From contig VHBP01000017.1 in NCBI GenBank assembly GCA_016871915.1, positions 1 to 43,661 on the forward strand: a DNA stretch of 43,661 bases, written 5' to 3'. Positions 1 to 43,661 of this stretch are shown here, piece after piece (within the stretch, counting starts at the first letter, position 1; each line of letters opens with the position of its first letter). Position numbers and translations under genes: made by a program. The notes beneath the pieces are model-generated. The model was not told the origin of the DNA and ran no database searches. It saw only the letters and a list, made by a program, of their open reading frames with translations. This stretch comes from Gemmatimonadota bacterium. Lineage in GTDB: Bacteria; Gemmatimonadota; Gemmatimonadetes; Gemmatimonadales; Gemmatimonadaceae.

Positions 1-559
1 GCCGCCACAGGCCCCCGTCCTCGTGGTCCTCAACAAGGTCGACCAGCTCGCCCCCGCGGTCCGCGATGCCCTCTTGGCGGAATTCCCTGAAGCCGTGGGG
101 ATCTCCGCCACGACGGGGGAAGGGATCGAAACCCTCCTCGCCGCCATCTGTCGCCGAATGCCCGAGAGCCCCTTCCTCTTTCCCGCGGATGACATCTCCA
201 CCCAACAGACCCGCTTCTTCGTCTCAGAGTTCATCCGCGAGGCGGTGATAGAGCAGCTCGAGGAGGAGGTCCCCTATGGCGTGGCCGTCGAGATCGACGA
301 GTTCCGCGAGGGGAGCACGCCCCTCTACATTCGAGCGGTGCTGCACGTGGAGCGCGAGAGCCAGAAGCGCATCCTGATCGGGGCGGGTGGTAGTCGGATC
401 CGCGAGATCGGACGTGCGGCCCGTGAGCGCATCGAGACCCTGGTCGGGGAGCCGGTCTATCTCGATCTCTGGGTGAAGGTGCTCGCCAACTGGCGTCGGA
501 ACCCCGCCGCGCTCGCCCGTCTTGGGTTCCAGGTCCCTACCGAGGAGTCCCATTCGTGA
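1..559 (+). CDS. era: GTPase Era, C-terminal part (cut by window edge)
   Basis: This is the 3' part of the gene for Era, an essential GTPase that binds the 3' end of 16S rRNA and helps mature the 30S subunit at the inner face of the membrane. The reading frame is open from base 2. The fragment starts just before the G4 motif NKVD (bases 32-43), which sets guanine specificity. A KH RNA-binding domain follows, with the typical GAGGSRIREIG loop and the VKVLANWR segment near the C-terminus. The G1 to G3 motifs lie outside the window. The stop codon overlaps the GTG start of the next small gene (GTGA), suggesting translational coupling. The family call is secure; the 5' end is not visible. Confidence 0.95.
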   Translation, partial: PPQAPVLVVLNKVDQLAPAVRDALLAEFPEAVGISATTGEGIETLLAAICRRMPESPFLFPADDISTQQTRFFVSEFIREAVIEQLEEEVPYGVAVEIDEFREGSTPLYIRAVLHVERESQKRILIGAGGSRIREIGRAARERIETLVGEPVYLDLWVKVLANWRRNPAALARLGFQVPTEESHS

Positions 560-753
560 CCGTCCCGTCGATCCCACCTGCCATCCGAGAGATCCTCGCC
601 TGCCCGCGCTGCCATGGGGCGTTGCTCGACGCACCGGCCGAACGCGTCGGGGAGTCGGCGACGCTCCGGTGCCCCACGTGCGCGCTACGTTACCCGGTCC
701 GCGAGGGGATCCCCGTCCTCCTGCTCGACCAGGCACGGTCGGATCAGGGATGA
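556..753 (+). CDS. Trm112-like zinc-binding small protein (YcaR/UPF0434 type)
   Basis: A 65-residue protein of the Trm112/YcaR family, which are small zinc-binding proteins that in other organisms activate or stabilise methyltransferases. Four cysteines are arranged as two CxxC pairs (C16/C19 in CPRC and C39/C42 in CPTC). They are followed by the family hallmark YPVREGIPVLL. The GTG start overlaps the era stop as GTGA, and the stop overlaps the next start as ATGA, so it sits in a three-gene coupled unit. The partner methyltransferase, if any, is not in the window. The fold is clear; the function is inferred from the family only. Confidence 0.85.
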   Translation: MTVPSIPPAIREILACPRCHGALLDAPAERVGESATLRCPTCALRYPVREGIPVLLLDQARSDQG

Positions 754-1295
754 ACGTCGGCTGCGGATCGTGCGGCGCGATCTATCGCGTGGATCCGGCG
801 CTCGTGCCAGCGACCGGGGTCACTGCGCGTTGCTCGGCGTGTGGGGCCGCGGTGTCGCTGCGAGGGACGTCGCACGGGACCCCGATCGACGACGGTTGGT
901 TCTCGGAGGAACAGGGAACCGCCCAGCAAAGCGAGTGGAGCCGTGCGCTCGCGGAATCGGATGCGGCTGCGGCGCCTGAGATCGAGTCGAATGTGCGACC
1001 CTCCGCGGCGGTCCCCACCCCCATCGCTGTGACGCGCCCTCCCTTCCTCCGGGCCACCCCACACGAGCGCGCACAGCGTCTCGCGCGTGCGCTGGTCTCC
1101 GATCTGATCGCCTACCACCCGGGCCGCCGGGAGGCGGCCCAGGCCGCGGGGACTCTGCGGATTGCCTTCCGCGAGGAGATCGCTCAATCGTACGCCTTCT
1201 ACGTCGCCGAGGTGGGGCGGGAGATGGCAGAGGGGACGAGCTACTTCCAGGAGGCGCTCAACGAGATGGTGGCCCAGGGTCGCGCCCTCTTCTGA
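750..1295 (+). CDS. zinc-ribbon domain protein of unknown function
   Basis: A 181-residue protein with an N-terminal MJ0042-type zinc ribbon (C5, C8, C28, C31, patterns CGSC and CSAC). Similar ribbons occur at the N-terminus of many bacterial regulatory or envelope-associated proteins of unknown role. The middle (about residues 50-105) is rich in Pro, Ala and Ser and looks like a flexible linker. The C-terminal 80 residues are charged and predicted helical, ending in a hydrophobic ALF. There is no signal peptide or membrane segment. The ATG overlaps the upstream stop (ATGA); an open frame continues further upstream, but the ribbon begins at this Met. No specific function can be given. Confidence 0.75.
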   Translation: MNVGCGSCGAIYRVDPALVPATGVTARCSACGAAVSLRGTSHGTPIDDGWFSEEQGTAQQSEWSRALAESDAAAAPEIESNVRPSAAVPTPIAVTRPPFLRATPHERAQRLARALVSDLIAYHPGRREAAQAAGTLRIAFREEIAQSYAFYVAEVGREMAEGTSYFQEALNEMVAQGRALF

Positions 1296-1332
1296 CCCGC
1301 GCGTTCGACCTACAGAACCCGGCGGGATCCGC

Positions 1333-1338
1333 TATCTT
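1333..1338 (+). promoter_or_regulatory. possible -10 box of the prfB promoter (TATCTT)
   Basis: TATCTT stands in the gap between the zinc-ribbon gene and prfB, in an otherwise GC-rich stretch. Transcription from it would begin about where the hairpin at 1344 starts. No convincing -35 box is seen 16 to 18 bases upstream, so this is weak. Confidence 0.3.
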
Positions 1339-1343
1339 TTGAG

Positions 1344-1360
1344 GGCTCGCGACGCGAGCC
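1344..1360 (+). promoter_or_regulatory. perfect 7-bp hairpin in the prfB leader
   Basis: GGCTCGC (1344-1350) and GCGAGCC (1354-1360) form a perfect inverted repeat with a 3-base GAC loop, about 50 bases upstream of the prfB start. There is no T-run after it, so it is not a standard intrinsic terminator. It may cap the 5' end of the prfB transcript. Confidence 0.45.
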
Positions 1361-1408
1361 GGCACCCATCGTGGGGCCGGCTCGCCACGCATCCGCCTCA
1401 CCCGACCG

Positions 1409-2530
1409 ATGGCTGACTCCGAACACCTCGTCTCCCTCCGGCACGACCAGACTCGTCTGGACGAGCTCCGGAGGTACCTTTGACCTCGATCGCAAGCGCG
1501 AACGACTGACCGCCCTCGAAGGGGACATGTCAGACCCGGGCTTCTGGAATGCGCAGGAGCGCGCCCGGGAGGTGGTGCAGGAGGTCAAGACGCTCAAGGG
1601 GTGGGTCGATCCCTACGACAATCTCATCGGGCGCGCCACGAGCGCGATCGAACTGGCGGAGCTCCTAGCGCTCGAGCCCGACGCCGAGATGGAGGCCGAT
1701 GTCGCGCGCGAGGCGAAGGCGATCTCGGAGGAGACGGATGGCTATCGCTTGCGCTCGTTGCTACAGGGGCGCGATGACTTCCGTGATGCGCAGGTGGAGA
1801 TCAGTGCCGGGGCCGGTGGGACCGAGGCGCAGGACTGGGCCCAGATGCTGATGCGTATGTACACGCGCTGGGCGGAGCGGAAGGGGTACACCGTGGACAT
1901 CCTCGACCTCTCGGAGGGTGAAGAGGCGGGGATCAAGGGCGCGGTGCTGGAGGTGAAGGGGGAGTACGCCTTCGGCTTCCTCCGTCCGGAGACGGGGGTG
2001 CACCGACTCGTGCGCATCTCGCCCTTCGACTCGCAGGCGCGTCGGCACACGAGCTTCGCCTCGGTCTTCGTCTACCCGGTGGTGAACGAGGAGATCAACA
2101 TCGAGGTGCGCGAGGAGGATCTGCGGATCGATGTCTACCGCGCCTCGGGAGCCGGTGGGCAGCACGTGAACAAGACCTCCTCGGCGGTGCGCATCACGCA
2201 CCTCCCGACGGGGATTGTCTGCGCCTCACAGCAGGAGCGGTCGCAGTTCAAGAACAAGGCCACGGCGATGAAAATGCTGAAGAACCGCCTGTACAATCTC
2301 GAGGCGGAGAAGCAGGCGGCGGCCAAGGCCGCGCTCGATGCGACCAAGCAGGACGTGTCGTTCGGGAGCCAGATCCGCAGCTATGTCTTCCAGCCGTACA
2401 CGATGGTCAACGACCATCGCACCGAGCTCAAGATCACCGATGTGCAGAAGGTGATGGACGGGGCGATCGACCCCTTCATCGAGGCGTATCTCAAGCAGAG
2501 TGGCGCACCGGCCGCCGCGGGGGAGAAGGT

Positions 2531-2534
<4 letters not shown>
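1409..2534 (+). CDS. prfB: peptide chain release factor 2 with programmed +1 frameshift
   Basis: RF2 recognises UGA and UAA stops and triggers peptide release. The gene is in two frames. An ATG at 1409 opens 24 codons ending with CTT followed by an in-frame TGA (1481-1483). Slippage of +1 on CTT-TGA-C continues at GAC (1482) to the stop at 2534, giving about 374 residues, the normal RF2 length. The tripeptide anticodon SPF is at about residues 204-206 and the catalytic GGQ at about 249-251, almost the same as in E. coli. Reading only the downstream frame would begin at an upstream ATG (1371) and give a non-homologous N-terminus, while the frameshifted product has the expected [17 protein letters not shown] junction. 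The stop overlaps lysS as ATGA. Confidence 0.97.
1470..1484 (+). promoter_or_regulatory. RF2 autoregulatory +1 frameshift site
   Basis: An internal Shine-Dalgarno-like GGAGG (1470-1474) is followed by TAC, then the slippery CTT and TGA C (1478-1484). AGG, one spacer codon, CTT, TGA, C is the same arrangement as in E. coli prfB. In that system low RF2 makes the ribosome pause at UGA and slip by +1, so RF2 controls its own synthesis. Confidence 0.93.
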
Positions 2535-4051
<1,517 letters not shown>

Positions 4052-4056
4052 GTCGC

Positions 4057-5316
4057 ATGGCCGGGACCCGCGCGCTCGAGCTGGCGATCGCCTGGCGGTA
4101 TCTCCGGAGCCGCCGCGGGTCCCGACTGCTCTCGTTCATCAGCGTGATCGCGGTCGCCGGCGTGACCGTCGGGGTGAGCGCGCTGATCATCATCATCGGG
4201 GTGATGAATGGGCTCCAGACCGACCTAAGGGAGAAGATCCTCGTGGGAAGCCCTGATGTGCGCGTGCTCACGTATGGCGAATCCCTCCGCATGGACGGGT
4301 GGCGGCGTGCGGCTGCGCAGGTGGAGTTGCTTCCGGGCGTGGTGAGTGTCGCCCCCTTCGTGGTGCATCAGGGGCTGGCAACCCTCGGCTCGACTTATTC
4401 CGAGGCGATCACCGTCGCGGGAATCGCCCCCCTCGACTCCGGGGCGATCCCCGTCACGCGGATCCGCGAGCACGCGACGAGCGGCGACTTCACCTTCACC
4501 TCGCGAGACGGTGGCCGTCGTGGCGCGGTGGTCGGCTCGCTCCTCGCCTCGCGCCTCGGGGCGTATCCGGGTGCGACGCTGACCCTCGTCACCGCGAGCG
4601 GCGCCTCGCTCAATCCCGTGCTCGGCGCGGTGATCCCGCGCCTCATGGAGTTCGAGGTCACTGGGGTCCTCACGACGGGGATGTTCGAGTACGACAACGC
4701 CTACATCTACGTCGATCTCGAGGTGGGGCGGGAGTTCGCTGGGCTCGACACCGCGGTCACGGGGCTCGAGGTCCGGACCACCGATCGCTGGGTCGCGCCC
4801 GCCATCGCCGCGCAGATCGACTCCACGTTGGGCTATCCCTATCGCACCGTCGATTGGCAGCAACAGAACCTCTCGCTCTTCCGCGCACTCAAGCTCGAGA
4901 AGCTCGGGATGGCGGTGATCCTCGCGTTGATCGTGATGGTCGCGGCCTTCAACGTGGTGAGCACCCTCACCATGGTGGTGCGGGACAAGACGCGGGAGAT
5001 CGGGATCCTGCGGGCGATGGGGCTCCGCACCGATGCGGTGCGCCGGATCTTCCTCTGGCAGGGGGTCATCATCGGCGCGGTGGGGACCGGGGTCGGGGCG
5101 CTCCTCGGCGTCGGGCTCGGGATGACGATCGACCGGTTCCGTCTGATCGCCCTCGATCCCTCGGTCTACTTCATCGAGTTTCTCCCCGTGCAGCTTGAGG
5201 TAGGGGACACCCTGCTGATCCTCGCGGGGAGTCTCGCGGTGACCCTGCTCGCGACGCTCCATCCCGCCTCGAGTGCGGCGCGCCTCTACCCGATCGAGGC
5301 GATCCGCAGCGAATGA
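4057..5316 (+). CDS. lipoprotein-releasing ABC transporter permease (LolC/LolE family)
   Basis: Inner-membrane permease of a Lol-type exporter that extracts lipoproteins from the inner membrane for transfer to the outer membrane. One N-terminal membrane helix (about residues 20-47) is followed by a large periplasmic domain and three C-terminal helices, the FtsX/MacB layout. It is about 419 residues. Only one permease gene is present beside lolD, so this may be a LolF-type single permease rather than a LolC plus LolE pair. I chose ATG 4057 because AGGAG (4044-4048) lies 8 bases upstream; a GTG at 4048 that overlaps the lysS stop is an alternative. The stop overlaps lolD as ATGA. Confidence 0.9.
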   Translation: MAGTRALELAIAWRYLRSRRGSRLLSFISVIAVAGVTVGVSALIIIIGVMNGLQTDLREKILVGSPDVRVLTYGESLRMDGWRRAAAQVELLPGVVSVAPFVVHQGLATLGSTYSEAITVAGIAPLDSGAIPVTRIREHATSGDFTFTSRDGGRRGAVVGSLLASRLGAYPGATLTLVTASGASLNPVLGAVIPRLMEFEVTGVLTTGMFEYDNAYIYVDLEVGREFAGLDTAVTGLEVRTTDRWVAPAIAAQIDSTLGYPYRTVDWQQQNLSLFRALKLEKLGMAVILALIVMVAAFNVVSTLTMVVRDKTREIGILRAMGLRTDAVRRIFLWQGVIIGAVGTGVGALLGVGLGMTIDRFRLIALDPSVYFIEFLPVQLEVGDTLLILAGSLAVTLLATLHPASSAARLYPIEAIRSE

Positions 5317-6029
5317 GCACGGACCTGCACGGGCCGGTGCTCGAGGCCACCGGCGTGACCAAGGGATATCGCGGCGGCGATGGCTCGCTGTTGCGGATCC
5401 TCGACGGGGTCGACCTGACGGTCGCGTCCGGGGAGATGGTCGCGGTGGTCGGGGCGAGCGGGGCGGGGAAGAGTACTCTGCTCCATGTCCTGGGGGCGCT
5501 CGACCGCCCCGATTCGGGCGAGGTCCACGCGGTCGGCCAACCGACCGCCCGGCTCTCGGACCTCGAACTGGCCGCCCTCCGGAACCGGTCGATCGGGTTC
5601 GTCTTCCAGTTCCATCATCTCCTCAAGGAGTTCTCGGCGCTCGAGAACGTGATGATGCCGCTGCGGATCGCGGGGGTGGAGGACGGGGAGGCCCGGGACC
5701 GGGCGACGGCCCTCTTGGAACGGGTGGGGCTCGCCGCGCGTCAATCCCATAGGCCAGCCGAACTCTCGGGGGGGGAACAGCAGCGGACCGCGGTGGCGCG
5801 CGCCTTGGCGATGCGGCCGAGCCTCCTGCTCGCCGACGAACCCTCGGGGAACCTCGATGCGCACAATGCCGAGCGGTTGCACGACCTGCTCGCGGAGTTG
5901 ACCCGGGAGACCGGGGTCGGGGTGGTGGTGGTGACGCACAATCGCTCGCTCGCGGCCCGCGCGACGCGGGTGCTGCAGTTGGCGGAGGGGCGGCTGCGCG
6001 CCGAGGCCGCGGACGACGGAGGTATCTGA
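5313..6029 (+). CDS. lolD: lipoprotein-releasing ABC transporter ATPase LolD
   Basis: ATPase that powers the upstream permease. The 238-residue protein has Walker A GASGAGKST (about residues 47-55), signature LSGGEQQ (about 150-156), Walker B LLLADEPSGNLD (about 171-182) and a switch His in VVVVTHN. The MacB/LolD subfamily is supported by the short length and the SIGFVFQFHHLL Q-loop region. Its ATG overlaps the permease stop (ATGA) and its own stop overlaps mcsA (TGATG). Within the family it could also be called a MacB-like ATPase, but its position next to a LolC/E permease favours lipoprotein release. Confidence 0.92.
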   Translation: MSTDLHGPVLEATGVTKGYRGGDGSLLRILDGVDLTVASGEMVAVVGASGAGKSTLLHVLGALDRPDSGEVHAVGQPTARLSDLELAALRNRSIGFVFQFHHLLKEFSALENVMMPLRIAGVEDGEARDRATALLERVGLAARQSHRPAELSGGEQQRTAVARALAMRPSLLLADEPSGNLDAHNAERLHDLLAELTRETGVGVVVVTHNRSLAARATRVLQLAEGRLRAEAADDGGI

Positions 6030-6523
6030 TGGTGTGCGATCAATGTCGGGAGCGCGATGCGGTGGTGCATCTGACGCAGATCGTCGGAAAGACGGTCGCG
6101 CAGGTGCACCTGTGCGAGAAGTGCGCGGCCGAGCGGGGGATCGAGACCACGGTCGCCGAGCCGACGCATCCGCTGGGGGATTTCCTGCAAGCGGTACAGC
6201 AGCAGGCGGCCCAACTACCGGGGGATGCCGCGCGCTGCGCCTACTGTGGGACCTCGCTCCGGGATTTCCGCGCGAGCGGTCGGCTTGGCTGCGCGCAGTG
6301 CTACGGGGCGTTCGATCAGAGTCTGCGGGAGCTCCTGCGACGGGTGCATGGGTCGACGCGACATGAGGGGTGGCGCTACGAGCCGCAGGACGCCAGCGAG
6401 GGAGCCGAGCCCGACCGGGAGGGCGCCCTGCGCGCGCTCCGCGACCGTCTGCAGCGGGCGATCGCCGATGAGGCATTCGAGACCGCGGCGGCGCTCCGCG
6501 ATGAGATCCGGGGGCTCGAGTGA
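6029..6523 (+). CDS. mcsA: McsA, activator of the protein arginine kinase
   Basis: A 164-residue zinc protein that in Firmicutes binds and activates McsB. Two four-cysteine zinc sites are visible: C3/C6/C29/C32 and C70/C73/C88/C91, each made of CxxC pairs. The C-terminal 35 residues form a UVR (UvrB/UvrC-type) helical motif with LRDRLQRAIADEAFETAAAL. GGAGG (6018-6022) lies 6 bases before the ATG, and the start overlaps the lolD stop (TGATG). Its stop overlaps mcsB as GTGA, so the two products are probably made together. UVR-domain zinc proteins outside Firmicutes are sometimes unannotated, but the mcsB neighbour makes McsA the best call. Confidence 0.9.
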   Translation: MVCDQCRERDAVVHLTQIVGKTVAQVHLCEKCAAERGIETTVAEPTHPLGDFLQAVQQQAAQLPGDAARCAYCGTSLRDFRASGRLGCAQCYGAFDQSLRELLRRVHGSTRHEGWRYEPQDASEGAEPDREGALRALRDRLQRAIADEAFETAAALRDEIRGLE

Positions 6524-7605
6524 CGCTCGATCTCTCGTTGTTGCCCGACGGTGGGCTCCATTGGTTGATCGCCTCTGGCGACCATGCCGGGATCGTGATC
6601 TCGTCGCGGATCCGGCTTGCGCGGAACCTCTCGGGCTTCGCCTTTCCGGCGCGGGCGCGTGAGGGGGAGCGGCTGCGCGTCTTGCAGGAGGTGCGCGGGG
6701 CGATGCCGCGGCTTGCCTCGCTTCGAGACGGGGCGTTCGTCCGCGTGGACGAATGCACGGCGCAGGAGCGTCTGTTGCTCCATGAGCGGCATTTGGTGAG
6801 TCGCGAGCTGGCCGGGGTCGAGCGCAAGGGGGCGATCCCGGGCGCGGGCGGGGTCATCGTGACCGGCGACGCCGGGGTGATGGTGAACGAGGAGGACCAC
6901 CTCCGCGTGCAGACCTTCCGGTCGGGGTTCGACATCGCGGGGGCGCTGCGCGATGCGGAGCGGATCGACCGGGAGCTCGGGCAGACCCTCCCGTATGCTT
7001 GGCATCAGGAGTTCGGCTTCCTGACCGCCTGCCCGACGAACACCGGCACGGGGATGCGGGCGTCGGTGCTGATCCACCTGCCGGGGCTCGTGCTCACGCA
7101 GGAGATCCAGAAGGTGCTGCAGGGGCTCCAGCACATGGGGCTCACCTACCGTGGGCTCTACGGCGAGGGGAGCGATGTCGTCGGGAACTACTTCCAGATC
7201 TCCAATCAGACGACGCTCGGCCGGACCGAGGACGAGCTGGTCGATCAGCTGATGCGGGTGGTGCGGCGCGTGATCGAGCGAGAGGAGGAGGCGCGACGGG
7301 TTCTGCAGCGTGACGCCGGCTATATTATCGATGACAAGTTGTGGCGCGCCTATGGCACGTTGCGGCATGCGCGAAACCTGCCGGCGGGGGAGGCGATGAC
7401 CCTCCTCAGTGCGGTGCGGCTCGCGGCGGGGCTGAACCTGTTGTCCGGGCTCAGTGTATACACGCTGAACAAGCTGTTGATCTTCAGCCAGTCGGCGCAT
7501 CTGGCGCAGGCGGAGGGGCGGCCCCTCACGGAGGGGGAAGCGAACCTCGCGCGCGCGAAATACGTGCGACAGGTCTTGGCGAACGAGGCACGACACACCG
7601 GGTGA
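6520..7605 (+). CDS. mcsB: protein arginine kinase McsB
   Basis: Phosphorylates arginine residues in proteins, marking them for ClpC-ClpP in Firmicutes. The 361-residue protein has the phosphagen-kinase fold, with SSRIRLARNL at about residues 28-37, NEEDH at 123-127, CPTNTGTG at 171-178 (substrate-site cysteine C171) and YGEGS at 214-218 (catalytic glutamate). These match bacterial McsB rather than animal creatine or arginine kinases, which carry an extra N-terminal domain. At the C-terminus, where B. subtilis McsB has the pArg-sensing RDxxRA motif, this protein reads ANLARA (341-346), so allosteric control may differ. The GTG start overlaps the mcsA stop. Confidence 0.93.
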   Translation: MTLDLSLLPDGGLHWLIASGDHAGIVISSRIRLARNLSGFAFPARAREGERLRVLQEVRGAMPRLASLRDGAFVRVDECTAQERLLLHERHLVSRELAGVERKGAIPGAGGVIVTGDAGVMVNEEDHLRVQTFRSGFDIAGALRDAERIDRELGQTLPYAWHQEFGFLTACPTNTGTGMRASVLIHLPGLVLTQEIQKVLQGLQHMGLTYRGLYGEGSDVVGNYFQISNQTTLGRTEDELVDQLMRVVRRVIEREEEARRVLQRDAGYIIDDKLWRAYGTLRHARNLPAGEAMTLLSAVRLAAGLNLLSGLSVYTLNKLLIFSQSAHLAQAEGRPLTEGEANLARAKYVRQVLANEARHTG

Positions 7606-7633
7606 CCCGCCTGACGGGTCGTCGAGGCGATCT

Positions 7634-10132
<2,499 letters not shown>

Positions 10133-10244
10133 AACCCCGGCGGATTCCAGGGCGGATTCTCGGCCCCCTCGACCCCCTCCTGCCCCCCCGAACCACCCCC
10201 GAACGGACCCCGGGGCGGAGGGACCGTTGAGGGGGCTGATTGTG

Positions 10245-10250
10245 TATATT
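10245..10250 (+). promoter_or_regulatory. possible -10 box for bamA (TATATT)
   Basis: TATATT is the only AT-rich hexamer in the 124-base gap before bamA and is preceded by TGTG. It ends 6 bases before the ATG at 10257, so transcription would start at or next to the start codon (leaderless). No -35 box is seen at 16-18 bases. The rest of the gap (10133-10244) is C-rich with no other clear signal. Confidence 0.4.
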
Positions 10251-10256
10251 GCGAGG

Positions 10257-12674
10257 ATGCGTCGACTTTCCTCGGTGGCGGCCGCACTGCTCTTCGCGGG
10301 CACCCCGTTACAGGCTCAGGATCCAGGAGCGCTCACGGGCCGCTGCCTCACCCCCGATTCGATCGCCGTTCGGGGGGCCGGGCGGGTCTCCCGGGAGTCG
10401 ATCCTCGCCACGAGCGGGATCGGGGCGGGCCAGACGCTCAACTTCCCCGCGGTCCAGCGCGTGCTGCGCGACCTCTATGCCACCGGTGACTTCGAGACGG
10501 TCGCGGTCACCTGTGACCTCTCCCTCTCGCCGAAGACGATCGTGGTCCTCGCGGTGACGGAGCGGCCGCTCCTGCAGACGGTCGACGTCGCCGGCCCCAA
10601 GCGCCTGTCACAGCGGCAGGTCGAGGACCGGGTCGAGCTCCTCGTCGGGCGCCCCGTCGATCCCGCCGCGCTCGCCAATTCGATGCGCCGGATCGACTCG
10701 CTCTATCAGGCGAACGGATTCTATCTCGCCCGAATCGTCCCCGAGACCACCATGGTCGGGGACCGCGTGAAGCTCACCCTGCGAGTGGACGAGGGGCGGC
10801 GGCTCGCCATCTCGGGGATCGATGTCGTCGGGAACGCCCTCGTGAGGGACCGCGACGTGGTCGGGGCGATGAAGACCAAGCCGGAAGGGTTCTTCTTCTT
10901 CCGGCGCGGGGAGTTCAACGAGGATACGTATGCGACGGACCTCGGGGAGAAGATCCCGAAGCTCTTCGCCGATCGCGGCCACGTGGATTTCCAGATCACG
11001 CATGACTCGCTCAGGATCGATCGGGAGCGGGGCAAGGCGTTGCTCGAGCTCGAGGTGCAGGAGGGACCGCAGTTTCGGGTGAAGGCGTTCGAGGTCGTCG
11101 GGAATCGTCGCTTCTCCACGGAGGAGATCTCGGCTCGCTACCCGTTCACGACCCGTGACCCATCGCTGACGGAGCGGGTACAGGGGCTCATCAAGCGCCG
11201 CGCCCCAGCCACCGACATCTTCGATCGCTCGCGCTGGGACGAGGCGACGCAGCAGATCAGCACCCTCTACAGCAACGAGGGATACATCTACGCTCAGGTG
11301 CGGCCGGTGATCGAACGTGATCCCTCGGACAGCGCCGGCTATGTGCGCCTCCGGTGGGATATCCAGGAGGGGACCCCGGCGATCATCAATCGCGTGGACA
11401 TCCTCGGGAACGACTTCACCGTCGAGAACTGCATCCGCGACCAGCTGGTCATCATCCCGGGCGATGTGTTCAACCAGGAGCGGATGATCCGCAGCTGGCG
11501 GAGCATCTCGAACCTCGGGTTCTTCGAAGCACCGTTGCCGTTCCCTGACGTCCGTCCCGCGAATCAGGAGGGGGATGTCGACATCGTCTTCCGCGTGAAG
11601 GAGAAGCGGACGGGGAACGTGAACTTCGGGGCCTCGGTCGGGCAGGGGGTGGGGCTCGGCGGCTTCATCGGCCTCGAGCAGCCGAATCTCTTCGGCAAGT
11701 GCAAGCGCGGCTCGCTGCAGTGGCAGTACGGCCAGTTCATCAACGACTTCAACTCGTCATACGTGGATCCGCAGATACGCGGGACGTTGATCTCGGGACA
11801 GGTGAACGCGTACCGCTCGCAGGCGCGGTTCCGCATCGCCGACCTTGGGCGCACGACGCGCACCGGGGGGACGCTGCGCGTCGGCTTCCCCTTCCCGCGG
11901 AGCCGCTTCGCCCGCGTCTTCGTCTCCTACGGGTTGGAGGGGGTGCGCTTCGGGACCGATGGGCTCCTTGGGACGGTCACGACCGATCAGTGCGCGGGGT
12001 GCATCCGGAGCACGGTCGGGGTCGATATCAGCCGCGACACCCGGCTCGACATGCCGTTCGCGACCGAGGGCCAGCTCCAGTCCTTCAGCGCGGCCTTCAA
12101 CGGCGGCCCGCTCGGCGGGACGGCGACGTATCAGCGCTATACGACCGAGTTCCGCAACTACACGATCATCGGTCGCCTTGGCGGGACCAAGCCGGGGACG
12201 CAGCCGCTGCGCCTGACCTTCGGGCTCTCGACGCGTGCGGGTGCCGTGTTCGGCGACCCAGGGCAGTTCTTCTGGTCGCAGCAGTTCTCCCTTGGTGGTG
12301 TGCAGTTCGGCGAGGCGCTCCGCGGGTATCCGGAGTTCTCGATCACGCCGAACGGTTTCACCACGGCGACGGGGACGTTTAACGCGCAGCGCGAGTCGTT
12401 CGGCAGCGCGTTCTTCGTGAGCACCGCCGAGGTCGGTCTGCGGTTCAATCAGTCGGTGTACCTCAACCTGTTCTACGATGCGGGCAATCTCTGGGCGCGC
12501 CCACGGGACTTCGATCCCACGCGGCTCTTCCGGGGGACCGGCATCGGTCTCAGCACCGTGACACCGCTCGGCCCGTTGGGCATCGATTATGCCTACGGGT
12601 TCGATCGGCGTGACGCGTTCGGTCGTCCCGATCCGAAGTGGCAGTTGCACTTCCGGCTCGGTCAGGTCTTCTAA
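10257..12674 (+). CDS. bamA: outer-membrane assembly factor BamA
   Basis: Central Omp85-family component of the machine that folds beta-barrel proteins into the outer membrane. The 805-residue precursor begins with a signal peptide (about residues 1-21, ending LQAQ). Several POTRA repeats follow (to about residue 430), then a C-terminal 16-strand barrel. The barrel contains LRGYPEF, the L/VRGY-type motif of loop 6, and ends in Phe as expected for a BAM substrate. An open frame extends upstream of the ATG at 10257, but the signal peptide fixes this start. The Skp-like gene follows directly and lipid A genes after it, the bamA-skp-lpxD order also found in proteobacteria. Confidence 0.95.
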   Translation: MRRLSSVAAALLFAGTPLQAQDPGALTGRCLTPDSIAVRGAGRVSRESILATSGIGAGQTLNFPAVQRVLRDLYATGDFETVAVTCDLSLSPKTIVVLAVTERPLLQTVDVAGPKRLSQRQVEDRVELLVGRPVDPAALANSMRRIDSLYQANGFYLARIVPETTMVGDRVKLTLRVDEGRRLAISGIDVVGNALVRDRDVVGAMKTKPEGFFFFRRGEFNEDTYATDLGEKIPKLFADRGHVDFQITHDSLRIDRERGKALLELEVQEGPQFRVKAFEVVGNRRFSTEEISARYPFTTRDPSLTERVQGLIKRRAPATDIFDRSRWDEATQQISTLYSNEGYIYAQVRPVIERDPSDSAGYVRLRWDIQEGTPAIINRVDILGNDFTVENCIRDQLVIIPGDVFNQERMIRSWRSISNLGFFEAPLPFPDVRPANQEGDVDIVFRVKEKRTGNVNFGASVGQGVGLGGFIGLEQPNLFGKCKRGSLQWQYGQFINDFNSSYVDPQIRGTLISGQVNAYRSQARFRIADLGRTTRTGGTLRVGFPFPRSRFARVFVSYGLEGVRFGTDGLLGTVTTDQCAGCIRSTVGVDISRDTRLDMPFATEGQLQSFSAAFNGGPLGGTATYQRYTTEFRNYTIIGRLGGTKPGTQPLRLTFGLSTRAGAVFGDPGQFFWSQQFSLGGVQFGEALRGYPEFSITPNGFTTATGTFNAQRESFGSAFFVSTAEVGLRFNQSVYLNLFYDAGNLWARPRDFDPTRLFRGTGIGLSTVTPLGPLGIDYAYGFDRRDAFGRPDPKWQLHFRLGQVF

Positions 12675-12695
12675 CCCTTCGGAGTGCCCTCACCC

Positions 12696-13331
12696 ATGTT
12701 CGTCCGTCTTCGCGGTCTCGTCCTCGCCGCTCTCTCCCTCGCGGCTCTCGCCGCCCCTGCCGCCGCACAGACCAAGGTGGCCTTCGTCGACACGCGCAAG
12801 ATCCTGCAGGAGATGCCGGGTCGGAACCAGATCGAGGCCCGGTTGCGGACCGAGATCGACGCGCTCGGCGTGCGTGAGAAGGTCATGGTCGACTCGCTCA
12901 ATGCGATGCTGAATGCCTTCCAGAAGGATTCGTCGACGCTGTCGCAGGCCGATCGCACCAAGCGCTTCACGGCGATGCAGGCGTTCGATGCCCGCTACCG
13001 CGACACGCTCGAGGCGCTGCAGCAGGAGGCGCAGGCCAAGCAGGCGGAGGCGATGCAGCCGCTCTTCGATCAGATCCGCGAGGCGCTCGAGATGGTGCGG
13101 GCCGCGGAGGGGTACGCGATGATCTTCGACATGGGGGCGCAGGCGAACCCCGTCGTCGCGATGGACAAGAACCTCGATCTCTCGGACAAGGTGATCGCGC
13201 GGATCCGCACGATGCCGCAGGCCCGTCCGGCGGCGCAGCCGACCCCGACGCGTCCCCCGGCCGCCGCGCCGGCGACGCGTCCGCCGGCCTCGGGACCGAC
13301 GGGCCAGCCCGCGGGCGTCCGTCGCCCGTAA
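12696..13331 (+). CDS. OmpH/Skp family periplasmic chaperone
   Basis: Periplasmic chaperone that holds unfolded outer-membrane proteins on their way to BamA. About 211 residues: a signal peptide (LVLAALSLAALAAPAAAQ), the Skp start KVAFVDTRKILQEMPG, a long charged coiled-coil region rich in Gln, Ala and Glu, and a Pro/Ala/Thr-rich tail of about 40 residues. The tail is not part of standard Skp and may be a flexible extension. ATG 12696 is preferred, with GGAG 11 bases upstream; a GTG at 12684 is in frame. The position between bamA and lpxD matches the E. coli locus. Confidence 0.88.
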   Translation: MFVRLRGLVLAALSLAALAAPAAAQTKVAFVDTRKILQEMPGRNQIEARLRTEIDALGVREKVMVDSLNAMLNAFQKDSSTLSQADRTKRFTAMQAFDARYRDTLEALQQEAQAKQAEAMQPLFDQIREALEMVRAAEGYAMIFDMGAQANPVVAMDKNLDLSDKVIARIRTMPQARPAAQPTPTRPPAAAPATRPPASGPTGQPAGVRRP

Positions 13332-13362
13332 TCGGCACGTCCGTCATTCGGAGGTCGCGGTC

Positions 13363-14406
13363 ATGACCGCGCCATCGTCCGGCCCCCTTCGGGTCGCTGA
13401 CATCGCCGCCATGCTGGGCGCGACGATCGTCGGCGACCGGTCGGTCGTTGTGACCGGGGTCGCGCCGCTCGATCAGGCGGGCGCTGGGGATCTCTCGTTC
13501 CTGGCCTCGGCGCGCTACCTCGACCTCTTCGCCGCCACGGCCGCCAGCGCCGTCATCGTCGCGCCGGAACTCGCCGAGGCGGCGGGGGCCTGTGGAACGA
13601 GGCTCGTGGTGGCCAAACCGCACGAGGCGATCCTCGCGGTCATCGCGCGGATGCATCCGCGGCCGGCGCCACCGTTCGTCGGGGTGCATCCCACGGCGGT
13701 GGTCGCGCCCGGTGCGGTGGTCTCGCCCGAGGCCTGCATCGAGGCCTTCAGTGTGATCGGGGCGGGGGCGACGATCGGTGCCAACGCCTGGATCGGCCCG
13801 CACTGCGTCATCGGGGCCGGGAGCACCATCGGTCCCGAGACGCACCTGATCGACCATGTGACGATCTACCCGGGGTGTCGGGTCGGCGCGCGCGGTCTGC
13901 TCCATGCCGGTGTGCGTGTGGGCAGCGATGGTTTCGGCTTCGTCTATCGCGACGGGGCGCACCAGAAGATCCCGCATGTGGGCGGGTGTGTGATCGGGGA
14001 CGACGTCGAGATGGGCGCGAATTGCACGATCGATCGCGGGAGCATCGACGACACGGTGATCGGTGACGGGACCAAGCTCGACAATCTCGTGCACATCGGG
14101 CACAACGTCCGCGTGGGGACGCACTGCCTCATGGCGGCGGGATGCGTCGTGGCCGGGTCTGCGAGGATCGAGGATCTCGTCTCTCTCGGGGGACAGGTCG
14201 CGGTCGGGGGGCATCTCACGGTCGGTCGCGGCGCGCGCATCGCGGCGAAGTCCGGGGTGGTGAAAGACGTGCCCGCGGGGGAGACTTGGAGCGGCTTTCC
14301 GGCGCGACCGCATCGCGAGGAATTGCGGCGGGCTGGCGCGACGGCGCGTCTCCCCGGGATCATCGCGGCACTCGAGCGTCTCGTGGGCGGCGGGACGGAC
14401 GCCTGA
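13363..14406 (+). CDS. lpxD: UDP-3-O-acylglucosamine N-acyltransferase LpxD
   Basis: Adds the second acyl chain (on N2) to UDP-3-O-acylglucosamine in lipid A synthesis. The 347-residue protein has an N-terminal uridine-binding domain (about 1-100) and a left-handed beta-helix of hexapeptide repeats (about 100-300) with many [IV]G-type turns. The catalytic histidine is H247 in HIGHNVRVG, matching IAHN in E. coli. A helical C-terminal segment completes the family layout. GGAGG (13350-13354) precedes the ATG. Its stop overlaps the lpxC-fabZ start (TGATG). Confidence 0.95.
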   Translation: MTAPSSGPLRVADIAAMLGATIVGDRSVVVTGVAPLDQAGAGDLSFLASARYLDLFAATAASAVIVAPELAEAAGACGTRLVVAKPHEAILAVIARMHPRPAPPFVGVHPTAVVAPGAVVSPEACIEAFSVIGAGATIGANAWIGPHCVIGAGSTIGPETHLIDHVTIYPGCRVGARGLLHAGVRVGSDGFGFVYRDGAHQKIPHVGGCVIGDDVEMGANCTIDRGSIDDTVIGDGTKLDNLVHIGHNVRVGTHCLMAAGCVVAGSARIEDLVSLGGQVAVGGHLTVGRGARIAAKSGVVKDVPAGETWSGFPARPHREELRRAGATARLPGIIAALERLVGGGTDA

Positions 14407-15683
14407 TGGGGCGGCGGACCATCGCGCGGGCGGTCACGATCGCTGGAGCGGGGCTCCACCTGGGGCGACCCTGCGCGCTGACCTTCGAACCGGCCGCCGT
14501 CGGTCAGGGGCTCCGCTTCCGGCGGTCCGATCTGCCTGGAGCGCCGGTGATCCCGGCCCATGTGTCGGTGGCGGTGGCGGCCGAACGTCGGACGCAGCTG
14601 GGCGACGGCGATCAGGCGCTACACACCGTGGAGCATGTGTTGGCGGCGGTGGCCGGCCTTGGGATCGATGATCTGACCATCGCGATGGATGCTGCCGAGC
14701 CGCCCATCATGGACGGATCGGCGGAGCCCTTCCGTGTGGCGCTCCTCGATGCCGGGATCGTCGATCATGGTGGCGAGGTCACGGTGTTGCGGCTCCGCGA
14801 ACCGGTGCGCATCGTCGACGGGGAGTCGACGTATGTGGCGATGCCAGCCGAGGGGCTGGCGCTCGACGTCCGGATCGACTTCCCGCATCCGCTCATCGGG
14901 ACGCAGACGGGTCAATGGGCCGTGACGCCGGAATCCTTCGGCGACGAGCTGTCGGCGGCCCGGACCTTCGGCCTCCTCAGTTGGGTCGAGGAGCTGCGAG
15001 GGAAAGGACTCATCAAGGGCGCGTCGACGACGAACACGATCGCGCTCGATGCGACCGGGGTCGTCGAGAACACGCTGCGGTGGCCGGACGAGTTCGTCCG
15101 GCACAAGGCGATGGATGTGGTGGGGGATCTCGCGCTCGCCGGCGGTCGCGTGGCCGCGCACATCACGGCGACCAAGCCGAGTCATCAAGGGACCGTCACC
15201 CTCGTGCGGGCGATGCTCGCACAGGCCGCAGGGCACTCGAACAGGGAGCTACCGGTGGACATCGAACAGATCATGCGCATCCTCCCGCATCGCTATCCGT
15301 TCCTGCTCGTGGATCGGATCGTCGAGATGCAGGAGAAGACCCGCATCGTCGGGATCAAGAACGTCACCATCAATGAGCCCTTCTTCCAAGGGCACTTCCC
15401 GGGGCACCCGATCATGCCGGGCGTGCTCATCGTCGAGGCGATGGCGCAGGTGGGCGGGGTCCTCCTGATGGGAACGGTCGACGCCCCCGAGACCAAGGTC
15501 GTCTACTTCATGTCGCTCGACAACGTGAAGTTCCGTCGCCCGGTGAAGCCCGGGGACCAGCTGCGGATCGAGGTCGACATCGTCCAGCTCCGCAGCACGA
15601 TGTGCCGCATCAAGGGCGTGGCGAAGGTGGATGACACCGTGGTCTGCGAGGCCGATATGGCCGCCGTGGTGCGCGACCGATGA
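14406..15683 (+). CDS. lpxC/fabZ: bifunctional LpxC deacetylase / FabZ dehydratase
   Basis: A natural fusion of two enzymes. Residues 1 to about 275 are LpxC, the zinc deacetylase for the committed step of lipid A synthesis: E76 and H77 in TVEHVL, H233 and D237 in HKAMD, and H260 in KPSH match the metal and catalytic residues. Residues about 283-425 are FabZ, the (3R)-hydroxyacyl-ACP dehydratase of fatty acid elongation, with [21 protein letters not shown] and EAMAQ carrying the catalytic His and Glu. No stop or start signal separates the halves. LpxC-FabZ fusions are known in Bacteroidetes and some other phyla. The start overlaps the lpxD stop and the end overlaps lpxA (ATGA). Confidence 0.95.
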
Positions 15684-16456
15684 GCGTCCGCATCCATCCG
15701 TCCGCCATCGTCGATCCCGGCGCCAAGCTTGGCACCGATGTGGTCGTCGGGCCGTGGGCGATGATCGGCCCGCACTGCACCGTCGGCGATGGGAGCGTCA
15801 TCGAGACGCGCGCCGTGCTCGAGGAGCATGTGCATCTCGGGCCCCGAGTCACCGTCGGCATCGGCTCGGTGCTCGGCGGTAAGCCGCAGGATCTCAAGTT
15901 CAAGGGCGAGGTCACGACGGTCGAGATCGGTGAGGGCACCACGATCCGCGAATACGCGACGATCAATCGCGGGACCTCCGAATCGTATAAGACGACGGTC
16001 GGTCGGAACTGCTTCCTGATGTCCTATGTCCACCTTGCGCACGACTGTCACGTCGGTGATGGGGTGATCATCTCGAACGCGACGCAGCTCGCCGGGCATG
16101 TGAAGATCGACGACCGCGCGATTATCTCAGGACTTTGTGCGGTCCACCAGTTCGTGAAGATCGGTCGCCATGCCTTCGTGGGCGGGATGTCGCGCGTGGC
16201 GAAGGATATCCCGCCGTACGTGAAGGCGGTGGGGAACCCGGTGAAACTCTACGGGCTTAACTCCGTCGGGCTCCAGCGCAGCGGGTTCGCCGAGGAGACG
16301 GTCACGGAGCTCAAGAAGGCATATCGGTTATTCTTTCGGTCAGAGGAGAACATCTCGCAGGCGCTCGAGCGCGCACGCGCCGAGCTCAAGCCGCTGCCAG
16401 AGGTCGAGGCCTTCATCACCTTCGTCGAGGCGAGCGGGCGCGGGGTCGTGGTATGA
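15680..16456 (+). CDS. lpxA: acyl-ACP--UDP-GlcNAc O-acyltransferase LpxA
   Basis: First enzyme of lipid A synthesis, moving a 3-hydroxyacyl chain from ACP to UDP-GlcNAc. The 258-residue protein has the hexapeptide beta-helix and a helical C-terminus. The catalytic histidine is H121 in VHLAHDC. AVHQF (154-158) follows and GG at 168-169 lines up with the chain-length position (G173) of E. coli LpxA; a Gly there is compatible with a long acyl chain. Starts and ends with ATGA overlaps to lpxC-fabZ and to the dehydrogenase gene. The fusion partner upstream gives FabZ and LpxA in one operon, both using hydroxyacyl-ACP. Confidence 0.95.
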   Translation: MSVRIHPSAIVDPGAKLGTDVVVGPWAMIGPHCTVGDGSVIETRAVLEEHVHLGPRVTVGIGSVLGGKPQDLKFKGEVTTVEIGEGTTIREYATINRGTSESYKTTVGRNCFLMSYVHLAHDCHVGDGVIISNATQLAGHVKIDDRAIISGLCAVHQFVKIGRHAFVGGMSRVAKDIPPYVKAVGNPVKLYGLNSVGLQRSGFAEETVTELKKAYRLFFRSEENISQALERARAELKPLPEVEAFITFVEASGRGVVV

Positions 16457-17448
16457 CGCGACCAGTGCGCATCGGCGTCATCGGGGCGGGGAGCCTCGGC
16501 TTCCATCACGCTCGATTGTTGCGCGGTGTGCCTGGTGTGGCGTTCCACGGGATCTACGAGGCGAATCCCGAGCGCGCCGGGGAGGTGTCGAGGGAGCTGG
16601 AGATCCAGGCACACCCGACGCTGGATGCGCTGCTCGCAGAGGTTGATGCGGTCTCGATCGTGGTGCCGACCCCCCTCCATCATCGGGTGGCGATGGCGGC
16701 GCTCGCGCAGGGGAAGCATATCCTCATCGAGAAGCCGATCACCGTGACGCTCGCCGAGGCGGACGAGCTGCTCGAGCTCGCGGATCGGCAAGGCGTGCTG
16801 GTACAGATCGGGCATATCGAGCGGTTCAACCGCGCGGTTCGTGCCGCGCTCCCGTACGTCGATCACCCACTCTTCATCGATAGCGATCGACTCGCCCCGT
16901 TCAACCCGCGCGGGAGCGATGTGGCGGTGGTGCTCGATCTCATGATCCACGACATCGACCTGGTGCTCACCCTCACCGGATCGCCGGTCACCGAGGTCTC
17001 GGCCGCGGGGCTTCCCGTGTTGACGCCGTCGATCGATATCGCTGATGCGCGGCTGCGGTTCGCGAGCGGGGCGGTGGCCACGATCACCTCGAGTCGTGTC
17101 TCGAAGGACCGGATGCGCAAACTCCGCATCTTCCAGCGCAACGGGTATCTCTCGCTCGACCTCGCGGCCGGGACGGGGGAGATGTATCGCCTGCGCGGCG
17201 ATGTGGATCTGGCGATGCTCGCGCGGCAGGCGCAGCCGCTCGAGGCCTTCGTGGAGCGTGTGCCTCTCGAGGCCCCCGAAGGGGAGCCGCTCAAGCTCGA
17301 ACTCGAGAGCTTCGCTGCGGCCCTGCGCGGGGAGGCGCCCGTGTCGGTCACGGGACGTGCGGGACGCGATGCGTTGGCGGTGGCGCTGCAGATCGTCGCC
17401 GACATCGAGCGGGGCTCCCCGCTCGCCGCGCTCAGCGCGCGGGCGTGA
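16453..17448 (+). CDS. Gfo/Idh/MocA family NAD(P)-dependent oxidoreductase
   Basis: A 331-residue sugar-dehydrogenase-type protein. The N-terminal Rossmann fold has GVIGAGSLGFHHARLL (about residues 8-23), and LIEKPITVT around residue 95 is the family EKP motif with its catalytic lysine. IGHIERFNRA and the C-terminal sheet domain are also typical. It lies between lpxA and lpxB, with an ATGA overlap to lpxA, so a role in lipid A sugar modification is likely. GnnA, which oxidises UDP-GlcNAc for 2,3-diamino lipid A, belongs to this family and sits beside lpxA in some bacteria, but no GnnB aminotransferase is in the window. The substrate is therefore unproven. Confidence 0.88.
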   Translation: MTRPVRIGVIGAGSLGFHHARLLRGVPGVAFHGIYEANPERAGEVSRELEIQAHPTLDALLAEVDAVSIVVPTPLHHRVAMAALAQGKHILIEKPITVTLAEADELLELADRQGVLVQIGHIERFNRAVRAALPYVDHPLFIDSDRLAPFNPRGSDVAVVLDLMIHDIDLVLTLTGSPVTEVSAAGLPVLTPSIDIADARLRFASGAVATITSSRVSKDRMRKLRIFQRNGYLSLDLAAGTGEMYRLRGDVDLAMLARQAQPLEAFVERVPLEAPEGEPLKLELESFAAALRGEAPVSVTGRAGRDALAVALQIVADIERGSPLAALSARA

Positions 17449-17457
17449 CGGCCCCAC

Positions 17458-18564
17458 GTGCGTGAGATCCTGATCCTCGCCGGCGAGGCGTCCGGCGATC
17501 TCCATGGGGCGCTCCTCGCCGAGCCGCTGCGGCGGCTGCGACCTGATCTCGCGCTGACGGGGACCGGCGGCGCGCGCATGCGGGCCGCGGGGGTGGAACT
17601 CCTGACGGAACATGCGGGCGTCGTCGGCTTCGTCGAGGTCATCCGACACATCCCGGCGCATCTGCGGCTGCTGCGCCAGGTGAAGGCGCGGCTCGCGAGC
17701 GGGCGGGTCGCCCTCGTGATCTGCATCGACTATCCCGGCTTCAACATGCGGGTCGCCGCCGCGGCCAAGGCTGCTGGGGTGCCCGTGCTCTACTACATCA
17801 CGCCGCAGGTCTGGGCCTGGAAGGCGGGACGGATGCGTGCGATGGCGGAGACCTTCACCAAGGCCGCGGTGATCCTCCCGTTCGAGGAGCCGCTCCTGCG
17901 CGCGGGCGGCGTCGATGCCACCTTCGTCGGACATCCGCTCCTGGATAGAGCGGCGGCGATGCCCGATCGCGCCGAGGCGCGCCGTCGGTGTGGTCTGCCA
18001 GAATCGGGGGAGGTACTCGCGCTCTTCCCGGGGAGTCGTGCCGAAGAGATCCGGCGACATCTCGCCGACTTCGTCGCCGTCGCGCGGCGATTGCAAGCGG
18101 ACCGTCCGGGATTGCAGGTGGTGTTGAGCGCTGCGCCGACGATCGCGTTCGCCTCGGGCGAGATCCCGTTCCCGGTGATCCGCTCGGCGAGCTTCGACGT
18201 CTTGCGCGCTGCGGATGTGGCGCTCTGCAAGAGCGGGACGACGACGCTCGAGGCGGCGGTGGCCGGGTGTCCCTGCGCGATCGTCTACCGTACGAGTCCC
18301 ATCTCATACGCGATCGCGCGACGGTTGGTGCGGATCCCGCACATCGGGCTGCTGAACATCGTGGCGGGGCGGGAGGTCGCCCCGGAGTTCGTGCAGGACG
18401 CTTTTACGCCTGAGGCCGTCGCGGCGGCCCTCGCGCCGCTCTTCGAGGCCGAAGGGCCGGCGCGGCGACGCATGCTCGAGGGGTTGGCCGAGGTGCGTGG
18501 GCGACTTGGCACCGCCGGGGCGAGTGCGCGCGTGGCGGCGATGGCGGCGGAGCTGGTGCGGTGA
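17458..18564 (+). CDS. lpxB: lipid-A-disaccharide synthase LpxB
   Basis: Peripheral membrane glycosyltransferase (GT19) that joins lipid X and UDP-diacylglucosamine into the lipid A disaccharide. The 368-residue protein starts REILILAGEASGDLHG, the family signature. YITPQVWAWKAGR, FVGHPLLD, FPGSRAEEI and the donor-site CKSGTTTLEAAVAG follow in the usual order. The GTG start at 17458 lies 9 bases after the dehydrogenase stop. The stop overlaps the DUF374 gene as GTGA. Confidence 0.95.
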   Translation: MREILILAGEASGDLHGALLAEPLRRLRPDLALTGTGGARMRAAGVELLTEHAGVVGFVEVIRHIPAHLRLLRQVKARLASGRVALVICIDYPGFNMRVAAAAKAAGVPVLYYITPQVWAWKAGRMRAMAETFTKAAVILPFEEPLLRAGGVDATFVGHPLLDRAAAMPDRAEARRRCGLPESGEVLALFPGSRAEEIRRHLADFVAVARRLQADRPGLQVVLSAAPTIAFASGEIPFPVIRSASFDVLRAADVALCKSGTTTLEAAVAGCPCAIVYRTSPISYAIARRLVRIPHIGLLNIVAGREVAPEFVQDAFTPEAVAAALAPLFEAEGPARRRMLEGLAEVRGRLGTAGASARVAAMAAELVR

Positions 18565-19217
18565 GCGATCGGTCCGGCAACTCATCCGAGGCATCTGACG
18601 CGGCGCGCACCGCCCGTCGGGAGCGCAAGCTGTGGTGGACGGAGCGGCTCGTGTCAGGCGTCGTCGGACTGCTCGCCCCGACCTGGCGCTTCGCGTTCGT
18701 GCATGCCGATGGTCGGCCATGGCGCGACGAGCCGGCGCGGCCGTTCATCTACGCGATCTGGCACGGGGAGTTGCTGCCGATCCTCCGTGCGCACCGTGAC
18801 CGGGGGATCGTCGGGATGGTCAGCGAGCATGGGGATGGCGAGCTCCTCGCTCGCATCATCTCGCGATGGGGCTATCGTCTGGTTCGAGGTTCGACGACTC
18901 GGGGCGCGGGACGCGTCTTACTCGCATTCGTGCGCGAGCTGCGTGCAGGGAACGTCGGGATCCTGACACCTGACGGGCCCAGAGGACCGGCTGGAGTCCC
19001 GCAGGCCGGCGTGCTCCTCGCCTCCGCACAATCTGGTGCGCCGATCGTCCCCGTCCGGTGTGCGGTCTCTCGGGCGTGGCGGCTCACGAGCTGGGACCGC
19101 TTCATGATTCCGAAGCCCTTTGCGCGGCTACGTATCATCTATGGCGAATCGTGGCGACCCGAGGGCACCGATCAGTCGGCCCTCGACGAGTTGGCGCGGC
19201 GGATGGGGCCCCCCTGA
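18561..19217 (+). CDS. DUF374 lysophospholipid acyltransferase family protein
   Basis: A 218-residue DUF374 protein of the acyltransferase superfamily. Motifs are WHGELLP, SEHGDGELLA, RGSTTRGAGR and TPDGPRGPAG. The usual HX4D motif is replaced by the DUF374 pattern. A hydrophobic stretch at about residues 30-45 may anchor it to the inner membrane. It lies between lpxB and lpxK, with GTGA and TGATG overlaps, so it may add a secondary acyl chain to lipid A, taking the role of LpxL/LpxM. Direct evidence for the substrate is absent. The Kdo transferase gene waaA, often found here, is missing from the window. Confidence 0.85.
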   Translation: MSDRSGNSSEASDAARTARRERKLWWTERLVSGVVGLLAPTWRFAFVHADGRPWRDEPARPFIYAIWHGELLPILRAHRDRGIVGMVSEHGDGELLARIISRWGYRLVRGSTTRGAGRVLLAFVRELRAGNVGILTPDGPRGPAGVPQAGVLLASAQSGAPIVPVRCAVSRAWRLTSWDRFMIPKPFARLRIIYGESWRPEGTDQSALDELARRMGPP

Positions 19218-20242
19218 TGGACCGTCGATTCACCGCGGCGTTGGAGCGCTCTTGGCGTGAGGGGGGCGCGCTCCCGGTGCTCCTTTCTCCGATGGCGTTG
19301 CTCTATCGTGGCGGGGTCGCGGTGCGCAACGCGCTCTTCGATCGCGGCCTCCTCACGAGCCATCCCTTGGGGCTCCCCACCATCAGCGTCGGGAACCTCA
19401 CGGTCGGTGGGACGGGGAAGACCCCCGTGAGCGCGTGGATGGCGCAGGAGATGCTCCGGCGCGGGCTGCGTCCGGCGATCCTGCTTCGCGGGTTTGGCGA
19501 CGATGAACCCGCTGTGCATCGGCGGTTGACCCCGGAGGCGGTGGTGGTCGCCGATGCCGATCGCCTCCGAGGAGCGGCGGCGGCGCGTCGCGCCGGGGTC
19601 CAGGTCGTGATCTTGGATGATGGGTTCCAACACAGGCGGGCCGCGCGAGACCTCGACGTGGTGTTGGTCGCCGCCGAACAGGGGATTCCGACCCGGATGT
19701 TGCCGGCAGGTCCCCTCCGTGAACCGCAGCGGGCCATGGGGCGTGCCTCGGTCATCATCGTCACACGGAAGTCGGCGACACTGGCCGAGGCATCCGAGGT
19801 CGCCGATCGGTGGAGTCGCATCGCTCCCCTCGCCCCGGTCGTGCTCGTCTCGCTGGGGCTGGATGCCGTCTGCCCCTTGGCGACCGGCCTGGCGGAGCCG
19901 CTTCCATTGGCCGCGCTCTCCGGCCAGCAGGTGCTCGCGATCGCTGGCATCGGGGACCCATCGGCCTTCGCTAAGCAGGTCGCAGGACAGGGGGCTCGAG
20001 TGGAGCTCGCGGCCTTTCCCGATCATGCCCCCTTCACTGACACCGAGGTGGCGTCGTTATCGATGCGGGCCCGTGACGTGGATCGCGTGATATGCACGCT
20101 GAAGGACGCTGTCAAGCTGGGGGATCGCTGGCCTCGCAATGCCCCCCCGCTTTGGTATCTTTCCCAGCGTGTCGTCATCGAGCGTGGCGGCGAGGTGCTT
20201 GAGGCCCTCCTCGACCGGGCGGTGGCGATGCGTGCTGGGTGA
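19217..20242 (+). CDS. lpxK: tetraacyldisaccharide 4'-kinase LpxK
   Basis: Inner-membrane P-loop kinase that phosphorylates the 4' position of the lipid A disaccharide. The 341-residue protein has a hydrophobic N-terminal segment, SVGNLTVGGTGKTP (P-loop, about residues 57-70), ILLRGFG and VVILDDGFQHRRAARDLDVVL, all LpxK hallmarks. The start overlaps the DUF374 stop (TGATG). An open frame runs upstream of the ATG at 19217, but family alignment favours this Met. It ends the lipid A operon; the next gene is metabolic. Confidence 0.93.
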   Translation: MDRRFTAALERSWREGGALPVLLSPMALLYRGGVAVRNALFDRGLLTSHPLGLPTISVGNLTVGGTGKTPVSAWMAQEMLRRGLRPAILLRGFGDDEPAVHRRLTPEAVVVADADRLRGAAAARRAGVQVVILDDGFQHRRAARDLDVVLVAAEQGIPTRMLPAGPLREPQRAMGRASVIIVTRKSATLAEASEVADRWSRIAPLAPVVLVSLGLDAVCPLATGLAEPLPLAALSGQQVLAIAGIGDPSAFAKQVAGQGARVELAAFPDHAPFTDTEVASLSMRARDVDRVICTLKDAVKLGDRWPRNAPPLWYLSQRVVIERGGEVLEALLDRAVAMRAG

Positions 20243-20262
20243 CCTGACGTTCCCCCCAACCG

Positions 20263-20278
20263 CCGGTCCTCGGACCGG
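20263..20278 (+). repeat. inverted repeat upstream of glutamate dehydrogenase
   Basis: CCGGTCC (20263-20269) and GGACCGG (20272-20278) form a perfect 7-bp inverted repeat with only TC between them. It lies 17 bases before the dehydrogenase ATG. It lacks a T-run, so it may be an operator or mRNA hairpin rather than a terminator. Confidence 0.4.
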
Positions 20279-20295
20279 TTCTGCCCCCTTCGGAC

Positions 20296-21600
20296 ATGCC
20301 AGACCTGCGTCTGCCCACTGATACGATCGTCCTCCCCGACAAGGATCGGTTCCTGAACGAGGAGAATCCGTTCGAGGCGATGATGTCCCGGTTCGACCGT
20401 GCCGCTCAGCTCCTCGATCTCGAGCCGGGGATCTACAGGGTCCTGCGGATCGCCGAGAAGGAGATCACCGTCTCAATCCCCGTCATGATGGACAACGGGG
20501 AGGTGGAGGTCTTCACCGGGATCCGGGTGCTCCACAACACGTCGCGTGGGCCGGCCAAGGGAGGGATCCGCTTCGACATGAACGTGTCCCTCGATGAGGT
20601 GAAGGCGCTCGCCGCCTGGATGACCTGGAAGTGCGCGGTGGTGAACATCCCGTTCGGCGGCGCGAAGGGCGGGGTGATCTGCGACCCGCTCAAGATGTCG
20701 GTGGGGGAGCTCGAGCGCGTCACGCGCCGGTACACCTCCGGGATCATGGCGACCCTCGGCCCCGACTCGGACGTGCCCGCTCCCGACGTGAACACCAACG
20801 AGCGCGTCATGGCGTGGCTCATGGACACCTACTCGATGCACAAGGGGTTCACCGTGAACGCCGTCACCACCGGGAAGCCGGTGGAGATGGGGGGCTCGCT
20901 CGGGCGTCGCGAGGCGACGGGGCGCGGCGTGATGTTCTCGGCGGTGCAGGCGCTCGAGCATCTCAAGATGCCGGTCAAGGGGGCGACGGTCGCCGTCCAG
21001 GGGTTCGGCAACGTCGGCTCGATCGGGGCGCAGCTCCTCGCGGAGGCCGGGTGCAAGGTCATCGCGATCAGTGACCGGACCGGGGGATGGTACCACGCGA
21101 AGGGCTTCGACATCCTCGATGCCATGGCCTATGTCCGTGAGCACCGGACCCTCGAGGGGTATGGGAAGGGTGAGGCGATCACCAATGAGCAGTTGCTCGA
21201 GGTCGAGGTCGATGTCCTCGTCCCCGCCGCGCTCGAGAATGTGATCACGACCAAGAACGCCGAGCAGATCAAGGCGAAGGTCATCTGCGAAGGGGCCAAC
21301 GGGCCGACGTCGGCCGCGGCCGATTCGATCCTCGATGCGAAGGGGGTCTTCGTGGTGCCCGACATCCTCGCCAACGCCGGTGGCGTGACGGTGAGCTACT
21401 TCGAGTGGGTGCAGAACCGCGGGGGCTATTACTGGACCGAGCAGACGGTGAACGATCGACTGCGCGAGATCATGGTGAACAGTTTCCGCGATGTTCTCAG
21501 ACTCTCGCAGCAGCACAAGGTCAACATGCGGACCGCGGCGTACATGGTCGCGATCAGCCGCGTCGCCACGGTGCACCGGCTCCGCGGCATCTACGCATAG
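20296..21600 (+). CDS. glutamate dehydrogenase (Glu/Leu/Phe/Val family)
   Basis: Interconverts glutamate and 2-oxoglutarate plus ammonia using NAD(P). The 434-residue length fits the hexameric small GDH class. [10 protein letters not shown] and [14 protein letters not shown] (about residues 110-126) carry the substrate and catalytic lysines. DVPAPDVNT follows, and [11 protein letters not shown] (about 234-244) is the Rossmann dinucleotide loop. [18 protein letters not shown] closes the family pattern. The motifs fit GDH better than leucine dehydrogenase, which is shorter. Cofactor preference cannot be read with certainty. It begins after a 53-base gap containing an inverted repeat, so it may have its own promoter. 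Confidence 0.92.
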
Positions 21601-21620
21601 GGCCGCGGGGCGCGCGCGCC

Positions 21621-22088
21621 GTGGGCGTCGGCCTGTACGTGGTCGGTCGGCCCCGGGACGCTGCACTCGGGGCCGCGATCGCGGACTATGAGCAGCGCGC
21701 CTCGCGCTACTGGGACCTCGAGGTGGTGGAGGTCAAAGGGGGCGGGGCGAGCGGCGGGGACGGACCCGAGGTGGTGCTGCGACGCGAGGGCGATCGGCTG
21801 TTGGAGCGGATCCCGTCCGGGGCGCAGCTGGTGCTCTGCGATGTCGGCGGCGAGACGCTCGACTCCGAGCAGTTCGCCCGGTGGTTGCTCGAGCGGCGGG
21901 ATCTGGCGCAATCGGTGGCGTTCGTCATCGGCGGCGCACACGGGGTGAGTCCCGAGCTTCGCGCGCGCGCGCGGCGGCGGATCGCCTTGGCCCCGTGGAC
22001 CCTTCCGCACGAGCTCGCGCGTTTGGTGCTGGTGGAGCAGCTCTATCGCGCCGGGACCATCGGTCGCGGCGAACCGTATCACAAGTGA
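21621..22088 (+). CDS. rlmH: 23S rRNA pseudouridine-1915 N3-methyltransferase RlmH
   Basis: SPOUT-class methyltransferase that modifies the pseudouridine at 1915 of 23S rRNA in assembled ribosomes. It is 155 residues, the same length as E. coli RlmH. FVIGGAHGVSPELR is the SAM-binding knot region. LPHELARLVLVEQLYRAGTIGRGEPYHK is the typical C-terminus ending in YHK. The start is GTG at 21621, since the upstream part of the frame has no homology and the frame MGVGLYVVGRP matches the family start. It follows the dehydrogenase by 20 bases. Confidence 0.92.
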   Translation: MGVGLYVVGRPRDAALGAAIADYEQRASRYWDLEVVEVKGGGASGGDGPEVVLRREGDRLLERIPSGAQLVLCDVGGETLDSEQFARWLLERRDLAQSVAFVIGGAHGVSPELRARARRRIALAPWTLPHELARLVLVEQLYRAGTIGRGEPYHK

Positions 22089-22152
22089 GGATGGCGCCCG
22101 TGGAGGCTGTCGAGGGATCCTGTCGCTGTCGGGCGTCGCGTCGGAGGGAGGC

Positions 22153-23700
22153 GTGAGCGCGCCGCGCGTCGTGACCGAGGCCCTCGGTGGTGGGGCGCTC
22201 TCGCGCGCGATCCAGTCGGGGTCCGTGCCAGCCGAGTGGGTCGCGGCGGTGCCGCGCCAGGTCGCGGAGTGGCGGGCCCACGCGAGTCAGGTGCAGGGGC
22301 GTTTCGCGGCGGGGGCGTGGTACGCCGGGCTGCAGCCCGCGCTCGCGGCCTCAGGGGCCGCCGCGTCGCGCCTACAGCGGGTCGCTGAGGCGGGCGGAGT
22401 CGTCGTCACCACGGGGCAGCAACCGGGCCTCTTCGGCGGGCCGCTCTATACTTGGCTCAAGGCCCTCTCCGCGCTCGCGCTCGCGGATCGCATCGAGCGG
22501 GAGACGGGGATCCCCGCGGCGCCGGTCTTCTGGGCCGCGACCGATGACGCCGATTACGCCGAAGCGTCATGGACCGCCGTGGCGACCGACCTCGGGGTCC
22601 AGCGCCTGTCGCTCTCGACGTCGGGACGCGACGGGCTCGTGATGGCTGAGACCCCGTTGGGGCCGGTCGATGAGGCGTTGGGGGCGCTGGCTGCCGCGGC
22701 GGCGTCGGCGCCGCATGGGGAGATCCTCGAGGCCCTTCGAGCGGCGTACGCCCCTGAGGCGACGGTCGGTCGTGCCTATGTGCGCTTCCTGCGGTCGGTG
22801 CTCGAGCCGCTGGGGATCGGGGTGCTCGATGCCTGGCACCCTGCGACGCTCGCGGCGGCGCGTCCCACGCTGGTCAACGCACTGCAGCGGGCCGCGAGCA
22901 TCGACGAGGCGGTCTCGCTGCGGAACGTCGCGATCGAGCGAAGCGGCTACCGTCCACAGGTCGCGCGCATCGCGAAGCTCTCGTTGGTCTTCCGCGCCGA
23001 GGATGGGGTGAAGGCGCGCGTGCCGCTCGCCGACGCGCTCCGGGTGGCGGCGGATCCCGCGGCGACGCTCTCCGCCAACGTGTTGCTCCGGCCGGTCGTC
23101 GAGCAGGCGATCCTCCCGACGGTCGCGTATGTGGCGGGGCCCGGTGAGCTTGCCTACTTCGCACAGGTCGGCGCGGTGGCGGAGGCCCTCGGTATGCCCG
23201 CGCCGGTGGCGGTCCCGCGATGGTCGGCGAGCATCGTCGATCCGCAGACCGATCGTCGCCTCGGTCGGTTGGGACTCGTGATCGATGACCTGCGTGATCC
23301 GCACGCGGCGGAGCGGCGCATCGGTGATCGCGCGATCCCGATCGCACTCCGCACCGAGTTGGAGGCGCTGCGCGCCGAGGTGCAGCGGCGGATGCAGGCG
23401 ATGCTCGCGGCGAATGCGGAGGAGGGCGAGTTGATCGCGCCGCGGGTCCTCGAGGGCGCGGGCCAGCAGATCTTCCATCGGCTCGACCGACTCGAGCGAC
23501 GCATCCGGACGGCGTCGCGTGGCCGTGAGACCGAGGCGATGGCGGATCTCACCGCGGTCCGCGCCATCCTCATGCCCGAGGGCCATCGGCAGGAGCGGCG
23601 CCTCAACCTCGTGCCCTTGCTGGCCCGACATGGGGAGACGCTCCTCGCGCAGTTGCGCGCGGGGGCCGCCATGCACGCGGGGACCCTGGTCGTCCCGTGA
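22153..23700 (+). CDS. bshC: bacillithiol biosynthesis cysteine-adding enzyme BshC
   Basis: Adds cysteine to GlcN-malate to finish bacillithiol, a low-molecular-weight thiol. The 515-residue length matches the family. VVVTTGQQPGLFGGPLYTWL (about residues 78-97) and APVFWAATDDADYAEASW (about 118-135) are the BshC signature blocks, and a coiled-coil segment lies near the C-terminus. GGGAGG (22145-22150) precedes the GTG start by 2 bases, and GGAGG (22143-22147) by 5. The bshA and bshB genes are not in the window. The stop overlaps murJ as GTGA. BshC homologues occur outside Firmicutes, so bacillithiol production here is plausible but inferred. Confidence 0.9.
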   Translation: MSAPRVVTEALGGGALSRAIQSGSVPAEWVAAVPRQVAEWRAHASQVQGRFAAGAWYAGLQPALAASGAAASRLQRVAEAGGVVVTTGQQPGLFGGPLYTWLKALSALALADRIERETGIPAAPVFWAATDDADYAEASWTAVATDLGVQRLSLSTSGRDGLVMAETPLGPVDEALGALAAAAASAPHGEILEALRAAYAPEATVGRAYVRFLRSVLEPLGIGVLDAWHPATLAAARPTLVNALQRAASIDEAVSLRNVAIERSGYRPQVARIAKLSLVFRAEDGVKARVPLADALRVAADPAATLSANVLLRPVVEQAILPTVAYVAGPGELAYFAQVGAVAEALGMPAPVAVPRWSASIVDPQTDRRLGRLGLVIDDLRDPHAAERRIGDRAIPIALRTELEALRAEVQRRMQAMLAANAEEGELIAPRVLEGAGQQIFHRLDRLERRIRTASRGRETEAMADLTAVRAILMPEGHRQERRLNLVPLLARHGETLLAQLRAGAAMHAGTLVVP

Positions 23701-25232
23701 GCAGCGGCGCGGGGGCACGGCTCGTCGCCGCCGGGATCTTCCTGAGCCGCCTCACCGGCCTCGTCCGGCAGAAGGTCTTCGCGTTCTTCCTCGGCGATGG
23801 ACTCGCCGCCGATGCGCTCAGTGCGGCGTTCCGGATCCCGAATCTCCTGCAGAACCTCTTCGGGGAGGGGGTCCTCTCCGCCTCGTTCATCCCGGTCTAC
23901 GCGCGGCTTCGCGCCGAGGGACGTACCGAGGAGGCGGGGCGGGTCGCCGGTGCGGTGGCGTCGATCCTCGCCCTGACGAGTCTCGTGGTGGTCTCGATCG
24001 GGATCACCTTCACGCCGGCGCTCGTCGATCTCATCACACCGGGATTCGCGGGTGCGCAGCGCGCGCTCACCATCCAGGTCGTGCGGTTGGTGTTCCCGGG
24101 GATCGGGATCCTGGTGTTGAGCGCGTGGTGCTTAGGGGTCCTCAACTCGCATCGACGCTTCTTCCTCTCGTACGTGTCGCCGGTGGTGTGGAACGGGGCG
24201 ATGATCTCGGCAGTGCTCTTCTTCGGTCCGGGTGCATCGCCGGATGACGTCGTCGTCACGATCGCCTGGGCGAGTGTCGTGGGGAGCGCGCTGCAATGTC
24301 TGATCCAGGTGCCGAGCGTCAAGCGACTCGACCCCGGCCTGCGCTTCACCCCGTCGCTCGCGCTTACGGGGGTGCGTGATGTGCTCCGACGGTTCGGCGT
24401 GGTGGTGCTCGGGCGTGGCGTGGTGCAGATCAGTGGGTTCATCGACACCGCCATCGCCTCGCTGGTGAGCGTCGGTTCGGTCGCGACCCTGCAGTACGCG
24501 CAGGTGATCTCGCTGCTCCCGGTCTCGCTATTCGGCATGTCCGTCTCCGCATCGGAGCTGCCCGCGATGGCGAGTGAGGTGGGGGAGGCGTCGCAGGTGG
24601 CGGAGGCGCTTCGCCAGCGTCTTGATCGCGGGCTCCAGCGGATCGCCTACTTCGTGATCCCATCGGCGGCGACGTTCCTCCTGCTCGGCGGGGTGCTCGC
24701 GGCCGGGCTGTACGAGGGCGGGGCCTTCACCCGGCAGAGTGCGGTCTGGGTCTGGGGGGCGCTCGCCGGATCGGCCGTCGGTCTGCTGGCGAGCACGATG
24801 GGCCGGCTCTACGCCTCCGGGCTCTACGCGTTGGGCGATACGACGACTCCGCTGCGCGCGGCGGTCGTACGCGTCGTGCTGGCGGCCAGCATGGGGTGGT
24901 GGGCCGCTCGCGAGATCCCCTCCCTCCTGGGCATCGATGCACGCTGGGGCGTCGGGATGCTCACCGCCGCGGCGGGGATCGCCGCGTGGGTGGAGTTCCT
25001 CTGGCTCCGGCGCGTGATGACCACCCGGATCGGCCGCACGGGGGTGCCGCTCACGCGGGTCCTCACCCTCTGGGCGATCGCGCTCCTCGCGGGACTTGCG
25101 GCCGTCGGTGGGACGCGGTTGCTCCCCACGCAGCCCCCCTGGCTCGTGGCCTCTGTGGCGGTCGCGATATTTGCCGCGGTCTATCTCCCGACGACCCGTC
25201 ATCTCCTACCGTCCGATGCGCGCGCCCCCTGA
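23697..25232 (+). CDS. murJ: lipid II flippase MurJ
   Basis: Moves lipid II across the inner membrane for peptidoglycan synthesis (MOP superfamily). The 511-residue protein is almost entirely hydrophobic helices, about 14. SRLTGLVRQKVFAFFLG and DALSAAFRIPNLLQNLFGEGVLSASFIPVY near the N-terminus are the MurJ signature with its conserved charged residues. The GTG start overlaps the bshC stop. Its end overlaps the uvrC start by 17 bases. Confidence 0.94.
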   Translation: MSSGAGARLVAAGIFLSRLTGLVRQKVFAFFLGDGLAADALSAAFRIPNLLQNLFGEGVLSASFIPVYARLRAEGRTEEAGRVAGAVASILALTSLVVVSIGITFTPALVDLITPGFAGAQRALTIQVVRLVFPGIGILVLSAWCLGVLNSHRRFFLSYVSPVVWNGAMISAVLFFGPGASPDDVVVTIAWASVVGSALQCLIQVPSVKRLDPGLRFTPSLALTGVRDVLRRFGVVVLGRGVVQISGFIDTAIASLVSVGSVATLQYAQVISLLPVSLFGMSVSASELPAMASEVGEASQVAEALRQRLDRGLQRIAYFVIPSAATFLLLGGVLAAGLYEGGAFTRQSAVWVWGALAGSAVGLLASTMGRLYASGLYALGDTTTPLRAAVVRVVLAASMGWWAAREIPSLLGIDARWGVGMLTAAAGIAAWVEFLWLRRVMTTRIGRTGVPLTRVLTLWAIALLAGLAAVGGTRLLPTQPPWLVASVAVAIFAAVYLPTTRHLLPSDARAP

Positions 25233-27054
25233 TCGCGTCGCCGAGGTGCTCGCGCATCTCCCCGACACCCCGGGCGTCTATCTCTGGAAGGATGCGAACG
25301 GGCAGGTGCTCTACGTCGGCAAGGCCAAGCGCCTGCGCCCGCGGGTCCGGAGCTACTTCGCCTCCGATCACGAAACGAGTCCCAAGACGCGGCTCCTCGT
25401 CTCCCTGATCGCTGATGTGGAGACGATCGTCGTGCCGACGGAGGCGCATGCGTTGGTGCTCGAGGCCAACCTGATCAAGGAGCATCGCCCGCGCTTCAAC
25501 GTGATGCTCCGCGACGACAAGTCGTACCCGTACGTGAAGGTCACGGTGCAGGAGCCCTATCCGCGTGTCTTCGTCACGCGCCAGGTGCAGGGGGACGGCG
25601 CACGCTACTTCGGCCCGTATACGGATGTCGCCTCGATGCGCCGCACGCTCGATGTGGTGAAGCGCGCCTTCTACGTGCGCTCCTGTCGGTACGACATGCC
25701 CAAGGAGCTTCCCGAGCGGGCCTGTCTCGACTACCACATCGGGCGCTGCAAGGCGCCCTGCGTCGGGAAGCAGAGTCAGGCGGCCTATCGCGGGATGATC
25801 GACGACGTCGTCGCCTGGCTCGACGGGCGCACCGCCGAGGTCGCCAAGCGGATCGGTGAGGAGATGGCGCGCGCCGCCGAGGCCCTCGACTATGAGCGCG
25901 CCGCCGAGCTCCGCGATGCGCTGCAGCGGCTCGGGTCGATGGAGGAGCCGACCGTCGTCCTCAATGTGGAGGGCGGGGACCGGGATGTGATCGGCTTCGC
26001 TCGAGATGGTGAGGACGCGATCGTCGCGGTGCTGCGCATCCGTGACGGCAAGCTGCTCGCGCGCGAGCATCGCTTTCTCGAGGGGATCGAGGACGAGACC
26101 GATGGGGCGGTCCTTGGGGCGTATCTCGTCGGCTACTATCTCGCCGCGCCGGTCCGTGCGCGCGAACTGCTCTTGCCATTCGACTTCGAGGATCGCCCGC
26201 TCTTCGAGGAGGCTGCGGCTGGCTCGTCGCGCGTCGTGGTGCCGCAGCGGGGGACCAAGCGGGAGCTGCTCGATCTCGCCGAGCAGAACGCGCGGCACCT
26301 GCTCGAAGAGTTCAAGCTCGCGAGTCAGGAGGCCGACGAGCGCGCCGCCGATCCCGTCTACGACCTCGGACGTGAACTCCAGCTCGCCCGCCTGCCGCGC
26401 TCCCTCGTCTGCTTCGATAACTCGACGGGGCAGGGCACGGACAACGTCGGCAGCATCGTCTGGTTCGAGAATGGCCGGCCCCGGCGGAGCGAGTACCGGA
26501 CGATGAAGGTCACGACCGTCGATCCCGCCAACGGCCCCGATGACTTCCAGTCGATGCGGGAAGTGGTCGGGCGCTACTTCCGTCGCCGGCTCGATGAGTC
26601 GCGTCCACTCCCCGACCTCGTCGTGATCGACGGGGGGAAGGGACAGCTCTCCGCCGCAAGCGAGGCGCTCGACGCGCTCGGGCTCGATGCGCTCCCGCTC
26701 ATCAGCTTGGCCAAGCGCGAGGAGGAGATCTTCGTGCGCGGGCGGAGTGAGCCGCTCCGACTCCCGCGTCGTTCCTCGGCGCTGCGCCTCCTGCAACAGG
26801 CGCGCGATGAGGCGCATCGGACCGCGGTCGGGTACCACCGCAAGCGGCGGTCGATGCGCACGGTGACGAGCGAACTCCTCAAGATTCCCGGGGTCGGCCC
26901 GATGAGGCGCCGCGCGCTGCTCACCGCGTTCGGCTCCCTGCAAGGCGTGCGGGACGCGACGGTCGAGCAAATCGCCGCGCTCGATGGATTCAGTCAGGCC
27001 AGCGCGGCGAAGTTGGTGGCCGCGCTCCGCGGTGATGCATCGTCCACTCCCTAA
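25216..27054 (+). CDS. uvrC: excinuclease ABC subunit C
   Basis: Makes both incisions in nucleotide excision repair. The 612-residue protein has an N-terminal GIY-YIG nuclease (GVYLWKDANGQVLYVGKAKRL, about residues 18-38) and a cysteine cluster, CLDYHIGRCKAPC, at about 173-185. A UVR motif that binds UvrB is at about 212-240 (EALDYERAAELRD). The C-terminal RNase H-like nuclease includes CFDNSTGQGTDNVGSIV and VVIDGGKGQL, followed by helix-hairpin-helix motifs (LKIPGVGPMRRRALL). ATG 25216 matches the family start although it overlaps murJ. Confidence 0.96.
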   Translation: MRAPPDRVAEVLAHLPDTPGVYLWKDANGQVLYVGKAKRLRPRVRSYFASDHETSPKTRLLVSLIADVETIVVPTEAHALVLEANLIKEHRPRFNVMLRDDKSYPYVKVTVQEPYPRVFVTRQVQGDGARYFGPYTDVASMRRTLDVVKRAFYVRSCRYDMPKELPERACLDYHIGRCKAPCVGKQSQAAYRGMIDDVVAWLDGRTAEVAKRIGEEMARAAEALDYERAAELRDALQRLGSMEEPTVVLNVEGGDRDVIGFARDGEDAIVAVLRIRDGKLLAREHRFLEGIEDETDGAVLGAYLVGYYLAAPVRARELLLPFDFEDRPLFEEAAAGSSRVVVPQRGTKRELLDLAEQNARHLLEEFKLASQEADERAADPVYDLGRELQLARLPRSLVCFDNSTGQGTDNVGSIVWFENGRPRRSEYRTMKVTTVDPANGPDDFQSMREVVGRYFRRRLDESRPLPDLVVIDGGKGQLSAASEALDALGLDALPLISLAKREEEIFVRGRSEPLRLPRRSSALRLLQQARDEAHRTAVGYHRKRRSMRTVTSELLKIPGVGPMRRRALLTAFGSLQGVRDATVEQIAALDGFSQASAAKLVAALRGDASSTP

Positions 27055-27070
27055 CTCTCATCAGATTCCC

Positions 27071-28210
27071 ATGTGGTCTCTCCACTGCAGTGCCTGCGCG
27101 TATGTGCTGCCGGACGGCACCAAGCTCGCCTCGCTCTGCCCCGACTGCGGCCAGCCGCTCCTCGTCGAGATCGCGACGCCGCCATCGCGTGACGCGATCA
27201 CGGGCGACGCCAGCCTCTGGCGCTATCGCGCCGCGCTCCCGATTCGTGCCAATGAGACACCGGTCACCCTCGGCGAGGGGATGAGCCCACTCGCGGAGTT
27301 GCCACATCTCGCGGCTGAGGTCGGGGTGCGGCGGCTCTGGGTCAAGGACGAAGGGATCAACCCCACCGCGAGCTTCAAGGCGCGTGGGCTGATGATGGCC
27401 GTCACCCGCGCGAAGCAGCTCGGTCTCCCCGGTGTCTGCGTGCCGACGGCAGGGAATGCCGGCATCGCGCTCGCCGCATTCGCCGCCGCTGCAGGAATGC
27501 CCTGCCGCGTCTATGCGCCGGAGACGACGCCACCGCCGATCCTCGGTTCGATCCGCGCCTTCGGGGCCGATCTGCAGCTGCTGCCGGGACACATCGGCGA
27601 CGCGGGGAAGGCGACCCTCGCCTTCGCGCGTGAGAGCGGGTTCTTCAACGTGGCCACGGTGCGCGAGCCGTATCGCGTCGAAGGGATGAAGACGATGGGC
27701 TACGAGGTGGCTGAGCAGCTCGGCTGGCGGCTCCCCGATGCCATCGTGTACCCGACGGGTGGAGGGGAGGGGACGATCGGGATCTGGAAGGCGATCAACG
27801 AGATGCTGGCGTGGGGATGGCTCCCGGCCGGTTCGCGCCGGCCGCGGATGATCATCGCGCAGGCGGCGGGGTGCGCCCCGCTCGTTCGGGCCTTCCACGC
27901 AGGCGAGGAGCGCGCTACGCCGTGGGAGGATCCTGTGACCTACGCGAGTGGGTTGCGTGTCCCTGGGCCGCTCGGTGATCGACTCACGCTCCGCACGTTG
28001 CGCGAGAGCGCGGGTGACGCCGAGGCGGTGAGCGAGGAGCGCATCAAGCACGGGACCTTCTTGCTCGCGTCGCGCTCCGGGATCGACGCCGCACCTGAGG
28101 GTGGGGCCGCGCTCGAGGCGGTGCGCCAGCTCGTCGCCGCGGGCCGCCTCGCGTCAGACGCCGAGGTCGTGGTCTTCAACACCGGCTCGGGGGCGAGCTA
28201 CCGGTGGTGA
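27071..28210 (+). CDS. thrC: threonine synthase
   Basis: PLP enzyme that converts O-phosphohomoserine to threonine. The 379-residue protein starts with a small zinc ribbon (CSAC and CPDC) seen in many ThrC proteins. LGEGMSPLAELP follows, then KDEGINPTASFKARG with the PLP lysine (about residue 106). VPTAGNAGIALAAFAA is the phosphate/PLP-loop region and PTGGGEGTIGIWKA the glycine loop. No clear Shine-Dalgarno site lies before ATG 27071; an in-frame ATG at 27035, inside uvrC, is an alternative. Other fold type II PLP enzymes such as a cysteate synthase-like enzyme are possible but less likely. Confidence 0.87.
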   Translation: MWSLHCSACAYVLPDGTKLASLCPDCGQPLLVEIATPPSRDAITGDASLWRYRAALPIRANETPVTLGEGMSPLAELPHLAAEVGVRRLWVKDEGINPTASFKARGLMMAVTRAKQLGLPGVCVPTAGNAGIALAAFAAAAGMPCRVYAPETTPPPILGSIRAFGADLQLLPGHIGDAGKATLAFARESGFFNVATVREPYRVEGMKTMGYEVAEQLGWRLPDAIVYPTGGGEGTIGIWKAINEMLAWGWLPAGSRRPRMIIAQAAGCAPLVRAFHAGEERATPWEDPVTYASGLRVPGPLGDRLTLRTLRESAGDAEAVSEERIKHGTFLLASRSGIDAAPEGGAALEAVRQLVAAGRLASDAEVVVFNTGSGASYRW

Positions 28211-28215
28211 TCGAG

Positions 28216-28221
28216 TAGATT
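28216..28221 (+). promoter_or_regulatory. possible -10 box for larC (TAGATT)
   Basis: TAGATT in the 18-base gap after threonine synthase is followed by GCGCACC and the larC ATG. The layout resembles that of bamA (TATATT, GCGAGG, ATG). There is no -35 box at the usual distance and no Shine-Dalgarno site, so a leaderless transcript is possible. Confidence 0.25.
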
Positions 28222-28228
28222 GCGCACC

Positions 28229-29392
28229 ATGCGACGGATCGCGATCCTCGACCCGATGTCCGGCATCGCCGGCGACATGTTCCTTGGGGCGCTCATCGAC
28301 GCCGGATTGGATGAGACGTTCATCCGCGAGCTCCCGGCGACGCTTGGGCTCGAGGGGGTCACGGCGGAGGTGACGACCGTGTCGCGCGGGCAGATCGCCT
28401 GTCGAAAGGTCGACTTCACGATCCCGCCGCAGCCGCATGGGCGGCATCTCAAGCATATCCGGGCGCTGGTGGAGACGACGCCGGCACCGGATGCGGTCAA
28501 GGCGAAGGCGATGGAGGCCTTCACGCTGATCACCGAATGCGAGGCCGCGATCCATGGCACCACGGTGGAGCGCGTGCATCTGCACGAGGTCGGGAGCGTC
28601 GATGCGATCCTCGACATCGTCGGGAGCATCTGGGGGCTCGAGCGGCTCGGCGTCTCCGCGGTGTACTGCGGCACCATCCCACTCGGGGATGGCTTCGTCG
28701 ACACGCAGCATGGGCGGATGGCGGTGCCGACGACGGCGACGTTGCGGCTGCTGGAGGGGTTGCCGGTACGTCCGGGGCCTGAGGGGGCGGGGGAACTCGT
28801 GACGCCGACGGGAGCCGCGCTGGTGCGCGTGCTCAGCGCCGGCGCTCCCTCCGGTGGCTTCGTCCCGGTGGCGAGCGGGTTCGGCGCGGGGACCAAGGAT
28901 TTCCCGGATCGGGCGAATGCCCTGCGCATCGTGCTGGCGGATCAGGGGGCGGATGTGCCGGCGCATGAACGGCTCATCATGCTCGCCGCGGACATCGACG
29001 ATGCCACGGGCGAGGAGCTCGGCGCCTTGGCCGATGCGCTCCGTGACGGTGGAGCGCGCGATGTCGTCCTGCTGCAGACGGTGATGAAGAAGGGGCGGCC
29101 CGGGACTCGCGTGGAGTGCCTGGTCGCGCCGCAGGATGCCGACCGGCTGGAGGTGCTGCTCCTCATGGAGAGCACCACGATCGGCGTGCGACGATTCGAG
29201 GTCGCTCGGCGCGCGTTGCCGCGCGCGGAGCGCGTGGTCTCGGTCTTCGGGCACGATCTTCGGGTGAAGGTCGCGACCCTCCCCGATGGGAGCACGCGCG
29301 CGAAGCCGGAGTCGGATGACTTGGTCCGCGTCGCGCAGGCGACCGGACGGTCGGTTCGAGAGGTGCGGGAGGAAGCACGGAAGTCGCTGTGA
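28229..29392 (+). CDS. larC: nickel-pincer cofactor synthesis protein LarC (DUF111)
   Basis: LarC inserts nickel into the pincer cofactor of lactate racemase-type enzymes, using CTP. The 387-residue protein begins ILDPMSGIAGDMFLGALIDAG, the DUF111 signature. RVHLHEVGSVDAILDIVGS and a GDGFVDTQHGRMAVPTTATL block follow. The C-terminal domain, LMESTTIGVRRFEVARRALPR, is also present, so both LarC1 and LarC2 parts are in one frame without the frameshift known in some lactobacilli. larB, larE and larA are not in the window. ATG 28229 is chosen over an in-frame TTG at 28220. Confidence 0.9.
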   Translation: MRRIAILDPMSGIAGDMFLGALIDAGLDETFIRELPATLGLEGVTAEVTTVSRGQIACRKVDFTIPPQPHGRHLKHIRALVETTPAPDAVKAKAMEAFTLITECEAAIHGTTVERVHLHEVGSVDAILDIVGSIWGLERLGVSAVYCGTIPLGDGFVDTQHGRMAVPTTATLRLLEGLPVRPGPEGAGELVTPTGAALVRVLSAGAPSGGFVPVASGFGAGTKDFPDRANALRIVLADQGADVPAHERLIMLAADIDDATGEELGALADALRDGGARDVVLLQTVMKKGRPGTRVECLVAPQDADRLEVLLLMESTTIGVRRFEVARRALPRAERVVSVFGHDLRVKVATLPDGSTRAKPESDDLVRVAQATGRSVREVREEARKSL

Positions 29393-29396
29393 TTCA

Positions 29397-29425
29397 TTGA
29401 TTTCCGACGCCTGATCTCATATATT
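29397..29425 (+). promoter_or_regulatory. sigma-70-type promoter upstream of the DUF512 gene
   Basis: TTGATT (29397-29402) and TATATT (29420-29425) are separated by exactly 17 bases, the best consensus match in the window. The start would be near 29431, just at the hairpin that follows. It begins only 5 bases after the larC stop and would serve the DUF512-der-plsY-gpsA genes. Confidence 0.6.
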
Positions 29426-29430
29426 TTCTC

Positions 29431-29451
29431 AAGCCGCTTTGCGGCTTTTTT
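29431..29451 (+). terminator. intrinsic terminator after larC
   Basis: AAGCCGC (29431-29437) and GCGGCTT (29441-29447) form a perfect 7-bp stem with a TTT loop. The run of six T's at 29446-29451 completes a compact Rho-independent terminator for larC transcripts. It lies right at the start site of the promoter above. Confidence 0.75.
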
Positions 29452-29478
29452 CGTGTCGGTCCCACGCAGCCCCATCGC

Positions 29479-30792
29479 ATGATCCGCGTCCTCCGCGTCC
29501 AACCCGAGAGCATCGCCACCGAACTGGGGATCGTCCCCGGCACGGAGCTGTTGCGCGTCGATGGGCGTGAGCTTGATGACTTCCTTGATTGGGAGTTCCT
29601 GACCGCCGATGAGAGCTTCGAGCTCGAGGCCAAGCTCCCCGATGGGGAGCACCTCGTCTTCGAGATCGAGCGGGATCGCGAGCTCTCCATGGGGATCGAG
29701 CTCGAGCCACCGACGGTGCGCCGCTGCGCCAATCGGTGTGAGTTCTGCTTCATCGAGGGGCTCCCCAAGGGACTCCGGAAGCCGCTCTACATCCGCGACG
29801 ACGACTATCGGCTCTCCTTCGCCTACGGGAACTTCGCGACCCTCTCGAACCTCAAGGAGCGGGACTTCCAGCGGATCCTCGAGTATCGGCTCTCGCCGCT
29901 CTACGTCTCGGTGCACGCCACGCCATGGGAGGCCCGAAAGGTCCTCCTGAACAATCCGCGCGTCCCGAACATCGTCGAGCAGCTCCAGCGCCTCACCGAG
30001 GGCGGGATCCAGTTCCATGGGCAGATGGTCGTGGTGCCGGGGATCAACGACGGCGCGGTCCTCGAGCAGTCCCTCACCGACCTCTACGCCTTCGGCGACG
30101 CCTGCCTCTCCGTGGCGCTCGTCCCCGTGGGGCTCACGCAGTTCTCGCACATCTACACGGGGAAGTCGATGGATCGCGAGACGGCGCGCGAGATCCTCGG
30201 TGTGGCGGAGCGCTGGGCCGCCCGTGCCGAGCGGGAACGCGGGGAGCCCTGGGTCTACGGCTCCGATGAGCTCTATCTGCTCGCCGAGCGCGAGCTGCCG
30301 ACGGCGGCGCACTACCGGGACTTCGCGCAGATCGAGAATGGCGTCGGAGCGGTGACCTCGTTGCGCGATCGGGTCCGCGATGGCGTCTCGCGCCTTCCGC
30401 GCCTCGATGGCCGCCGGATCGGGATCGTCACCGGATCGGCGATGGCCCCGCTCATGCCGGCGCTGCTCGACCAGCTCACCGCGGCGACGGGGGCGCGGTT
30501 CGAGCTCATCCCCACGGAGAACTCGCTCTTCGGGCCGACGGTGACCACCGCCGGCCTCTTGGTCGGGGCGGACATTCGGCGCGTGCTGCAGGATCGCGCC
30601 GATCTCGAGCTCGCGCTGATCCCGGCCGAGACGATCAATGACGGCGGACTCTTCCTCGACGACGAGTCGTTCGTTGCTGTGCGGGAATCGCTCCCGATGC
30701 CGGTCTATCCATCCTACGATTTCATCGACGTGCTCGAGCAGGAGGGGGCCGGGGCCCTCTCGGCGACCGGCGTCGGAGGCTCCACCAGATGA
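29479..30792 (+). CDS. PDZ / radical SAM / DUF512 protein
   Basis: A 437-residue protein with an N-terminal PDZ-like domain (about residues 1-70; LGIVPGTELLRVDG). A radical-SAM-type cysteine motif follows at about 78-85 (CANRCEFCF), leading to LPKGLRKPLYIRDDDYRLSF and YGNFATLSN. A C-terminal DUF512 domain covers about 210-430. The motif CxxxCxxC suggests a 4Fe-4S cluster and SAM chemistry. Family members often lie next to der, as here, and are broadly conserved, but no reaction is known. The stop overlaps der as ATGA, arguing for a link to ribosome assembly or the phospholipid genes that follow. Confidence 0.88.
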   Translation: MIRVLRVQPESIATELGIVPGTELLRVDGRELDDFLDWEFLTADESFELEAKLPDGEHLVFEIERDRELSMGIELEPPTVRRCANRCEFCFIEGLPKGLRKPLYIRDDDYRLSFAYGNFATLSNLKERDFQRILEYRLSPLYVSVHATPWEARKVLLNNPRVPNIVEQLQRLTEGGIQFHGQMVVVPGINDGAVLEQSLTDLYAFGDACLSVALVPVGLTQFSHIYTGKSMDRETAREILGVAERWAARAERERGEPWVYGSDELYLLAERELPTAAHYRDFAQIENGVGAVTSLRDRVRDGVSRLPRLDGRRIGIVTGSAMAPLMPALLDQLTAATGARFELIPTENSLFGPTVTTAGLLVGADIRRVLQDRADLELALIPAETINDGGLFLDDESFVAVRESLPMPVYPSYDFIDVLEQEGAGALSATGVGGSTR

Positions 30793-32108
30793 GCGGGATC
30801 CCAGTCGTCGCACTCGTCGGACGCCCGAATGTCGGGAAATCCGCCCTCTTCAATCGGATCGTCGGCGATGATTCCGCGATCGTGAGCGAGGAGGCCGGCA
30901 CCACGCGAGACCGCCACTTCGCGCTGGCGCAGTGGAATGGCCGGGACTTCTGGCTCGTCGATACCGGCGGACTCGTGGAGGACTCCGATCTCCCGATGGA
31001 CGTCGCGATCAAGCGGCAGGTCCGGCAGGCGATCGCCGAGGCCGATCTCATGTTGCTCACCGTCGATGCGCAGGCGGGGCTCCACCCCAACGATGCGCGC
31101 ATCGTCGATCTCATCCGGCAGTCGCGGAAGCCGTGGATGCTCGTCGCCAACAAGGTCGATGACCCGCGCAGCTCGGACTTCTTCGAGTTCTTCAATCTGG
31201 GAGCCGGGGATCCGATCCCGGTCTCCGCGACCAACGGGAAGAATTCGGGCGATCTCCTTGATGCGCTGGTGGCGCGCCTCCCCACATCGGAGGCTGACGG
31301 TCCCCCCGAGGCGACACGTGTCGCGGTGATCGGCCGACCGAACGTGGGGAAGTCGTCGTTCATCAACCGCCTCCTCGGTGAAGATCGTCTCGTCGTCTCT
31401 GATGTCGCGGGCACGACACGCGATTCGATCGACACCCCGTTCGTCTTCCATGGCGAGCCGTACATCTTCGTTGATACCGCCGGCCTGCGTCGGAAGTCGA
31501 AGATCGATGATGGGGTGGAGTTCTACTCCGCGCTGCGCACCCGCCGGGCGATCGACCGGGCCGATCTCTGTCTCCTCCTGATCGATGCGACCGAGGGGCT
31601 GCACAACCAGGATCTCAAGATCGCGACCCTCGCCTGGGACGCGGGGCGCGCGATGATCATCGTCGTCAACAAGTGGGACCTGAAGGACAAGGACGACAAG
31701 ACGGCGGCCAAGTTCCAGAAGGAGTGCGTTGAGAAGGCGCCGTATCTCAAGCATGTCCCCTTCGCCTTCATCTCCGCGCTCACGGGGCAGCGGGTCACGA
31801 AGGTGCTCGACGTGATCCGCACGGTGCGCGAGGAGCGCGCCAAGCGGATCCCGACCTCCGATGTGAACGAGGCGCTCCATGAGCTCCTCGCGCGGCGACA
31901 GCCGCCGCAGGCCGCGGGGAACGAGGTCAAGCTCAACTACGCCACGCAGGTGGAGACCGCCCCGCCGACGATCGTGGTCTTCGGGAACCATCCGGATCTG
32001 GTGCAGGAGCACTACATCCGTTATCTCCACAACGGGTTCCGCGAGAAGTGGGCGTTCACGGGGAACCCCCTGCGGATCATCCTGAAACGGAAGAGCGGAC
32101 GGAACTGA
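30789..32108 (+). CDS. der: ribosome-associated GTPase Der (EngA)
   Basis: Essential GTPase for 50S subunit assembly with two G domains in tandem. The 439-residue protein has the first P-loop GRPNVGKSA at about residues 11-19 and a second P-loop GRPNVGKSSFI at about 181-191. The G4 motifs are NKVD and NKWD. A KH-like C-terminal domain ends with GNPLRIILKRK, typical of Der. The start overlaps the DUF512 stop (ATGA). plsY follows with only 1 base between. Confidence 0.96.
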   Translation: MSGIPVVALVGRPNVGKSALFNRIVGDDSAIVSEEAGTTRDRHFALAQWNGRDFWLVDTGGLVEDSDLPMDVAIKRQVRQAIAEADLMLLTVDAQAGLHPNDARIVDLIRQSRKPWMLVANKVDDPRSSDFFEFFNLGAGDPIPVSATNGKNSGDLLDALVARLPTSEADGPPEATRVAVIGRPNVGKSSFINRLLGEDRLVVSDVAGTTRDSIDTPFVFHGEPYIFVDTAGLRRKSKIDDGVEFYSALRTRRAIDRADLCLLLIDATEGLHNQDLKIATLAWDAGRAMIIVVNKWDLKDKDDKTAAKFQKECVEKAPYLKHVPFAFISALTGQRVTKVLDVIRTVREERAKRIPTSDVNEALHELLARRQPPQAAGNEVKLNYATQVETAPPTIVVFGNHPDLVQEHYIRYLHNGFREKWAFTGNPLRIILKRKSGRN

Positions 32109-32109
32109 C

Positions 32110-32772
32110 ATGCTCCCCATCGTCGCGCTGGCCATCGGGTACCTCGCGGGGTCGATCCCCTTCGCGTATCTCGCGGGACGTCTCCTCAAGGGGATCGATC
32201 TCCGCACGGTGGGATCGGGGAACCTCGGGGCGACGAATGTCTATCGGACCCTCGGCGCGCCGGCAGCGATCGTCGTCCTGCTCCTTGATGCGTTGAAGGG
32301 GGCGCTCCCGGTGCTTCTTCTTCCCGGCGTCGTGACGAATCTCCGTCCCGGCGTGCAGTCGCTTCAGCTCCTCACCCTCGGGATCGGGGTCACGGCGATC
32401 CTCGGCCACGCCAAGCCGATCTTCTTGTTGTGGAAGGGAGGAGGGAAGGGTGTCGCGACGACCGCGGGGGTCTTCGCTGCACTCGCCCCCACCGCGCTCG
32501 CGATCGTCCTCGGGCTCTTCGCCTTCATCCTCTGGCGCACGCGGATCGTCTCCGTGGCGTCGATCGGCGGGGCGCTCGGATTGCCATGGGCGGTGCTCAT
32601 GACGGCGGGGCCGCTCTCGCCACTCCTGCCCGTCTCGATCGCCCTCGCGCTCTTCGTGGTGTGGACGCACCGAGCGAACCTCGCGCGCATCCGCGCCGGG
32701 ACCGAGCCGCGCCTCGGGGCGCCGGGGAGTGTGGTGTCTGAGGCGGTGGCTCGGGCCAAGGAGGGACGCTGA
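32110..32772 (+). CDS. plsY: glycerol-3-phosphate acyltransferase PlsY
   Basis: Inner-membrane enzyme that uses acyl-phosphate to acylate glycerol-3-phosphate, the first step of phospholipid synthesis. The 220-residue protein has five to six membrane helices. The three conserved loops are visible: GSIPFAYLAGRL, VGSGNLGATNVYR and GHAKPIFLLWKGGGKGVAT. The stop overlaps gpsA (TGATG), and GpsA supplies its substrate. Confidence 0.95.
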   Translation: MLPIVALAIGYLAGSIPFAYLAGRLLKGIDLRTVGSGNLGATNVYRTLGAPAAIVVLLLDALKGALPVLLLPGVVTNLRPGVQSLQLLTLGIGVTAILGHAKPIFLLWKGGGKGVATTAGVFAALAPTALAIVLGLFAFILWRTRIVSVASIGGALGLPWAVLMTAGPLSPLLPVSIALALFVVWTHRANLARIRAGTEPRLGAPGSVVSEAVARAKEGR

Positions 32773-33764
32773 TGCGGTGCACGGTGATCGGGGCCGGGGC
32801 GTGGGGGACCGCGCTGGCCAATCTCCTCGCGGAGAATGAACACGAGGTGCGGCTCTGGGCCTTCGAGCCCGATGTCGCCGCGGCGATCAATCGGCAGCAT
32901 GAGAACCCGCGCTTCTTCGCCAACGTGCCGCTCCATCCCTTCCTCATCGGGACGTCGGATATGGCCGAGGCGTTGGCTGGGAGTGAGATGGTGGTCTTCG
33001 TCCCGCCGTCACATGCGCTTCGTGCCGTAGCGACCCAGGCTGTCGCGCATCTCCCGGCCGGTGTGCCACTTGTCGTCGCGACCAAGGGGATCGATCGCGA
33101 GCGGCTCTGCCTCATGACCGATGTCGTCGCCGCGGAGTGCCCGGGGCATCCAATCGTCGCGCTCTCGGGGCCGAGCTTCGCGCTCGAGGTCGCGTTGCAC
33201 CTGCCGACCGCGCTCGTCGCGGCCTGCGAGGACCTGGCGGTTGCGGCGCGTGTGCAGACGGCCTTCAGCACCTCGGGGTTCCGCGTCTACACGCAGCGTG
33301 ACGTGATCGGCGTCGAGCTCGGCGGCGCGCTCAAGAACGTTATGGCGGTCGCGACGGGGATCGCCGATGGGTTGGAGCTGGGCAACAATGCCCGCGCCGC
33401 GCTCATCACTCGCGGGCTCGCTGAGATGACCCGCCTTGGCGTGCACCTCGGGGCCGATGCCGCGACCTTCGCAGGTCTGGCGGGACTCGGCGATCTCGTC
33501 CTCACCTGCACGGGCGCACTCTCGCGCAACCGAGCGGTCGGACTCGAGATCGGACGCGGGGCCTCGCTCGGCGATGTGCTGCAGGGTCGGGAGACCGTCG
33601 CCGAAGGTGTGGTGACGACGGAGAGCGCCAAGGCGCTCGCCGACCGCGAGGGGGTCGAGATGCCCATCGTCAACGCGGTGCACCGCGTCCTCTTCGAGCG
33701 TCAGCCGCCGCGCTGGGCGCTCGTCGAGCTGATGACGCGCGACCTCAAGGCGGAGCGAGCATAG
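32772..33764 (+). CDS. gpsA: glycerol-3-phosphate dehydrogenase (NAD(P)+)
   Basis: Reduces dihydroxyacetone phosphate to glycerol-3-phosphate, the substrate for PlsY. The 330-residue protein starts with the Rossmann loop VIGAGAWGTALANLLA. VVATKGIDRE, ALSGPSFALEVA and VELGGALKNVMAVATGIADGL (with the catalytic Lys) follow in family order. It overlaps plsY by TGATG. The MerR-type gene starts 2 bases after the stop. Confidence 0.96.
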   Translation: MRCTVIGAGAWGTALANLLAENEHEVRLWAFEPDVAAAINRQHENPRFFANVPLHPFLIGTSDMAEALAGSEMVVFVPPSHALRAVATQAVAHLPAGVPLVVATKGIDRERLCLMTDVVAAECPGHPIVALSGPSFALEVALHLPTALVAACEDLAVAARVQTAFSTSGFRVYTQRDVIGVELGGALKNVMAVATGIADGLELGNNARAALITRGLAEMTRLGVHLGADAATFAGLAGLGDLVLTCTGALSRNRAVGLEIGRGASLGDVLQGRETVAEGVVTTESAKALADREGVEMPIVNAVHRVLFERQPPRWALVELMTRDLKAERA

Positions 33765-33766
33765 CG

Positions 33767-34135
33767 ATGGCGACCGACGATCCCATCCGGGAGTTCTACT
33801 CCATCGGTGACGTCTGTGAGCTCACCGACCTCAAGCCGCATGTCTTGCGGTATTGGGAGAGTCAGTTCCGTTTCTTGAGTCCGGCCAAGAATCGGGCCGG
33901 GAACCGCGTCTACACGCGGCGCGAGCTCGAGTTCGTCATGCTCGTCAAGCATCTGCTCTACACCGAGAAGTACACGATCGAGGGAGCCAAGCAGCAGCTC
34001 GACCAACGCCGGAAGGATGGCGGTGTGAAGGCGGCGGCGCGTCAGGGGCTCGACGCGCAGACCGTGCTGCTCCTCGAACAGGATCTCCTCGGGATCCTGC
34101 AGGCCCTCGAGTCCAACACCCCGACCTCCGACTGA
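33767..34135 (+). CDS. MerR family transcriptional regulator
   Basis: A 122-residue DNA-binding protein. EFYSIGDVCELTDLKPHVLRYWESQF is a MerR-type helix-turn-helix with wing (about residues 9-34), and NRVYTRRELEFVMLVKHLLY continues the domain. The C-terminal half is helical and probably dimerises; no metal-binding cysteines are present. Small regulators of this kind, of unknown ligand, are commonly found near gpsA or ihfA-type genes. The stop overlaps surE (TGATG). Its target cannot be deduced. Confidence 0.88.
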   Translation: MATDDPIREFYSIGDVCELTDLKPHVLRYWESQFRFLSPAKNRAGNRVYTRRELEFVMLVKHLLYTEKYTIEGAKQQLDQRRKDGGVKAAARQGLDAQTVLLLEQDLLGILQALESNTPTSD

Positions 34136-34896
34136 TGCGCATCCTCTGTTCGAACGACGATGGGATCCTCGCGAAGGGCCTCTCCGTATTGGAACGTGCC
34201 GCGGCCCCACTCGGGGAGGTGTGGACGGTCGCCCCGGACCGCGAACAGAGCGCCACGAGCCATTCGCTCACGCTGCATCATCCGTTGCGCCCCGTGCAGC
34301 TCGGTGAGCGTCGCTGGCAGATCGACGGCACCCCCACCGATTGTGTGATGCTCGCGATCGAGGCGTTGATGCCCGAACGCCCCGACTTCGTGTTGAGCGG
34401 GATCAATCATGGGCCGAACATGGGGGAGGATGTCCTCTACTCCGGGACCGTCGCCGCGGCGATGGAGGGGCTCGCGCTCGGCGTGCCGAGCATCGCCGTC
34501 TCGTTCGCGGGGCGGGTGCTGCACGGGGCCGATGACCTGCTCGATGATCAGGTCGAGGTCCTCGCGAAGATCCTCAGGCATCTCACGAGTCTGCCGGATC
34601 TCCCGCCGGACACCTTGCTCAATGTGAATCTCCCGCGCTGTGCACCGTCGGAGGTGAAAGGGGTGCGCCTCACGCGGCTCGGCCAGCGCGTCTTCTCCGA
34701 TTCGTTGACGAAGATGAAGGATCCCTGGGGTCGCCAGATCTATTGGATCGGGGGTGGCACGGTGGAGTGGAGCGGGAGCGACGATGCCGACTTCCAGGCG
34801 GTGCGTGACGGCTTCGTCTCCATCACCCCGCTGCATCTCGACCTGACGCACCGCGTGCGACTCGAGGACACGGAGCGATGGTGGCGGCCGCTGTAG
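34135..34896 (+). CDS. surE: 5'-nucleotidase SurE
   Basis: Metal-dependent nucleoside monophosphatase linked to stress survival. The 253-residue protein starts RILCSNDDGI, the metal-binding signature. APDREQSATSHSLT and LSGINHGPNMGEDVLYSGTV follow. The pair surE-pcm is also found in proteobacteria. The ATG overlaps the MerR gene stop; the 3' end overlaps pcm by 19 bases. Confidence 0.94.
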   Translation: MRILCSNDDGILAKGLSVLERAAAPLGEVWTVAPDREQSATSHSLTLHHPLRPVQLGERRWQIDGTPTDCVMLAIEALMPERPDFVLSGINHGPNMGEDVLYSGTVAAAMEGLALGVPSIAVSFAGRVLHGADDLLDDQVEVLAKILRHLTSLPDLPPDTLLNVNLPRCAPSEVKGVRLTRLGQRVFSDSLTKMKDPWGRQIYWIGGGTVEWSGSDDADFQAVRDGFVSITPLHLDLTHRVRLEDTERWWRPL

Positions 34897-35537
34897 CGCG
34901 CCAGTTCGGCGGGGCGCGGCGACGCCTTATCGAGGAGCTCGAGTCCAAGGGGATCGGCGACATCGCCGTGCTCAAGGCCTTTGATGACGTCCCGCGACAT
35001 CACTTCGTACCATCCGGTCTCGCGCATCGTGCGTATGAGGACGCGTCGCTCCCGATCGGCCATGGCCAGACGATCAGTCAGCCCTCGGTCCACGCACGGT
35101 TCCTCTCGCTGCTGCGGCTCTCCGGTCGCGAGCGCGTCCTCGAGATCGGCACGGGGTCTGGCTTCCAAGCGGCGCTCCTGACGCGGCTCGCGTCCGCGGT
35201 CTTCTCGATCGAGCGGATCCCGGCGCTCGCCGAGGCGGCGCGGGAGTCCCTTCGCGCCTGCGGGATCGATCAGGTGATCCAGCGCGTCGGAGACGGGACG
35301 CTCGGGTGGCCGGAGATGGGGCCCTACGATGCGATCCTCGTCGGAGCGGCGTCGCCGGAGATCCCGCTCCCGCTGACGGAACAGCTGGCAGTCGGTGGGC
35401 AGCTCTTGGTCCCAGTGGGCGACCGGAACGGACAGGCGCTGGTGCGGGTCATCCGCTCGCCCGATGGCCTGCGAGAGGAACGACTCGACCCCATGCGCTT
35501 CGTTCCGCTGATCGGCGCGCACGGCTTCGAGGCGTGA
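34878..35537 (+). CDS. pcm: protein-L-isoaspartate O-methyltransferase
   Basis: Repairs isoaspartyl residues in aged proteins using SAM. The 219-residue protein has PRHHFVP, LPIGHGQTISQPS (substrate site) and VLEIGTGSGFQAALL (SAM site, about residues 88-102). The start at ATG 34878 is preceded by a GGAG. It lies in the 3' end of surE. The C-terminal LDPMRFVPLIG is typical of the family. Confidence 0.95.
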   Translation: MVAAAVARQFGGARRRLIEELESKGIGDIAVLKAFDDVPRHHFVPSGLAHRAYEDASLPIGHGQTISQPSVHARFLSLLRLSGRERVLEIGTGSGFQAALLTRLASAVFSIERIPALAEAARESLRACGIDQVIQRVGDGTLGWPEMGPYDAILVGAASPEIPLPLTEQLAVGGQLLVPVGDRNGQALVRVIRSPDGLREERLDPMRFVPLIGAHGFEA

Positions 35538-35558
35538 ACGTTCTGGCCCTGGCTCGTG

Positions 35559-35564
35559 TATACC
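35559..35564 (+). promoter_or_regulatory. possible -10 box (TATACC) before the beta-barrel gene
   Basis: TATACC preceded by TG lies in the 53-base gap after pcm. A ribosome binding site GCAGGAG (35577-35583) sits 7 bases before the ATG at 35591. No good -35 box is seen. Confidence 0.3.
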
Positions 35565-35590
35565 GTAGGGAACCTTGCAGGAGCATACGA

Positions 35591-36361
35591 ATGACCGGTC
35601 GGATCCGGTGGCGGTGGGGGTTGGCGATCGTGGCGGGGGCGATGCTCCTCGCGCGCGCGCCGGCCGTCGCACAGTCGGGAGGCGGGGAAGGATTCCTCTT
35701 CCGTGAATCGGGGGCGTCCGTGACCCTGTTCGGCGGCTGGAATGTGCCGATGGCGGGCGGGGATCTCTTTCGCTACGCCACCTCGGATTTCACGCTCGCG
35801 CGTGCGGACTTCCGCGCCCCGACCCTGGGGTTTGATCTCGGATTCGCCGTGGGGCCGCGCACCGAGCTCGTGGTCGGGTTGATGCCGGCCTCGGCCCGCG
35901 TCGCCTCCGAGTATCGCGATTGGGTCGATGCCGATGATCGTCCGATCGAACAGACGACGGCCTTCCTGCGTGCGCCACTGACGGCGACGGTGCGCTACTA
36001 CCTCGCCGATCGGGGGCGCGCCATCGGCTCGACGGCGTGGATCCCCGCGAAGGTGGTGCCGTTCGTCGGGGCTGGCGCCGGTCTGACGCGCTATCGCTTC
36101 GAACAGGTCGGCGACTTCGTCGACTTCCGAACCGATCCACCGGATGTCCTGCCCGATCGACTCACCAGTACTGGGTGGGCGCCCGTCGTCCAGGCGAGCG
36201 GCGGGGTGCAGCTCAATCTCTCGACCCGGTTCCTCCTCACCACGGAGGTGCGGTACCTTCGTGGGAGTGTCGATGCGAGTCGCCCGGAGCGCGACTTCGT
36301 CGGCTATCGACTCGATCTCTCTGGGCTGACGACCCTCGTCGGCTTCACCCTGCGGCTCTGA
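35591..36361 (+). CDS. predicted outer-membrane beta-barrel protein
   Basis: A 256-residue precursor with a clear signal peptide (about residues 1-28, hydrophobic core LAIVAGAMLLARAPAVAQ). The mature part alternates hydrophobic and polar residues, with glycine-rich turns (GASVTLFGGWNVPMAGG, VPFVGAGAGLTRYRFEQVG). It ends with strands YRLDLSGLTTLVGFTLRL, the look of an 8-stranded OmpW or OmpA-like barrel. I do not recognise a specific family. It has its own gap, a ribosome binding site and a possible -10 box. The secreted protein gene downstream follows by 14 bases, so the two may be co-transcribed. Confidence 0.7.
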   Translation: MTGRIRWRWGLAIVAGAMLLARAPAVAQSGGGEGFLFRESGASVTLFGGWNVPMAGGDLFRYATSDFTLARADFRAPTLGFDLGFAVGPRTELVVGLMPASARVASEYRDWVDADDRPIEQTTAFLRAPLTATVRYYLADRGRAIGSTAWIPAKVVPFVGAGAGLTRYRFEQVGDFVDFRTDPPDVLPDRLTSTGWAPVVQASGGVQLNLSTRFLLTTEVRYLRGSVDASRPERDFVGYRLDLSGLTTLVGFTLRL

Positions 36362-36375
36362 TCCGGAGCGTGATC

Positions 36376-37602
36376 ATGCGTCGTCTCTCGTTGGTTCTGC
36401 TCGGCGGCCTCACGCTGATGGCCGCCCCCCTCCGCGCGCAGCGGGAGGCGGGGCGCGCGCTCGCCTTCGTCGGATGTTGGGAGGATGCCGAGGCCGGTAC
36501 CGCCGGAATGACCTGCGTGCTCCCGCAGGAGGGGCCGGCCCTCACCCTCATCACCGTGCCATTGACCGGCACGCGGACGGAATCGGTGGTGCGCCTCGAC
36601 GGGACCAAGGTCGAGATCACCGCCGACGGGTGCACCGGGTGGGAGCGTGCGCGGGTCTCGCGCGATGGCGAACGGATCGTGATGGACTCGGAGATCGCTT
36701 GCAACGGCCTGCCGCGTCAGCAGCGCGCTGGGGCCTTCGTCATCTCCGAGACCGGCGATTGGTTGCAGGTGCAGGGCGGGGGGGTCGCCTCGATCGCTAC
36801 GACCCAGGCGCGCCGCCTGCGTCCGGTGGTCGGGCTCCAGGTGATCCCGTCGGACCTGCGTCCGCGCATCGCACCCTTCCTCGCCGAGGCGGAGGCGATG
36901 CGGTCGACGATCGCGGGGCGTCGCGTCTCCGCGGAGGACCTGATCGAGCTGGATGATCTCGGCACAGCCGACCCGATCATCGACCTCATCGTCGCCGCAT
37001 CGTATCCCGAGTCGTTCGCGATCGTCGGGGGTGGGCGTGATCTCCAGACGCGGCGTTCGGAGCTCGGCGTCGCGACGGGTGGTGGCGGCGGCGGAGGTGG
37101 GAGCGGGATCCCACGGTATTCGATGCTCCCGCCGACGGCGGCGGATTGGGCGCTCTGGAACTCCTGCATGATGATGTGGGGGATTCGCGATCCCTGGGCC
37201 TGCGGTGGTCGGGCGCCGTTCGCCTACTACGGGCTCTATGCTCCGGTCTACAATGGGTTCGGCTTCGGGTATTGGGGCTCGCCCTTCGGTGGCGGCTTCT
37301 GGCCTGGTTATGTCGGTGGGCCCGTCGTGGTGCAGCCGATCGGGCCTGGGGGCGGGGTCGGTGGTCGGACGCCGGAGTCTGGCGGTCGGGTGGTGAAGGG
37401 GGGTGGGTATAGCTCTCCCTCTGGAGGCGGCTCGAGCGGAGCGCGCCCGCGCAGTGGCGACTCCGGCGGATCATCGGTTCGCTCGGGGAGCTCTGGTGGT
37501 GGGAGCTCATCGTCCGGTTCCTCGGGGGCCTCGAGCGGCGGTTCGTCGTCTGGGAGCTCGTCGTCTGGCGGGGGTCGCACCGCGAAGCCGCGCGACCCCT
37601 GA
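36376..37602 (+). CDS. secreted protein of unknown function with Gly/Ser-rich tail
   Basis: A 408-residue precursor with a signal peptide (MRRLSLVLLGGLTLMAAPLRAQ). Residues about 23-150 hold a compact domain with three cysteines, possibly a lipocalin-like or THAP4-like ligand domain. Residues about 155-225 are helical. A Gly linker follows, then an aromatic-glycine region around residues 280-315 (FAYYGLYAPVYNGFGFGYWG). The last 85 residues are almost only Gly and Ser with some basic residues. GGAG lies 7 bases before the ATG. No function is assigned. The tail suggests an extracellular, flexible or adhesive part. Confidence 0.65.
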   Translation: MRRLSLVLLGGLTLMAAPLRAQREAGRALAFVGCWEDAEAGTAGMTCVLPQEGPALTLITVPLTGTRTESVVRLDGTKVEITADGCTGWERARVSRDGERIVMDSEIACNGLPRQQRAGAFVISETGDWLQVQGGGVASIATTQARRLRPVVGLQVIPSDLRPRIAPFLAEAEAMRSTIAGRRVSAEDLIELDDLGTADPIIDLIVAASYPESFAIVGGGRDLQTRRSELGVATGGGGGGGGSGIPRYSMLPPTAADWALWNSCMMMWGIRDPWACGGRAPFAYYGLYAPVYNGFGFGYWGSPFGGGFWPGYVGGPVVVQPIGPGGGVGGRTPESGGRVVKGGGYSSPSGGGSSGARPRSGDSGGSSVRSGSSGGGSSSSGSSGASSGGSSSGSSSSGGGRTAKPRDP

Positions 37603-37635
37603 GTCGCCGGAGACCCTCGCGTTAAGTTTGGAGCA

Positions 37636-37673
37636 GGCGGCTCGGCGCTCGGGTGCCAGGGCCGCCTTCTCTT
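37636..37673 (+). terminator. possible terminator between the Gly/Ser-rich gene and tRNA-Arg
   Basis: GGCGGC (37636-37641) pairs with GCCGCC (37661-37666), with an inner GGCG/TGCC stem. A mixed pyrimidine tail, TTCTCTT (37667-37673), follows. It begins 33 bases after the upstream stop and ends right at the tRNA. The tail is not a pure T-run, so confidence is moderate. Confidence 0.4.
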
Positions 37674-37747
37674 GCCCCCGTAGCTCAGGTGGATAGAGCG
37701 ACGGTTTCCTAAACCGCAGGTCGGCAGTTCGAATCTGCCCGGGGGCA
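37674..37747 (+). tRNA. tRNA-Arg (anticodon CCT)
   Basis: A 74-base cloverleaf. The 7-bp acceptor stem GCCCCCG/CGGGGGC is perfect, with discriminator A37747. The D stem is GCTC/GAGC and the T arm GGCAG-TTCGAAT-CTGCC. The anticodon loop TTCCTAA gives anticodon CCT (37708-37710), reading AGG. The outermost anticodon-stem pair is A37701 and C37717, a mismatch. CCA is not encoded (CTC follows). It is the only RNA gene seen in the window and lies about 960 bases from the dif-like site. Confidence 0.95.
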
Positions 37748-37791
37748 CTCGGCGGCGGGTCGTGTCGCTTCTATGGTCGACCTGCCTCCGC

Positions 37792-37797
37792 TAGCTT
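37792..37797 (+). promoter_or_regulatory. possible -10 box (TAGCTT) before the TPR gene
   Basis: TAGCTT lies 10 bases after a perfect palindrome GGTCGACC (37775-37782). CCGCTA-CTTT around it resembles the CCGCTATCTTT before prfB. The -35 candidate TTCTAT (37769-37774) at 17 bases is weak. An inverted repeat CCCGGT/ACCGGG follows (37807-37831). Confidence 0.3.
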
Positions 37798-37840
37798 TCC
37801 GCGATTCCCGGTCCTGCTCGTCGGCACCGGGCTCCGTTCC

Positions 37841-38518
37841 GTGAACTCTTCAGCCATCACCGCAATGCCCGCACCTGGTACTCCCGCGCAGCCCAACGTC
37901 GCGATCGAGCCCGAGACCCTCGGGGAGACCTTCCTGCTGTATCGTCGCCAACTGACCATCGGGGCGGTGGTCATCGCCGCCGCGGTCGGCGGGGTCTGGC
38001 TCTGGCAGCGGTCGGTCCAGATCAAGGAGGAGAAGGGGTCGGTGGCGTATCAGGCCGGGGAGATGGCCTACGTCTCCGGGAACAAGCCGCTGGCGCTGAC
38101 CGAGCTCGAGAAGGTCACCACCCGGTATGCCGGGACGGTGGCCGGCGGGCAGGCGGCGATGCTCAGCGCCCAGATCCTCTTCGATGAGGGGAAGCATGCT
38201 GAGGGGATCGCGCTGCTGCAGAAGGCGCTTGGGTCGGCGAATGGCGACCTGAAGCCTGGGATCCAGGCCCTGCTGGGGGCTGGCTTCGAGGCGACGGGGA
38301 AGTCGGCCGAGGCGGCGGAGGCGTATGGGAAGGCGGCCGAGGGGGCTCGGTTGGAGGGTGAGCGCCAGGGGTACCGGATGGATGCGGCCCGGGCCAAGGT
38401 GGCGGCTGGGGATACCCAGGGGGCGACGGAGCTGTACCGCACGTTGGCCAGCCAGGAGGATTCGCCGTTTTCGGGTGAGGCCCGAGTCCGTCTTGGCGAG
38501 CTGCTCGGCAAGCAGTGA
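37841..38518 (+). CDS. membrane-anchored tetratricopeptide protein (YfgM-like)
   Basis: A 225-residue protein with a short cytoplasmic N-terminus, one membrane helix at about residues 38-57 (GAVVIAAAVGGVWLW) and a periplasmic array of TPR-like helical repeats (about 65-225). This is the layout of YfgM, the ancillary SecYEG translocon subunit, and of related tetratricopeptide-like domains. The start may be GTG 37841 or ATG 37865; neither has a clear ribosome binding site. It is the last + strand gene before the convergence point. YfgM-like function is inferred from layout only. Confidence 0.72.
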   Translation: MNSSAITAMPAPGTPAQPNVAIEPETLGETFLLYRRQLTIGAVVIAAAVGGVWLWQRSVQIKEEKGSVAYQAGEMAYVSGNKPLALTELEKVTTRYAGTVAGGQAAMLSAQILFDEGKHAEGIALLQKALGSANGDLKPGIQALLGAGFEATGKSAEAAEAYGKAAEGARLEGERQGYRMDAARAKVAAGDTQGATELYRTLASQEDSPFSGEARVRLGELLGKQ

Positions 38519-38534
38519 GGTGTGAATAAGCACC

Positions 38535-38548
38535 ACCGCCGTAGCGGT
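38535..38548 (+). repeat. small hairpin after the TPR gene
   Basis: ACCGC (38535-38539) and GCGGT (38544-38548) form a 5-bp stem with a CGTA loop, 17 bases after the TPR stop. Only TTTG follows, so it is a weak terminator at best. Confidence 0.35.
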
Positions 38549-38551
38549 TTG

Positions 38552-38557
38552 TATAAT
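38552..38557 (+). promoter_or_regulatory. perfect -10 hexamer TATAAT inside the AT-rich island
   Basis: TATAAT preceded by TTTG. The -35 position (38529-38534, AGCACC) is poor. If used, the transcript would begin near 38563 and stop at the terminator ending at 38610, giving an RNA of about 50 bases. Confidence 0.35.
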
Positions 38558-38575
38558 TGAGTCGAACTGAATAAT

Positions 38576-38611
38576 CCCAAGTGATTCCATTACTTGGGCT
38601 TATCTTTTTTC
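38576..38611 (+). terminator. intrinsic terminator in the AT-rich island
   Basis: CCCAAGT (38576-38582) and ACTTGGG (38592-38598) form a perfect 7-bp stem around a 9-base loop. CTTATC and six T's (38605-38610) follow. It points in the + direction and probably ends transcription of the TPR gene or of a short RNA from the TATAAT box. Confidence 0.75.
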
Positions 38612-38621
38612 AACAGCTCGT

Positions 38622-38640
38622 ACAGTGATTTTAGTACTGT
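38622..38640. repeat. short inverted repeat in the AT-rich island
   Basis: ACAGT (38622-38626) and ACTGT (38636-38640) are separated by 9 bases. The stem is short and there is no T-run, so its role is unknown. Confidence 0.3.
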
Positions 38641-38707
38641 GATGTAGGAAGGGCGGTGCTGTCGAGACGATGTCGCGATACCTTGCCCGTGTCCGTGGAT
38701 TGTGTGT

Positions 38708-38735
38708 ACTACCAATAATATGTATTATGTAAGGT
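38708..38735 (+). other. dif: dif-like XerC/XerD chromosome dimer resolution site
   Basis: The 28 bases split into the dif layout: an 11-base XerC-side arm ACTACCAATAA (38708-38718), a 6-base centre TATGTA (38719-38724) and an 11-base XerD-side arm TTATGTAAGGT (38725-38735). Against the B. subtilis dif sequence, as I remember it, 22 of 28 positions agree; against E. coli dif, 18 of 28. The XerD-side core TTATGT, the most conserved part of dif sites, is identical. XerC and XerD act here to separate dimeric chromosomes at the terminus, with FtsK. The site lies where gene strand switches from + to - and inside an AT-rich island. Xer genes are not in the window. A chance match is unlikely but not excluded. 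Confidence 0.82.
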
Positions 38736-38767
38736 TGTAAGCTGGAAAGGTGTGGAAATCATCGAGT

Positions 38768-39631
38768 TTACCCCGAACCCACGCCTAAGTCGACCAAGGT
38801 CCCCATGAAGACGATCCGCCCCTCCCCGGAGATCGATGGGACCTCCCCCTGAGGGGTCTGCCGGTATCGGATTGTGAGGGTTCGACCTGACCGGGTCCGG
38901 AACCGGGTCTCATCACCGGTCACCCCCCAGGCCCTGAGGACCGCCGCGCAGGTCGTCGCTCCACTCGCACAGGCCAGCGTCTCCCCCTCGACCCCTCGCT
39001 CGAAGGTCCGCATCGCCCAGCCGGCTGGGGTCTGCGCCACCCAGTTCACGTTGGTCCCGCGCTCGAAGCTCGGTTCGTGCCTGAGCACGGGCCCGCGGGC
39101 CGCCACGTCGACCGCGTCCAGATCGTCGACCTCGACCACCAGGTGTGGGACCGTGGGAAACCCGAACCCCATCCGGCGCTCACCGGGGGCCAACGGGATC
39201 CCGACGGAGTGCTCCAGCCGGTCGAAGGGGTTGAGGTCGACCTCCGGCTGCCCATCGGGCCGGAGCCACCCGCGGAGCTCCCCCGCATCGCTCTCGAAGG
39301 TGAACCCCGCGGGATCCGCGATCCCGAGGTGGGTCGCGAGCCGTACCGTGCAGAGGGTGGCGTTCCCGCAGAGATTCGCCTGCGTGCCATCGGCATTGAA
39401 GTAGCGGATCCGGAACGGGTGCACGGGGTCCGGGCGCAGCACCACCACCCCATCGGCCCCGACGCCAAACCGCCGATCACAGGCCGCGGCGATGGCCGCG
39501 GGGTCCATGGCGACCGCCTCAAGCGCGGCATCGGTACGTGCGTCGACGAAGACGAAGTCGTTGCCGGACCCCGTCAGTTTGGTGAACGGGAGGGGCCGGG
39601 TCAGGATCGGCGCGCCTGACTCGGCGCTCAC
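38768..39631 (-). CDS. dapF: diaminopimelate epimerase
   Basis: Converts LL- to meso-diaminopimelate for lysine and peptidoglycan. The protein is about 287 residues from the GTG at 39631, which overlaps the upstream stop as GTGA; GTG codons at 39652 and 39655 are alternatives. FTKLTGSGNDFVFVD near the N-terminus is the family start. The two catalytic cysteines are C88 in NLCGNATLC and C221 in ETLACASGA. The usual GSGA is ASGA here, a mild change. It ends the - strand cluster and lies closest to the dif-like site. lysS and murJ are on the other strand, so no dap pathway operon is seen. Confidence 0.93.
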   Translation of the reverse strand: MSAESGAPILTRPLPFTKLTGSGNDFVFVDARTDAALEAVAMDPAAIAAACDRRFGVGADGVVVLRPDPVHPFRIRYFNADGTQANLCGNATLCTVRLATHLGIADPAGFTFESDAGELRGWLRPDGQPEVDLNPFDRLEHSVGIPLAPGERRMGFGFPTVPHLVVEVDDLDAVDVAARGPVLRHEPSFERGTNVNWVAQTPAGWAMRTFERGVEGETLACASGATTCAAVLRAWGVTGDETRFRTRSGRTLTIRYRQTPQGEVPSISGEGRIVFMGTLVDLGVGSG

Positions 39632-40350
39632 AACCGCCCCGTCAGCGCCCACCACCGGAGCCGCCAGACCATCGTGATCGCCTCACGGACGATGTGGCCG
39701 CTCATCTTGCTCTCCCCCTCGGTCCGATCCGCGAAGACGATCGGGATCTCGACCGGACGGAACCCCTTCTGCATCGCACGGAACGACATCTCGATCTGGA
39801 AGGCGTACCCGTTGGACCGCACCGCATCGAGGTCGATCGCGGCAAGCACCCGCCGGTGAAAGCACTTGAACCCCCCGGTGGCGTCCCAGAGCTGCATCCC
39901 GGTGACGAGCCGCGCATAGATGTTCGCCCCATAACTCAGGAGCAGACGCGTCATCGGCCAGTTCACCACCGTGACCTTGCCGTCGAGATAGCGCGAGCCG
40001 AGCACGAAGTCGGCGCGCTCCGCCGCCCGGAGGAATTCGGGGAGATGAGCCGGGTCATGACTGAAGTCGGCATCCATCTCGAAGATCAGCTCGTAGTCGC
40101 GCGCCAAGGCCCAGCGGAACCCATCCCGATAGGCGGTGCCGAGTCCGAGCTTCCCTGCCCTGCGCAGGAGATGCACGCGCGGCTGACGCGCGGCGATCTC
40201 CGCGATCAGGTCCCCGGTGCCATCGGGCGAGTTGTCGTCGACGAAGAGCATCTCGAGGCGCGGGTCCTGTGCGAGGACGCGCTCGACCAACATCGGGACG
40301 TTCGCCCGTTCGTTGTACGTCGGGGTGATGACGAGCGCGCGGTCAGTCAC
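39628..40350 (-). CDS. polyprenol-phosphate mannosyltransferase (GT2)
   Basis: A 240-residue GT2 glycosyltransferase of the dolichyl-phosphate mannose synthase type, which loads a sugar on a polyprenyl-phosphate carrier. It starts ALVITPTYNERANVPMLV. FVDDNSPDGTGDL and FEMDADFSHDP carry the nucleotide-sugar and metal-binding aspartates. GSRYLDG and a C-terminal RTEGESKMS are also family marks. There are no C-terminal membrane helices, unlike the longer DPM1-GtrA type. The GTG start overlaps the YfhO-like gene stop by 8 bases. The mannose donor is the usual family substrate; another sugar is possible. Confidence 0.9.
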   Translation of the reverse strand: MTDRALVITPTYNERANVPMLVERVLAQDPRLEMLFVDDNSPDGTGDLIAEIAARQPRVHLLRRAGKLGLGTAYRDGFRWALARDYELIFEMDADFSHDPAHLPEFLRAAERADFVLGSRYLDGKVTVVNWPMTRLLLSYGANIYARLVTGMQLWDATGGFKCFHRRVLAAIDLDAVRSNGYAFQIEMSFRAMQKGFRPVEIPIVFADRTEGESKMSGHIVREAITMVWRLRWWALTGRL

Positions 40351-42745
40351 GGGCCGCCTCTCGCGTGCGCCCGATCAATCCAAGGCCGAACCAGAGGGTC
40401 GCCAATAGGAGGGCGATGATCGTCACGCGCGCGCCGAGGTGGAAGGGAGCCGAGTCGAAGGTCACCTCTATGCTACGCGCGCCAGCCGGAAGCGCCACAG
40501 TCATCAATGACAGGTTGCCCCGCTCCACCGCCGCCGCCCGGCCATCCACCGTCGCGGCCCACCCGGGGTAATAGTTCTCGGAGACCACGAGCGCCGAGCC
40601 CGCCGGTGCCGGGGCATCCAAGGTGAGGCGCGCAAAGCCAGGCGCGAACGAGTCGACCGCCGCGCGAATCGGCAGCGGCGCTGGGATCGCGGTCAGCGGC
40701 TGCGCGGCCGTCGTCGATGCGGGATCGAGCAGCGCCACGCTCCGATACGGGAAGTTCGGGGCGCGCACCGCCTCCGCCACCTCCGCATCGGGATACTTCG
40801 CGACGGTGGGCACCACCCAGGCATACGCGTGGTCACCGGGGAGCTGATGCAGGTAGACCGTGCTCCCCGCCGCTGACTGCACCGGTCCCACGACTCGGGT
40901 GGCCCCGGTGATCGGCAGCGAATCGAGCGTGGTATAGAAGTACTTCACGTTCAGGAGGCCCCAGAACGCTGGGTTCGCGATCTGGTCCCATCCGCGCGTC
41001 TTTCCTCCCAGCTGCTGATAGCGACCGAGCTCATTGCCATGATAGCCGAGGGCGACGCGGACCCCATGATGCATGAGGCCATCCCCTTCGAGATTCGGAT
41101 CGTGATACGCGCCCGGCACGCCGATGGCGGCCCCGGCAGTGATCACACGCACCGGCTCACGCTCCCGCTGGATATGACGGATCGCCTCGTCGGTGGCATA
41201 GGTCTGCGCCGCCGGCGGCGAGAACGTCCAATAGAGGCGCTCGACACTCCAGAGATCCGCGACTGTGACGACCACTAGGAGGGCCCCCGCCAGACTGGCA
41301 GTGAGCCGCCGGCGATGCACGAGGATGGCCAGCACGCAGGTCGCCACGAGGGAGGCGAACGACCGCCAGGCGCCCGACGTGATCGCGGCCGCATTGGCGC
41401 GGATATTCTCCTCGAGCTGCGGGATCTGTGAGACCGAGAGGGCAAGCGACTCGAAGAATCCGGCATAGGCGAGGACGACGCCGGCAAGCCCCAACTCCGC
41501 CGCCCACGCCACCACCTTTGGACTCACCTCACCGCGGAGGAGTCGCTCCGTGCCGAAGGCGGCAAGCACGCTCACCGCGAAGGTCGTCACGAAGAAGATC
41601 GTGCTCGGCGCGCGGAAGAACTTCGAGCCCGGGACGATCGCGTACACCAGATGATAGAACGGGGTGTTCCCGCCCAAGGCCCAGAGGAGCGAGGTGATCC
41701 CCGTGCCGACCCAGAACCAAGTGAGGGCACGACGCTCTGGACGCTTCCTTGCCGCCAGACCGAGCACCATGAGGAAGAGGACCCCTGCCCCGATGTACTC
41801 GGAGTGCAGATGGATCCCGTTACGTCCCCAGTAGCGATCGAGGATCCCACTGAACTGCGGGAGGTAGGTGTTGATCAGCTCCTCGATCGGCATCGAGAAG
41901 CTCGTCGCGTACTCGTAGTCACGTCCACCGGTGCGCGGCGACCAATCCACATACTCCTGCACCGGAAGGTACTGGATCGCACCGATCGCCCCGCCGAGGA
42001 CGACCGCGCCCAGCGCGATGGCCAAGCGGCGAATCGCGACCCCACGCGGGGGCGCACTGGCCCGACCATCTCCGACGAAGGCGAGCAACAGCGCCCACGC
42101 GCCGGCGGTGAGGAGGAGATACTGGAGGAGTTGCGGATGCGGTGAGAGGACGCCGAGCCCCGCGACGATGGCGAGGCCCCCCCACGCCCATCGCTTCGCG
42201 TCCCGGATCCCGTGCGTCAGCACGATCAGCGTGACGGGTAGCAGCGCTGAGACAAAGAGCTTTCCGTCGTGTCCCGGTGAGACGAGCGAGGCCACCTGCC
42301 CACCCATCATGTACGCGATTCCGCCCAGCAACGCCGCATGGAACCCCACGCCGATCACGCGGAGGAACCCATAGCCCGCAAAGCCCGCGAGCATGAGATG
42401 GAGGATCATCCCCCATGTCATCGCCACATCGGTCGGCAGGACCAGCCGCAGAAGGAAGGTCGGATAGAAGATGTCGCCGTGCATCGCGGCGACGTACGGC
42501 ATCCCACCGAAGAGGTACGGGTTCCAGAGCGGGAACCCCTCGCCGGCGCGCAGCGAGGCTGCGGCGAACTCACGGAAGGGGTAGCCGGCGATGTACTGAT
42601 CGCTCACCGGCGAGACGAGGAATCCCCCAGCCAGCGCCGGATACGCGAGGGTCAACGCGGCGAGCACGCAGGCGAGCAATGCCCACGCGGTGGCGTAGGG
42701 CGGAGCGGACGGGGGCTCGAGCGAGGTACGAACCGAGGAAGTCAT
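40343..42745 (-). CDS. YfhO-like integral membrane protein
   Basis: An 800-residue protein with about 12 membrane helices and large outside loops. FPLWNPYLFGGMPYVAAMHGDIFYP is typical of YfhO-type GT-C-like proteins. The last soluble part has VSENYYPGWAATVDGR, the YfhO C-terminal mark, followed by a final membrane helix. Some YfhO proteins are needed to glycosylate teichoic or other surface polymers, using polyprenyl-phosphate sugars. The next gene makes such a donor, so this is a likely user of it. The ATG overlaps the upstream stop (ATGA). The substrate is unknown. Confidence 0.85.
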   Translation of the reverse strand: MTSSVRTSLEPPSAPPYATAWALLACVLAALTLAYPALAGGFLVSPVSDQYIAGYPFREFAAASLRAGEGFPLWNPYLFGGMPYVAAMHGDIFYPTFLLRLVLPTDVAMTWGMILHLMLAGFAGYGFLRVIGVGFHAALLGGIAYMMGGQVASLVSPGHDGKLFVSALLPVTLIVLTHGIRDAKRWAWGGLAIVAGLGVLSPHPQLLQYLLLTAGAWALLLAFVGDGRASAPPRGVAIRRLAIALGAVVLGGAIGAIQYLPVQEYVDWSPRTGGRDYEYATSFSMPIEELINTYLPQFSGILDRYWGRNGIHLHSEYIGAGVLFLMVLGLAARKRPERRALTWFWVGTGITSLLWALGGNTPFYHLVYAIVPGSKFFRAPSTIFFVTTFAVSVLAAFGTERLLRGEVSPKVVAWAAELGLAGVVLAYAGFFESLALSVSQIPQLEENIRANAAAITSGAWRSFASLVATCVLAILVHRRRLTASLAGALLVVVTVADLWSVERLYWTFSPPAAQTYATDEAIRHIQREREPVRVITAGAAIGVPGAYHDPNLEGDGLMHHGVRVALGYHGNELGRYQQLGGKTRGWDQIANPAFWGLLNVKYFYTTLDSLPITGATRVVGPVQSAAGSTVYLHQLPGDHAYAWVVPTVAKYPDAEVAEAVRAPNFPYRSVALLDPASTTAAQPLTAIPAPLPIRAAVDSFAPGFARLTLDAPAPAGSALVVSENYYPGWAATVDGRAAAVERGNLSLMTVALPAGARSIEVTFDSAPFHLGARVTIIALLLATLWFGLGLIGRTREAARD

Positions 42746-43661
42746 GCCAAGTGGCGAGAGGGATCAGACGAACGACGACGTGGCGAGAACGCGAGGAGGA
42801 CCGCCCCAGGGAGGATCTCGAGCACGGTGAGCCAGAGCCGCGAGGCGACCACCAACCACGTGGCCTCGGACGGGGTGGCGATCCCCGCTCGGGTGAGCAG
42901 GAGCGCCATCACCCCTTCCCGCACCCCGATCCCTCCCGGCGCGATGAACGCGAGGAATCCCGCGAGGTACGACAGGGTGAAAACTGCGACTGAATCGGCG
43001 GCATCTCCAGTCGCATGCCGGAGCAGACCGATCCCCAGCACATGGAAGGCGAAGCCGAAGAGAAGCCAGGCGACCCCGGACCCGAGCGCCGCCACCCAGA
43101 TGGCTCGGGTCGGCAACCGGGGGAGGGTGAACGGTCGGCCAAGGACGCGCGACGCGCCGATTGCAACCAGCGGGAGGAGCCGAGGCGCTATCAGGGCGAG
43201 CACCACCGCCAGGGTGAGGATCGGTGTGAGCGGGGTCCCGGGTGGTACGAGCGAGACGAATAGATCACGGCCGGTGAGCCCCACCACGGCGAACCCGATG
43301 ATCAGATGCACCAGCGAGACCACCAACGCGCTCCCGACCGCCGCCACCGACGAGATGCCGGCCTCCTGAGCCATCACCCCCATCGCCCCGATCTGCCAGA
43401 CCTTGCCGGGGAGATAGCGCCCGAGGTTCGAGATGAACCAGATGCGAGCGGCCTCGCCGAAGCGGAGCTGCTCCCCCCAGGCACCCACCGTGAGCCGCCA
43501 GGTCTGGATCAGGACGAGATAACTCACCCCCACCAGCACCGAGGAGAGCGCCACGAGTGACCAGCGCGTCGAGAGCTCGGCGCGGAGGGCCTGCACCGCG
43601 TCCCACTGTCCGATCAGGGAGCGACCACCGAACCAGAGCACGGCGATGAGGAAGACCCTCG
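42742..43661 (-). CDS. UPF0104/LPG synthase transmembrane-region protein (5' end cut)
   Basis: An integral membrane protein with about seven or eight helices, open through the right edge of the window; a GTG at 43641 is in frame but the hydrophobic frame continues upstream of it, so the start is probably outside. NLGRYLPGKVWQIGAMGVMAQEAG is the hallmark of the lysylphosphatidylglycerol-synthase membrane region (UPF0104, AglD-like). The C-terminal FIAPGGIGVREGVMALLL is the second hallmark. No synthase domain follows. Proteins of this type are often near polyprenyl glycosyltransferases and may act as lipid flippases. The stop overlaps the YfhO-like gene (ATGA). Confidence 0.82.
   Translation of the reverse strand, partial: RVFLIAVLWFGGRSLIGQWDAVQALRAELSTRWSLVALSSVLVGVSYLVLIQTWRLTVGAWGEQLRFGEAARIWFISNLGRYLPGKVWQIGAMGVMAQEAGISSVAAVGSALVVSLVHLIIGFAVVGLTGRDLFVSLVPPGTPLTPILTLAVVLALIAPRLLPLVAIGASRVLGRPFTLPRLPTRAIWVAALGSGVAWLLFGFAFHVLGIGLLRHATGDAADSVAVFTLSYLAGFLAFIAPGGIGVREGVMALLLTRAGIATPSEATWLVVASRLWLTVLEILPGAVLLAFSPRRRSSDPSRHLA

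Follow-up and report, generated by a model that had tools for sequence, protein, structure and literature searches.

A chromosomal dif site in a Gemmatimonadota bacterium and a DnaA-box-like motif on its XerD side

Background

In the closest described systems, those of Escherichia coli and Bacillus subtilis, the chromosomal recombination site dif is 28 bp long, divides into 11 + 6 + 11 bases, carries TTATGT in its XerD arm and occurs as a single copy at the GC-skew switch, and it is accompanied by XerC, XerD, an FtsK with a gamma domain and polar GGGNAGGG sequences. In E. coli, the FtsK gamma domain contacts the XerD-arm side of dif. To our knowledge, the accepted view is that chromosomal dif requires XerCD and FtsK alone and has no conserved surroundings. 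The locus described here shares all of the features listed for E. coli and B. subtilis and differs in having a fixed pair of DnaA-box-like repeats 3' of dif.

Carnoy and Roten 2009 (PMC2731167) found the sequence outside the 28-mer to be highly variable in Proteobacteria and argued from the 6-bp centre of dif that accessory sequences are unneeded. In ColE1-type plasmid sites an 8-bp centre is tied to accessory proteins (PMC2731167); the site described here is chromosomal, has a 6-bp centre and, judged on the centre alone, does not belong with the accessory sites of the cer/psi type, which combine an 8-bp centre with ArgR/ArcA/PepA sites. What it has in common with plasmid cer and psi is a sequence at a fixed place next to the Xer site, protein-binding in the plasmids and predicted to be so here, but in our case this sequence is DnaA-box-like and lies on the XerD side. 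Within the phylum, a dif site of the same kind was predicted with an iterated HMM in the single Gemmatimonadetes genome then available (Kono et al. 2011, PMC3025954); as far as its accessible text goes, that paper models dif itself and mentions no flanking motif.

Results and discussion

The dif site and its uniqueness

The DNA analyzed (hereafter the window) comprises the 43,661 nucleotides of contig VHBP01000017.1 from a Gemmatimonadota genome of 2.07 Mb, a metagenome-assembled genome (MAG) in 120 contigs. Its forward strand carries the 28-bp sequence ACTACCAATAATATGTATTATGTAAGGT at 38708..38735, for which alignment with known dif sites indicates a presumed XerC arm (ACTACCAATAA, 38708..38718), a central 6 bp (TATGTA, 38719..38724) and a presumed XerD arm (TTATGTAAGGT, 38725..38735) that contains TTATGT. 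A preliminary description of this DNA had divided the 28-mer correctly into 11 + 6 + 11 bases and had named TTATGT as a core shared with dif; the hexamer is indeed shared, but the centre is TATGTA, and TTATGT belongs to the XerD arm, of which it is the inner portion. The same description's count of 22/28 identities with B. subtilis dif was reproduced, and 18/28 positions are identical to E. coli dif. The runner-up match to B. subtilis dif within the window (17/28) comes from the complementary strand of this very site, and the best match elsewhere in the window reaches 16/28. Given the base composition of the window, a 22/28 match is expected by chance 1e-6 times per window and 6e-5 times per genome. 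Allowing three mismatches or fewer, the 2.07 Mb genome contains one copy, as a genuine dif had been predicted to do, and a reversed control pattern gave no match at the same threshold in the same genome.

Matches to the dif pattern were found in 99 of 148 genomes of the family, nearly always as exactly one copy, compared with two matches in total for the reversed control pattern across the same 148 genomes, and most of the genomes outside this first pattern have diverged sites, e.g. ATAAGATATGTTATGTTAA. In the alignment of sites from the order of the window genome, taken to be Gemmatimonadales, the outer half of the XerC arm is the most variable part of dif. The TTATGT of the XerD arm is invariant among the collected sites, an invariance partly built in by a collecting pattern that demanded TTATGT, and conservation over the whole 28 bp is likewise partly set by the search pattern. 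Positions 25 and 26, which the pattern left free, are nevertheless A in 97% and 94% of sites, respectively. The preliminary remark that dif sites are not commonly annotated in this lineage is fair, yet one had been predicted earlier (Kono et al. 2011, PMC3025954). Taken alone, the present site is a further example and not a new kind of site.

Gene neighbourhood and recombination partners

The site lies between two convergent genes, a TPR-domain protein gene (37841..38518, + strand) and dapF, encoding diaminopimelate epimerase (38768..39655, - strand, stop codon at 38768; above the TIGR00652 cut-off), so that its placement between the last + strand gene and the last - strand gene, as noted at the outset, holds. 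Both neighbours are conserved, the TPR gene and dapF flanking dif in about 60/64 loci of the order, and the gene order surE, pcm, (...), TPR, dif, dapF, GT2 is kept across the family. Near-identical 28-mers occupy this same locus in related genomes, which was one of the checks that had been proposed. A hairpin resembling an intrinsic terminator, with a T-rich tail, is found 3' of the TPR gene on the + strand (38576..38608).

A profile search of the genome identified two tyrosine recombinases (PF00589) and one FtsK, the latter with alpha, motor and gamma domains. One recombinase scores above the NCBIfam cut-off for XerD; for the other, XerC is the best-fitting model, with a score just under the NCBIfam XerC cut-off (326 vs 335 bits). 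With this proviso for XerC, all three partner genes that one would look for are present. By reading of the translation, xerC is followed by an HslV-like frame; xerC likewise precedes hslV in some other bacteria. By analogy with the known family, from which the recombination reaction at this dif is inferred, XerC would occupy the left arm and XerD the right one. Polar GGGNAGGG-like sequences would guide FtsK, which would bring both dif copies of a chromosome dimer together at the septum and, through its gamma domain, would activate XerD to start resolution.

Position at the replication terminus

The cumulative GC skew of the window reaches its maximum at 38755, 34 bp from the centre of dif. The geometry of origin and terminus was taken from relatives because the window genome is a 120-contig MAG. 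In relative G012 (one contig of 3,257,781 bp, dnaA at 355) dif lies at ~1,606,142, i.e. 49.3% from dnaA; in G005 it is 1.50 Mb from dnaA in a contig of 3,136,119 bp (47.9%) and in G032 2.56 Mb from dnaA in a contig of 5,311,527 bp (48.1%). Measured on stretches of these genomes, the local cumulative skew maximum is 34 bp (G012), 39 bp (G005) and 13 kb (G032) from dif, and in 10-kb bins the sign of the skew flips at dif in G012 and G005. The chromosome-wide skew of G012 is weak and irregular, which makes the sharp switch local to the terminus region. KOPS-like GGGNAGGG sequences point predominantly toward dif, with toward:away counts of 27:3, 30:2 and 23:2 for the three relatives and of 12:3 for the window. 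The early proposal that the window spans the replication terminus is thus borne out by a dif that sits at the window's own skew switch and, in closed or near-closed relatives, opposite dnaA.

In other phyla, integrating elements that use Xer recombinases exploit dif-like sequences, and the 28-mer might by the same token be an attachment site of such an element, or its relic, and not a working dif. This is scarcely credible here, where a single copy is found in conserved synteny, at the skew switch and in antipodal position, where the genome has only two Xer-type tyrosine recombinases, and where the terminus of G012 offers no second, better dif candidate. Alignment, copy number, a skew switch opposite oriC, partner genes and polar guide sequences all agree with dif, and the sequence at 38708-38735 is almost certainly the chromosomal dif site that marks the replication terminus. 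Such sites fix the terminus exactly, both in this MAG and in many Gemmatimonadota genomes that lack the annotation.

A companion motif on the XerD side of dif

Almost all dif sites of the order have a second motif on their XerD side, with the consensus GTGGATAACTGTGG(A/G)NAA, which the column profile resolves into two 9-mers at a 10-bp period. In the window the first, degenerate repeat is CTGGAAAGG (38742..38750, + strand; order consensus GTGGATAAC), 10 bp before the second, TGTGGAAAT (38751..38759, + strand; reverse complement ATTTCCACA), whose start lies 16 bp beyond dif. Across the order the last box of this companion begins 16 or 17 bp past dif, and the GTGG of the second 9-mer falls at +15 to +18 in 59/64 sites (58 at +17 or +18, one at +15). 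The companion is present at 37/40 sites of families f2 and f3; the samples of 64 and 40 sites partly overlap and consist of related, non-independent genomes, spanning tens of genera. It was found at none of 30 dif sites from other orders of the same class, and there was no box at one Gracilibacillus dif or at E. coli dif. The flank upstream of the same dif sites served as a matched control and, at the same distance, is random with no such signal. A chance match as the source of the box was rejected on the evidence of this upstream flank together with the 30 sites of other orders, all of them devoid of it.

Since dapF converges on dif in 60/64 loci and some genera have GTGGAGAA...TTCTCCAC inverted repeats at this place, the companion might be read as belonging to dapF, as its transcription terminator or an RNA element, with no connection to dif. 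Its distance to dif, however, is 17.4 +/- 0.5 bp and fixed within 1 bp, as against 29-919 bp to dapF, and it is this fixed spacing on one side and variable spacing on the other that assigns the companion to dif. Folding of the flank does not exceed that of the upstream control (mean z -0.9 vs -1.3), and the flank has no Rfam match, so that a dapF element is largely refuted and very unlikely. A role as terminator of the TPR gene was also rejected, as that terminator stands apart, at 38576.

The boxes are polar and near dif, and could be leading-strand-polar guide motifs for FtsK that adjoin dif by chance. On the XerD side, however, their orientation is away from dif, opposite to that of GGGNAGGG, which points toward it, and they are rare, with no build-up over the flanking 100-200 kb; we consider such a guide function most improbable. 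That the box keeps its helical position in tens of genera implies that a protein docked next to XerD is under selection.

Likeness to DnaA boxes

Read on the opposite strand, TGTGG(A/G)NA(A/T) is a 9-mer of the DnaA-box type, and the consensus at dif, TTNYCCACA, is that of the 9-mers upstream of dnaA and conforms to the DnaA-box sequence TT(A/T)TNCACA or a lineage variant of it. In 8/8 genomes examined, dnaA is preceded by the degenerate 9-mer, as a rule in two copies spaced by about 38 bp, and within the surrounding 10-14 kb of these eight genomes the 9-mer is nearly confined to that position; the window's own TGTGGAAAT is also found upstream of dnaA in G012 and G005. Its background is 0.2-0.3 per 10 kb (76 copies in the 3.26 Mb of G012), and the full tandem without mismatch occurs only at dif in G029, G062 and G087. 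By the E. coli rule, the TTTCCCACA variants of one genus and the window's degenerate first box are poor DnaA boxes. The DnaA boxes of oriC, datA and DARS are likewise TTNTCCACA-type 9-mers; those described here are arranged in tandem at a 10-bp period and, in contrast, lie at the terminus beside dif and not at an origin or titration locus.

In most of the genomes examined, the region upstream of dnaA (L045 and L136-L143) has a pair of box-like 9-mers at this spacing of about 38 bp and no larger box cluster within 10-14 kb of dnaA. The oriC architecture of the phylum looks sparse on this sequence evidence.

From this likeness, DnaA itself probably binds the companion. Through its domain IV it would bind GTGGATAACTGTGGACAA beside dif. 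Either DnaA or some other protein with its specificity would sit roughly one or two turns of the helix past the XerD arm, on the side where FtsK gamma makes contact in E. coli, and may there modulate dif synapsis, the activation of XerD or the arrival of FtsK. The companion would then perhaps couple dimer resolution to the DnaA cycle. If the binder is DnaA, the initiation of the chromosome and its final resolution share one regulator.

Another candidate is an accessory protein of dif, specific to the order, that would recognise TGTGGANAA and order the synapse in the manner of ArgR/PepA at plasmid cer. The phase-locking of the box to dif and its limitation to one order would suit such a protein, as would variants such as TGTGGGAAA, which are atypical DnaA boxes. 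The degenerate 9-mer upstream of dnaA in 8/8 genomes speaks against it, in that a second protein with the same range would be a coincidence, and we hold an accessory protein to be rather unlikely. Returning to DnaA, we tentatively propose, at somewhat less than even confidence, that in one order dif is composite, with DnaA binding a phase-locked pair of boxes by XerD and helping to control dimer resolution or the end of replication. A search of titles and abstracts, confined largely to open-access journal papers, turned up no such arrangement of DnaA boxes beside dif, and the composite of dif and companion is, as far as could be seen, a new form of such a site.

A 631-aa protein with two tandem DnaA-type AAA+ domains and no evident domain IV is encoded in G012 (L160:1568-3463; G012:C1 about 1,400,068-1,401,963), and similar proteins occur in G005, G003 and G091; in G012 and G005 the gene is about 205 kb from dif. 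It was rejected as binder of the companion, having no match in the window genome and, by eye, seemingly no DNA-binding domain.

Variants of the dif flank

The second box is imperfect or absent in G012, G005, L036, L123, L125 and L126, and it is therefore not strictly required. At two dif sites from other orders of the class (L154 and L158; two genera, one other family), a TTTTCCACA 9-mer lies 18-20 bp upstream of dif, on the XerC side, and is possibly a mirror-image version of the companion box or else a chance occurrence. In the congeners G012 and G005, dif ends in TTATGTAT in place of TTATGTAA and the second box is lost; their flanks retain GGGGA(T/A)AAC at +7, followed at a greater distance by GATTTCC(C)CAC in reversed orientation. 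From these two flanks, the XerD arm and the companion box may co-vary. In genus g37 (L118-L122), the repeats 3' of dif extend for about 60 bp through further copies, CGTGGAAATC and TGTGGGAA.
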